A stretch of 45,252 nt of DNA. Origin: Nitrosomicrobium frigidum (SeqCode). Lineage in GTDB: Archaea > Thermoproteota > Nitrososphaeria > Nitrososphaerales > Nitrososphaeraceae. Position numbers and translations under genes: made by a program. A model generated the notes under the pieces. That model had not been told where the DNA came from, ran no database searches, and saw only the letters and a list, made by a program, of their open reading frames with translations. This document shows positions 1 to 45,252 of this stretch, piece by piece. Positions within the stretch are counted from its first letter, which is position 1. The number at the start of each line of letters is the position of its first letter. The stretch is from contig JAHEZK010000007.1 in NCBI GenBank assembly GCA_023251115.1, positions 10,689 to 55,940 of the forward strand. The letters run 5' to 3'.

Positions 1-145
1 GTCCATCAAATCTTCCATTACCCTTACCGAATGAACCCCACATATTGACAAAAGTAAACCCTTTATCTAACGAGGTTGATATCGCTATTGGTTTATCACC
101 AATACTTGCTGCGGCTAATGTCAAATCACTTGTTTTGTTCCTCGT
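1..145 (-). CDS. NHL-type beta-propeller protein, partial at left edge, out of frame with HYR protein
   Basis: A minus-strand frame is open from a TAA at 148-146 to the window edge. It ends in NMWGSFGKGNGRFDG, which matches the start of an NHL repeat blade (WGSfGsGnGqFdgP). No ATG lies ahead of it; the possible start is TTG at 124, two bases past the stop of the HYR gene. It overlaps the last codons of that gene in the +1 frame. It may therefore be the C-terminal propeller of the same exported protein after a one-base shift, or a separate downstream gene. The rest lies outside the window. Confidence 0.45.
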
Positions 146-1328
146 TTATGGAATTCTCAACTATATTTGGCCTATCTTGTATATCACCGGTTCCTACAAA
201 TTCAGTGTTCCTATCTACAAATATATCAACACTATCACTAGCCGAGTTACCTTTATCGTCTTTTGCAATGATTTCAAAGGTTAATTTGTCATCGTTTGTG
301 GTAACCTGTGGAACTGTTACTTCGAACATTAAGTTGGTTACATTTCCTCCTATCTGTGGTGCTATGTCAGAGGCAATAGTTTGTGAGGATATGTGAGCGT
401 CTTGTGGCTTTATGGGTTCTCCTCCCGTTTGCTTCCATGTGAAAGATAACTTCTCGTTACCAGAATCATGAATTGAAATTCCCTTAATTTTTACTAATGA
501 TCCTTCTTCCGCCCTTTGATTCTGTTCAGTATTCAGATTCACTCTAATCAAACCATTATTCTCGTTCGGATTGTTCTCTATCTCTTGTATCTGAGTTGCT
601 TCAGTATCATTTTCTACAAGGTTTTCTACTGAGAGTGTATCGTCAGTAGCATTGTCAGATACCGTGAGTTGAGACGATATCAATTGGCTTGTTTCATTCT
701 GTGAAAGATTAGAAATTCCAATTTCTTTATTGATCTCACTTGTTGTCTGTCCTACGATAACACTAAACGAAGCTTGTCCAGTATTTCCTGATTTGTCTGT
801 AGCCATACAATTTACTTGGTTCAGGCCTAATGGAAACATACTTCCCGAGGGAGGGTCGCATGTTGCTATGGTGTTACCGTCAACGGTGTCAGAAGCATTG
901 GCATCATATGTTATTTTTGCACCTTGAAGATCATCAGCTTGTTTTAGAATGCTATGTGGAACCTTGAAACTAGGAGGAGAACTGTCCTTTACTGTAACAT
1001 TAAACATAGCATAACTTACGAGGCTGGTGACAGGGTCCTTAGCGGCACAGAGTACTATGGTACTTCCCATAGGAAAAGCGCTTCCACTAGCTGGATTGCA
1101 ATAGACAGATATTTTATCGGAGCTGGAGCTTGTAGCATTAACTGCGAAATTTACCTGCGTCCAGGAAGGGCCAGTAGCTCTTGCGTTAATAAAGGGAGGG
1201 GCTTCTACAAACGGAGGTTGTTTATTTGTCACTTGAACATTCTGAGCGAAGCCAACTTGAAATATAATTACGTTATAGGATAAGAAAAAAATAACAACAA
1301 AACATGCAATGAATTTTCTTCTTATCAT
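126..1328 (-). CDS. Exported HYR/PKD-like repeat protein
   Basis: A 400-residue extracellular protein of unknown function. The ATG at 1328 starts a clear signal peptide (basic MIRRK, hydrophobic core, end near FAQ at 27-29). A longer reading to 1442 would bury this signal, so I reject it. Two HYR (hyalin) domains follow, each with its cysteine pair: CNPASGSAFPMG...C and CDPPSGSMFPLG...C. After a Thr/Asn/Glu-rich linker comes a PKD/cadherin-like beta-sandwich (FTWKQTGG ... FEIIAKDDKGNSASDSV). Such proteins are usually surface-bound and take part in adhesion or binding. The gene stops at 126, but the +1 frame carries on into an NHL propeller, so the true protein may be longer. Confidence 0.75.
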   Translation of the reverse strand: MIRRKFIACFVVIFFLSYNVIIFQVGFAQNVQVTNKQPPFVEAPPFINARATGPSWTQVNFAVNATSSSSDKISVYCNPASGSAFPMGSTIVLCAAKDPVTSLVSYAMFNVTVKDSSPPSFKVPHSILKQADDLQGAKITYDANASDTVDGNTIATCDPPSGSMFPLGLNQVNCMATDKSGNTGQASFSVIVGQTTSEINKEIGISNLSQNETSQLISSQLTVSDNATDDTLSVENLVENDTEATQIQEIENNPNENNGLIRVNLNTEQNQRAEEGSLVKIKGISIHDSGNEKLSFTWKQTGGEPIKPQDAHISSQTIASDIAPQIGGNVTNLMFEVTVPQVTTNDDKLTFEIIAKDDKGNSASDSVDIFVDRNTEFVGTGDIQDRPNIVENSINEEQNK

Positions 1329-1734
1329 AAATAATTGCAGAATGAATGAAAAGGATTTGCTTTTATATCTTTTTTCTTCAGCTGATTTAAGAAAATCATA
1401 GTTAATTAAGCTACAATTTGAACTATTCAATATATTTTTCAATAATGCTTCAAAAACTCTTAGTTTTTATGGTTAATTGCTATGGATATCTAAAATATAT
1501 CAGGTTGGAAAGTTTTTGTCAAAAATCTTTGTCAGTTGCATAAATTAGAAAAATCAAAAAGTGGGAAATGATTTTCATGCGGGTGAAAAATAGTCTTCAG
1601 CTCACAATCATCTAAAACATCAATTCATTTCGAGATGTTTGTCCTCTGCGCTCACGTACTTAATTATTGATACAAAAGGTAGAGAAGGAGTCAGTTTTGT
1701 TACGTGTATCTATTTACGCTATCCATAAGTAGTC
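1329..1734. other. Intergenic, no gene seen
   Basis: This AT-rich stretch separates two minus-strand genes. I found no convincing small ORF, tRNA or strong inverted repeat. It should contain the promoter of the HYR gene just above 1328. Confidence 0.5.
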
Positions 1735-2073
1735 TTATCTGATTGTACTGTAAGCGTCTGCAATTTGCTTTTTAATTGCATCTAATTTTGATGGGGTGTC
1801 AATTACTTCTGTACTTGTAGGTTCATTTCTGCCTCTTTTAACAGAAATTACTAGAGAATCATTTCTTGGCTGTATGTCAACAAAGGTTCTATAATTCAAT
1901 GTTTTAGCATAAGCTATCCTATGCGGTCTTGATTCTTCAATGACATTGTCACCCAGTGATTTTATGAAAGTACGTAGTGTAAGTAATAATTGTCTTGTTT
2001 GTTCTTCTAATCCTGCCAAATGCGTATCAAAAGAAATATCTGATTTATCCGTGTAAATGCCAAATTTGCTCAT
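1735..2073 (-). CDS. DUF5655-like small protein
   Basis: A 112-residue soluble protein with no signal or membrane segment. The core (HLAGLEEQTRQLLLTLRTFIKSLG, then RIAYAKTLNYRTFVDIQPRNDSLVISVKRG) resembles DUF5655, a short domain found alone or fused to other small domains and sometimes labelled as a predicted transport protein. Its biochemical role is unknown. ATG at 2073 is the natural start. It stands alone, with the decayed antiporter starting divergently about 140 bp away. Family assignment is from memory of the motif. Confidence 0.6.
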   Translation of the reverse strand: MSKFGIYTDKSDISFDTHLAGLEEQTRQLLLTLRTFIKSLGDNVIEESRPHRIAYAKTLNYRTFVDIQPRNDSLVISVKRGRNEPTSTEVIDTPSKLDAIKKQIADAYSTIR

Positions 2074-2212
2074 TGCTATTAAATATTGTCCATGCTATTT
2101 TAACCATGTCAATAGCAACAGCGATTTTTCGCCAGTGAATATCCAAAATTAAATTAAGTTTGAGATGTTCGCGATTTGTAAAAATTGAAATAGCGTATAA
2201 TATTTCAACCAC

Positions 2213-3316
2213 ATGATTGATAAATATATCAAAATTTTTGAAATCGTATGCGGTATACGTACTTCTTATTTTTACCCCTATAGCGGTTATCCTAGAACTA
2301 TTACACGTGGGATATGTTACTTTGTTTGTAATAACTGCTATTGCTTTGATCCCTCTTGTAAAATTAATAGGTGATTCCACAGAACATTTATCTACTCATT
2401 ATGGTTCAACTCTAGGTTCTCTTATCAACGTAACATTCGGAAACGCGGCTGAAATAATATTGCTGTAGTTGCTATCAATGCAGGATTACTAGAACTTGTG
2501 AAAGCGTCAATAACTGGTTCTATTCTTGGAAACATAATGATTATTTTTGGTTTGAGTATGATTGCTTGAGGATTGCGACATAAGGAGCAACTATTTAATA
2601 AGGAAAATGCAGGACTGCAATCCTCATTAATTTTCTTGGCACTGATTGGTTTAGCAATTCCTACAATCATGTCAATTACTATTCTGAATGCAGATTCTGA
2701 AGATCATGCAAAATACAAATACAAAGTGACTCTGTAGCTATCTTGTTACTATTTGTATATGTCGTGGGTATTGTCTTCACATTTTTTACACACAAATATC
2801 TTTTTGTTTCACCCCATAGTAATGCTTCTGAGAACGAGATGTAACAGAATCACAATCACTGGAGCAAAAAGAAATCGTTTTTTATGTTGAGAGTAAGTAT
2901 GATTGGAGTCATAGTGGTGAGCGAAATCCTGTTGGATCTGTAGAAAAAACAAGCAAGGAATTTGGCTTTGGTGAAATGTTTGTGGGCGCTATTATTATAG
3001 GAATCGTAGGTAACACAGCAGAGCATAGCAGTGCTATTGTTCTTGCGAGAAAGGGAAAAATGGACCTTCAATAGGAATAGCTGCGGGCTCCGGAACGTAG
3101 ATCGCACTATTTGTGGTGCCTATTCTTGTATTAGTGGACATTGTCTTGTGGCAACCATTTACATTGCGATTTACACTTTACGAGCTAGCAACTCTATTAC
3201 TTGCCGCATTCATTATGAACCTAATAGCATTTGATGGAAAAAGTAATTGGTTTGAGGGAGTAATGTTGACATCGGTGTACATTATAATTGCAATTGGGTT
3301 TTTCTTTATAGGCTAG
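2213..3316 (+). pseudogene. Broken CAX-type Ca2+/H+ antiporter
   Basis: Pieces of one membrane antiporter of the CaCA/CAX family lie in order but in different frames. Both signature repeats survive: FGNAAEII near 2440-2460 and GNTAEHSSAI near 3008-3040. Other family segments are KASITGSILGN, GLRHKEQLFN and SNWFEG...AIGFFF. Lesions I can place: a one-base loss near 2462 (creating a stop at 2466), TGA at 2567 in place of a glycine codon, a frame change near 2710, an in-frame TAA near 2840, a frame change before 2890, and another frame change plus a stop near 3070-3100. The start is TTG 2217 or ATG 2213 in the neighbouring frame. No intact product is possible. Neighbouring genes are clean, so general sequencing error is unlikely. 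Confidence 0.85.
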
Positions 3317-3380
3317 AATTAGGTCTTATGAAGTAATGGATAAATCTTTTTTTCATGATCCAAGGATTAAGATACAGTAA

Positions 3381-4424
3381 ATGATAATATTTTTTGCCAG
3401 TCCAATCGGATTAGGACATGCTACTAGGGATATCGCTATCTGCGAGGAGATAAAATCGATGACTAATGAGAAGATCTTGATCGTTACTGGTCGACCAGCA
3501 TATGATATTTTTTCCAATTATGGATATTCTGCTAAGAATGTGTATATTCCTGAAAAATTCGATATAGATAATTTAATGCAACTGCGCTCACCATTGAAAT
3601 GGCTGTTTAAGTACTTCTTGTATTATAGAAATTGCAAAAAAATTGCCAAAGACCTTGTAGACAGTAATGAAGGTAGTCTGATTGTCAGTGACGAAGACTT
3701 TGCGTCAGTTGCTGTCGGGGAAAAAAAGAATCTCAAACGAATACTAATTACTGATCTCCTAGAAACCCATTTTGTTAAAGGTATATTTTCAACTATAGAG
3801 TCCCAAATGAACAAATCCATGCAAAGCATGTTAAAAAAATGTGATCGTGTTATTATTCCTGACGATGGGGATGACGTGGATAATATCTCTTATGTAGGAC
3901 CAGTTGTAAGAAGGTTGAGTATAACAAACAGGGACCTTTTGCGCAAAAAATTAGGTATAGACAAGAAAACAATATTGGTTAGTATTGGTGGAACCAGTGC
4001 TGGACGATACTTTGTTGATAAAACATTCAACGCGTACAAGAATTTAAGATCTAAAATGGATTTAGATTTATTGGTTGCTCTAGGTCCATCACTTGCCAAA
4101 CTTGAAAGTAATAATCCTACCTATAGGAACATTGGATTTGTAAGTAATTTACATGAATATATTTATGCGTCAGATCTTGTTCTTTCTTTGGCTGGAAGAT
4201 CAACAATTGACGAGTCTCGTGTTTACGGAACCCCAGGGATATTCATACCTATTAAGAATCACTTCGAACAAGAACAAAATGCAAGGAAGCTTGGTTACAC
4301 TTATGAGGATATATCAAGATTGGAAGCTCTAATAACCGAAAAAATTCAAACTGGCAGACGTAGTAAAAATGTTGCAAACAATGGTGCCAAGACTGCCGCC
4401 AAAATTGTTATGGAAATGGTATGA
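3381..4424 (+). CDS. MurG-like (GT-B fold) glycosyltransferase
   Basis: A 347-residue predicted cytoplasmic or membrane-associated glycosyltransferase. The N-terminus has the family opening FASPIGLGHATRDIAICEEI, where GLGHATR matches the donor-side glycine loop of MurG/GT28-like enzymes. The C-terminal domain has LVSIGGTSAGRYF (about 198-210), then GFVSNLHEYIYASDLVLSLAGRSTIDES, typical of nucleotide-sugar binding, and FIPIKNHFEQEQNARKL. The substrate cannot be read from sequence; archaeal members may act in glycolipid or surface glycan synthesis. ATG at 3381 is used. The gene lies 64 bp after the broken antiporter and convergent to the tRNA. Confidence 0.75.
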   Translation: MIIFFASPIGLGHATRDIAICEEIKSMTNEKILIVTGRPAYDIFSNYGYSAKNVYIPEKFDIDNLMQLRSPLKWLFKYFLYYRNCKKIAKDLVDSNEGSLIVSDEDFASVAVGEKKNLKRILITDLLETHFVKGIFSTIESQMNKSMQSMLKKCDRVIIPDDGDDVDNISYVGPVVRRLSITNRDLLRKKLGIDKKTILVSIGGTSAGRYFVDKTFNAYKNLRSKMDLDLLVALGPSLAKLESNNPTYRNIGFVSNLHEYIYASDLVLSLAGRSTIDESRVYGTPGIFIPIKNHFEQEQNARKLGYTYEDISRLEALITEKIQTGRRSKNVANNGAKTAAKIVMEMV

Positions 4425-4482
4425 AAATTAAGAACGATAAAGACATTTGCTTCCACTTAAAGTGTTTATAATTCTTGTGAGA

Positions 4483-4593
4483 GGCCTTCGGAGGGATTTG
4501 AACCCTCCTCGAGCGGTTTCTTCCAGCAACGATTCAATATTGAATGTTGTTGTCCACAGCCGCCTATACTGACCAGGCTATACTACGAAGGCC
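4483..4593 (-). tRNA. tRNA-His (GTG) with a 36-nt intron
   Basis: Read on the minus strand, GGCCTTCG (4593-4586) pairs with CGAAGGCC (4490-4483). This is an eight-pair acceptor made of an encoded G-1, seven standard pairs and C73, the identity signature of tRNA-His. T8 and A9 follow, then D-stem GTAT/GTAT with GU pairs around AGCCTGGTCA, anticodon stem GGCGG/CCGCT, anticodon GTG at 4557-4555, and T-arm GAGGG TTCAAAT CCCTC. An intron of 36 nt (4553-4518) sits after position 37, the usual archaeal site, and contains an imperfect hairpin (CAACAAC ... GTTGCTG). CCA is not encoded. Confidence 0.93.
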
Positions 4594-4646
4594 GATCATC
4601 ATTGGTTTGATAAGCCTACAGTATATAACTGTTAGATAAATTATTT

Positions 4647-5459
4647 TTATACTTTAATGATATCTTTTCGAACTATCTGTATTCCCTCATTTTCCAGATT
4701 ACTTGCCAATGCATTTAGACCAATTGAGTCTCCGGCCAAGTGTCCTAATATTATCAGGCTGCCTTGAATTTTACTTTCATTTAGTTTTACCAAATCATTG
4801 TAGTCAATATGAAAGTAGAGAACCGTCGAGATTCCATTTTCAAAATAATTTTTTGCTATTTGAAATCCACCATTAGTACCTGCAGCTATTACCGCGACCC
4901 ACTTGCCTACATTAGAATTAGGCTGTCCGTATGAAACTTGAATCTTTGTTGCTGCATTTTTGAATTCTGGGATATCTTCTAAAGTTGTAACCAAGTCTGA
5001 CACTAGATTTGGATTTTCGTCTTGAATCTTTTGAGATATCACTCTCCTGGCATACTCATCGCATGGTTGATGAATGTTTACTAATGGCATGTTCAAAATC
5101 TTTGCAGAATCAATAACAGAGGAATAGATCTGAGTATGGTTCCTGAGTTCTATTCTCTTCTTTAGATCCAAAACAGATTTTTTTGCAATATTTTCAGGAA
5201 TGCCATTTTCTTTCATATAATCAATATGTCTATCAATAACTTTGTAAAAATTGATGGCAGTTACACCAATAGGATGATGGGTTACTACTGCATCACAGCC
5301 TAGATTCTTTGCTAGCATTAGATCTGCAGTTGTTACGTCTATCATTAACATTATCTTCTTAATGTTCCTACCATGAACGTGAACCGCAGTATCGGCAGGA
5401 ACTGAGTTCCATTGAACCATATCAAGTGATATTTCTAAAATCTCATTAGTATCTAACAT
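4647..5459 (-). CDS. Nif3-like dinuclear metal-centre protein
   Basis: A 270-residue NIF3 (GTP cyclohydrolase I type 2-like) family protein. Its molecular function is unsettled; members form toroidal hexamers with a two-metal site. THHPIG (CDAVVTHHPIG) is the family metal-binding motif near the N-terminus. GxxxGG-like and LGHLAGDSIGLNAL near the C-terminus complete the second half of the site. I start at ATG 5459 because a purine-rich AGAAGG-type ribosome-binding site precedes it. An upstream ATG at 5513 would add an 18-residue basic extension. The C-terminus lies about 50 bp from the tRNA-His gene on the same strand. Confidence 0.8.
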   Translation of the reverse strand: MLDTNEILEISLDMVQWNSVPADTAVHVHGRNIKKIMLMIDVTTADLMLAKNLGCDAVVTHHPIGVTAINFYKVIDRHIDYMKENGIPENIAKKSVLDLKKRIELRNHTQIYSSVIDSAKILNMPLVNIHQPCDEYARRVISQKIQDENPNLVSDLVTTLEDIPEFKNAATKIQVSYGQPNSNVGKWVAVIAAGTNGGFQIAKNYFENGISTVLYFHIDYNDLVKLNESKIQGSLIILGHLAGDSIGLNALASNLENEGIQIVRKDIIKV

Positions 5460-5664
5460 CTTGGATTTCCTTCTTTTTAGATTCATAATACTATAAAGAA
5501 GTTTTGGATTCACTAACTGAAGGAATTCAAATTAGTTTATAACCACAAATATTAGTTCTGAAAATGAATTTTGTTAAATGCATACCTTTCATAATTTTAT
5601 GACTAATTAAGATATAAGATTAATTTTAACATTTAAATGTCATTGTGCATTTCGTTTTTGTACT

Positions 5665-6705
5665 ATGAGTTGTTCTGACGAATATATATCACACACCGAC
5701 ACGCAGAATCTTATTCAAATTTCGCCACTAACAAAAGCCAAATTAAAGAAGGCTAAATATGGCGTTTACAATCATTCTGCAGTAGAACTCTGTCATTGGA
5801 CAAAAAAATCTTTCTCCAATGAAGGAACCTGCTACAAACACAAATTCTACGGTATTTCAACTCATAGATGCATGGAAATGACACCTACTGCAATGAACTG
5901 TGAAAACAGATGTATTTACTGTTGGCGGCCTACCGAATTTTATGATACGCTGGAAATGCCTGAACATTTGGTTGATGAACCGGATATGATAATTAATAAT
6001 TTACTGGAAGAACGTAGAAAACTCATCGTAGGACATTATGGTAACAAAAAAAGCGACAAATTAAAAATTGATGAATCTCTATTTCCGCAACATTACGCAA
6101 TATCACTATCTGGAGAACCTACTATGTATCCAAAATTACCGAGCCTTATCAAGTATCTTAAAACCATTAAGAATACAAAATCAATATTTTTGGTCACAAA
6201 TGGACAGGAACCAGAAATGCTCCAAAGATTGGTAGATGAACAAGCTCTGCCAACGCAGCTCTATCTATCTACCAATGCTTCAAATAAAAAAATGTATACA
6301 ATGGTGAACAGACCGAAATATATGGATGCATGGGACAGATGGCAAAAGAGTCTTGAATTGTTGTCGGAAATGGATACAAGAACAGTATTGAGAATGACTT
6401 TGATACGGAATTTTAACGATTCAACAAATTCCGTAAATGAATTTGCTGATCTAGTGAAAAGAGGTAATCCGCATTTCATTGAAATTAAATCGTATATGCA
6501 TATTGGAATGTCCACTCAAAGATTAGAGAGATCAGATATGTTGGAAATGGACGAAATAAGGGGCTATTCAGATTTAATGCGCAATAGTTTAGGCATATTC
6601 TCTATTATGGATGAAAGTGAAATTTCAAGAATAGTAGTTCTCCAAAATCTCAAGAGGTATACTGAAAGGTGGATTGAGGGGTATGAAAAGCCAATTATTC
6701 ATTGA
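5665..6705 (+). CDS. taw1: tRNA 4-demethylwyosine synthase (Taw1/TYW1)
   Basis: A radical-SAM enzyme of 346 residues that condenses pyruvate with N1-methylguanosine-37 of tRNA-Phe to form the wyosine tricycle. The radical-SAM cysteines are C79, C83 and C86 (CENRCIYC). The second Fe-S cluster is marked by C43, C56 and C69, spaced 13 and 13 as known for archaeal Taw1. SGEPTMYPKL and the later FIEIKSYMHIG motif are typical of the family. The ATG at 5665 follows an A/T-rich promoter-like stretch. It is monocistronic and convergent with the pyrophosphatase gene. Its presence implies wyosine-type modification, although no partner (Trm5, Taw2, Taw3) is in this window. Confidence 0.93.
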   Translation: MSCSDEYISHTDTQNLIQISPLTKAKLKKAKYGVYNHSAVELCHWTKKSFSNEGTCYKHKFYGISTHRCMEMTPTAMNCENRCIYCWRPTEFYDTLEMPEHLVDEPDMIINNLLEERRKLIVGHYGNKKSDKLKIDESLFPQHYAISLSGEPTMYPKLPSLIKYLKTIKNTKSIFLVTNGQEPEMLQRLVDEQALPTQLYLSTNASNKKMYTMVNRPKYMDAWDRWQKSLELLSEMDTRTVLRMTLIRNFNDSTNSVNEFADLVKRGNPHFIEIKSYMHIGMSTQRLERSDMLEMDEIRGYSDLMRNSLGIFSIMDESEISRIVVLQNLKRYTERWIEGYEKPIIH

Positions 6706-6729
6706 ATCACGATTCTCCCTTTTACTCCT

Positions 6730-7299
6730 TCATCTATGTACTCCTAAATAATTTTCACGGTACCATTTTGCAAAATTATTCAGTGCTTTTGTCCTGTGTG
6801 AGATTGCGATCTTGTTTGTTATGCCCATTTGTCCATAGGTAACTGAGGAATCGTCTGGAATGAATATTGGGTCGTAACCCCAACCGCCTTTTGTAATTCG
6901 ATCGCCTATCGTTCCCCTCGTATCACCGGAGAATACCTTGTTACATTTGTCGTCCATATATGCTACGATTGATCTAAATAGTGCAACTCTACTTGTCCTG
7001 TTCAATAGCAAATCTAAAATCCCTTGATTTCCTATGGTTCCAAGAACATAAGAAGAATAAGGACCAGGGAACCCGTGAAGTGAATCGATAAAAAGTCCGG
7101 TATCCTCTACTATTAATGGCCTACCTATTTTTTGATACGCATCCCTAGCCTTTTGCTGCGCAATTTCATCCAGGCTATTGGACTGAATCTCAATACTCTC
7201 AAATTTTACAAATTCTATTTCTATGTTGTAAGTCCTCATGTGGTTAAAAATTTCATCAAATTTGCTTTTGTTAGTACTTGCAAATATTATTCTTCTCAA
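6730..7299 (-). CDS. XTP/dITP pyrophosphatase (RdgB/HAM1 family)
   Basis: A 189-residue house-cleaning enzyme that hydrolyses non-canonical purine nucleoside triphosphates (XTP, ITP, dITP) to monophosphates. The start IIFASTNKSKFDEI matches the (S/T)xNxxK substrate loop. VEDTGLFIDSLHGFPGPYSSY carries the catalytic acidic pair and the FPGPYS loop. GGWGYDPIF and ISHRTKALNNF are the conserved base- and phosphate-binding segments. The length fits the family. ATG at 7299 is preceded by an AT-rich region. It sits tail to tail with taw1, about 24 bp apart. Confidence 0.92.
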   Translation of the reverse strand: MRRIIFASTNKSKFDEIFNHMRTYNIEIEFVKFESIEIQSNSLDEIAQQKARDAYQKIGRPLIVEDTGLFIDSLHGFPGPYSSYVLGTIGNQGILDLLLNRTSRVALFRSIVAYMDDKCNKVFSGDTRGTIGDRITKGGWGYDPIFIPDDSSVTYGQMGITNKIAISHRTKALNNFAKWYRENYLGVHR

Positions 7300-7459
7300 T
7301 TTTAGAAAAAACCAAACACCGGAATAAAAAATTTAGCCTGCACATACATAATATCCTAGTAAAAATTTATTTGCTGTCCGCTGGTGTTAAAGAAATCATA
7401 TAATCCGACGCATTCTACCAAAACTTAAATGTGATAGCCTATGATTGTATCCATTGAGA

Positions 7460-7687
7460 ATGGATTTTGCACAGTTTCTAAATAAAATATATGACTTGAC
7501 AAGAGGTGAATTACGTATTATTAATCAATATGAGGTCGGTGAAGGACTGGAATTAAGCAGCAAACAAACGGATAAGATAGTCTATGAATTGTCAAACACG
7601 GGTATGATAAAAAGAGTGGCTAGGAACAAGATTGTTTTAAGTTCTCACGCGCTATATGTTATGCATAATAGTAAAAACTTGGACTGA
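7460..7687 (+). CDS. Small winged-helix-like protein
   Basis: A 75-residue protein starting at ATG 7460 (MDFAQFLNKIYDLTRGELRII). An upstream in-frame TTG at 7445 would add five residues. The pattern of helices followed by SSKQTDKIVYELSNTGMIKRV and a short beta hairpin (ARNKIVLSS) looks like a compact winged helix-turn-helix with the recognition helix near residues 36-50. This would make it a DNA-binding regulator, but I do not recognise a named family. It is divergent from the pyrophosphatase gene, about 160 bp away, and ends just before the Cys-rich small gene on the other strand. Confidence 0.55.
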   Translation: MDFAQFLNKIYDLTRGELRIINQYEVGEGLELSSKQTDKIVYELSNTGMIKRVARNKIVLSSHALYVMHNSKNLD

Positions 7688-7716
7688 AAATAGATTAAAG
7701 TAATTTAATAGGATAG

Positions 7717-7860
7717 TTACAGACTGTGGTTGCTCGATGCACAGATACAAGTTATCATTTTATCACATTCTTCATGTCGTCCATAAACACAAGGTCCACA
7801 TACAGTCGTTATTTTTCCTCTTGGACCAGTTATTTCCTTATTCTGTAATTCTATTTTCAT
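7717..7860 (-). CDS. Cys-rich 47-residue miniprotein
   Basis: An ATG at 7860 opens 47 codons ending in TAA at 7717. The middle reads TTVCGPCVYGRHEECDKMITCICA, giving CxxC, Cys32, and CxC, with His29, enough ligands for one zinc site. No family is recognised. It is convergent with the small winged-helix gene, 29 bp away. Support comes from the clean ATG frame and metal-ligand pattern; at this length chance cannot be excluded. Confidence 0.5.
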   Translation of the reverse strand: MKIELQNKEITGPRGKITTVCGPCVYGRHEECDKMITCICASSNHSL

Positions 7861-7919
7861 GATCTAATTGAAACATTACTCTATATTACCTTGTCCCCGT
7901 TGGTGCTATTGAAATCTCA

Positions 7920-8373
7920 TTATACATTGCAGTCATTTTGCAGATACTTTAACGCCATCTTAATTCCTGTGGCGTTTGTTCTAATATCAAGGAATTTTCG
8001 ATTTGATTTTCCACTTTAATGATTCTGACAACTTAAGAACAGCATCATACGTTGGTGGTGGTATCAATCCTCAACACCATGACTGTCCCATCGGCTTTAA
8101 TTATTACATTTTATACTAGGTTGTGGTAATTCAGTTAACATCGATGGGTTGAGATCCCTCTTTTCCCCTCGATGTTTTGATTAGTTCTATCTACTAGAAT
8201 CGTATCCAATATTCACAATCCTAACCACAGCAGTGTTCGGTTTGAATTTATCCTGATCATTTTTCACTATTTGTGTTATTACCCCCGCCAGTAGATAACT
8301 TCTTTAACTTAATGGGGCATAGAATTATTGCTACAACGGTATTTGGGATAAGTTCATCATTGGAAGAGGCCAT
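7920..8373 (-). pseudogene. Decayed hypothetical gene
   Basis: Minus-strand fragments in alternating frames read like one former protein. They begin with ATG at 8373 (MASSNDELIPNTVVAII), continue with GVITQIVKNDQDKFKPNTAVVRIVNIGYDSS, then PTYDAVLKLSESLKWKIKSK, and end with RTNATGIKMALKYLQNDCNV before TAA at 7920. At least three frame changes and several stops separate the pieces. The family is not recognised. The remaining 260 bp to the Bud32 gene hold nothing I can name. Confidence 0.4.
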
Positions 8374-8634
8374 TTCTCCAACCTCAAAACTATAGAATTT
8401 CTTAAATTTTCCTACTAAAAACAAGAATTAACTTGCACATAGCTCGAAATAGTTTAACATGAAGCGATGTAGCTTATAGCGTATGCTTAATAAATCAAAA
8501 AATTAACTAAATTCATCATGTGTTAATTGTTCCTAAATTCAATAACAAAAAACGTCTTTGCTATATACTAAAAATGGTATTGGTATCAACTCTATTGATT
8601 AATCCTGGATTCAACTAAATAATTTAACAAATAT

Positions 8635-9249
8635 TTACGAAATAGCATATCTTTTCCTTGATTCTATATCCTCTATTCTTTGTAGAATTTTTTCCAATTC
8701 TTCTGAGTTAACATGTCTATACCCATTTAAGAAATATTCAAAAAATTCGGTGTATGAGTTATGGAAGGTACTCGTCAAAATCTCTTTAAATAATCTTATA
8801 TCCATCGCCTTGTCTTCTTTCCGAGTCGAATAAAATGAGAGTCCCATATCTATCATAGTGACTTTACTATTTACAATGAAATTTGATGGCGTCAGATCAC
8901 CATGTATCAAGTTATTCAAATGAAGAGTGGAGACGAACTTTCCGATTTCGAAACATATTGAGGACGTTAAAACACCGCTTGCCCTTTTTCCTGAAACAAA
9001 TTCCATAACTATCTCAGCTCGATAGGGATCTATGAAATAGATATAAGGTGTCCTTAATCCAAGTTCTTTGGCCATCGTAATCATCCTGGATTCACTAATG
9101 GTTCTCCTTCTTCTCAAGTCATCATCCAGCTTTCTCTGGCGGTATGATTTTGGTATTCTAATTTTTGAAATTGCCTTCTTATTATACCATTTAGTCAAGT
9201 AAATATTCGATTCGGCGCCTTTGAACAGTAGTTTGATGTAACGCTGCAA
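8635..9249 (-). CDS. bud32: KEOPS protein kinase/ATPase Bud32
   Basis: A small RIO/Bud32-type kinase of about 204 residues, the KEOPS subunit that activates Kae1 for t6A37 tRNA modification. The N-terminus has the family loop LFKGAESNIYLTKW with the lysine in KKAISK. Then come the catalytic loop LIHGDLTPSNFIV and the metal-binding MIDMGLSFYS (DMG in place of DFG). No ATG is available. TTG codons at 9249, 9264 and 9303 are all in frame; I use 9249, which places the KGAE loop close to the N-terminus as in homologues and avoids overlap with the divergent gene starting at 9264. Its partner kae1 lies 1.2 kb upstream on the same strand. Confidence 0.85.
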   Translation of the reverse strand: MQRYIKLLFKGAESNIYLTKWYNKKAISKIRIPKSYRQRKLDDDLRRRRTISESRMITMAKELGLRTPYIYFIDPYRAEIVMEFVSGKRASGVLTSSICFEIGKFVSTLHLNNLIHGDLTPSNFIVNSKVTMIDMGLSFYSTRKEDKAMDIRLFKEILTSTFHNSYTEFFEYFLNGYRHVNSEELEKILQRIEDIESRKRYAIS

Positions 9250-9263
9250 TGATAATATAACCA

Positions 9264-9620
9264 ATGTTTGGAAATAAAAATGTGGCACCACAACTCGATC
9301 CAAATCCCGGAGAAAAATTAATTCTTGAAGAAGATTGCTCGGAAGTAAAACTTGGTAGTGGGATTCTAAGTTTAACCAATCAGAGGATTATTTTTGAGAA
9401 AACAGAAGGAAATCTGACCACCCTAAATAAAAAAATAGGAAGCGCCTTATTGAATGAGACTTTAGATAAAGTAGGTAATGTCCATCCTGAAGGGTTCATA
9501 CTTACTAAGGTCGTTATAGAGATAGGCAGCTCAAAATACAAATTTAGTGTATTTAACAGTAAGAAGTGGGCTAAAGAAATAGACAATCAAAAAAGATTAT
9601 TCATGAAGGACCAAAATTAG
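9264..9620 (+). CDS. PH/GRAM-like domain protein
   Basis: A 118-residue soluble protein. GEKLILEEDCSEV...GSGILSLTNQRIIFEK has the GxLxLTNxRIiFe signature of GRAM or bacterial-PH-like domains, which form a seven-stranded barrel with a C-terminal helix, here SKKWAKEIDNQKRLF. The ligand and role are unknown. ATG at 9264 starts within the region opposite the Bud32 start, so the two genes share at most about 14 bp of spacer and must have closely interleaved or overlapping promoters. Confidence 0.65.
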   Translation: MFGNKNVAPQLDPNPGEKLILEEDCSEVKLGSGILSLTNQRIIFEKTEGNLTTLNKKIGSALLNETLDKVGNVHPEGFILTKVVIEIGSSKYKFSVFNSKKWAKEIDNQKRLFMKDQN

Positions 9621-9726
9621 TTTCTGTTACGATTTGCAATTGTACTAGATCTAAACAAAAGTGGTGTAGGATTCTATTTTATTTATTAAATAGATATCCT
9701 ATCCGATACTTGACCGTTCCAATGCT

Positions 9727-10329
9727 TTACCATTGGCTCATATTCATGTGCATATCCATATTTGTCTTGTTACCCATATGAGATTTCATTTTCATAATGT
9801 CCGCTTTGGGAGGGATGATACCATATATTGGTGTATCACCAAAGTGGTTATTAGTCTTAGTTGCGTCTAGTGATATGTCGATTACATGATTGTTCATTAC
9901 TTTTATTTCAACTGGTACTTGTTCAACGGGTCCATCTTTCATTGTCACAGTGACTGTTCCTTTATAAGAAGTAACGTTGCCTTGATTGCTAATATCATTA
10001 AGTGAAAAATTCGAGATAACATGTTTATGCATCGCCGATCCGTCCAACATGGCCATATATATCCATGAATCAAATTTTGCTGCGTTTGTCTGGTTGAAAC
10101 TATCCTTTGTTTTATTTACAATATTTGTTAACCAGTGGCCAGAAAGAACCCATGCAGGCTTCCCTTCTTCATTATTTTGAATGCTTGAAATAGCACCAAA
10201 TACCATTTCCTTGTGATCTTTCCCTTTCGGAAATGCTTCGCCAGTATTTGTAGACGTGGCTACTGCTGCAACTAATGCTGCCATTACAAGTCCCAATCCC
10301 GCAAATAATAATACAGATTTTTGAATCAA
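9727..10329 (-). CDS. Exported protein with Met/His-rich tail
   Basis: A 200-residue secreted or membrane-anchored protein. The first 25 residues form a signal or anchor (KSVLLFAGLGLVMAALVAAVATS). The body contains WVLSGHWLTNIVNKTKDSFNQT and a beta-rich region (GTVTVTMKDGPVEQVPVEIKVMNNHVIDISLD). The C-terminus is rich in Met and His (HMGNKTNMDMHMNMSQW), a composition seen in copper-binding proteins; metal binding is inference. Similar proteins occur in ammonia-oxidising archaea as uncharacterised exported proteins. It lies between PH-like and kae1 genes. Confidence 0.6.
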   Translation of the reverse strand: MIQKSVLLFAGLGLVMAALVAAVATSTNTGEAFPKGKDHKEMVFGAISSIQNNEEGKPAWVLSGHWLTNIVNKTKDSFNQTNAAKFDSWIYMAMLDGSAMHKHVISNFSLNDISNQGNVTSYKGTVTVTMKDGPVEQVPVEIKVMNNHVIDISLDATKTNNHFGDTPIYGIIPPKADIMKMKSHMGNKTNMDMHMNMSQW

Positions 10330-10456
10330 CTATTTATTCACCATACAGTAAATATACCAATAAATTATTAAAAGCTACCGGAAAAAACTAGTCGAGTAAT
10401 GAAATTTGTGACAATTTGAACCATGCTAATGCTTCTTGTCTCTGATAGTTTGAAAT

Positions 10457-11473
10457 TTATTCTCTCCACAATACATCCACAGTATCAATTCGCCATGATT
10501 GGTTAACAAAGGATTCAGATATATCTATAAAATTTTTTGTTTTCAAATAAGATAATATCCCAGTCCAGGCAATTTGTACTCCGTTATCTCCTGCAAATGA
10601 AATCGGACAGGGATTGAATTTTGCCTTGTGTCTACGACATGCAAGGTTAAGCATACGGGAAAGATCTTTGTTCGCAGATACACCTCCAACAACCAGTAGT
10701 TCTCTTTTTTCAGTAGCGGAGAGAGCTCTCTCAACTGCCTCTGTAATAATTGCAAAGGCAGTCTCTTGAATCGAATAACATATGTCTTCATTTGTGTATT
10801 TACCAGTTGAAATTAATCTCTTTGCAGCAGATAGTATTCCCGAAAAAGTAATGTCATTCCCTTTGATTGAATATGGTAACGAGACATAATTTTTGGATGA
10901 TTTATTTGCCAATCTTTCTATTTCTGATCCACATGGCGAAGCCAATCCAAGGTGACGTCCAAATTGATCTAGAAGTTGACCTAAAGTAATATCTAATGTT
11001 TCTCCTATTACTCGCCATCTTTTGTGATTAAATACCAGTATCATAGTATGCCCACCAGAAACCAATAGTACTAGAGAATCCTTACCTCCAGTAAGACTCA
11101 TTCCAAGTTCAATATGCCCTAGTGCGTGGTTGACGGGGACCAATTTAATATCATAAAATGAAGATATGGAACGAGCAATGACAGCTCCAATCCTCAGGCA
11201 GGGACCAAGTCCAGGACCAGCAGAGTAAGCTACAACATCTAAATCCTTGTACTTTATTTTAGAAGATTCTAAAGATTGTTTAAGAACCTCTATTGCTACT
11301 GATGAATGATGGCGAGCTGCTTCCCTTGGATGGATTCCCGATCCATCGGGGGCTTTGAAAATATTTCTAACGTCTGAAAGAATATTAGGCGATTTATCAG
11401 TATCAGAATCTGAATACTTGACTACAGAACAAGCAAAAGTATGTGCTGTACTTTCAATTCCTAGACATAACAT
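10457..11473 (-). CDS. kae1: KEOPS tRNA N6-threonylcarbamoyltransferase Kae1
   Basis: The catalytic subunit of KEOPS transfers threonylcarbamoyl from TC-AMP to A37 of ANN-decoding tRNAs. The protein has the ASKHA fold: GIESTAHTFA at the start, the iron/zinc ligands of HALGHIE (the family HxxxH), LVSGGHTMI for nucleotide phosphate, and VVGGVSANKDLSRML near the C-terminus with FAGDNGVQIAW. About 338 residues, normal for Kae1 without fused Bud32. I start at ATG 11473; an alternative GTG at 11482 would overlap the TGA of ychF. The stop of ychF and this start are 5 bp apart, so the two are co-transcribed. Confidence 0.95.
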   Translation of the reverse strand: MLCLGIESTAHTFACSVVKYSDSDTDKSPNILSDVRNIFKAPDGSGIHPREAARHHSSVAIEVLKQSLESSKIKYKDLDVVAYSAGPGLGPCLRIGAVIARSISSFYDIKLVPVNHALGHIELGMSLTGGKDSLVLLVSGGHTMILVFNHKRWRVIGETLDITLGQLLDQFGRHLGLASPCGSEIERLANKSSKNYVSLPYSIKGNDITFSGILSAAKRLISTGKYTNEDICYSIQETAFAIITEAVERALSATEKRELLVVGGVSANKDLSRMLNLACRRHKAKFNPCPISFAGDNGVQIAWTGILSYLKTKNFIDISESFVNQSWRIDTVDVLWRE

Positions 11474-11478
11474 AGTTA

Positions 11479-12678
11479 TCACTTTCTACTCGTCGTAGAT
11501 ACAATTTTAATCACGTCATTATTTTTTAATTTGTGGTCTGCACCCAATCTTCTCTTTGTTCTAACATCAATACCAAAAAGAAAACCTTTTCCCAATTCCT
11601 GATGTATTGCAATTGCCAGGTCCTTTGCAGTTGATCCTTCATTTAGTAAATAAGCTTCTGGAAGAATGTTCCCCTTTTTATCCGTTAATTTTGATTCATC
11701 TTCAACTGGATATACTACTATTTTCTTCAATAGATTAAAACAAGTGATATTTATTATCTCTTGAACACCTGTTGTACCGTGTTTTTTAATGAATTCTGAA
11801 ACAATTTGGAGCGCATCCTTCTGTTTTTCGCTTAATTGCATACTTTCTTTAATTTCAAATGAATTATCTCCTGGAAGGTAATGAACAAATCCATTCTTTG
11901 CTGCTTTTCGTAACAACATTTCTAATTCTGACGTACAGGGTATTACGTGAGGGTACTTTCCTACAATTTGTTGCAGGAGATTATGGGAAGTTGAAATGTC
12001 AGCTTTATTTGCTGCAATGACTACAGGCTTTACTATTATTCTTGTATTATGACAAAAATCTAACGTTTCTTGTTCTGTCCAATCTTTAATTTTCTTATTA
12101 TGTAAATTCAAGTTGTTCAGGACTCTATCTATAGCTGATTCAGTTACTCCGAGTCCTGACAATCTCTTTCTTAAAATCTGAGTAGTACTTAGGCCCGATG
12201 AATCAAGCTCCCTTATTTTGTCCCAATCCCTTTTAATAATCGATACGAGCCAAAGATCAAATTCTTCTTCAACAAATTTAATATCCTCCACTGGATCGCC
12301 TGTACCTGTTGCTATTGGCCTTCCTTCTGAATCAGTAGAACCAGAGAGGTCTATAATATGAATAAGGGCGTCTGCTTGTCTTGCATCGTCTAAGAATTTG
12401 TTTCCCAGCCCTTTGCCCTCATGAGCACCAGGGACTAAACCGGCTACATCTACTACTTCAATTGGAATAAATCTTACTCCGTCTATACAAATAGAATGAA
12501 CTGGATTATCTTTGACTCCAAATTCCGTACATACACATTTTACTCTAGCGTGACAAATTCCTAGATTAGGCTTGACAGTCGTAAACGGATAATTTGCGAT
12601 GTTCACGACGTTATCTGTTGATGCAGAAAAAAAGGTAGACTTACCAACGTTTGCCTTACCAATTAAGCCTATGAGCAA
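11479..12678 (-). CDS. ychF: YchF/OLA1-type GTP-binding ATPase with TGS domain
   Basis: A 399-residue TRAFAC-class P-loop protein of the YchF/Obg-like group, which binds ribosomes and is implicated in translation stress; members often prefer ATP. The Walker A motif is GKANVGKST (7-15), and VVDVAGLVPGAHEGKGLGNKFL is the G3 region. NKAD (near 223) replaces the classic NKxD position. A helical insert follows, and the C-terminal TGS domain starts near 310 (VVYPVEDESK...). Hydrophobic LIGLIG at the P-loop fits the family. First gene of the ychF-kae1 pair. Confidence 0.93.
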   Translation of the reverse strand: MLIGLIGKANVGKSTFFSASTDNVVNIANYPFTTVKPNLGICHARVKCVCTEFGVKDNPVHSICIDGVRFIPIEVVDVAGLVPGAHEGKGLGNKFLDDARQADALIHIIDLSGSTDSEGRPIATGTGDPVEDIKFVEEEFDLWLVSIIKRDWDKIRELDSSGLSTTQILRKRLSGLGVTESAIDRVLNNLNLHNKKIKDWTEQETLDFCHNTRIIVKPVVIAANKADISTSHNLLQQIVGKYPHVIPCTSELEMLLRKAAKNGFVHYLPGDNSFEIKESMQLSEKQKDALQIVSEFIKKHGTTGVQEIINITCFNLLKKIVVYPVEDESKLTDKKGNILPEAYLLNEGSTAKDLAIAIHQELGKGFLFGIDVRTKRRLGADHKLKNNDVIKIVSTTSRK

Positions 12679-13093
12679 TTGATATGATTGTCATAATTCA
12701 TAATTTAAAGTGTTCATTATCAACTTTTTGTTAAATTACTGTAATATTATAATCTCATTTTTAGTTATCTGTGCTCTCTGCCTTGACACTTTTTTCTATA
12801 GGTCACTCATTGTAGCGTACGTATGAAATCCATTGCGTGTCAGGATAAGTGAAGTTTCAAATGCAATTGTACTAAAGCTACATGTACCGATGTCAATTTT
12901 TCACTCAGGCAACTATTGTTCGTCCATGAACTAACATTAGTAGTACATCCAGGACATGACATTTGGCAAGACGATGATACTCCTTAGAGTTCATTTTTAT
13001 TTATTATGACAACAAATTAAGAAACTTAAAGTAAAGAAGATGCACTTTGCATTCAATAGAAGAGCGTAATGTTACTACCTAGTTTATATTTTT
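12679..13093. other. Intergenic; one doubtful miniature ORF
   Basis: No recognised gene. The only readable item is a minus-strand 40-codon ATG frame at 12962-12840 (MSCPGCTTNVSSW...) with a CPGC pair and a third Cys. Its second half is low in coding character, so I do not call it. The divergent promoters of ychF and the small membrane protein must lie here. Confidence 0.4.
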
Positions 13094-13321
13094 TTGATCC
13101 ATCGAGCCGAGTGGAGCAAATATCCAGTATCAAGAGCTTGTCTTGCCTTAGTGTTAGCCGTAGCGGCAGTTGTACTTTTATACTCTTTCAACCAGTATAT
13201 TGTCATTGAATGTCCAAGCAATGCAGCTCAGGAACCAAATGGAAAATTAGAATCATTTCAGTATGAATTAGATCCCTTGAAACCTGATGAAGTGGAGCTC
13301 AATGTTTATGATTCATTTTAA
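13094..13321 (+). CDS. Small single-span membrane protein
   Basis: A 75-residue frame from TTG 13094, with no ATG available. A basic head (IHRAEWSKYPVSR) precedes one hydrophobic helix (about residues 15-36, LALVLAVAAVVLLYSF), followed by an acidic tail (ELDPLKPDEVELNVYDSF). The charge pattern fits an N-in anchor with an external or luminal tail. No family recognised. It is convergent with the MFS gene. Confidence 0.5.
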   Translation: MIHRAEWSKYPVSRACLALVLAVAAVVLLYSFNQYIVIECPSNAAQEPNGKLESFQYELDPLKPDEVELNVYDSF

Positions 13322-13390
13322 CTGAATTCGCTAGAACATCGGCGTGTTTATCCGTTATGTTAATCTTCTCTACAAATTTATCGTATGTTA

Positions 13391-14683
13391 CTAATCAGAA
13401 CCCTTAATTTTCAATAACCGGAAAGACATAACGAAAACTACGAATATTACTCCAGCACTAATCAGAAAAGTGATTGGTCCAATTAGTATGTACAAAAATC
13501 CTCCCAGAATTAGTCCGACAATACTTGCCAGTCCTCCAAAGCTGCCTGCAATACCCTGCACGGATCCTTGAAGAACTGAGCCTGCGCGCTTTGATAAAAT
13601 AGACATAAAGGAGGGCCACATAAGTCCGTTACCAATTGCAAATAAGATGACAGCCGCATATACCCAGTAGCTGTTGCTAACTATTAGTAAAATAAAGTTC
13701 GTGCCCAAAATCATGCTTCCGATTATAACTAGCTTCTCTTCGGAAAATTTTCTTAATGCTCTACTTAAGACGGGACCCTGGATGAAGACCATTATTCCAC
13801 TTAATATAGCATAAAATATACCCAGCTGCGTTATTGACCACTTTAAATCACTAACTGCATGAGAAGGAAATGAAGCATAGAATATGTTGAAACCAAGGAA
13901 TATTAAAAAATATAGTACAAGCAGATAGAAAATATGTTTTAACTTGAATACGTCTTGAAATTTGAGTTTTGGTTTTTCTACTTTATAACAGGGCTTGCAT
14001 TCTTGTGCGAATACTTTCCTTATGCTCCCTTCTTCTGAAATAAGAATTTCAGTTGATAAACGCTTAGATTCTTTTAGTCTAAATCCAATCACAATTAGTG
14101 TAAACATGGAAAAAAGTAACGCTGCCAAAATTGGTAATAGTGAACCGAGCATAGTACCCCCCAAGATTCCTGCGATTGCAGGGCCCAATATGAAACCCAA
14201 ATTAGCCGACATGGCCATCTTTCCAAAGTTACCACTGCGGCTTTTTTCAGACGATATATCCGCAAGATAGGCGTTGGCTACAGAAATATTACCTCCAGTA
14301 ATTCCATCTATGGCTCGAGCTAGGAATAACACAAGTATTGGAAGACTCATAGTAAGAGTTCCGAAAAGAAGAGTATCGAGGCTGAATCTTTGATCAGGCA
14401 GAAGTAGCGCAATAAAAAATAATATCCAACCAACTAGAGTTCCAGCATTACTTAACAGAAGAACTTTTTTCCGGCCATATACATCAGACCATTTTCCGAG
14501 AAGGGGAGCGCCAATAAGTTGGAAAGCAGAATATGTTGCTCCCAATACACCATAAACTATAGCATTTCCTCCAAAATCCCTCACTAAAAATACAAGGAAA
14601 GGCAGAACGATACTAAATCCAAGTGTACCTATAAAATTAACTAGCAAGATGGGATAAAGTTGAATCGCTTCTTTTCCAGTCAT
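13391..14683 (-). CDS. MFS transporter, drug-exporter type
   Basis: A 430-residue, 12-helix major facilitator. The loop between helices 2 and 3 has motif A as GKWSDVYGRKK (63-73), and helix 4-5 carries ARAIDGITGGNISVANAYLADI, matching DHA1/TetA-like proton antiporters. The half with SFPSHAVSDLKWSITQLG starts the second six-helix bundle after a long cytoplasmic loop (about 210-250, containing CKPCYK). The substrate is unknown. Stop at 13391, ATG at 14683. It is adjacent to, and same strand as, the VOC dioxygenase about 75 bp upstream. Confidence 0.85.
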   Translation of the reverse strand: MTGKEAIQLYPILLVNFIGTLGFSIVLPFLVFLVRDFGGNAIVYGVLGATYSAFQLIGAPLLGKWSDVYGRKKVLLLSNAGTLVGWILFFIALLLPDQRFSLDTLLFGTLTMSLPILVLFLARAIDGITGGNISVANAYLADISSEKSRSGNFGKMAMSANLGFILGPAIAGILGGTMLGSLLPILAALLFSMFTLIVIGFRLKESKRLSTEILISEEGSIRKVFAQECKPCYKVEKPKLKFQDVFKLKHIFYLLVLYFLIFLGFNIFYASFPSHAVSDLKWSITQLGIFYAILSGIMVFIQGPVLSRALRKFSEEKLVIIGSMILGTNFILLIVSNSYWVYAAVILFAIGNGLMWPSFMSILSKRAGSVLQGSVQGIAGSFGGLASIVGLILGGFLYILIGPITFLISAGVIFVVFVMSFRLLKIKGSD

Positions 14684-14758
14684 TTTCTGAACATCCTAAT
14701 GAAACCTAAAAAATCCACAATATTAGATCTTCTTTGATTAATCTCATTGTTTTTTATT

Positions 14759-15670
14759 CTATGAATTATTACATAAAAATTGTATTTGTATGCCATCAGA
14801 ATCATAAGCATAAAATGATGAGGCAAACTGTGTATCACTTTCGACTAATTGTTCATCAATGTCGATATTAAACTCTGAAAAATGATCCTTGAGCAATCTT
14901 AAATCACTATGGTCATTCAAATTTATTGCAAAATGATCTAATCCTATTTCATTATTGCGTGCAGAAGTAATGTTCTCTCCGAGCCATGTGTTGGTGGCAA
15001 CATGGTGATGATACCTATTTGACGCGAAGAAATATGCCCCAGGGTAGGTAGCAGTATGATTTAGACCTAAAATTTCATTATAGAATGTTTTTGCTTTACC
15101 AAGATCAGAAACATGTAAATGAACATGACCTATTGACGTTGTTTGAGGAAGATGATTCCATTCTACGTCAACTGCAATTGATTCTTTCAATAGATTTTGT
15201 GTGTCTAAAGGCTCAGTAACAATTTGTACCCTTCCATCAGCCCATTTCCATTTCAAAGGTGATCTGTCTGTATAAACTTCAATTCCGTTTAAATCTGGAT
15301 CATGTATGTAAATAGATTCTGATACACCATGATCGGCCATACCTTCATAGTATTCAGGATCAAGCTTTTCTCGTATATGCCTGAGAAAAAGCGATAGAAA
15401 CTTTCTTCCTGGTAACAATATTGCAAAATGATACATTCCTGCTTTGTGTCTATTTCGAGTAATGGAAAGGGTCGTGTTGTCAGATTCTGATAATGCAACC
15501 AAAAATGCCCCCGAATTACTATCGTCTAATGATGGAGATAACAATGCTGCTTTGTGATCTTTTCTTGCTATATTAAATCCGAGAATCGATCTATAAAACT
15601 GAAGCGACTTTTCTAAATTAGATACATTAAGGTGGACATGATCTATTTTTAATTTGGGAGGATTAAACAA
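14759..15670 (-). CDS. Two-domain VOC (catechol 2,3-dioxygenase-like) protein
   Basis: A 303-residue vicinal-oxygen-chelate protein with two beta-alpha-beta-beta-beta modules per half. The two halves start alike: HVHLNVSNLEKSLQFYRSIL (about 10-29) and HVHLHVSDLGKAKTFYNEIL. Metal ligands are likely His in HVHLHV, His in LDHFAINLND, and a C-terminal Glu or Gln around IQIQFL. The usual third-ligand Glu is not obvious in that last strand, so activity is uncertain. CatE/extradiol dioxygenase or glyoxalase-like hydrolysis are both possible. It may be co-transcribed with the MFS exporter. Confidence 0.8.
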   Translation of the reverse strand: MFNPPKLKIDHVHLNVSNLEKSLQFYRSILGFNIARKDHKAALLSPSLDDSNSGAFLVALSESDNTTLSITRNRHKAGMYHFAILLPGRKFLSLFLRHIREKLDPEYYEGMADHGVSESIYIHDPDLNGIEVYTDRSPLKWKWADGRVQIVTEPLDTQNLLKESIAVDVEWNHLPQTTSIGHVHLHVSDLGKAKTFYNEILGLNHTATYPGAYFFASNRYHHHVATNTWLGENITSARNNEIGLDHFAINLNDHSDLRLLKDHFSEFNIDIDEQLVESDTQFASSFYAYDSDGIQIQFLCNNS

Positions 15671-16450
15671 TACTCTTTATACAATTAAGTCTTATTTAAG
15701 CGATTTACAAACATACGATAATAAAATCTATTTGGATACTCGCGGTAGTATCATATGAAAGTGAGAATAAAAAGTTATTTAGCACAACTCTTTCAATACT
15801 CATATTTTCTCGATCCCCTTTTTTATAAAAAGCTGTACACAGCTGTATCATCCTCCGAATAGGTCGTCGAGCTTTCGGAAAATATTGATGAATAGTTCGG
15901 AATTAGTTTTTTCACGTGATACTAAATATGTAAAAATCGAGCTAGATTAATGGTCCCTCATTAGGACTAGCAATTAACAATAACAATGAATTAAAAGTTT
16001 TAAAATTACTCCTCTCGAGTACGATTCATTTACTATGCTTTTTTATTGTTCCACTAAATTGCTTTGCCAATTTTCTTGCCTTAAATATTTCCCAAATAAA
16101 CAATGCATATAGTAAATACTGTTGTTTTTGTTAGTCTATTATTTGAATTATAATGACGCTTGTTTGATTTTATTATTAGTTTTCACAACTATACCAAAAT
16201 TATTATCTAATTTAAATACTGAATTGTTTTTTTGAGTGCCATCCTTTTATAAGACAAGGATTCCATGCCATTCTTTCTCGCAAGCCGCTCTACAGTTCCA
16301 GACCCAGCTCCTGTGGTATTAATTGCAGTTGGTTTTACCATTTTAACAATCTTTCACACTGCTTTTCTTCCTCTAAATTGTTCCGCGTCATCAAAAACTG
16401 GATCGGTCCAAACAAAATATTTAATTTCTCTACAGATCTAGTATTGATCA
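15671..16450. other. Long AT-rich intergenic with short ORF remnants
   Basis: Nothing intact. On the minus strand two neighbouring frames look protein-like: 16429-16361 (REIKYFVWTDPVFDDAEQFR) ends at a TGA. The same frame then runs through an ATG at 16341 to TAG at 16207 (44 residues, VKPTAINTTGAGSGTVERLA). They could be one gene with a nonsense codon; the family is not recognised. A small palindrome AGCTGTACACAGCT lies at 15831-15844. The rest, to about 15720, reads as promoter-like A/T runs. Confidence 0.4.
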
Positions 16451-17836
16451 TTGGCCGGCATCTTTGCAATTACAAATTATTCAGCAGATAGAGAAACCCT
16501 AGTTTCATATTTCATTAATTCATTGCAGATGCTTCAACATAGAGGAAAAGCTTACTGGAAGATAATTATAGATAATTTGGTTTCTAGTGGTATTGGCCCA
16601 TTCCATGCAGATAGTTCAATTTTAAAAGGCGTTAATGATAATAGTAACCTTAGATATACGATCGGATTAGGCTATTTATCCAAAAGAACTCCTAGATTTA
16701 GAAGCATGAATAAGATTGGTGTAGTACTTGACGGATTCTTTGTTGACATTGAAAAATTGCATCTGCATCCACTTGTGGGCGATGCGGCTAATGCCGATTC
16801 ACTTTACAAGATTTATAGTATTTTTAAAAAATTATTGATAGATCAGGGGAATGCTGAAAAGGCTTGTGAATTTTTGGACAGACATTTGAGGGGCAATCTA
16901 AGTATGATGTATGATGGAAAGATCTATTCATATAGAGATTCTACTGGCTTTAAACCACTTGTAAGTGGTACGGACAAGAACAATTCAGTCTCCATAATAG
17001 CTTCAGAAAATTCGCTCCGTATCCCTTTTCCAAACATGAATTTTGAAGATGTAAGACCAGGACAATTAATCAAGATGGATGTTGAAAATGGTCAACAAAA
17101 GATACTATCCCTTCCCACTACGAGGACAATGATAGATCCCTTTGAATTCATCCGAGAGTCTCATGTTACTGCTACTATTAATGGAAAAGGAATTTATGAA
17201 ATCAGAAAGAGGATTGGAAAAGTGCAGGCAGATTTTCTTTCTACTCACTCTAACATAGATATTGATGCAGCATATGCAGAACCCGATTATCCTAGACCAA
17301 TGACTCTTGGCTTTAGTGCAGAATACAGGAATCATATTCCAAAATTTGACTTAGGTGAGGCTATAATAAATGACAGGTACGATGATTCCGATAGAATGAT
17401 AGATTTTTCTGAGAATATTAGCAAGAATAAGATGATAACTTCCGGAAAATCATTAAAATATATTCTCAAACACAAAATTAGCCAAAAAAACATTGGTCTA
17501 ATTCAAGGAACAATTCAAACTGGAATCACTGCCAAGGAAACTATCTATTATCTAAGAAAGGTAGGTGTCAAATCAGTTTCTATTATCGTCAGCTATGTCC
17601 CAACCGTCGACGGACGACAAGTTGGTCTCTATACCCACAACAGAGAATTGATTGCTCATAAATATATTGGACAAGTGCCCTCACTCGAGGAACTAAATAC
17701 CAGGATTTCTAAAGAGTTGGGCGCAAATAAGGTATTTTATAATTCTCCTTCTATTCTCTCCAAGGGAATCGGGATTTCAGAATATAATTTATGGTTTCCA
17801 GAATGGGTAAGATTTTTAGAATATGAAAAGAAATGA
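16451..17836 (+). CDS. PurF-fold amidotransferase-like protein lacking both active sites
   Basis: A 461-residue protein with the layout of glutamine PRPP amidotransferase. The N-terminal Ntn glutaminase half has LQHRG (28-32), YRDSTGFKPLVSGTD (161-175) and ASENS. It is followed by FEFIRESHVTATINGKGIYEIRKRIG and a C-terminal phosphoribosyltransferase half (EPDYPRPMTLGF ... INDRY). The catalytic Cys that must follow the initiator Met is Ala: the start is TTG GCC (MAGIF), and a TGA at 16445 rules out an earlier start. The PRPP loop, normally VDDSIVRGTT, reads LIQGTIQTGIT (350-360) and lacks both acids. It is therefore probably a non-catalytic or repurposed paralogue. Its stop overlaps the next ATG (ATGA). 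Confidence 0.8.
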   Translation: MAGIFAITNYSADRETLVSYFINSLQMLQHRGKAYWKIIIDNLVSSGIGPFHADSSILKGVNDNSNLRYTIGLGYLSKRTPRFRSMNKIGVVLDGFFVDIEKLHLHPLVGDAANADSLYKIYSIFKKLLIDQGNAEKACEFLDRHLRGNLSMMYDGKIYSYRDSTGFKPLVSGTDKNNSVSIIASENSLRIPFPNMNFEDVRPGQLIKMDVENGQQKILSLPTTRTMIDPFEFIRESHVTATINGKGIYEIRKRIGKVQADFLSTHSNIDIDAAYAEPDYPRPMTLGFSAEYRNHIPKFDLGEAIINDRYDDSDRMIDFSENISKNKMITSGKSLKYILKHKISQKNIGLIQGTIQTGITAKETIYYLRKVGVKSVSIIVSYVPTVDGRQVGLYTHNRELIAHKYIGQVPSLEELNTRISKELGANKVFYNSPSILSKGIGISEYNLWFPEWVRFLEYEKK

Positions 17837-18153
17837 CATTTAAACGCGATGACGATCTTGACCATTGGGAAGGTGATCCTATTAAGAAAATCATAATATT
17901 GAAAAAAAGCGTTATAGATGGGATAAACATAAATAACTTTGAAATCAGACAATATACTCATCATTGTTCCCTTCAAAGATATCATACAATCTATACTATG
18001 TATATGGAAACCGACAAGAACAAGATTGAGACAAAGTACAACAGAGGCATTCAAATGAGTGAAAATAATATTGAAGGCATAGCGCATTGTATTACCAATT
18101 TGAACGGTGTTTATTCAACAATAAATCGTCTATTAATTGAATTGGAGAACTAG
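17833..18153 (+). CDS. Hypothetical protein coupled to the PurF-like gene
   Basis: A 106-residue soluble protein with no recognised domain. Its ATG overlaps the stop of the PurF-like gene in the ATGA arrangement, indicating translational coupling. The N-terminus is charged (FKRDDDLDHWEGDPIKKI). The middle has YTHHCSLQRYHTIYTMYMET, with possible His/Cys metal ligands but no clear motif. The C-terminal helix (NLNGVYSTINRLLIELEN) is amphipathic. Function should be sought together with its neighbour. Confidence 0.6.
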   Translation: MTFKRDDDLDHWEGDPIKKIIILKKSVIDGININNFEIRQYTHHCSLQRYHTIYTMYMETDKNKIETKYNRGIQMSENNIEGIAHCITNLNGVYSTINRLLIELEN

Positions 18154-18499
18154 ATGTAGCACAATACCTTTTTGTTCTAATAAACGCCGTTATTTCGGTA
18201 TCATTGTTCAATCAAAGACAATTACAGAAATATTGAATCTTTAGTCATAACTATCCACCTTAAATTTTGCTACCCAGTGTCGGTGATTAAGATAGAATAT
18301 TTACAAAATAATGAACATTATTTCAATTATTTAGACTAAAAATTAATAAAAAGCAGTATAACACATTTGTCTTTTGAAATTACTTTCGGTTTTTCAGACC
18401 CTTTAATTGCAAAAAATGAAGCTACAAGTTAAAAATATTTGACCAGAATAACTATTTGACTTTTTACCTCTCAAGCTATCAAGAAGAGGATGTGCAACC
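18154..18499. other. Intergenic upstream of sepF
   Basis: No gene seen. It holds a perfect short inverted repeat AAATAATG-aa-CATTATTT at 18306-18323 in A/T-rich DNA, which may be chance, and the expected sepF promoter with a purine-rich AGAAGAGGATG just upstream of the TTG start. Confidence 0.45.
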
Positions 18500-18772
18500 T
18501 TGCAAAATCAACCCATTTACCTAAAGGCCATAACTCTAAAAGATATTAGCGATGTTGATTCGATTAAAGATGATGCTAAAAAGCATATGATTCTGATAGT
18601 ACGAATAACACCCATGGCCCAGAAGGATATAGAAACCCTACGAAAGGCCATAGATGATTTGTACAGTTTTGTTAAATCAGAAGGCGGAGACATTGCAAGA
18701 TTGGGTGAAGAACGGGTAGTAATTACACCACCTGATGTAAAGATTTGGAAAGGAGTACAGGATCTTAAATAG
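18500..18772 (+). CDS. sepF: Archaeal cell-division protein SepF
   Basis: A 90-residue SepF-type protein. In archaea that divide with FtsZ, SepF anchors the ring to the membrane. The core shows YLKAITLKDISDVDSIKDD, then IDDLYSFVKSEGGDIARLGEERVVITPPDVKI, with the G-G-D-I-A and ITPP elements of the family. The usual N-terminal membrane-targeting amphipathic helix is very short or absent in this reading. The start is TTG 18500; an AGAAGAGGATG ribosome-binding-like stretch precedes it, and the ATG at 18490 is in another frame. No FtsZ or Cdv gene is in the window. Confidence 0.85.
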   Translation: MQNQPIYLKAITLKDISDVDSIKDDAKKHMILIVRITPMAQKDIETLRKAIDDLYSFVKSEGGDIARLGEERVVITPPDVKIWKGVQDLK

Positions 18773-18785
18773 TCTCTCTACAAGC

Positions 18786-20660
18786 TCACAATACTTTGAT
18801 TGATTCTTGAACGAGTGGATGGAAACTTTGTACCTTGAATATCTTGTTTATCGAATTTGACAAGTTTTGACATTTCTTTCCTTCCCCATGATTAGTAATT
18901 ACCTTTTTTAGCTTTGGTTTCAATCGATTTACGTAAGCCAATAACTGATTGTAATCACTGTGCATACTAAACCCTGGTATCACATCAATATTGCACTTAA
19001 CTTCAAGATTATTACCTCCTATAGTAATATTACGCTGTCCTTCTTGGAGCAGTCTTCCTGGTGTAGACTGAAATTGTTCGGATAATAGAATAACCTTACT
19101 CAGAGGATCGCTTGCTATTTGATTCAGATATGTAATTGATGGACCATCCGTAAGCATTGAGGATGGACACAATATTATTGATCCATTCCAGTTCACAGAT
19201 GGTTCTAAACTGACAAGACTGTTGATATAAAGAGGATCTTCAGTTCGCTCACTTATTCGCTGCTTTAGTGTTTTTGATAAATATTCCGAATACATCTCGT
19301 AAAAAAAGAACATATCCAGTATTTTTTGATCCACAAAAATATTTTCAGGATTTATTTTATTGATGCTCCTTAAGATTCCTAAGGTGACACAGATTTCCTG
19401 TGATAAACCGAGGACAGGGACAGGAATCAATACTCGTCCACCATCCCGAATGGTCGAATTGATACCTTTGACTAGGTTTTCTTCCGCTACTTCTCTAGTA
19501 ACAAATTTATCGTCTCTATTTCCGTTCGTACTTTCTATTACTAGCGTTTCTGCTCTTGGGAAATTCCAAAAAGCGTTGTCCACAGTATTTAGTCTACCAA
19601 ATTTTAAATCGCCGGTATACAGTATATTGTAATCACCATTTCCAATATGCATGTGTGTAGAGGCAGAACCAATCATATGTCCTGAATTAGCAAAAGTTAT
19701 TCTAACGTCTGGAGAGATATCGGTAACTGCTCCAAAATTAAGAGGAATTACTTGAGTAATCAAACTTTCAATATCTCTTGACGAGTATAAAGCCTCTTTG
19801 GTCCTTGAAGCATAGTCCTGTAGTGTTGATATCATTATTGGAAAAGTAGGTTCAGTGCAATATACCGGACCATCATATCCATATTTGCATAAAATAGGTA
19901 CAGCTCCACAGTGATCAAGATGTGCGTGGGAAATAATAACCGCGTCGATTTCATTCATGCCAAGTCCATAAATATCTAATCGTGGCAAAATGTCATTGTC
20001 TTCGTGTTGATAACTCTTAATACCAAAATCCAAGAGTATCTTACTTTCATGAGTAACGATCAACATTGCGCTTCTACCAATTTCTGAAAATCCGCCCAAA
20101 CAAACAATACTTGCTTCTTCAGAACCAGCAAGCTTTTGTCTAAATATTTTTTCACCAACTCGTTTATAAAAATCCATTCTTTCTTCGGACGAATTGTGTA
20201 ATATTTGATTCATGAATCTAATGAGCTTCAAGTCACTTGGGACATATCTATAAATTAATTTCCAACCTGTTTTTTCAACTAGTGGAATTTCTAATTGGCT
20301 GAGTTCTGTTAGAGTTCTAAAATCGTTTACAAAAATGGTTGCCTCCCCGAGAGCAGGATCAAAAAAAATTTCAGAGACAGTGTTTGGATAAGAAGTGCTA
20401 GAACGAATTATTTGTTTGACCGAGTCCTCAGAAGACCTAATGGAGGTATCTGTTCTGATAACTATTCTCTTTTTTATTGAATTCACCATTTTAGAAATGA
20501 TTTCTTGATTTTCCAAAAGGGTTGTAGGTTTTCTTGAATATAATACAATAAATGGTCCCTCGTATTCTATTTTGGTTATTTCGGATTCCGAGGGAAGGTT
20601 ATTTAGAATAGCGGCAACAATGTTTTGATTGCGTTCTTCATCTTGTACTCTATCATACAT
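18786..20660 (-). CDS. fttA: aCPSF1/FttA beta-CASP ribonuclease and termination factor
   Basis: A 624-residue archaeal CPSF73 homologue that cleaves nascent RNA and terminates archaeal transcription. The N-terminal 1-150 region contains two KH-like RNA-binding domains (IEYEGPFIVLYSRKP ... TGWKLIYRYVPSD). The metallo-beta-lactamase core follows with VCLGGFSEIGRSAMLI and the metal motif HAHLDH (245-250). SGHMIGSAST, then LYTGDLKFGR, then a beta-CASP cap with SSMLTDGPSITYL, and the C-terminal SMHSDYNQLLAYVNR and ITNHGEGKK give the remaining metal ligands. Length is normal. It is tail to tail with sepF, 13 bp apart. ATG at 20660. Confidence 0.93.
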   Translation of the reverse strand: MYDRVQDEERNQNIVAAILNNLPSESEITKIEYEGPFIVLYSRKPTTLLENQEIISKMVNSIKKRIVIRTDTSIRSSEDSVKQIIRSSTSYPNTVSEIFFDPALGEATIFVNDFRTLTELSQLEIPLVEKTGWKLIYRYVPSDLKLIRFMNQILHNSSEERMDFYKRVGEKIFRQKLAGSEEASIVCLGGFSEIGRSAMLIVTHESKILLDFGIKSYQHEDNDILPRLDIYGLGMNEIDAVIISHAHLDHCGAVPILCKYGYDGPVYCTEPTFPIMISTLQDYASRTKEALYSSRDIESLITQVIPLNFGAVTDISPDVRITFANSGHMIGSASTHMHIGNGDYNILYTGDLKFGRLNTVDNAFWNFPRAETLVIESTNGNRDDKFVTREVAEENLVKGINSTIRDGGRVLIPVPVLGLSQEICVTLGILRSINKINPENIFVDQKILDMFFFYEMYSEYLSKTLKQRISERTEDPLYINSLVSLEPSVNWNGSIILCPSSMLTDGPSITYLNQIASDPLSKVILLSEQFQSTPGRLLQEGQRNITIGGNNLEVKCNIDVIPGFSMHSDYNQLLAYVNRLKPKLKKVITNHGEGKKCQNLSNSINKIFKVQSFHPLVQESIKVL

Positions 20661-20880
20661 ATCAATATTTCACTAAGTTATATTCTCTTCATTCAGAAGT
20701 TTGTACATTGGAATGTATGATGAGCTAAATAAAGGTTCTTAAACATCATGCATCTTGCAACCCACTTTGCACATCTATGGATATTTCCAGCTGTTACAAT
20801 TAACTGCTAAAGGCTCGATTGATTCTAACTGCAAAGCGATAGAAATAAAATGAAATATAACAATGATATAACAAGACTAA

Positions 20881-21939
20881 TTGACATCGGATCCCAATCA
20901 TTTAATGGAATTACCAAGAAAGATACTAATTGGTAACGATGTAATCTATCAACTTGGATCATTCATAAGAGATTTAAATGATAAAACCTCACTAGTCGCC
21001 GTTATTTCCGGAAATACTGTAAAAGCAAGAGTGGGAAAAGAATGTGTGGAAGCTCTGGATAGCTCATCTTTGAAGCATAAATGGATTGAGACTCCAAATG
21101 CATCCATGAATGATATTAATTCTTCTCAATCACTTGTTAGAAAAGAGCAACCCAATTTTATTGTAGGCGTGGGAGGTGGAAGATCAGTCGATGTTGCAAA
21201 AATGATTTCTTTTAATCTTAACATTCCATTTATCAGCGTACCCACCTCAGCGTCACATGATGGAATTTCAAGTCCCTTTGTTTCTATCCGAGGTAGAGAT
21301 AAGCCTTACTCACTTAAGGCCCATGCCCCAATCGGAGTAATAGCAGATACTAAACTCATTTCAGAAGCACCTTATAGACTCCAGGCTAGCGGATGTGGTG
21401 ATCTTATTGGCAAAATTACTGCGGTTAAAGATTGGGAACTTGCAAGAGATGATAATAACGAATATTTTGGTAGTTACGCCGCAAATCTTGCAAATATGAG
21501 TGCAAAGATAATAATTGAAAATTCTAGCAAATTGTTCTATCGTGCCAACATAAGGACAATAGTTGAGGCACTAATAAGTGCCGGAGTTGCCTCTTGTATT
21601 GCTGGTAGTAGCAGACCATGTTCCGGTTCCGAACACTTGTTTAGCCATGCACTAGAATATGTAGCAAAGACTAATTGTGGCTTGCATGGAGAGAGAGTTG
21701 GAATTGGTACAATAATGATGTCAAAAATTCACGGATTGGATCATGATGTCATCATCAAGACACTACAGAATATTAAGGCTCCAACTACTGCAAAGGAGAT
21801 TGATGTAACCGAAGACCAAATCATACAATCATTATTAATTGCTCAATCACTCAGACCTGAAAGGTATACTATCCTTAACAAAATCAAAATGGATAAAGGA
21901 TCGGCTAGAGAAATAGCAAAATCGGTCAGTGTCATCTAA
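20881..21939 (+). CDS. egsA: sn-Glycerol-1-phosphate dehydrogenase
   Basis: NAD(P)-dependent reduction of dihydroxyacetone phosphate to sn-glycerol-1-phosphate, the step that sets archaeal lipid stereochemistry. The 352-residue protein has the Rossmann loop VGVGGGRSVDVAKM (about 97-110), the substrate loop PTSASHDGISSPFVS, and metal-binding D and H residues in GCGDLIGK, the region SGSEHLFSHALEY, and GLHGERVGIGT. I list TTG 20881; ATG at 20905 (MELPRK) is an equally good start, since homologues begin near there. It is divergent from fttA. Confidence 0.94.
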   Translation: MTSDPNHLMELPRKILIGNDVIYQLGSFIRDLNDKTSLVAVISGNTVKARVGKECVEALDSSSLKHKWIETPNASMNDINSSQSLVRKEQPNFIVGVGGGRSVDVAKMISFNLNIPFISVPTSASHDGISSPFVSIRGRDKPYSLKAHAPIGVIADTKLISEAPYRLQASGCGDLIGKITAVKDWELARDDNNEYFGSYAANLANMSAKIIIENSSKLFYRANIRTIVEALISAGVASCIAGSSRPCSGSEHLFSHALEYVAKTNCGLHGERVGIGTIMMSKIHGLDHDVIIKTLQNIKAPTTAKEIDVTEDQIIQSLLIAQSLRPERYTILNKIKMDKGSAREIAKSVSVI

Positions 21940-22001
21940 ATAAGTAAAAGAATGGTGGATCTAGATTACCATGTCCAAGGAGACGCCCATATTAATAGAG
22001 C

Positions 22002-22802
22002 CTATTTCTTTTGTGACTTTGGTACTTCCTTTGGTTTTGGTACTTCCTTTGGTTTTGGTACTTCCTTTGGTTTTGGTACTTCCTTTGGTTTTGGTACTTC
22101 CTTTGGTTTTGATGTAGTCTTGGATTTATTGTAAATTTCCAAAAATTTTATGCTCTCAATAGCCGGAATGAACTTAAACAATTCGGTTGATATTGCCTTT
22201 TTTATGATCTGTAGTCCTTCTATTAAAAAGGATTCCTCGGGTAAGGTAATGGTGATTTCGGATTTATCAAAAGATATTGAAATTTTGTCACCATCAACAA
22301 GGAGTCTTCTTTTGACAAGAGAAGTTGCTTTCTCTTCGTTAGTTTGTAAGATCTTTAGAATGTTGACATTGTAATTTAGCGTTTTTCCTGCTAACCTATG
22401 ATTGAAGTCAACCTGAACTCGGCCGGATCCGATGAATCTGACAAATCCTCGTCTGTCGTCTATGTCGACTACATCTCCAGCCTTAATTTCATCAGCCTTG
22501 TCACCGAATTTTCTTTGTGGTATCATTCTAACCTTATTTGGATCTCTCAAGCCAAACGCCTTATCAGGAGGTATATCAACATCCAAAGCATCACCAAGTT
22601 TTGCCGTAGATAGAATTTCATCTAGCCCCTTCAATACCCATCCTTCACCTATTGACACTAACCTGGGTTCATATTTTATACTTGGATCATAGAGATCAGA
22701 TTTTTTTGCATTTTCCTCAACAGTGGTCTCAAAAATTTCATCTGAATCCTTAACTTTAGCAGTATAGTCTATAAGAATAAGCGATCCTTTTTCCATTGTC
22801 AC
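22002..22802 (-). CDS. SlyD-type FKBP prolyl isomerase with repetitive PKPKEV tail
   Basis: A 266-residue FKBP-type peptidyl-prolyl isomerase and chaperone. The FKBP core (GSLILIDYTAKVKDSDEIFETT) is split by an IF insert (KAFGLRDPNKVRMIPQRKFGD...), as in SlyD and long archaeal FKBPs. A conserved C-terminal extension (about 150-220, LLVDGDKISISFDKSEITITLPEESFLI) resembles the archaeal FKBP26 tail. The last 35-40 residues are a lysine- and proline-rich tract of PKPKEV hexapeptides ending KSQKK, encoded by the 18-bp tandem repeat. The start may be ATG 22802 or 22796. It is tail to tail with egsA. Confidence 0.85.
   Translation of the reverse strand: MTMEKGSLILIDYTAKVKDSDEIFETTVEENAKKSDLYDPSIKYEPRLVSIGEGWVLKGLDEILSTAKLGDALDVDIPPDKAFGLRDPNKVRMIPQRKFGDKADEIKAGDVVDIDDRRGFVRFIGSGRVQVDFNHRLAGKTLNYNVNILKILQTNEEKATSLVKRRLLVDGDKISISFDKSEITITLPEESFLIEGLQIIKKAISTELFKFIPAIESIKFLEIYNKSKTTSKPKEVPKPKEVPKPKEVPKPKEVPKPKEVPKSQKK
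22021..22110. repeat. Five exact tandem 18-bp copies
   Basis: The unit GGTACTTCCTTTGGTTTT repeats five times without a mismatch. It lies inside the FKBP gene, where 18 bp encode one PKPKEV hexapeptide on the minus strand, so copy changes keep the frame. Exact identity at all positions, including synonymous ones, suggests recent slippage. Confidence 0.97.
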
Positions 22803-22849
22803 GAAATTTGCTGTCGGTTTACCATAATATTAAGCTTAACAACTTGCCA

Positions 22850-23989
22850 TCATTGACTCAGTATATTGTTTGCAACTGATAATCCATCCTTAATGGGAGG
22901 CACACCCAGAATTGACATTGATGATGAGATTGCAGAAAGAGTTCTCATAACGTGGTAACTGCTTACTTCACCCATGCATCCTACTCTAAAAACCTTTCCC
23001 TTAAGCTCTCCGAATCCCCCTGCTAACAAAACCTTAAACTTAGATGAAATCAACTCTCGAAATCTTTTGTCATCAATACCAGGAAGATAATTTACTGCAA
23101 TTACAACATTGCTTCTAGAATTTGCATCGGCAAATGGAGTGAAACCCAAGGCTTCCAGTCCTGAATAGAATGCATTAGCACATTTTCTGTGTCTCTCAAT
23201 TCTATTTTGAATTCCTTCTTCGAGAATAATATTTAATGCCTCTTGATAAGCAAAGAAAAGGCTAATGGCAGGTGTGAAAGGAGTTTCAAAACTGTCATTG
23301 TAGTATTTGAAATATCGCTTTAGGTTCAAATATTGACTTGCCGGAGGATTCTCTATCATGTATTTTTTTGCTTCCTTACTTATAGAAATGGGGGCTATTC
23401 CAGGGGGCGCTGCTAGTGCTTTCTGAGTTGCGGTGAAACAAATGTCTACATTCCACTTATCCACTGGTAATTCATCACCACCGAGAATTGAGACTGCATC
23501 AACTACAAAAAATGCTCCGTGGGCCTTACAGATATCACCTAATTTGGATAAATATCTCAAAGTAGTGCCTGTAGATGTTTCATTGTAAACCACGTATAGC
23601 GCCTTAACTTTGGAGTTTTTTTCAAAAGCCTCTTGTATTTTTTCTATTGGTGGATTTTGTCCATACGGTGAATTTATCCTGATAGTTTTTCCACCATAGT
23701 TATCGATCAGATCGGCAAGTCTGGTACTAAATTCACCATTTACTGGTATGATCACCACATCATCCTTTTTTATTAGATTTACAACAGAAGCTTCGACGGC
23801 ACCGGTACCTGATGTTGTAAGTACTACAATATCATTTTCGGTTTCAAATACTTTTTGTGTCTTACTTACGATATCTTTGTATAATTTTCTAAAATCATCA
23901 CTTCGATGGTTTATCATCGGAGTGAGCATTGCGTTAATAACTCTATTAGGAACGTTAGTTGGGCCGGGAAGCATTACAAGGTATTCCAA
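22850..23989 (-). CDS. Class V aminotransferase (alanine-glyoxylate/serine-pyruvate type)
   Basis: A 379-residue PLP enzyme of the alanine-glyoxylate/serine-pyruvate family. LPGPTNVPNRVINAM is the start motif, TSGTGAVEASVVNLI (59-73) binds the cofactor phosphate, VVDAVSILGGDELPVD (162-177) carries the pyridine Asp, and FTATQKALAAPPG contains the Schiff-base lysine at K190. The substrate may be alanine/glyoxylate or another acceptor. TTG 23989 or ATG 23974 could start it. It is divergent from the M24 peptidase gene. Confidence 0.9.
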   Translation of the reverse strand: MEYLVMLPGPTNVPNRVINAMLTPMINHRSDDFRKLYKDIVSKTQKVFETENDIVVLTTSGTGAVEASVVNLIKKDDVVIIPVNGEFSTRLADLIDNYGGKTIRINSPYGQNPPIEKIQEAFEKNSKVKALYVVYNETSTGTTLRYLSKLGDICKAHGAFFVVDAVSILGGDELPVDKWNVDICFTATQKALAAPPGIAPISISKEAKKYMIENPPASQYLNLKRYFKYYNDSFETPFTPAISLFFAYQEALNIILEEGIQNRIERHRKCANAFYSGLEALGFTPFADANSRSNVVIAVNYLPGIDDKRFRELISSKFKVLLAGGFGELKGKVFRVGCMGEVSSYHVMRTLSAISSSMSILGVPPIKDGLSVANNILSQ

Positions 23990-24075
23990 TTACAGTCATG
24001 AAAAGATTATAGCCAATATTTATAATTACGTAAAAATTGGAAAAAGACATAAATGATTTTATTTAGCCTTAAATT

Positions 24076-25152
24076 ATGCCTAACGATCGTACTAAGAGAA
24101 TCCTTGATTCAATAGTTGGAAGCGGATTTAATGCATTGATGGTTTTCAAACCAGAAAATATTTTCTATTTGACAGGTTTTTGGGGGGAATCCGTGGCCAT
24201 ATGCACCCATGATGAAACCAAACTCTTTGTTCCCAAGTTAGAAAGCAGCAGGGCATCAAATGAGTCCAAATATTCGGAAATTATTACTACTGAGCGCGGC
24301 GTAGGATTGATTAAATCAATAATACCCTACTTAACAAAACAAAGATTTTATTCTGACTGTAGTGATTATGAAACAATTCAAACTATTTTACCACATACTG
24401 ATAACAGTAAGTTTGTCTTGAATGAAGGTCCATTTCGAAATTCAAGAATTATCAAAGATGAATACGAAATTGAAAAAATCAAGGAGGCATCGCATATAAT
24501 AGACAAGCTGTATGAAATATGCAAAGAGGAGATAAAAGCAGGACTTACTGAAAAACAATTGCAGTCAAAATTACTCTTTGAAGCAATGAATCTTGAAGCA
24601 ACTTCTACATGCTATCCTTATACTCTAAATCCATTCATAATTGCTGGTGGACCAAATAGTGCTCTACCTCATTTTGAAACATCAAACAGGGAATTTGCCA
24701 ATGGAGACTTGGTAGTTATAGACCTAACACTGAGATATAAGGGGTATATTTCTGATGCCACTCGCACATTTGCCTTAAACAAGGCAAATCCTATAATGTC
24801 CCAGGTGTACGATCTTGTCAGGAAATCTCAACAGCAAGGGCTTGAAAATATAAAGGAAGGAATTGAGTGTGGAAAAGTTGACGAGGCATGCCGTAAAATA
24901 ATATCAGACGAAGGATATGGAGACAATTTCATTCATTCTACTGGACATGGAGTGGGTTTGGAAGTTCACGAACAACCATGGATACGTCAAAATGAACCAA
25001 AGAAACTATCCAGAGGTATGGTTGTTACAGTTGAGCCTGGTGTTTATATAAATTCCAAGTTTGGTGTAAGAATTGAAGACACAGTAATAGTTAATGACAG
25101 TGCCAAAGATTTAGCTCTAACTAAGTTTACCAAGGAGTTACTAATTCTGTAA
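24076..25152 (+). CDS. M24 family Xaa-Pro peptidase
   Basis: A 358-residue pita-bread metallopeptidase of the Xaa-Pro aminopeptidase or prolidase kind. The N-terminal creatinase-like domain begins PENIFYLTGFWGES. The catalytic half has metal ligands VVIDLTLRYKGYISDATRTFAL (two Asp), HSTGHGVGLEVHEQP (His), VVTVEPGVYI (Glu) and GVRIEDTVIV (Glu), the full DDHEE set. So the enzyme should be active on peptides with proline at position 2. ATG at 24076. It is convergent with the CoA operon end, 11 bp away. Confidence 0.92.
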   Translation: MPNDRTKRILDSIVGSGFNALMVFKPENIFYLTGFWGESVAICTHDETKLFVPKLESSRASNESKYSEIITTERGVGLIKSIIPYLTKQRFYSDCSDYETIQTILPHTDNSKFVLNEGPFRNSRIIKDEYEIEKIKEASHIIDKLYEICKEEIKAGLTEKQLQSKLLFEAMNLEATSTCYPYTLNPFIIAGGPNSALPHFETSNREFANGDLVVIDLTLRYKGYISDATRTFALNKANPIMSQVYDLVRKSQQQGLENIKEGIECGKVDEACRKIISDEGYGDNFIHSTGHGVGLEVHEQPWIRQNEPKKLSRGMVVTVEPGVYINSKFGVRIEDTVIVNDSAKDLALTKFTKELLIL

Positions 25153-25163
25153 TCAAAAATCTC

Positions 25164-26459
25164 TTATTGTCCAATGTTAAGCTTTTTTAAAATTATCGTT
25201 ACTAATTTTTTGGCTATTTCCTTCTTTGATTCAAGTGGAATGTGAATAACGTTTTTTTCTTTATCTATTATATAGATCTCGTTTGTATCAGAACCAAAGT
25301 GGCATCCTTTTCTAGAAACATCATTGGCTACGATTAAATCACCATTACACTCCTTAAGCTTAGCAACAGCTTTTTTCACCAATATCCCTTCTGAAACATC
25401 ATATTCCGCTTTAAACGCCACCAAGAAAATTTTCTTATCAAAATCCTTTATTCTGTCGATAATTTTTGGAGTTGGAATAAGTTTAATAGTTGTAGTTCCT
25501 TTTCGAGTATCCACTTTGTTGGGGTATTTTTTTCCGGAGCGTGCTACGGTAAAATCAGCGACTGCGGCAGCATGAAAGACAATATGTTGTTTTTCTCCCG
25601 AAATTCTTTCTCTCAAGACCTTTAGCATTTCTTCAGTAGTTTTAACTCTTACGATATTCATTCTTGAATCATCTTGGATATCCAAGGAACCATGACCGTA
25701 AACAAAAGTTACATTGTAACCTTTATCTGCACAATGTTGTGCTATATTCAAACCCATTTTTCCAGAGCTTAAGTTGGTCAAAATTCTAATCGAATCAACA
25801 TATTCAATAGTTGAACCCGCCGTTACCAATACATTCACTGTCGGCTCAATTTTTCCTTTCTTATTTGCAATTTTACCAATAACAAATTGCAAAACCTTAT
25901 CTGCAGAAACGACTTTGGCTTTATCCTCTGATATTGATGGTTCTAATATCGATACTCCTAATGACTTTAATTTCTTTATGTTATCTGCGATAATGACATT
26001 TTCATACATGGCCTCGTGCATTGCAGGAGCAATAACAATGGGTATTTTTGATCCGAATGCTACACTTAGAACAGTGGTCACTGGATTGTCTTCTATTCCA
26101 TTGGCAAATTTACCCAGAGTGTTGGCAGTGCAAGGATATACAAGAATTAGATCCGATTTTCCATAATTGGCAAGCGTGATATGTTCCAGCTCTGATGTTA
26201 ATTCCGTTATAGTTTTGTTCCCTGTAGCCCAATTCATTATTTCTGCGGTCAGTAACTTGGATTTGGTTGATTTAGACATCACAGGGTGGACTTCTGCTCC
26301 ATATCGCATCAGCATTCTACTAAGATCTATTGCTTTGTAGGCAGCAACACTTGCAGTAATGCAAAGGACGATATTCATTCCTTTCAGGACATTGCTCTCT
26401 TGACCTATGATTTCCTTTGAAACATGTTTTTGATTTCGAGAATTCTCTGAATTAATCAT
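25164..26459 (-). CDS. coaBC: Bifunctional phosphopantothenoylcysteine decarboxylase/synthetase CoaBC
   Basis: Last gene of the operon; makes 4'-phosphopantetheine from phosphopantothenate and cysteine with CTP. The N-terminal flavoprotein decarboxylase domain (about 30-200) has VLCITASVAAYKAIDLSRML, VYPCTANTLGKFANGI and PAMHEAMYEN, matching the PxMNxxM motif. The C-terminal synthetase domain has VLVTAGSTIEYVDSIRILTNLSSGKMG and AAVADFTVA, with KLIPTPKIIDRI. 431 residues, slightly long because of a 27-residue charged N-terminal lead. Only 2 bp separate it from the panB stop. Confidence 0.95.
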   Translation of the reverse strand: MINSENSRNQKHVSKEIIGQESNVLKGMNIVLCITASVAAYKAIDLSRMLMRYGAEVHPVMSKSTKSKLLTAEIMNWATGNKTITELTSELEHITLANYGKSDLILVYPCTANTLGKFANGIEDNPVTTVLSVAFGSKIPIVIAPAMHEAMYENVIIADNIKKLKSLGVSILEPSISEDKAKVVSADKVLQFVIGKIANKKGKIEPTVNVLVTAGSTIEYVDSIRILTNLSSGKMGLNIAQHCADKGYNVTFVYGHGSLDIQDDSRMNIVRVKTTEEMLKVLRERISGEKQHIVFHAAAVADFTVARSGKKYPNKVDTRKGTTTIKLIPTPKIIDRIKDFDKKIFLVAFKAEYDVSEGILVKKAVAKLKECNGDLIVANDVSRKGCHFGSDTNEIYIIDKEKNVIHIPLESKKEIAKKLVTIILKKLNIGQ

Positions 26460-26461
26460 AC

Positions 26462-27322
26462 CTAGACCCTTTTGAGCATTTCTTCAAGTTTTGCAAACTC
26501 TTCTTCGTTCATATGGTATGTATGTTCTTCTTGCGGGAACTTTCCAGATTTAACTTCATTTTCGTATTCTTTTATTGCATCAAATATTTGTCCCGACAAA
26601 TCCAGATACCTTTTTACAAACTTAGGCTCCATATCTTTATACAAGCCCAACATATCATGAATTACCAAAACTTGTCCATCCACATTGGGACCGCATCCTA
26701 TCCCTATTATTGGTACTTTAACAGATTGAGCTATGATTGATGATACTTCGTTGGTAACTTTTTCAAGAACAATGCTAAAAACACCAGCTTCTTCTAGTGC
26801 CCTTGCTTCGCCAATTAGCTTTAATGCATCTTCAGCTGTTTTTCCTTGTGAGCTGTAGCCATGGTATAGCGGAGTAGTCTGAGGCTGTAATCCTATATGT
26901 CCCATTACAGGAACACCAATGGCTGTCAACTTCTTGATTATATCGACAATTTCGGTTCCACCTTCTAACTTAACTGCGTCACAACCACATCTCAGAAATT
27001 TAAGGGCGTTTTTAATCGCAATCGTTAAACCTGTTTGATAGGATCCAAATGGCATGTCAGCAACTATTAATGGTCTTGTTATTGCATTAGCTACCCCTTT
27101 GCAAAATGTCAACATTTCTGTCATTCCAATCTTCCTTGTAGAATCATAACCCAGCATGACGGTCGCTGCACTATCGCCTATCAGGACTATGTCCAAATTA
27201 GTCTCATTACATATACGAGATATAGAATAATCATAAGATGTTAGCATTGTTATTTTTTCCATGTTCCTTTTCTTGCCCAAAATTTCGGAAATTGTAACTT
27301 TTGATTTATTTTTGCCACTCAT
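26462..27322 (-). CDS. panB: 3-Methyl-2-oxobutanoate hydroxymethyltransferase PanB
   Basis: Adds a hydroxymethyl group from methylene-tetrahydro(methano)pterin to 2-oxoisovalerate to make ketopantoate. A 286-residue TIM barrel with ITMLTSYDYSISRI, IGDSAATVMLGYDST (metal Asp), ADMPFGSYQ, CDAVKLEGG, GHIGLQPQTT and GIGCGPNVDGQVLVIHDMLGL, all in family order. Start ATG at 27322. The phosphopantothenate synthetase stop lies 1 bp upstream. It joins the first committed step to the rest of CoA synthesis in one transcript; ketopantoate reductase (PanE) is not here. Confidence 0.96.
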   Translation of the reverse strand: MSGKNKSKVTISEILGKKRNMEKITMLTSYDYSISRICNETNLDIVLIGDSAATVMLGYDSTRKIGMTEMLTFCKGVANAITRPLIVADMPFGSYQTGLTIAIKNALKFLRCGCDAVKLEGGTEIVDIIKKLTAIGVPVMGHIGLQPQTTPLYHGYSSQGKTAEDALKLIGEARALEEAGVFSIVLEKVTNEVSSIIAQSVKVPIIGIGCGPNVDGQVLVIHDMLGLYKDMEPKFVKRYLDLSGQIFDAIKEYENEVKSGKFPQEEHTYHMNEEEFAKLEEMLKRV

Positions 27323-27323
27323 T

Positions 27324-28070
27324 TCATATTCCCTTTTTAATTATTAGTAATGAGTTGCGTATATTTTCTTTGTTATCAAAATTCTTAATCAAACTCTGTA
27401 AATATGACTTTTGCTTCTTGACAAGTTGTTCTGATAACCTTATCATATTTGGAATCGCGCGCATAATGTTATCTATAATAGTAACGTTAGATGCTATCGC
27501 AGTTCTAGATAGCGGGTTCAGATCGACAGAAATGACTTTTTTACCCATACTTACTAGACTTTCTGTTCTATCACCATCTTCTAATGCAACTAACACAGTA
27601 TCAGAATCCATTATTCCTTCTTTATCGACAAACTTGCGGTTACTTGATATGCCATAGATTATGGACTTTGCCTTAGTGTGCACTCCCAGTACCTCGTGTG
27701 AACCTTCTTTTCTTAATATCCGCGCTATTGCATTGGATCTTGCCACACTCCTATGAAAAAGATTTACTTCGATTCTTGATTTAGTAACATAACTTAGTTT
27801 GACTAAATCTTTAGCACCTAATGCTGCAGTGTTACCATTTATGGATATAGTTGATTTATCTGATAATAATAGTATACATACTGCGACTTTTTCAGCGTTG
27901 TATGCATATTTTGTGGTTTTCTCACCCAGCAAATAATCAAATGCTTCACCTCTACCATGAGCAATTAGTCCTTGTGGAACGACGATTCCTCTATTGAATC
28001 CATCAATCAGTTTTTCTCTTATAATGAGCGAACTTGCTCTCGGATGATTTAATGGGATTTTATGTGTCAT
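27324..28070 (-). CDS. Archaeal 4-phosphopantoate-beta-alanine ligase (phosphopantothenate synthetase)
   Basis: The archaeal PPS enzyme (COG1701 type) ligates 4-phosphopantoate to beta-alanine with ATP, replacing bacterial PanC and pantothenate kinase. The 248-residue protein starts MTHKIPLNHPRASSLIIREKL, the family signature, with GLIAHGRGEAFDYLLGE and ISINGNTAALGAKDLVKL, then VNLFHRSVARSNAI. The first codons overlap the end of the pantoate kinase gene by 11 bp, so they are likely translationally coupled. Confidence 0.94.
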   Translation of the reverse strand: MTHKIPLNHPRASSLIIREKLIDGFNRGIVVPQGLIAHGRGEAFDYLLGEKTTKYAYNAEKVAVCILLLSDKSTISINGNTAALGAKDLVKLSYVTKSRIEVNLFHRSVARSNAIARILRKEGSHEVLGVHTKAKSIIYGISSNRKFVDKEGIMDSDTVLVALEDGDRTESLVSMGKKVISVDLNPLSRTAIASNVTIIDNIMRAIPNMIRLSEQLVKKQKSYLQSLIKNFDNKENIRNSLLIIKKGI

Positions 28071-28986
28071 TTTTTCTAATTATTCTGGCGCCTTCATTTT
28101 CGATATCAGAAATAAATAATCTTGCAGGGAAATTTTTTGAAATCTTGCCAATTGTGGTTAGTTCGTTTTCTTTCACTATTGTGAAAACGGTTTGCCCAAA
28201 CAGAGCCGTACTTCCAGAAAAACCGTTTTGTACTAAAATATCAATCAGACTACTACAGCTTGTATTTGCATATCCCAAAGATTTTGAAAACTTGTATGAC
28301 AGTTCCAAGAAGTCCGACATCTTTTTTGTCTTTAGGACTTTCATAATCATCTTGTTACATTCATGATTTGATGTCTTTCTGATGCTGTCGATAAAATACC
28401 GGGTAAAAATGGGTGAAAAACAGAAAATTGCGATTTTGTAATTATTTATTTTTATTACGCTTGTTTTTCCGATACCAGGCGCCCCTGCTTTTGTCCGAAG
28501 ACACAGTCCTCCATAAAATTCTGAAAGTACCGTACCCAAACCTGTTTTGCACTCTATTTCAGCCTTATGAGCTATCTGAGCCGATTCTATATCAGAAAGA
28601 CCCAATGAAAGTGCTTCGTTGAGTGCGTACGATAAACTCAGTGCTGCAGATCCACTTGTACCAATTCCATATCCTATTGGTACATCAACTTCATGATTTA
28701 CTTTTAGAAAGAACTTTTTGTTTACTTTATTCAGGAATTCATTCATGATATATCTTGAAACGAGAGCATCTTTCGAAACGGCACCGTTGATTTGAATAAT
28801 GAAATTGTTCGTCTCACTATCATAAAGCTCAACTGTGGTTCTTACTCCCTTGCTAATGGAGATCCCTGCCCCCAGAGAGCCTTGTTTCAAAATAGATTCG
28901 CCTTTGACCTCACTATAAAATCCGGTAATGTGGCTTGGACTATACGCCTTGCCGATAGAAATGGCTTGATTTATCTCTAAGGTCAT
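28060..28986 (-). CDS. Pantoate kinase (GHMP family)
   Basis: Phosphorylates pantoate to 4-phosphopantoate, the archaeal alternative to pantothenate kinase. The 308-residue GHMP kinase shows KAYSPSHITGFY near the start and the phosphate loop PIGYGIGTSGSAALSLSYAL (about 107-126). A C-terminal GHMP motif with GFSGSTALFGQTVFTI follows. It opens the operon at ATG 28986, with a TATA-like CTTATATTTTT at 29021-29011, about 30 nt upstream on that strand, so its transcript is probably leaderless or short-leadered. Confidence 0.92.
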   Translation of the reverse strand: MTLEINQAISIGKAYSPSHITGFYSEVKGESILKQGSLGAGISISKGVRTTVELYDSETNNFIIQINGAVSKDALVSRYIMNEFLNKVNKKFFLKVNHEVDVPIGYGIGTSGSAALSLSYALNEALSLGLSDIESAQIAHKAEIECKTGLGTVLSEFYGGLCLRTKAGAPGIGKTSVIKINNYKIAIFCFSPIFTRYFIDSIRKTSNHECNKMIMKVLKTKKMSDFLELSYKFSKSLGYANTSCSSLIDILVQNGFSGSTALFGQTVFTIVKENELTTIGKISKNFPARLFISDIENEGARIIRKNDT

Positions 28987-29058
28987 TTTCTACAATAATA
29001 TAATATTTTGAAAAATATAAGAATAATGTTTAATTAATTTATATGTATTTAAATTAGT
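28987..29058. promoter_or_regulatory. Bidirectional promoter of CoA operon and PhoU-like regulator
   Basis: A 72-bp A/T-rich spacer lies between two divergent ATGs. On the minus strand, CTTATATTTTT at 29021-29011 sits about 30 nt before the pantoate kinase ATG. On the plus strand, the A/T-rich box TTTAATTAATTTATAT at 29029-29044 sits 15-30 nt before the regulator ATG. Both distances suit archaeal TATA boxes with leaderless transcripts. Confidence 0.4.
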
Positions 29059-30054
29059 ATGTTTCAGAACGAACGACGCTTACAGAAAATTGGAAGCAGT
29101 GTCTTGATGTCATTGCCAGCCGAATGGATAAAGACGCTAGGTCTCAAAAAGGGAGACATACTATCTATTGAAAATAACGATGATAATTCTCTCACGATCT
29201 TTCCCGCCAGTGATAAAAATAGTCAAACCAAGGAAATAGCTATACACCTATCAGATCTTTCTCATGACAAATTGATAAATCAGATATATGGAGCATATCT
29301 GTTAGGTTATGACTTCATAAAGATAGTCGGCAAAACTCAAATCAATTTTAACATTCGAGAAATCGTAAAAAAAGCGATGAGAAATTTGATTGGTCTTGAA
29401 ATAGTTGACGAAGATGGGCTGAACATGACCATCCAGTTCCTCTTGGACGCTCATTCTATGAATATCTCAAAAATATTGAAACAAATGAGCTCTATTGTCA
29501 GTGGCATGCACCGGGATATAGTTAACGCTATGAAAACTAGAGATACCGATATCGATCTACTTGTGAGGGGAAGAGATGATGAAGTAAATAGACAATATTT
29601 TCTAATCGTACGATTAATTAGAACGGCAATGATGGATCGGAGATTGGCTTCAAGTCTTGATCTGAGTAATATCGATATTTTAGATTATAGAATTGCGGCA
29701 AATCATTTGGAGAATGCAGGAGATCTTATTTCTAAATTGTCCTCCCAATTATCAGGATTTTTCGATGAAATTAAATATGAAAAAATAATTGACGCAAATT
29801 ACTTGATTCTGGAAATGCAGGAAAAATCAATATCTGGATTCATAACCAAGGATACGGAAAAGTCCTCTCATGTAGTAACTCTTTTCAATAAGTTTAATAC
29901 AATATCCACCTTCTTAAAGAATGATTATATCAAACTAGAAGGTGACTATCAATCTGTATTAAAGATAATACACATAGTATACACAATGGACGAAATAGCA
30001 AGGTGTTGGACAGATATTGCTGATTTAATAAAGCCAATCTATTCGATTAGATGA
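29059..30054 (+). CDS. PhoU-domain regulator with N-terminal SpoVT/AbrB domain
   Basis: A 331-residue archaeal protein joining a DNA-binding swapped-hairpin AbrB domain (ERRLQKIGSSVLMSLPAEWIKTLGLKKGDILSIE, about 5-45) to PhoU-type helical bundles (MSSIVSGMHRDIVNAM... and DYRIAANHLENAGDLISKL, with conserved E/D/H metal residues). Such proteins are predicted to sense phosphate status; the target genes are unknown. It is divergent from the CoA operon with which it shares a promoter region, so it may regulate it, which is inference only. Confidence 0.85.
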   Translation: MFQNERRLQKIGSSVLMSLPAEWIKTLGLKKGDILSIENNDDNSLTIFPASDKNSQTKEIAIHLSDLSHDKLINQIYGAYLLGYDFIKIVGKTQINFNIREIVKKAMRNLIGLEIVDEDGLNMTIQFLLDAHSMNISKILKQMSSIVSGMHRDIVNAMKTRDTDIDLLVRGRDDEVNRQYFLIVRLIRTAMMDRRLASSLDLSNIDILDYRIAANHLENAGDLISKLSSQLSGFFDEIKYEKIIDANYLILEMQEKSISGFITKDTEKSSHVVTLFNKFNTISTFLKNDYIKLEGDYQSVLKIIHIVYTMDEIARCWTDIADLIKPIYSIR

Positions 30055-30095
30055 AAAAATTAAGCCTTTGATCTGTTAGATGATGCAAGATAACA

Positions 30096-30416
30096 CTAAC
30101 TTTCAAGCTTTTTGATTACATCATCAAAATATCTTAGAGGTACTATCTTTACGGTATTGAATGAAGAAATTCCCACCGCTATACTTAGTTCCTCAATATC
30201 ATGTGCATTTTCTGCTTCTATAATTATGACCCACTCATGTTCCAGAACTGACATGTAAAAGGCAATGATTTTTTTTACATTAAATTTTGAAATATTATTT
30301 TCAAGCTTGCGCTTCATTTCTTTAAAAATTTCTTTGCTTTTCTCATTATTTAGTGGGCATGATTCTGGACTATGTACTACAAATACTCCAAATAGTGAAT
30401 TTTTATTTGATTCCAT
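30096..30416 (-). CDS. Small ferredoxin-fold-like protein
   Basis: A 106-residue soluble protein with alternating strands and helices (SLFGVFVVHSPESCPLN, then a helix, KIIAFYMSVLEHEWVIIIEAENAHDIEELSIAVGISSFNTVKIVPL). This pattern resembles a dimeric alpha/beta barrel or GYD/DUF3303-like fold. A conserved-looking HSPESCPLNN motif near the start may bind a ligand. It is common in this group of archaea from memory; function unknown. ATG at 30416. It is convergent with the PhoU gene, 41 bp away. Confidence 0.6.
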   Translation of the reverse strand: MESNKNSLFGVFVVHSPESCPLNNEKSKEIFKEMKRKLENNISKFNVKKIIAFYMSVLEHEWVIIIEAENAHDIEELSIAVGISSFNTVKIVPLRYFDDVIKKLES

Positions 30417-30445
30417 TTCATCTTTTATCTATTCTGGACACTTAA

Positions 30446-30796
30446 ATGAATTATTACATCTGACACGATTTATTATCTCCAGGGATTATTTGTCGCGTTT
30501 CTTTTTATTTCCGGAATTAGCACACTTGCAGCTGCCGTCATCGCCAAAAAACTAAATCAAATAGCTTCGAGAAGAGCTGTGATTTCCGGCGCTTTATATG
30601 GAACTATCATGACAGTAACCTATCTCGTTGTGCCCCCAGACCAGACCAGATATCGATATCGATGAATCTGATTGATACTTTTCGAGTTGTCAGTGGTTCA
30701 ATAATTGTTATGTTTTGGGCGATTCTTGGGTCAATATTTGGGGCTTTATGGCAGCGGTTTGAACCTGACAAATTTGAAAAAATAACTGCATTCTAA
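30446..30796 (+). pseudogene. Frameshifted small membrane protein
   Basis: The ATG at 30446 reaches TGA after five codons, but the adjacent frame (from about 30450, no start codon) reads a membrane protein: QGLFVAFLFISGISTLAAAVIAKKL, then SGALYGTIMTVTYLVVPPDQ. It stops near 30664 (TGA). The overlapping frame continues PDQISISMNLIDTFRVVSG, then FWAILGSIFGALW and QRFEPDKF to TAA at 30796. Together they would make one 110-120-residue, three-helix protein needing two frame corrections. The second half (ATG 30662) might be made alone. Alternatively the two lesions are base-call errors. Confidence 0.5.
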
Positions 30797-31055
30797 GATC
30801 CACTGCCGCTGTCAAACTCTAACTGTGGCGATAATTATAGTAAAAAAAATTCAGATTTGATATCAATTAACCTCAAATAACTAATTATTGCCATTGATTG
30901 AAGATAAGCACGCAATTCTTTGTCTGGATTTAATGAATGTTTGATCTATTATATCTAGAAATAGTAAAGGCATAATGCATTGTGGTAGACAAGTGACAAT
31001 TCGTCTGAAATCATTATAGTAGAATATTTATATTCATTATAATACTATCATTTTC

Positions 31056-31193
31056 ATAACCAGAAAAACTGTTTACGGAAAATGTCCAAAATGTAGGACT
31101 AAAAGTCAACTTGAAGTACTTTCAAGTAATCCTGGAAATGAGAAATTTAGATGCAATATGTGTTATAACAAATTTACAATGGATGAACTTTGA
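31056..31193 (+). CDS. Zinc-ribbon miniprotein, unusual start
   Basis: A 45-residue frame with GKCPKCRTKSQLEV and EKFRCNMCYNKF, giving two CxxC knuckles of a zinc ribbon. No ATG, GTG or TTG lies ahead of the first knuckle, only ATA at 31056 and ATC/ATT further up, so the start is non-standard or has been lost. A TATA-like tract (TTTATATTCATTATAATA, 31028-31045) lies just upstream. Such ribbons often act with transcription or translation machinery. It lies between a decayed membrane gene and the TRAM gene. Confidence 0.5.
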   Translation: MTRKTVYGKCPKCRTKSQLEVLSSNPGNEKFRCNMCYNKFTMDEL

Positions 31194-31297
31194 GATGGTA
31201 TACGATCATTAGAGGGCATATTATGTTGTAATATCAATGAATTTGTGACAAATTAATCCAGGTGGCAATTGGACTATAAAAATACAAGAAACTAATA

Positions 31298-31627
31298 TTG
31301 AAATATGTGTGTGTCCAAATTAAGACAAGATTGGATACTTTAGACGATTCGCTGCGCGATGTACATAAGAACAAAGAGCGGAATACTTATTTACCTAAAC
31401 AAGGATCATTCCATGAATCATCTTTTCAATATCCAGTAAAGATTGGAGACGAGTATGACGTAATCATCTTAGATATGAGCAGGAATGGCGATTCCGGCGT
31501 TACACGAATAAGAGGTCTGGTCACTTTCGTCGGAGGGACAAAACCTGATGATAGAGTAAAAATCAAGATTACCAAGATAGGAAAGGGATACGCTAGAGCA
31601 CAGTTGATTTCATATTTAGATTCATAA
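31298..31627 (+). CDS. TRAM domain protein
   Basis: A 109-residue protein whose C-terminal 60 residues form a TRAM domain (PVKIGDEYDVIILDMSRNGDSGVTRIRGLVTFVGGTKPDDRVKIKITKIGKGYARAQL). TRAM is a small RNA-binding beta barrel; stand-alone archaeal copies act as RNA chaperones or bind tRNA and rRNA. The N-terminal 45 residues are charged and not recognised. The frame begins at TTG 31298; several other starts (GTG, TTG) fall within the leader, so the true start is uncertain. Confidence 0.8.
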   Translation: MKYVCVQIKTRLDTLDDSLRDVHKNKERNTYLPKQGSFHESSFQYPVKIGDEYDVIILDMSRNGDSGVTRIRGLVTFVGGTKPDDRVKIKITKIGKGYARAQLISYLDS

Positions 31628-31764
31628 ATAGCGAAGGTTACATGACCATGACTAAATTTAATCCCAGCATCTTTACCTAACGTCCAACTACTCCAATTGT
31701 TCTAACAGTTTTGAGTGCTTTGTTTTGATCAATAAAGTATATATCTTGTTCATTAAAATATGTG

Positions 31765-32163
31765 ATGATGAGAATTTTTCTCGTCTTGGTTCTTTTGTTC
31801 GTTCTCCCATTTTGGGAAGTAGACGCTGCTAAATATGCACCAGTACCAAATCCACAACCGCCCAACGATCTTGTTGTAAAGTGCGATAGCGGGAATTATT
31901 CATCTACTGCGTGCAGTATTGCTAAAGACCTTTCCTCTCTTTCGCCAACTAACATTGCTACTTATGGTTTGGTCAATCAGGAATCAACAGTAATTGAGCA
32001 AAGCCTCAAACTCTTGGACAATTTCACGTTGACTAAAGTCTTGCAAAGTATCACTGGAGAGGAACTTGCTCAAATTAGACAAAAATTGACAAATCAAACT
32101 TTCGATGATATCGTACCTGAACCCCTGCGTGAGCCCTTGTTAAATAGACTGTCTCTCAACTAG
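31765..32163 (+). CDS. Small exported protein
   Basis: A 132-residue secreted protein with a signal peptide (MMRIFLVLVLLFVLPFWEVDAAKYAP; cleavage likely after VDAA). The mature part has a proline-rich start (PVPNPQPPNDL), a Cys pair (VVKCDSGNYSSTACS), and helical segments (IEQSLKLLDNFTLTKVLQSITGEELAQIRQKL). No family recognised. ATG at 31765 or 31768, or GTG 31762 could be the start. A T-rich tract (about 32172-32180) follows the stop and may end transcription. Confidence 0.6.
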   Translation: MMRIFLVLVLLFVLPFWEVDAAKYAPVPNPQPPNDLVVKCDSGNYSSTACSIAKDLSSLSPTNIATYGLVNQESTVIEQSLKLLDNFTLTKVLQSITGEELAQIRQKLTNQTFDDIVPEPLREPLLNRLSLN

Positions 32164-32381
32164 TAAATATTTATTTTTTTAATATTAAAACTGTAAACAT
32201 AATATTTCAAACAGAAGCGCTGTTCTTAGTGTTTCTTCATTTCTACATCGATTTCAAAAAGTTCAATTTCCAGCCGTATGTTAATTTGGAATTATGAAAA
32301 TTAGTATCCCGCTAATCAAATAAGGTTTTATTTATGCAAGTATTAAGTTTGGTATGGAATATTTCCTAGGAACACCATTTT

Positions 32382-32933
32382 TTGAATAAATTGGAGCGAT
32401 CTCATAAAGTTCTACTTTTTTTGGCTAGTGTAATTGTAAAATCTTTTCTGATGTCAATAGTTTCTAGTTATGTTTTTTGTGGTAGTATTAGTCCATACGT
32501 CCTTTTTTTCCATTGTATTAACAATGTTCCTTTTGTTGGTGGGAGTATAGCAGCTGTTGCTATCAGTGGTGCTATTTTTGGATACTATATCACAAAGCTT
32601 AGATCATTTGATTCAATATTTCCAAATTTAATGATGGGCGATTTTATGGTTACTGCAATGTATTTCGGAGCCTCCTTCTCTGCTACTTCATTTATTGTAT
32701 CGAAAGTGATGTTTTGGTTATTTGGTGTATGGATATTGGGTATGCTTCTCGCTCCTTTTAACAAGGATCGTACTATCTTAAAAAAGGTAACTGAATATGG
32801 CTCGCTAGTCGCATTAGGAGCTCTACTTACTGCGCATTTTATTCCATATTTTGAAGAATTTCAATCTTCGTATACAGTTGGAATGATGGTAACTAGTATT
32901 TTGAGTTTATTTGGGGCCGGTCGAGACAAATAA
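32382..32933 (+). CDS. Multi-span membrane protein
   Basis: A 183-residue integral membrane protein with about five helices (VLLFLASVIVKSFLMSIVSSYVF; PFVGGSIAAVAISGAIFGYYI; NLMMGDFMVTAMYFGASFSA; VMFWLFGVWILGMLLA; GSLVALGALLTAHFI). No transporter motif is visible and no family recognised. The frame begins at TTG 32382. Length, the phase and the charged loops (KLRSFDS, FNKDRTILKKVTE) support a real gene. Confidence 0.6.
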   Translation: MNKLERSHKVLLFLASVIVKSFLMSIVSSYVFCGSISPYVLFFHCINNVPFVGGSIAAVAISGAIFGYYITKLRSFDSIFPNLMMGDFMVTAMYFGASFSATSFIVSKVMFWLFGVWILGMLLAPFNKDRTILKKVTEYGSLVALGALLTAHFIPYFEEFQSSYTVGMMVTSILSLFGAGRDK

Positions 32934-32978
32934 TTGGGTTTTTGGGTCTACTAATAAACAGACATAACATCAATGGAG

Positions 32979-34172
32979 TTAGGTTAAGCGTTTATACAAT
33001 ACTTCATGATTTCCTGTTGTATTATCTTCCCATACCATGTGAATTCCATTTCGTGATACTGTAATAGACGGACATTCTGAGACTCCATTGTTGTCGCTAA
33101 CATTTACTGGCATATCCTCACTAGTTTCATTGATTTTACTCGTGGTCAGGTAGATATCTTGATTACCATTTATATCATCTTGCCACGCGACATATATCGT
33201 GTCATTAATAATCATATTCTCCACATTTGACGAGTTAATAGAAGATATGAGAATTGTACTCCCAAAATCGTTACCATTATTTTCGCTGCTTTTAATGTAA
33301 ACATATTTTTTATCTACTGGCAAATTGCTAGTCCAAGAAACTAGTGCACGATCAGCAAATGCAGCCACTTGAGATTCACCCCCATCCATTCCTTGGGTAT
33401 TTAGTCTTCTAGGATTAGTATCATTGTATGCATTGTTGTATTCTTGACCTTTGATAAACAAGATTTCTGTATCTTTATCCTTATTTTTATCCCACGTTAT
33501 GTAATAACCATCTGCATTCGCGGCTATCTTGGGATAAGTTTCTGCATCAGCTTTGCCAATCTCTCTTAGTTCTCCGAAAGTTTCACCCTCATCGTCACTT
33601 TTACTAAACAATACCTTATTGTTAATTTCTGTGTCAAATCCATTCCATACTATGTAGACATTTTTCCCTTTTGCGGCAAGCTCGGCATGATGTGGACCTA
33701 TTGTGTTCTGATCTACAACGATAATTTCAGAGAATGTCTTGCCATTGTCGGGACTCTTGCAAAACATTACTTTTCTTTCGCCAGAGGAGTCGTCTACCCA
33801 TGCTATATAGATATTATCTCCAACAGATGCGATTTGTGGATGTTCCGAAAATCCAGGGTTCTTACTAAGGTTTACTGGGTCTCCAAATGTGTCTCCTCCA
33901 TCGTTACTCTTCATAAAGAATATATCATAATTTTTGCTTGCGTAATTCCCTACAGACTCTTGCCAGACCACATATACACTATTTGATGATGAGATTATCT
34001 GGGGATATACAGAGTCATCTTCGTTCTGAGTTAGATTCTTTATTTCACTATAATTTAGACTTTCGGAGATTTTTTTCTTTTCTTTATTGTCTATACCACT
34101 TCCCTCAACAACTGTGGATGATCCTATTATGAGTAATGTAATTATAAAAACTTGGTATAGAGGAATTTTCAT
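32979..34172 (-). CDS. Exported sialidase-like (BNR) beta-propeller protein
   Basis: A 397-residue secreted protein. The signal peptide (KIPLYQVFIITLLIIGSSTVVEGSG) is followed by repeated blades of the BNR/Asp-box type: VVWQESVGNYAS...SNDGGDTFGDPVNLSKN; IAWVDDSSGERKVMFCKSPDNGKTFSE; IVWNGFDTE...SKSDDEGETFGEL; ITWDKNKDKDTEIL; and later copies ending VAWQDDINGNQDIYL and MVWEDNTTGNHEVLY. About six or seven blades fit the length. Such propellers bind glycans or proteins outside the cell; catalytic sialidase residues are not evident. ATG at 34172. Confidence 0.8.
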   Translation of the reverse strand: MKIPLYQVFIITLLIIGSSTVVEGSGIDNKEKKKISESLNYSEIKNLTQNEDDSVYPQIISSSNSVYVVWQESVGNYASKNYDIFFMKSNDGGDTFGDPVNLSKNPGFSEHPQIASVGDNIYIAWVDDSSGERKVMFCKSPDNGKTFSEIIVVDQNTIGPHHAELAAKGKNVYIVWNGFDTEINNKVLFSKSDDEGETFGELREIGKADAETYPKIAANADGYYITWDKNKDKDTEILFIKGQEYNNAYNDTNPRRLNTQGMDGGESQVAAFADRALVSWTSNLPVDKKYVYIKSSENNGNDFGSTILISSINSSNVENMIINDTIYVAWQDDINGNQDIYLTTSKINETSEDMPVNVSDNNGVSECPSITVSRNGIHMVWEDNTTGNHEVLYKRLT

Positions 34173-34311
34173 GATAATGATAGTATATTTTTAGATATTT
34201 ATCTGTACATCAGACTTCCATTTATCGCCTGATTCCTAAAGCAAATATTATACTCTGTAAATACAGCTCGTAAAAACTGCTCAGAAATTAACTGCCGATA
34301 ATATTTTGCAC

Positions 34312-34353
34312 GCCGGTATACCTAATATAATGTGTCTTATAGCCGGCATTTTT
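34312..34353 (+). promoter_or_regulatory. GC-rich hairpin followed by a T run
   Basis: GCCGGTATA (34312-34320) pairs with TATAGCCGGC (34338-34347), with one bulged base, around a 17-nt loop that itself contains TAATATAATG. ATTTTT follows. In an A/T-rich spacer this is a strong structure. It sits 91 bp upstream of the RecA-like gene and between divergent genes, and could be a terminator, a leader element or part of a small RNA. Confidence 0.4.
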
Positions 34354-34443
34354 GAACCATTAGATTATCACTTCTTTCAAATCCCCCTCCCCATCTCACA
34401 GGAGCTTCCTTTGTTAAATATTCCAACACTCTAAAAAGAACTC

Positions 34444-35232
34444 ATGTCTCATCTTACTACATTTAATCAAAATGATTATGAACCAAAATTCCAAAATGCT
34501 TATGAATATCTTGATAATATTAAACTTGAAATTAGAGGATTAACGTCTGCAATAGAACTTGAAATTCACGATATTGTGTGTGTTGTAGGAATTTCAGAAC
34601 TTACAAATATACTTTTAACAAGAATTGGCGTATGTTGCTTACTTCCTAGAAGGTCTTGTGGTTTTATATCCAATTGTACATCTCATTCAAATGTATTAGT
34701 TATAGATGCAGGGAACAGCACAGATGTGTATCAATATGTAGAATTTGGACGACAGTATGGATTGAATACCAAACAAGTCTTACAAAGAGTAGTGGTAACA
34801 AGGGTTTTTACACTATATCAACTTGTACATTTAATAGTCTATAAGCTACCAAATATGATTCATAAATTCAATGCTAAATTAATATTAATTCCAGATTTGT
34901 TTGATATGTTTATTCAAGATGAAATCGATATCAAAGAAGCTAAATCATTAATAAAAGAAATTATGGATGCCATTTTGATATTATCTCGTAAAAATAATAT
35001 CTTATTTATAACTTCAATACTATTAAATAAACTTCTTTCTATTTCAGATTTATATTGCAATACGCTACTTCCTTTGTTTAATAAAAATATAGAAATTATT
35101 CAAAACAAATCCAGTGAGCGATTTAACGTGAAAATAAAGGAAAAATCCTGCAAATATGTTACTAATTGTGTTACCATTAATAGGAAATATCTAATATCCA
35201 AGAGCGACTTACTAATAGTTTCAAATAAGTAG
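34444..35232 (+). CDS. RecA/RadA-fold protein without a Walker A motif
   Basis: A 262-residue protein resembling archaeal RadA-family ATPase cores. VLVIDAGNSTDVYQYVEFGRQYGLNTKQVLQRVVVTRVFT (84-123) and the Walker B-like KLILIPDLFDMF (145-156) match the family pattern of strand, helix, strand. The region of the P-loop is IVCVVGISELTNILLTR (44-60) and has neither the GxxxxGK[ST] lysine nor the final Ser/Thr, so nucleotide hydrolysis is unlikely. VCCLLPRRSCG with three Cys follows. It may act as a structural RadA partner (compare RadB/Rad51 paralogues). Eight bp separate it from the next gene, so it begins a three-gene operon. ATG at 34444. Confidence 0.65.
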   Translation: MSHLTTFNQNDYEPKFQNAYEYLDNIKLEIRGLTSAIELEIHDIVCVVGISELTNILLTRIGVCCLLPRRSCGFISNCTSHSNVLVIDAGNSTDVYQYVEFGRQYGLNTKQVLQRVVVTRVFTLYQLVHLIVYKLPNMIHKFNAKLILIPDLFDMFIQDEIDIKEAKSLIKEIMDAILILSRKNNILFITSILLNKLLSISDLYCNTLLPLFNKNIEIIQNKSSERFNVKIKEKSCKYVTNCVTINRKYLISKSDLLIVSNK

Positions 35233-35240
35233 ATGATAAC

Positions 35241-35504
35241 ATGGGCAGAACAATTCCATCATTCAGAATCTCAAGTACAATTGAAGAGCGAAAATGGAAA
35301 CCATTCCGAAATCTCCTTGATAAAACAGACAAGAAGATATTTGATGAAATGTTTTCACTTACACGACTATATAATACTGCATCCTATCAATGTGTTAGAC
35401 CTGTCAGAATACAAGCTATTTTAATGTCCATTGTATTTCATAATTATAAAAAACTGTTTCAATTATCTAAATCCAATATAAAATTTGCAATGGATCTAAC
35501 TTAG
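35241..35504 (+). CDS. Small helical protein, first of two tandem paralogues
   Basis: An 87-residue, all-helical, basic protein (ATG 35241) opening MGRTIPSFRISSTIEERKWKPF. The core RNLLDKTDKKIFDEMFSLTRLYNTASYQ, then RPVRIQAILMSIVFHNYKKL aligns with the next gene. I recall archaeal proteins beginning MGRTVP-xFR with the same W-x-F-R-x2-L-x3-D spacing, but cannot verify them here. It follows the RecA-like gene by 8 bp, so the two are surely co-transcribed. Function unknown; a partner role for the RecA-like protein is inference. Confidence 0.65.
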   Translation: MGRTIPSFRISSTIEERKWKPFRNLLDKTDKKIFDEMFSLTRLYNTASYQCVRPVRIQAILMSIVFHNYKKLFQLSKSNIKFAMDLT

Positions 35505-35761
35505 TGATATATATGATCTTATTTCCAGAAGACGATATTCTAATACGAGAAATCGAATCATGGAAGGGTTTTGCTGACATGTTATATTCAGAGGACAGAA
35601 GATTATTTTTACAAATGTTAAATGACTGTCATAAATATAGTAATGCAATAAATGCCAAGGGAGAGCCATTCCCAGCTGAAGCTTTATTGATGACTCTGGT
35701 ATTCATACAACATAAAATAATTAATTGGTTAATAAAATATCAATATAAGAAATTAAAGTAA
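35504..35761 (+). CDS. Small helical protein, second of two tandem paralogues
   Basis: An 85-residue protein starting GTG 35504, which overlaps the TAG of the preceding gene by one base (TAGTG); ATG at 35513 is an alternative. It repeats the pattern of its neighbour: ESWKGFADMLYSEDRRLFLQML against ERKWKPFRNLLDKTDKKIFDEMF, and AEALLMTLVFIQHKIINWL against VRIQAILMSIVFHNYKKL. It lacks the MGRTIPSFR head, replaced by MIYMILFPEDD. Sequence similarity, the close spacing and lack of an own promoter suggest a tandem duplication inside the operon. Function unknown. Confidence 0.6.
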   Translation: MIYMILFPEDDILIREIESWKGFADMLYSEDRRLFLQMLNDCHKYSNAINAKGEPFPAEALLMTLVFIQHKIINWLIKYQYKKLK

Positions 35762-35902
35762 TCCAACACAAAACCGTTCCTTTATTTCTTTTTGAATCTA
35801 AATATCAATACTGAGAAAAGGAAATCTAAATAATATAAAGGCAAGAGTTTTACATTCTAATATCACTTTAGAATAAATATAATATATCAAAGCTCTCTGC
35901 TA

Positions 35903-36154
35903 ATGGTGAGCATCAGTGTACTTTGGCGAGAGGCTTGGTTGAAACCTCTCTCGATCTACGATATTGGAACAAAAGTTTGCAAATTCTGTAACAGAAAGTT
36001 AAGAAATCAAGATTTTGTTACATCCTGTGAATTCTGCGAAATTGGCATTATGCATGACAATTGTGCCAATGAACACATCTTGAATAAACACAAGGCAGGG
36101 ATAAGGAAAAAAATAGAACTACACAAGGACAAACCGTTACATGATTTTCAGTAA
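35903..36154 (+). CDS. Treble-clef/C1-like zinc protein
   Basis: An 83-residue protein with KVCKFCNRKL, then TSCEFCEIGIMHDNCANEHILNKHKAG. The spacing C-x2-C ... C-x2-C ... H-x2-C ... H-x4-H gives ligands for two zinc ions in a cross-brace, RING- or C1-like arrangement. ATG at 35903. It is 142 bp from the RecA-like operon and separated by an inverted repeat (35854-35874), so it may be its own transcript. The role is unknown. Confidence 0.65.
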   Translation: MVSISVLWREAWLKPLSIYDIGTKVCKFCNRKLRNQDFVTSCEFCEIGIMHDNCANEHILNKHKAGIRKKIELHKDKPLHDFQ

Positions 36155-36414
36155 TTTTCCATTCAAATGCACATCTGTTAGAATATTCTAATTTGAAAAC
36201 ATATATTGAATAGATATTTGGATACTAACTAAGAGTAAGGTTAGAAATTCCTTAGAAAAGTACTATTTATAACGTGTTCTTCATTTAAGTATCGAGGACC
36301 GCATTTATCTCTAATATTGTTCTTTTGTGCCTCCGCATAGTATAGTCTAAAAAAGTGGACAAAATAGAACAAATATTTAACCGAAAAGATTATTTATAGG
36401 AAACAGAGCAGGTT

Positions 36415-36855
36415 ATGAGGATGAACAAATACGTATACGTTTTGCTGGTTTTTGCCGTCGCGTTTACTGCGATGCAACTTTTAACATGGAGTACAGCAGA
36501 AGCTGGGAAATATCCGAGGATTAGAGCCGATGCAGGTAATGACTTCAAGGTCTTTGAAAATCAAGAGGTGAAACTTGATGGTTCTGATAGCAAAGGTGGA
36601 TTTAAAAAATTCGTTGACTATGGTTGGGAATTAGTCAGGATAAATGGCGCTAAAGTACAAAATAATCAGCAGCCCTTTGAAATAGATAATGACGATAAAC
36701 CTGAAGCTTCGTTCAAGGCTCCAGATGTCACAGCCGGGGAAATTACATATGAGTTCAAATTAAAAGTAAAAGACGAGCTTGACAGAGAAGACGATGATAT
36801 AGTCACCGTACATGTCATGAACCAACAACCTACAGTTCCAGTTGGGCCCGCCTAG
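36415..36855 (+). CDS. Exported PKD/REJ-like single-domain protein
   Basis: A 146-residue secreted protein: signal peptide (MNKYVYVLLVFAVAFTAMQLLTWSTAEAGK) then one beta-sandwich resembling PKD/K319L domains (ADAGNDFKVFENQEVKLDGSDSKGG ... FKLKVKDELDREDDDIVTVHV). It ends in a proline-rich QQPTVPVGPA. Function likely adhesion or binding at the surface. ATG at 36415 or 36421; preceded by a TATA-rich stretch. It is convergent with htpX. Confidence 0.7.
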   Translation: MRMNKYVYVLLVFAVAFTAMQLLTWSTAEAGKYPRIRADAGNDFKVFENQEVKLDGSDSKGGFKKFVDYGWELVRINGAKVQNNQQPFEIDNDDKPEASFKAPDVTAGEITYEFKLKVKDELDREDDDIVTVHVMNQQPTVPVGPA

Positions 36856-36926
36856 TGTCAGGTACAGGTACGACCTGAATTAATCTGTCTACGTCAAGCA
36901 TGTAGTAAGAAAATCAAACACTAACG

Positions 36927-36960
36927 GCCTTAGATTGCATTTAGAATAACAATCTTAGGC
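36927..36960. terminator. Hairpin between convergent genes
   Basis: Arms GCCT-T-AGATTG and CAATCT-T-AGGC pair over ten bases with one T-T mismatch around a 12-nt loop. It lies between the ends of the PKD-like gene (36855) and htpX (36978), with T-rich DNA after it. This fits a shared bidirectional terminator, although archaeal terminators usually need only U-tracts. Confidence 0.4.
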
Positions 36961-36977
36961 TAATACAATTCTTTTTA

Positions 36978-37862
36978 TTATTCATTCGCGCCGCTTTTCA
37001 TTTCCCTTAGTTTTTGAACTCGTTTTTCTACAGGAGGGTGGGTAGAGAATAGATTAGCAATAGAACTTCCAGAAAGAGCGGGGACTATAAAGAATGCATT
37101 CAATTTTTGAACGTTTTCTAACTCCTTTGTTGGAATATTTCCCATTTTGCCACTTATTTTAAGAAGAGCACTAGCCAATTTATCCGGCTTTCCAGTCATT
37201 ATTGCCCCACTTCTATCTGCCGAATATTCCCTATATCTCGAGATAGCTCTGATAATGAAGAAGCTTACAACCCATGTTATCAATGCAACTAAAATCACAA
37301 TTGCCGTACCTCCCGAAGCGTTTCGACCTCTTCCTTGCAATCCACCAAAAAATCCGAATTGGACAAGATACCAGGCTACCATAGAAAATACACTGGCTAA
37401 TGTTAGAACTAAAACGTCCCTACTTTTAACATGACTCAATTCGTGTCCTATTACTGCTTCAAGCTCATCATCATCCAAAAGATCTAAAATCCCTGAAGTT
37501 ACTGCAACCAGAGAGCTTTTAGGACTTTTACCTGTGGCAAAAGCATTAGGGACCACGGAATTAACTATTGCAACTTTGGGTTTTGGGATTCCGTTGTTAG
37601 CTGAAAGTCTTTCCACAATTTCATGTAGTCTGGGATACTGTTCTATTGATACGATGGTGGCACCAGAACTCCATAGAACAATTTTGTCGGAGAAATACCA
37701 TTGCGCTAAAATCATTGCAGATGCTATTATCGCTAGTGGAATGTATCCTACTCCAAGATAGTGAAGAATACTCAAGAATATGGCATATAATATACCCAAG
37801 ATAACGAAACTCAAGACCATCCTAGCATTCAGACCAGAATCTCCCTTCCATCGCGTATCCAT
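36978..37862 (-). CDS. htpX: HtpX-like M48 zinc metalloprotease
   Basis: A 294-residue integral membrane protease of the HtpX family, involved in quality control of membrane proteins. Two N-terminal helices (16-56) precede a cytosolic catalytic region. HELSH (140-144) supplies the zinc His pair and the catalytic Glu, REYSADRSG the third ligand Glu. Two further helices (SVFSMVAWYLVQFGFF and VILVALITWVVSFFII) sit between them, with ALSGSSIANLFSTHPPVEKRVQKL at the C-terminus. All motifs are present. ATG at 37862. Confidence 0.92.
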   Translation of the reverse strand: MDTRWKGDSGLNARMVLSFVILGILYAIFLSILHYLGVGYIPLAIIASAMILAQWYFSDKIVLWSSGATIVSIEQYPRLHEIVERLSANNGIPKPKVAIVNSVVPNAFATGKSPKSSLVAVTSGILDLLDDDELEAVIGHELSHVKSRDVLVLTLASVFSMVAWYLVQFGFFGGLQGRGRNASGGTAIVILVALITWVVSFFIIRAISRYREYSADRSGAIMTGKPDKLASALLKISGKMGNIPTKELENVQKLNAFFIVPALSGSSIANLFSTHPPVEKRVQKLREMKSGANE

Positions 37863-38004
37863 AAATTATGTATTAGAATATAGCATGTTTACTTAATTAA
37901 TCTAATGCATTGTTCTTGTCTCAATCATACGATTAACATGTAATTGACTGAAAGAAGAGGTCATGATTTATAGGTGTAAAATGAGAATATAAGAATCAGA
38001 TTAA

Positions 38005-38517
38005 GTGACAAAAATCATAACGGCCGAAGACAAAATCGACAATAATAGCAGGCTATTAGATTTGAAGGATTTTAATGAAGTGTTTGAGTTTGTAAAGTCT
38101 TCTGTGAATTCAGTATATGAGATGAAACGAGCTGGTTTGAGCTTGATGCTTCATGGAATGCCTACGAGAGTAGGGGCTTATCACGTTTTGGGCTCAAACG
38201 TCATTGCCATCAATAGTATCCTGTTAGACTTGGTAAGAAAACATTCAACTTCCAATTATGAATATAACTCTTATTTATTTACGGTACTTTTGCACGAGTA
38301 TCTTCATAGTTTTGGAATCTTAGATGAAAACACAGTTAGAAATATGAGCCTAAGACTTTGCAAAAAATTCTTTGGTGAGAACCAGGTAATAACTGTCATG
38401 GCTGAAGACCCACTGAAAATTTTTCCTCAAATAGGACTGGTAAGATTCGATAAATTTGAAAACAAATTTGAACTAATTAAGAACTTCGATAACTCGAATC
38501 AAACTTACATACGGTAA
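38005..38517 (+). CDS. HExxH zincin-like protein
   Basis: A 170-residue soluble protein with LLHEYLHSFG (96-105), an HExxH motif inside a hydrophobic helix, as in zinc metallopeptidases. A possible third ligand is not identified with certainty. Upstream it has SLMLHGMPTRVGAYHVLGSNVIAIN, a strand pair that could form the substrate edge. The C-terminal IGLVRFDKFENKFELIKNF is beta-rich. It starts at GTG 38005. No named family recognised. It is divergent from htpX, 142 bp away, so the two proteases may share regulation. Confidence 0.6.
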   Translation: MTKIITAEDKIDNNSRLLDLKDFNEVFEFVKSSVNSVYEMKRAGLSLMLHGMPTRVGAYHVLGSNVIAINSILLDLVRKHSTSNYEYNSYLFTVLLHEYLHSFGILDENTVRNMSLRLCKKFFGENQVITVMAEDPLKIFPQIGLVRFDKFENKFELIKNFDNSNQTYIR

Positions 38518-38531
38518 TAAAACTCGCTAAA

Positions 38532-38618
38532 ATGCAGCGCGCTATAATCCATACCACACCTCTGCCAGTACGAAAGGCAGCCGCGTCATTGGTTAAAGAA
38601 AAGAAAAGGAAAGTCTAA
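38532..38618 (+). CDS. Tiny basic peptide, 28 residues
   Basis: ATG 38532 opens 28 codons (MQRAIIHTTPLPVRKAAASL, then VKEKKRKV) to TAA. The composition is strongly basic at the end and codon use looks coding. It follows the zincin gene by 14 bp. It overlaps the end of the opposite-strand miniprotein by 4 bp. No family known; chance is possible at this length. Confidence 0.35.
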   Translation: MQRAIIHTTPLPVRKAAASLVKEKKRKV

Positions 38619-38728
38619 TTTGGTACCTTAATCGGCTCTAGCTCGAGTTCGGCTTGATTATCTTCCTTTTGGAGTGCTTTTTTATTTGTTAGTTTAACAT
38701 TCTCTGGGATTTCAAATTCATAGCACAT
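38615..38728 (-). CDS. Tiny acidic protein, 37 residues
   Basis: ATG 38728 opens 37 codons (MCYEFEIPENVKLTNKK, then an acidic QAELELEPIKVPN end) to TAG at 38615. The acidic, regular composition suggests translation, but no homologue is recognised. It overlaps the basic 28-residue frame tail to tail. The upstream part of this gap (38729-38862) contains nothing else that I can see apart from HDAC promoter sequence. Confidence 0.4.
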   Translation of the reverse strand: MCYEFEIPENVKLTNKKALQKEDNQAELELEPIKVPN

Positions 38729-38862
38729 TTTGATCTTGTATCAATGGGCAATTGTACTATAAAGCATTTTTGAAAGCCCAAGATTAGTGCGAGGACCTCA
38801 ACGATACTGCTTGCGTTACTTTGCGGATAATATACTAATACTTCGGCACCAAAAAAAAGATA

Positions 38863-39837
38863 ATGTGTAATACTGCCGTTGTATTAGGTAAGGAGCTTTC
38901 AAATTATACCTTTGGTGAGAAACATCCATTTAATTCTCGTAGACTGGATGCCTTTTGGTCAAAAATTACTCAATCACCAGACATTCGCTCTGACAATCTG
39001 AAAGTAATTACTCCTGCCATAGCAGATGAACGTACAGTATCTTATTTTCATGACAAAGACTATATCAATTTTGTAAAAAAATCCTCAATAGATGGAATAG
39101 GATACCTTGACTCCGGTGACACACCCTCCTTCAAGGGAGTATTTGATGCTTCTATGTATGTAGTGGGATCTACATTATTAGCCCTTGACACTGTAATTAA
39201 TAATACCGACGGAATTATTCATGCATTTAATCCAATCGGAGGTCTGCATCATGCAAGAAGGAATGCAGCTGGAGGTTTCTGTGTTTTTAATGACATAGGA
39301 GTTGCCATAATGTATGCCAGAAAGAAATATGATTTGAGGAAAATACTGTATATTGACATTGATGCTCATCATGGAGATGGCGTGTACTACGAATTTGAAC
39401 AAGATCCTGACTTGTTCATAGCCGATATTCACGAGGACGGTTCATACTTATATCCGGGAACAGGATTTGAATCAGAAAATGGTTCAGGAGCTGGAAAGGG
39501 TACAAAGCTAAATTTATCACTACCACCTGGTGCTACTGATAGTGACTTTATTTCGGCATTTATGAAAATTGAAAATTTTATTAATCCTACGAATTTCGAG
39601 CTCATAATATTGCAGTGCGGGGCAGACGGCCTATCGGGGGATCCCTTAACACATTTGAAATATACCGAGAAATCACATGAATATGCTGCTCGATTTATGC
39701 ATAATTTTGCGCATGAGAGATCTCATTGTAGAATTATTGGCCTTGGTGGAGGAGGCTACAACACACAGAATTTGGCGATCGCATGGAACAGGGTCGTTAA
39801 AGCATTTGTATCCGACCATCCAGCCTCAAAAAAATAA
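38863..39837 (+). CDS. HDAC/AcuC-family deacetylase
   Basis: A 324-residue arginase-deacetylase-fold enzyme, of the class that removes acyl groups from lysines, polyamines or small acyl-amines. Active-site motifs are intact: GGLHHARRNAAGGFCVFNDIGVAI (127-149, His-His pair), YIDIDAHHGDGVYYEF (163-178, zinc Asp and His), FIADIHEDG, LQCGADGLSGDPL (second zinc Asp) and GLGGGGYNTQN (catalytic Tyr). Substrate unknown. ATG at 38863. A 25-bp duplication follows the stop. Confidence 0.9.
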   Translation: MCNTAVVLGKELSNYTFGEKHPFNSRRLDAFWSKITQSPDIRSDNLKVITPAIADERTVSYFHDKDYINFVKKSSIDGIGYLDSGDTPSFKGVFDASMYVVGSTLLALDTVINNTDGIIHAFNPIGGLHHARRNAAGGFCVFNDIGVAIMYARKKYDLRKILYIDIDAHHGDGVYYEFEQDPDLFIADIHEDGSYLYPGTGFESENGSGAGKGTKLNLSLPPGATDSDFISAFMKIENFINPTNFELIILQCGADGLSGDPLTHLKYTEKSHEYAARFMHNFAHERSHCRIIGLGGGGYNTQNLAIAWNRVVKAFVSDHPASKK

Positions 39838-39887
39838 TTAAGAAATTTCTAAACGGATATTGTTAAGAAATTTCTAAACGGATATTG
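39838..39887. repeat. 25-bp direct tandem duplication
   Basis: Two exact adjacent copies (39838-39862 and 39863-39887) start TTAAGAAATTTC and end GGATATTG, with the first nine bases (TTAAGAAAG/A) of a third copy following. It lies directly after the HDAC stop codon, before the next promoter. Confidence 0.95.
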
Positions 39888-39940
39888 TTAAGAAAGATTT
39901 TTTATTTAGGAAGAGTAGATTATTTTGATTGATAAAAACA

Positions 39941-40441
39941 ATGTTCAATTTAACTAAATATATGATTCTGTTAGGCTTGGTCTTGTCAGTTTTTGTCCTG
40001 TATGCAACAACGGTTTCGACACATTCCTCATTAGCACAAAATAGCCAGGGAATAGTTATCTCATTGGGCAATTCTAGCTATGTAACCCTAACAAATACTG
40101 ACGCAAATCAAGTTAGAGTAAATGTGAAATACACAATTGAAGATGAATCGCTAAAAAATAAAATGATAAACGCAGTAATGGCTGTGTTTGCTCCAAATGG
40201 ATCACTTCTACGGACTACTTCATTTCCCAGTGGATTTATCGCAGAGAGTGACGGCGGGGTACAATCACTAAAGACTACTTTTCGAGACAAGTCGCTGGAA
40301 AGTGTGATGGCCAATATTACATTCACCGACTTGACAAAGTCAATGGCATTGTCAAATATACTTACCGTAAATCTCGATCTGAAGGATACACCGCCGACCG
40401 TAAGTTCGCTATTGGGGAACAGACCATCAGTACTAAATTAA
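39941..40441 (+). CDS. Exported beta-rich protein
   Basis: A 166-residue secreted protein starting at ATG 39941 (an in-frame TTG at 39929 would add four residues). The signal (MILLGLVLSVFVLYATTVSTHSSLAQ) ends near LAQ. The mature protein reads as a single beta-sandwich (IVISLGNSSYVTLTNTDANQVRVNVKYTIED ... VMANITFTDL), similar to other uncharacterised surface proteins of this group. No catalytic motif. Confidence 0.6.
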   Translation: MFNLTKYMILLGLVLSVFVLYATTVSTHSSLAQNSQGIVISLGNSSYVTLTNTDANQVRVNVKYTIEDESLKNKMINAVMAVFAPNGSLLRTTSFPSGFIAESDGGVQSLKTTFRDKSLESVMANITFTDLTKSMALSNILTVNLDLKDTPPTVSSLLGNRPSVLN

Positions 40442-40867
40442 CAATATTGAACATTTCTAGTGGAGGTATCGGTTAACTTTTCTACTCTTCTCCTCTAATA
40501 GATTACTCCTTTCGGCTCTTTATTTCTTTACTAATTAGTTCGAACTAAACACTTGCATAATTCTAACTTTTATTTTTTTGATACGAGTCATCTATTCTGG
40601 AAAATAATGAATAAACAGTTGCAGCCAGATGTGCCAAAGTACGCTCTTGCATTTGTTGTAGAACAGGAATTGCCGATATTCTAACAAAAATTTTCTACTT
40701 GGACTCGGTTTATGAATAGTAAATTCTAATAAATTAATTAGACTTTTAGAATGGATGACTAACAAAATGTAGCTAAACCAGAATATTCAAATAGTAATTC
40801 TCCAGAATGGGAACTACATTGTTCGCATATTACATACTTAAATAGTATTTCTCATTATAATTTTACA
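40442..40867. other. Intergenic, no gene seen
   Basis: AT-rich DNA. A 25-codon ATG frame near 40608 (MNKQLQPDVPKYALAFVV) is too short to call. A spaced inverted pair ATTCTAA (40723-40729) / TTAGAAT (40746-40752) lies here, about 120 bp upstream of the DUF1059 gene, whose promoter is expected in this stretch (TTAAATAGTATTTCTCATTATA near 40840). Confidence 0.45.
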
Positions 40868-41050
40868 ATGTTATCGGTATCATGTAGAGAAGTGGGCGTC
40901 GACTGCGATTATGTAGGAAAGGGCGAAACGGAAAATGAATTAATGGATAATTTGATAGAACATGCAATGAAGGATCATGGTTATACACGTGAGGACGTGC
41001 TAAAACCCGAGATGCAGGAAAAAATTAAAGCGCATATACACAAATCATAA
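40868..41050 (+). CDS. DUF1059 protein
   Basis: A 60-residue protein of the DUF1059 family. SCREVGVDCDYVGKGETENELMDNLIEHAMKDHGY has the family Cys residues and the conserved EHAxxxHG end. These small proteins are predicted metal or ligand binders of unknown role. ATG at 40868. Confidence 0.85.
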   Translation: MLSVSCREVGVDCDYVGKGETENELMDNLIEHAMKDHGYTREDVLKPEMQEKIKAHIHKS

Positions 41051-41189
41051 GACAAAAATAGTTACCACCGTTGATCCTTAATTAATGGTTTGTGGTACTG
41101 TTGTTACTGTAAAGAAGAATCTACATTTATTTTCATCTTTTAATAGTATGGTAAATGGTATCTAAGGTATATTGCCTATGCGAATATAC

Positions 41190-41567
41190 CTAGTTACGAA
41201 GCTTGGGATCCCTAACTAGAATTATCATGCTCAAGACGACAAATACTACTTGAAATATTTCTACTACAACTGCGGTTTCACCTATTGATCCCCCTCTACC
41301 ATTAATTGGATTCCCTGGAAACCTTGTAATAGTCCAAATAATTATAAAAGTCAGAGTTCCTCCGATACCAACGTAATACCAAGCTTTATTCCATCCTCTT
41401 ATAGTAGGGAGAACCCAAAATATTTGAGCCAGTCCTCCAATTAAGAATAGTAAACCTGTATTAAAGTTTCTGTCAATAGTATTTGCAACCAAAGACAAAT
41501 GCATTATGCCTGCAATAAAAGTACTACCGGCAGCACCATACCTTATTAGACTGAATTTTTCTCTCAT
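41190..41567 (-). CDS. Four-helix membrane protein
   Basis: A 125-residue integral membrane protein with four helices (AAGSTFIAGIMHLSLVA; TGLLFLIGGLAQIFWVL; WYYVGIGGTLTFIIIWTI; VVEIFQVVFVVLSMIIL). His in GIMHLSL and Arg/Asp loops may be functional. No named family. ATG at 41567. Convergent with DUF1059. Confidence 0.65.
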   Translation of the reverse strand: MREKFSLIRYGAAGSTFIAGIMHLSLVANTIDRNFNTGLLFLIGGLAQIFWVLPTIRGWNKAWYYVGIGGTLTFIIIWTITRFPGNPINGRGGSIGETAVVVEIFQVVFVVLSMIILVRDPKLRN

Positions 41568-41877
41568 TTTCTAATAGATTTATTTAACGCGTTATAAAAA
41601 AGAATCGGTCATTTATTCTTAATTTACGATAAAAAATCTTTACAATATTAAGAATGTTGGATTCAAGTATTTTCTTTGTTACCAACAATTATTACCTATA
41701 TTCCGTTCCGTAATAGCATTATCTTTTGCTAATATCTCCTGTGTATGACTCATTTCTAGCTGCACAATAATTTTTGAAATCTCGATATTCTAAATATACG
41801 CAATATGATTGACCATTTGTGTTCATAATGTAATAGGATTGCATAAAAAATATAACCAATATCTAGTATAATCATAT
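41568..41877. other. Divergent intergenic, promoters only
   Basis: No gene seen. It carries the promoters of the membrane protein and dienelactone hydrolase genes; A/T runs near 41843-41870 (AAAAAATATAACC) lie about 30 nt from the GTG start. No notable repeat. Confidence 0.45.
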
Positions 41878-42753
41878 GTGAATAAAATATATCTTAGAAT
41901 TTTGTTTCTGGTTGTTCTAGTTAGTTCAGTTTTAGTATCGGGAAGCTCAGTGAAACTAATAAGCGGTCAGACTTCTAATATAGTAACAAATGTTACGGAT
42001 CTCACAAAATCCGATCTTTCTAACGCTGATGTTCAATTAGAAAATAAAACTGTTGATTATTTTGATCAGGCACATGGATATCTCGTATTTCCAAGTAAAT
42101 CAAACGCTAACAATAGTGAAATTAATAGCAACATGAAACTTCCTGGAGTCGTCATGATCCATGAAAATAAAGGACTAAATGAGAATATCAAAAATATGGC
42201 AAATCTTTTGGCTAAAAATGGTTATGTTGTACTGGCCGTAGATTTATTTAAAAGTGAGGTTACCACTGATCGAAACCGTTCGTCTGAGTTAACCCAACAG
42301 ATCAGGGATAATCAAGATATAGCGACCTCTAATTTAAAATCGGCGGTTAAATACCTGTCTTCACTTCCGAATGTAAATCCGGAGAAAATAGTATCATTAG
42401 GGTGGTGTTTTGGAGGAGGGCAATCTTTACAGCTTGCCCTAAACAGCCAGGATCATCCATTGGCGGCCACTATCATCTATTATGGTCGTTTGGTAACAGA
42501 TAATGCAACCCTCGCAAGCATAAAGTGGCCTGTATTGGGTATATTTGGAGATCAGGATATGTCGATACAAGTTGATACAGTAAAGGCGTTTGAATCAGCC
42601 TTAAAATCAAATAGCACACCAAATGAGATCTATATATACAAAGGAGTTGGTCATGCATTTGCAAATCCATCAGGTGATAATTACGCTCCGAATGAAACTC
42701 AAGACGCATGGCAAAAGACATTGTCATTTCTTAAGAAGTATACAAGCGCATAA
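41878..42753 (+). CDS. Exported dienelactone hydrolase family protein
   Basis: A 291-residue alpha/beta hydrolase of the DLH family with an N-terminal signal or anchor (IYLRILFLVVLVSSVLVSGSS). The catalytic triad appears intact: nucleophile C177 in SLGWCFGGGQS, Asp in IFGDQDMSI (225 or 227), and H259 in GVGHAFANPSGDNY. VVMIHENKGLNENIKNMA (91-108) carries the oxyanion-side Glu/His pattern of the family. It acts outside the membrane on an ester or lactone of unknown identity. GTG at 41878 is the only start ahead of the signal peptide. Confidence 0.88.
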   Translation: MNKIYLRILFLVVLVSSVLVSGSSVKLISGQTSNIVTNVTDLTKSDLSNADVQLENKTVDYFDQAHGYLVFPSKSNANNSEINSNMKLPGVVMIHENKGLNENIKNMANLLAKNGYVVLAVDLFKSEVTTDRNRSSELTQQIRDNQDIATSNLKSAVKYLSSLPNVNPEKIVSLGWCFGGGQSLQLALNSQDHPLAATIIYYGRLVTDNATLASIKWPVLGIFGDQDMSIQVDTVKAFESALKSNSTPNEIYIYKGVGHAFANPSGDNYAPNETQDAWQKTLSFLKKYTSA

Positions 42754-42968
42754 TCAATCAAACGAAAGCAAACCAAAGGGAGTTGTGGGTCTTTCCAAAT
42801 GGAATACTATTCTTGCTCCTGTTGTTGTTTGCATATGAAGTGGAAAATGTCAGAATTGTCGAAATTTTTCTGAATGCTATATTTCGCAGCAGTACTCTTG
42901 GCAATAATAGTTTACTCTCAATTGCCTTCCAAACTAGTTTTTATAATTGGGTATGACATGAAGTAATA

Positions 42969-43388
42969 ATGCACAAAAAAAGTATTATGTCTATAAAAGC
43001 AGAGCCAACAGAAAAATACAAAGATAAATTCACAGGAGATTTTGTAATCAAGAGTGTATTAGATAATGACGTTTCAAGGGAACAGGAAATGTATAATGTG
43101 ACTTTTAAGGCCGGCTGTAGAACTAGGCCGCATATACATGCTTCAGAACAGATATTGATTGCCACTGAGGGAAAGGGTGTAGTAGTATTCGCAAAAAGGA
43201 TAAAGATCGATCCAGATCAAATTACTAAAACAGAGATAGAAGTTGAAAGTACCATCATGATGGAAAAAGGTGATGTAATTTGTGTTCCGGCTTTTGTTTT
43301 GCATTGGCATGGATGCATAGATAATAAAGAAGACTTTACTCATATTGCGATACGAAAGAGGACAGAATTGGATAATATTTGGTTCTAA
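42969..43388 (+). CDS. Cupin domain protein
   Basis: A 139-residue single-domain cupin. Metal ligands are RPHIHASEQILIATEGKGVVV (His, His, Glu) and the second motif VPAFVLHWHGC. A DLKTEIEVEST-like charged insert separates them. Metal-dependent binding or oxygenase action is possible, substrate unknown. ATG at 42969; a second ATG (42987, MSIKAEP) is possible. Confidence 0.8.
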   Translation: MHKKSIMSIKAEPTEKYKDKFTGDFVIKSVLDNDVSREQEMYNVTFKAGCRTRPHIHASEQILIATEGKGVVVFAKRIKIDPDQITKTEIEVESTIMMEKGDVICVPAFVLHWHGCIDNKEDFTHIAIRKRTELDNIWF

Positions 43389-43493
43389 CAGATAACCGTG
43401 GTTATTCTATGGTAGTAAATTGACCTAGTCCGAACGATGGTTCAGCATTTCTTATAGAAACAATTAATTATTTCATTAATTCTTTTGATTCGC

Positions 43494-44045
43494 ATGAACA
43501 AGTTACAATTAGGAGTTCAATCAATTGTCATAATTTTGGTCATTATGGTTACAGCGGGATCATCGGTTCAATTCCAGATATCTGCAGCTTCTGTGTCCAA
43601 TGCAACAATATCTGATGAAAAGTACGTTGGACAGAAGACAGAAATGTCAAATCCAGCCTCTCCAACAGTCACCCCTCATGGCAAAGTTCCACATCAGATT
43701 GTTTTTGCCTTACCCTTGAGAAATGATAGTAAGATCTGGACCGGTACGGTAACATTTACTGCAAGTAAACCCATAGAAATAGAGGTATTACATGGTTACA
43801 AACCTCAATCAGCCATAGATGCTGAACACGGCGAACCGTATCATGCAACATTACCTAACAATAAGACTGTTGCCATTTCTACAATGACGATGTTTACCGA
43901 CACCCCTGTTAAAGTAACTGATACGCCTATAAGTACAGGTTCATTACAATTTACTGGAAGTGCTCTGGTTTTTCATAAAACAAGTGGAGAGCCATTTACC
44001 GTTACTTACACTGTTGATGCCGTTGCTAGGACACCAAATAATTAA
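43494..44045 (+). CDS. Exported beta-sandwich protein
   Basis: A 183-residue secreted protein from ATG 43494, with TTG 43485 giving three more residues. Signal peptide LGVQSIVIILVIMVTAGSSVQFQISA. The mature region is beta-rich (KVPHQIVFALPLRND, GTVTFTASKPIEIEVLHGY, HATLPNNKTVAISTMTMF, GSLQFTGSALVFHK). The HGY and AEHGEPYH segments could bind metal. Unnamed family. Confidence 0.6.
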   Translation: MNKLQLGVQSIVIILVIMVTAGSSVQFQISAASVSNATISDEKYVGQKTEMSNPASPTVTPHGKVPHQIVFALPLRNDSKIWTGTVTFTASKPIEIEVLHGYKPQSAIDAEHGEPYHATLPNNKTVAISTMTMFTDTPVKVTDTPISTGSLQFTGSALVFHKTSGEPFTVTYTVDAVARTPNN

Positions 44046-44067
44046 AAAGTCCTTGGATCAAGATTAC

Positions 44068-44125
44068 CAGTCCGTTCAAATAATGAGTATAAATTCGGAA
44101 ATAGCATTATTTACTATACGGACTG
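44068..44125. repeat. Interrupted inverted repeat
   Basis: CAGTCCGTTCAAATAATG (44068-44085) and its partner ending ATACGGACTG (44105-44125) pair at both the outer CAGTCCGT/ACGGACTG part and the inner AAATAATG/CATTATTT part around a 19-nt loop. It follows the exported protein gene by 23 bp and could be a terminator or a small element. Confidence 0.55.
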
Positions 44126-44179
44126 AATTCTAATAGTGGATAATTTTATTTGATATTTCCTGCATAAGCTTACAAAGCA

Positions 44180-44674
44180 ATGGAAAGAAATAAAGAATTT
44201 TCATTTATTGCCGATGCTATGCTCGGTAAAATTGCGAGGAAATTGAGAATATTTGGTTTTGATACAGTTTATGACTCTAATTTGGATGATGAAAATATTT
44301 TGAATTCATCAAACTACATAGGCAGAATAGTACTAACAAGCGACAAGGAGTTGTTTAACAGATGTAAGAAAAAACGAATAGATACTATTCTTACTTACAA
44401 AGAAACAGAAATAGAAAACTTGGTTACTATCTTTAGGACTCTAAATATCAAATATATCAATTCGCCAACAGTCCCTTATTTATGTACTAGTTGTAATGGT
44501 AAATTAGATAAAATTTCTGATAATAGTTTGATCAATAACAAACTTTCAGACCAATTATTGCAATCCCATAAAATATTCTACAAATGCACAAAATGCAATA
44601 AGATTTATTGGGCAGGCAGTCATATGAAACGAATTTCGAGATTAATTAATGAAATAAATGCCAAATTGACATAA
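44180..44674 (+). CDS. Mut7-C family PIN-like protein with zinc ribbon
   Basis: A 164-residue Mut7-C protein: an N-terminal PIN-like RNase fold (FIADAMLGKIARKLRIFGFDTVYDSNLDDENI, about 8-40, and RIVLTSDKELFNRCKKKRID), followed by a zinc ribbon (YLCTSCNGKL ... YKCTKCNKIYWAGSHMKRI). Family members are predicted RNases, related to the C-terminal domain of Mut7. Asp residues D12 and D75-region could be catalytic. ATG at 44180. Confidence 0.88.
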   Translation: MERNKEFSFIADAMLGKIARKLRIFGFDTVYDSNLDDENILNSSNYIGRIVLTSDKELFNRCKKKRIDTILTYKETEIENLVTIFRTLNIKYINSPTVPYLCTSCNGKLDKISDNSLINNKLSDQLLQSHKIFYKCTKCNKIYWAGSHMKRISRLINEINAKLT

Positions 44675-44755
44675 TCGTTTTTTGATCTTGCCTAAATTAG
44701 CATTTATCTGCTGCACAATTCATAAAGTACGGCGATTCTAAAATATCATATAATC

Positions 44756-44872
44756 ATGATATGTCCTTGTTGTGGAGAGCATCTAATATGTGAGAAGGAA
44801 ACTGAAAAGCTCAAATCATATAGGTGTTTGTCATGTGGATTGAAAAACACTGAGCTAAAGGAAAGCACTTGA
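44756..44872 (+). CDS. Zinc-ribbon miniprotein, 38 residues
   Basis: ATG 44756 opens 38 codons (MICPCCGEHLICEKETEK, then YRCLSCGLKNTELKEST) to TGA. CPCC and CLSC knuckles 20 residues apart form one zinc ribbon site. The pattern is a complete small zinc ribbon and is therefore unlikely to be chance. No partner known; it follows the Mut7-C gene by 81 bp. Confidence 0.65.
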   Translation: MICPCCGEHLICEKETEKLKSYRCLSCGLKNTELKEST

Positions 44873-44922
44873 TATGTGTAACGGCTAAGATGAACTTGAT
44901 GTTAGATCCTCAATATCCCATT

Positions 44923-45252
44923 TTACGATTTGCGTGATAGATAATAATAATTTATTATATCGCCTTCAATGCTTTTCACCTCAATATCTTTGAATCCAGC
45001 TTCGGTGAGTTTCATTATGGCCATTTCTTTACCCCACATAGTACCAAGACCTTCGCCATTGTGAGCTAAGGAGACAGACATACAATGCATGGCAGATATT
45101 GTATAAAGTGCAGGTGCCAGCAGAGCATCAATATTTTTGTGTACCTGACTCGATGCGGCGATGTCTTGCATCAGAAAAAATCCATCCTTATTTAAAGAGC
45201 GATTGATAGCCTTCAGGACCTTTGTGGGTTGCACCTGGTCATGAATAGTATC
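44923..45252 (-). CDS. Class I SAM methyltransferase, C-terminal part, leaves window
   Basis: The open frame runs from stop at 44923 through the right edge; the translation DTIHDQVQPTKVLKAINRSL continues upstream without a start, so the 5' end is outside. The visible part holds motif-V-like NKDGFFLMQDIAASSQVHKN, the core strand order of Rossmann methyltransferases with a family-specific HCMSVSLAHNGEGLGTMWG, and a final EVKSIEGDIINYYYLSRK. Related proteins are labelled as SAM-dependent methyltransferases of unknown substrate. Confidence 0.75.
   Translation of the reverse strand, partial: DTIHDQVQPTKVLKAINRSLNKDGFFLMQDIAASSQVHKNIDALLAPALYTISAMHCMSVSLAHNGEGLGTMWGKEMAIMKLTEAGFKDIEVKSIEGDIINYYYLSRKS

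Follow-up and report, generated by a model that had tools for sequence, protein, structure and literature searches.

A detached iRadA-PPB2-PPB2' cassette in Nitrosomicrobium frigidum and its probable partnership with an unlinked PolB2 polymerase

Gene Content of the Locus

The window, i.e., the whole stretch of 45,252 nucleotides that was analyzed, corresponds to G000:C26:10689-55940, where G000 is the genome of Nitrosomicrobium frigidum itself, while other G numbers denote genomes of relatives. Three genes follow each other on the forward strand. The first, at 34444-35232 (262 aa), encodes a protein of the RadA/Rad51 fold without Walker A, Walker B Asp, catalytic Glu and helix-hairpin-helix domain, here called iRadA. 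After a gap of 8 bp it is followed by PPB2 at 35241-35504 (87 aa), which bears an MGRT N-terminal arm (MGRTIPSFR), and by PPB2' at 35513-35761, a second copy without the MGRT arm and with an alternative GTG start at 35504. The initial annotation had given the same reading frames and the same 8-bp gap, and in these respects its three-gene layout stands. It had also placed the two small genes in a one-base overlap, which is doubtful, because the overlap needs the GTG at 35504, whereas the conserved start of the PPB2' family, M-x-LFPxDDI, is the ATG at 35513, located 8 bp past the stop of PPB2. The ATG is likewise the aligned PPB2' start in L002-L004. Judged from the sequence, the overlap is probably a start-codon artefact, and ATG 35513 is the likelier start.

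Upstream of iRadA lies a putative promoter box (34384-34420, forward strand), recognized by its conservation in relatives. It is composed of a C/T-rich tract (CCCCTCCCCATCT), the element CACAGGAGCTTCC and a TATA-like TTAAATA at 34414-34420, and is placed approximately 25–30 bp before the iRadA ATG. Downstream of the cassette the window contains an 83-aa ORF and then a gene for a PKD protein. The 83-aa ORF (35903-36154) is cysteine-rich and is kept in L002 and L004; its zinc-finger matches are sub-threshold. Pfam matches to FidL-like and SecD/SecF families were below threshold as well and were judged to be chance.

A RadA/Rad51 Fold without ATPase Residues

A family HMM built from 36 relatives and compared with PDB chains matched Dmc1, RadA and Rad51 (best E 6.8e-12). 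Pfam Rad51 was matched by 31 of the 36 family members with a best E of 5.7e-16, while the window iRadA by itself gave a weak match that misses the cut-off (E 0.0088). The AlphaFold model of iRadA had a pLDDT of 86, and its nearest Foldseek neighbors were RAD51 structures and filaments (E ~1e-13), with RAD51 filaments and paralogue complexes as the best matches. The Walker A motif GxxxxGK[ST] was found in none of 59 iRadA homologues aligned to true RadA, and no homologue in this alignment has K at the Lys position of that motif, D at the Asp position of Walker B, or E at the position of the catalytic Glu. The proposal of a RecA-fold protein without a P-loop is thus borne out on both points for which contrary evidence had been looked for: no homologue with an intact Walker A turned up, and both the PDB profile matches and Foldseek lead to RadA/Rad51, not to a non-RecA fold.

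With canonical RadA and RadB the protein shares, besides the fold, the xRAFTxYQL region, which aligns to ARAYT of RadA; the R-x-F-T of this strand region is invariant in the iRadA family. It differs from them in the loss of the ATPase residues and of the helix-hairpin-helix domain, as well as in having dedicated PPB2 partners. At 262 aa the protein lacks the N-terminal helical domain of RadA: in its model the core fold already starts near residue 19, and no helix-hairpin-helix Pfam match was obtained for the window iRadA. An N-terminal CxxC...CxxC zinc ribbon is present in 25 of the 59 homologues and is missing from the genus of the window. A strict regular expression for a PCNA-binding motif gave no match at the C-terminus of iRadA or PolB2 in the window and G000 proteins.

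Purifying selection acts on iRadA, PPB2, PPB2' and PolB2, with dN/dS mostly between 0.09 and 0.29 and one pair at 0.40. The iRadA gene of G004 (L004:2165-2943 and L007) is interrupted by an in-frame TAA at about codon 231, beyond which the frame continues; either the gene was truncated recently or the sequence contains an error. In G095 an intact radA (GEFGSGKT; L060:4291-5292) is located 19 bp upstream of an iRadA-PPB2-PPB2'-PolB2 operon (iRadA at 5312-6328), and this adjacency may be a trace of a tandem duplication of radA from which iRadA arose. Almost every genome of the genus also has a second RadA paralogue whose P-loop is intact (L137, at G000:C74:75138-76085, and its orthologues); it shares about 50% identity with the RadA used as query and is without the promoter box.

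Two Paralogous Small Proteins

The two small proteins had been read as tandem paralogues, and this was confirmed by pairwise BLASTP (E 2e-8) and by profile-profile comparison (E 4.7e-16). The start MGRTxPSFR is found in nearly all upstream copies of the relatives, and M-G-R-T-x-P is invariant or nearly so across 14 relatives. MGRT is missing from all listed PPB2' homologues, so that exactly one of the two copies is armed. No Pfam model matched the PPB2 proteins. On the published MGRT motif, the small size and predicted helical nature and the position in the operon, we assign the product of 35241-35504 to PPB2/arCOG07300.

The neighborhood comparison found the small-protein family beside the RadA-like gene across the order. 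A member lies directly 3' of the iRadA gene, on the same strand, in 42 of 59 distinct homologues, while the remaining 17 are without an adjoining PPB2. The initial annotation had deduced the pairing with dedicated partners from gene spacing and overlap; the adjacency in 42 of 59, together with the purifying selection, argues that it is not due to chance.

PPB2 and PPB2' are fused into one protein of 168–213 aa in genera g2 and g11 (L066, L067, L070, L085, L047, and others), and the fusions in the two genera apparently arose independently. Structure prediction of a natural fusion gave an all-helical model of low confidence (pLDDT 48), too poor to use. Standalone MGRT-type PPB2 genes were also recorded, with up to approximately 10 copies or fragments per genome (G011, G033, G036, and others), and many of those in the genus of the window bear the promoter box. 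The standalone copies are possible interchangeable arm subunits.

PolB2 Is a Neighbor in Relatives and Unlinked in This Genome

A PolB2-type polymerase of approximately 750 aa, belonging to DNA polymerase family B, follows the module or is found near it in 27 of the 41 neighborhoods compared. In all 33 polymerases with a readable motif the first Asp of DxD is replaced by V or I (IVDS or IIDS), which is the published mark of most PolB2. No PolB2 or remnant of PolB2 was found beside the window cassette. The sole PolB2 of this genome is located at G000:C136:9680-11911; it is full-length, matches Pfam DNA_pol_B with E 7.8e-37, carries the motif IVDS and adjoins a pirin gene. The corresponding pirin gene lies next to an intact iRadA-PPB2-PPB2'-PolB2 operon in G003, G005, and G009. 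PolB2 is placed apart from the cassette also in G002, G004, G006, G008, G010, and G011. An assembly break does not account for the separation, since the window and its relatives have collinear sequences on either side of the cassette. A TFB-like gene lies near PolB2 in G000 (L096:8659-9597) and in G004 (L101:2332-3237), and it is a candidate regulator.

The missing polymerase at the site, together with the in-frame stop in iRadA of G004, could be read as signs of a decaying operon relic. Such decay is very improbable and is largely refuted already by the selection data: the frames are intact in the window, G006, and G010, dN/dS among them is 0.09–0.40 for all subunits, and the promoter is conserved.

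Two roles had been suggested for the trio in the initial annotation, a recombination mediator or a different nucleoprotein machine. As a mediator, iRadA with its small proteins would have canonical RadA filaments as its target instead of a polymerase, in the manner of Rad51 paralogues. The RadA/Rad51 fold, with RAD51 filaments and paralogue complexes as the best Foldseek matches, suits this role, and so do the presence of the promoter box before radA, the intact radA directly upstream of iRadA in the distant genome G095, and the lack of an adjacent polymerase in the genome of the window. The conserved neighbor, downstream of the module across families of the order, is nevertheless PolB2, and we therefore consider a mediator unlikely. 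Against it stands also the published modeling, in which iRadA, and not active RadA, accommodates PolB2 by means of a specific docking motif, and in which the MGRT arm is predicted to touch PolB2 and iRadA jointly (PMC11791011). The second suggestion comes nearer, because PolB2 neighbors the module in relatives and the three families are those of the published mutasome: PolB2 was described with an inactivated RadA and arCOG07300 by Makarova 2014 (PMC4104785), and Timinskas 2025 (PMC11791011) named the small protein PPB2.

We conclude that iRadA, PPB2 and PPB2' very probably serve as accessory subunits of a translesion polymerase, the PolB2 mutasome, with PolB2 supplied in trans and a common promoter box that may provide for joint induction. 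The likeness to the PolB2 mutasome comprises a catalytically dead RadA family member without the N-terminal helical domain, a small, apparently helical PPB2 with an MGRT arm, the duplication of PPB2 with one copy lacking MGRT, the order iRadA-PPB2-PPB2', the replaced first Asp of DxD in PolB2, and DUF72 genes near the module in relatives. The difference is that the accessory genes of the window are detached from PolB2 and reassorted, so that the adjacency found in relatives is absent here. In this way an operon that had no annotation, and that belongs to abundant soil ammonia oxidizers, would find its place in the archaeal mutagenesis machinery.

Reassortment of Cassette and Polymerase

The PolB2 sequences of G000, G004, G006, G008, G010, and G011 form one clade (support 100/100) with 85–90% identity between lineages. 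The iRadA sequences of the same six genomes fall into two groups, mutually about 40% identical, and a single iRadA clade for these genomes was rejected (AU p 0.00044). A similar picture was given by G003 and G010, whose RadA proteins are 97–99% identical, yet their PolB2 are 62% and their iRadA 38% identical. The iRadA and PolB2 trees are in conflict, and therefore the parts have been reassorted; as far as can be read from the sequences, cassette and polymerase are exchanged separately. Strict one-to-one co-inheritance of the partners fails on account of both this conflict and the unlinked PolB2. Nature has thereby supplied combinations of cassette and polymerase with which the need for matching subunits can be tested.

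One could imagine that the cassette has drifted, and in the lineage of the window serves another polymerase or some other partner and no longer PolB2. At least four close relatives have it away from PolB2, at a site that is new and collinear, and its iRadA is only about 40% identical to that of relatives whose PolB2 are 86–87% identical to the one in G000, as would be expected from such a drift. On the other hand, the promoter box is kept on both the cassette and PolB2, the MGRT arm is retained, all subunits are under purifying selection, and the three-gene order is kept as a unit. We find the drift improbable, and infer that the window cassette works with the PolB2 of G000. The common promoter box is the best evidence that the two are still expressed together.

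Proposed Assembly and Comparison with Known Systems

The geometry of the complex, the trimer, the translesion role and the damage induction in other archaea are taken from the literature. The modeled complex is a heteropentamer in which three PPB2 accompany a single PolB2 and a single iRadA, and in systems with duplicated PPB2 the MGRT is present in one copy only (PMC11791011). Applied to the genes of the window, iRadA would not hydrolyze ATP but would offer a RadA-like surface for docking of PolB2, so that PolB2 would take the place on iRadA of a neighboring RadA subunit in a filament. PPB2 and PPB2' would together build a helical trimer of mixed composition, in which only the product of 35241-35504 contributes an MGRT arm; this single arm would reach close to the DNA, in the cleft that PolB2 and iRadA leave between them. 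A pair of genes of which one is armed and one armless agrees with such a trimer. In the natural fusions armed and armless domains would be fixed at 1:1, a ratio that a 1:2 trimer would have to accommodate. The polymerase subunit would be supplied in trans from G000:C136:9680-11911. Through the common box before cassette and PolB2 the separated genes would be co-induced, most likely after DNA damage and along with radA.

In Sulfolobales PolB2 is damage-inducible and needed for targeted mutagenesis, and for the Dpo2 operon of Sulfolobus islandicus, too, the literature reports induction by damage and a part in targeted mutagenesis (PMC11791011). This operon comprises the same three protein families as the genes treated here, with a single PPB2 described there. 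In outline, the E. coli Pol V mutasome (UmuD'2C-RecA) is also alike, having a polymerase docked on a RecA-family protein and a small-subunit arm near the active site (PMC11791011); it differs in its Y-family polymerase, active RecA and unrelated small subunit, and thus belongs to another family. The core system is already known. Apparently new are the separation of the cassette from PolB2 and its reassortment, the fusions of PPB2 with PPB2' and, most of all, the box common to radA and PolB2. The main text of PMC11791011 makes no mention of a box common to PolB2, standalone PPB2 and radA, nor of PPB2-PPB2' fusions.

The Promoter Box and Its Distribution

In four relatives strong conservation is seen over the 60 bp that precede iRadA, but not over the remaining intergenic region. 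The layout of the box, a C/T-rich tract just upstream of a TATA-like element at fixed spacing, recurs before other iRadA operons of the genus, before iRadA operons of genus g12 and before standalone PPB2 genes. When the exact element of the window was scanned over 2.1 million positions of the DNA collected for comparison, the top matches other than orthologues preceded the unlinked PolB2 of close relatives. The box upstream of the unlinked PolB2 agrees with that of the window at 26 of 37 positions and has the same spacing to the TATA-like element; in the best pair, 31 of 37 positions agree.

A strict IUPAC pattern of the box was too rigid (0 matches, against 6 in the reversed control), and a profile model was used instead, with filters off, as default filters drop weak sites. 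The model was trained on iRadA and PPB2 promoters only, with radA and PolB2 held out. The held-out scan comprised 91 kb with 11 radA loci of congeners and 6 PolB2 loci, and gave full-length matches directly before nine of the radA genes; a full-length box preceded three of the PolB2 genes, and a partial one was seen in a fourth. Only short or sub-threshold matches, with a maximum of 7.8 bits, were obtained in a control scan of 72 kb from loci of other RadA paralogues and PolB1. The radA genes of the own genome (L122) and of G009 (L124) were below threshold in the model scan, and L122 scored 14.7 in a scan with a simple weight matrix. The reversed-sequence control of this matrix was noisy (88 matches over 10 bits, maximum 19.8), and for this reason only box sites that were held out and consistent among orthologues were relied on.

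Genome searches located further copies of the box upstream of radA in G022 and G039, which are complete genomes, and of a dprA-like gene in G014. These distributions suggest that the box may mark a small DNA-damage regulon in soil ammonia-oxidizing archaea. The box would then be a damage-response element; the link to damage draws on the member genes and on analogy with Sulfolobales. UV induction in Sulfolobus acidocaldarius is driven by a hexanucleotide, non-palindromic and placed upstream of the core promoter (PMC5817253); the box of the window is longer and C/T-rich. In the literature searched we found no description of a comparable damage-response element in archaea of the Nitrososphaeraceae type. 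It is quite possible, and we put it forward tentatively, that in Nitrososphaeraceae the box ties radA, PolB2, the detached iRadA-PPB2 cassette, many standalone PPB2 genes, the dprA-like gene and two uncharacterized small-protein families to one regulator. If so, mutasome subunits would be exchanged and co-regulated in trans instead of being held together in an operon, and the box could serve as a testable promoter code for the DNA-damage response in this group.

The box is not exclusive to repair genes, because it also precedes transposon-associated and uncharacterized genes. It was found just upstream of several IS605-type TnpB genes (G022, G039; L220-L222, L224, L225, L227, L228), and the IS605-type elements may have captured the box promoter. 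A coiled-coil-like family of 97–112 aa (KEIEESKTWLSREKEESTYKRDLKKRIELINWVLENM...) carries the box at L191:1196-1486 and in L184, L186, L189, and L195; it occurs in several genomes of the genus and was assigned to no Pfam family. The other box-bearing family consists of 77-aa zinc-finger genes (L176, at G000:C82 near 9842; L187, L192, and L113). One zinc-finger relative is located directly upstream of PolB2 in G041 (L113), and another 2 kb downstream of PolB2 in the genome of the window (L096:9784-10044).
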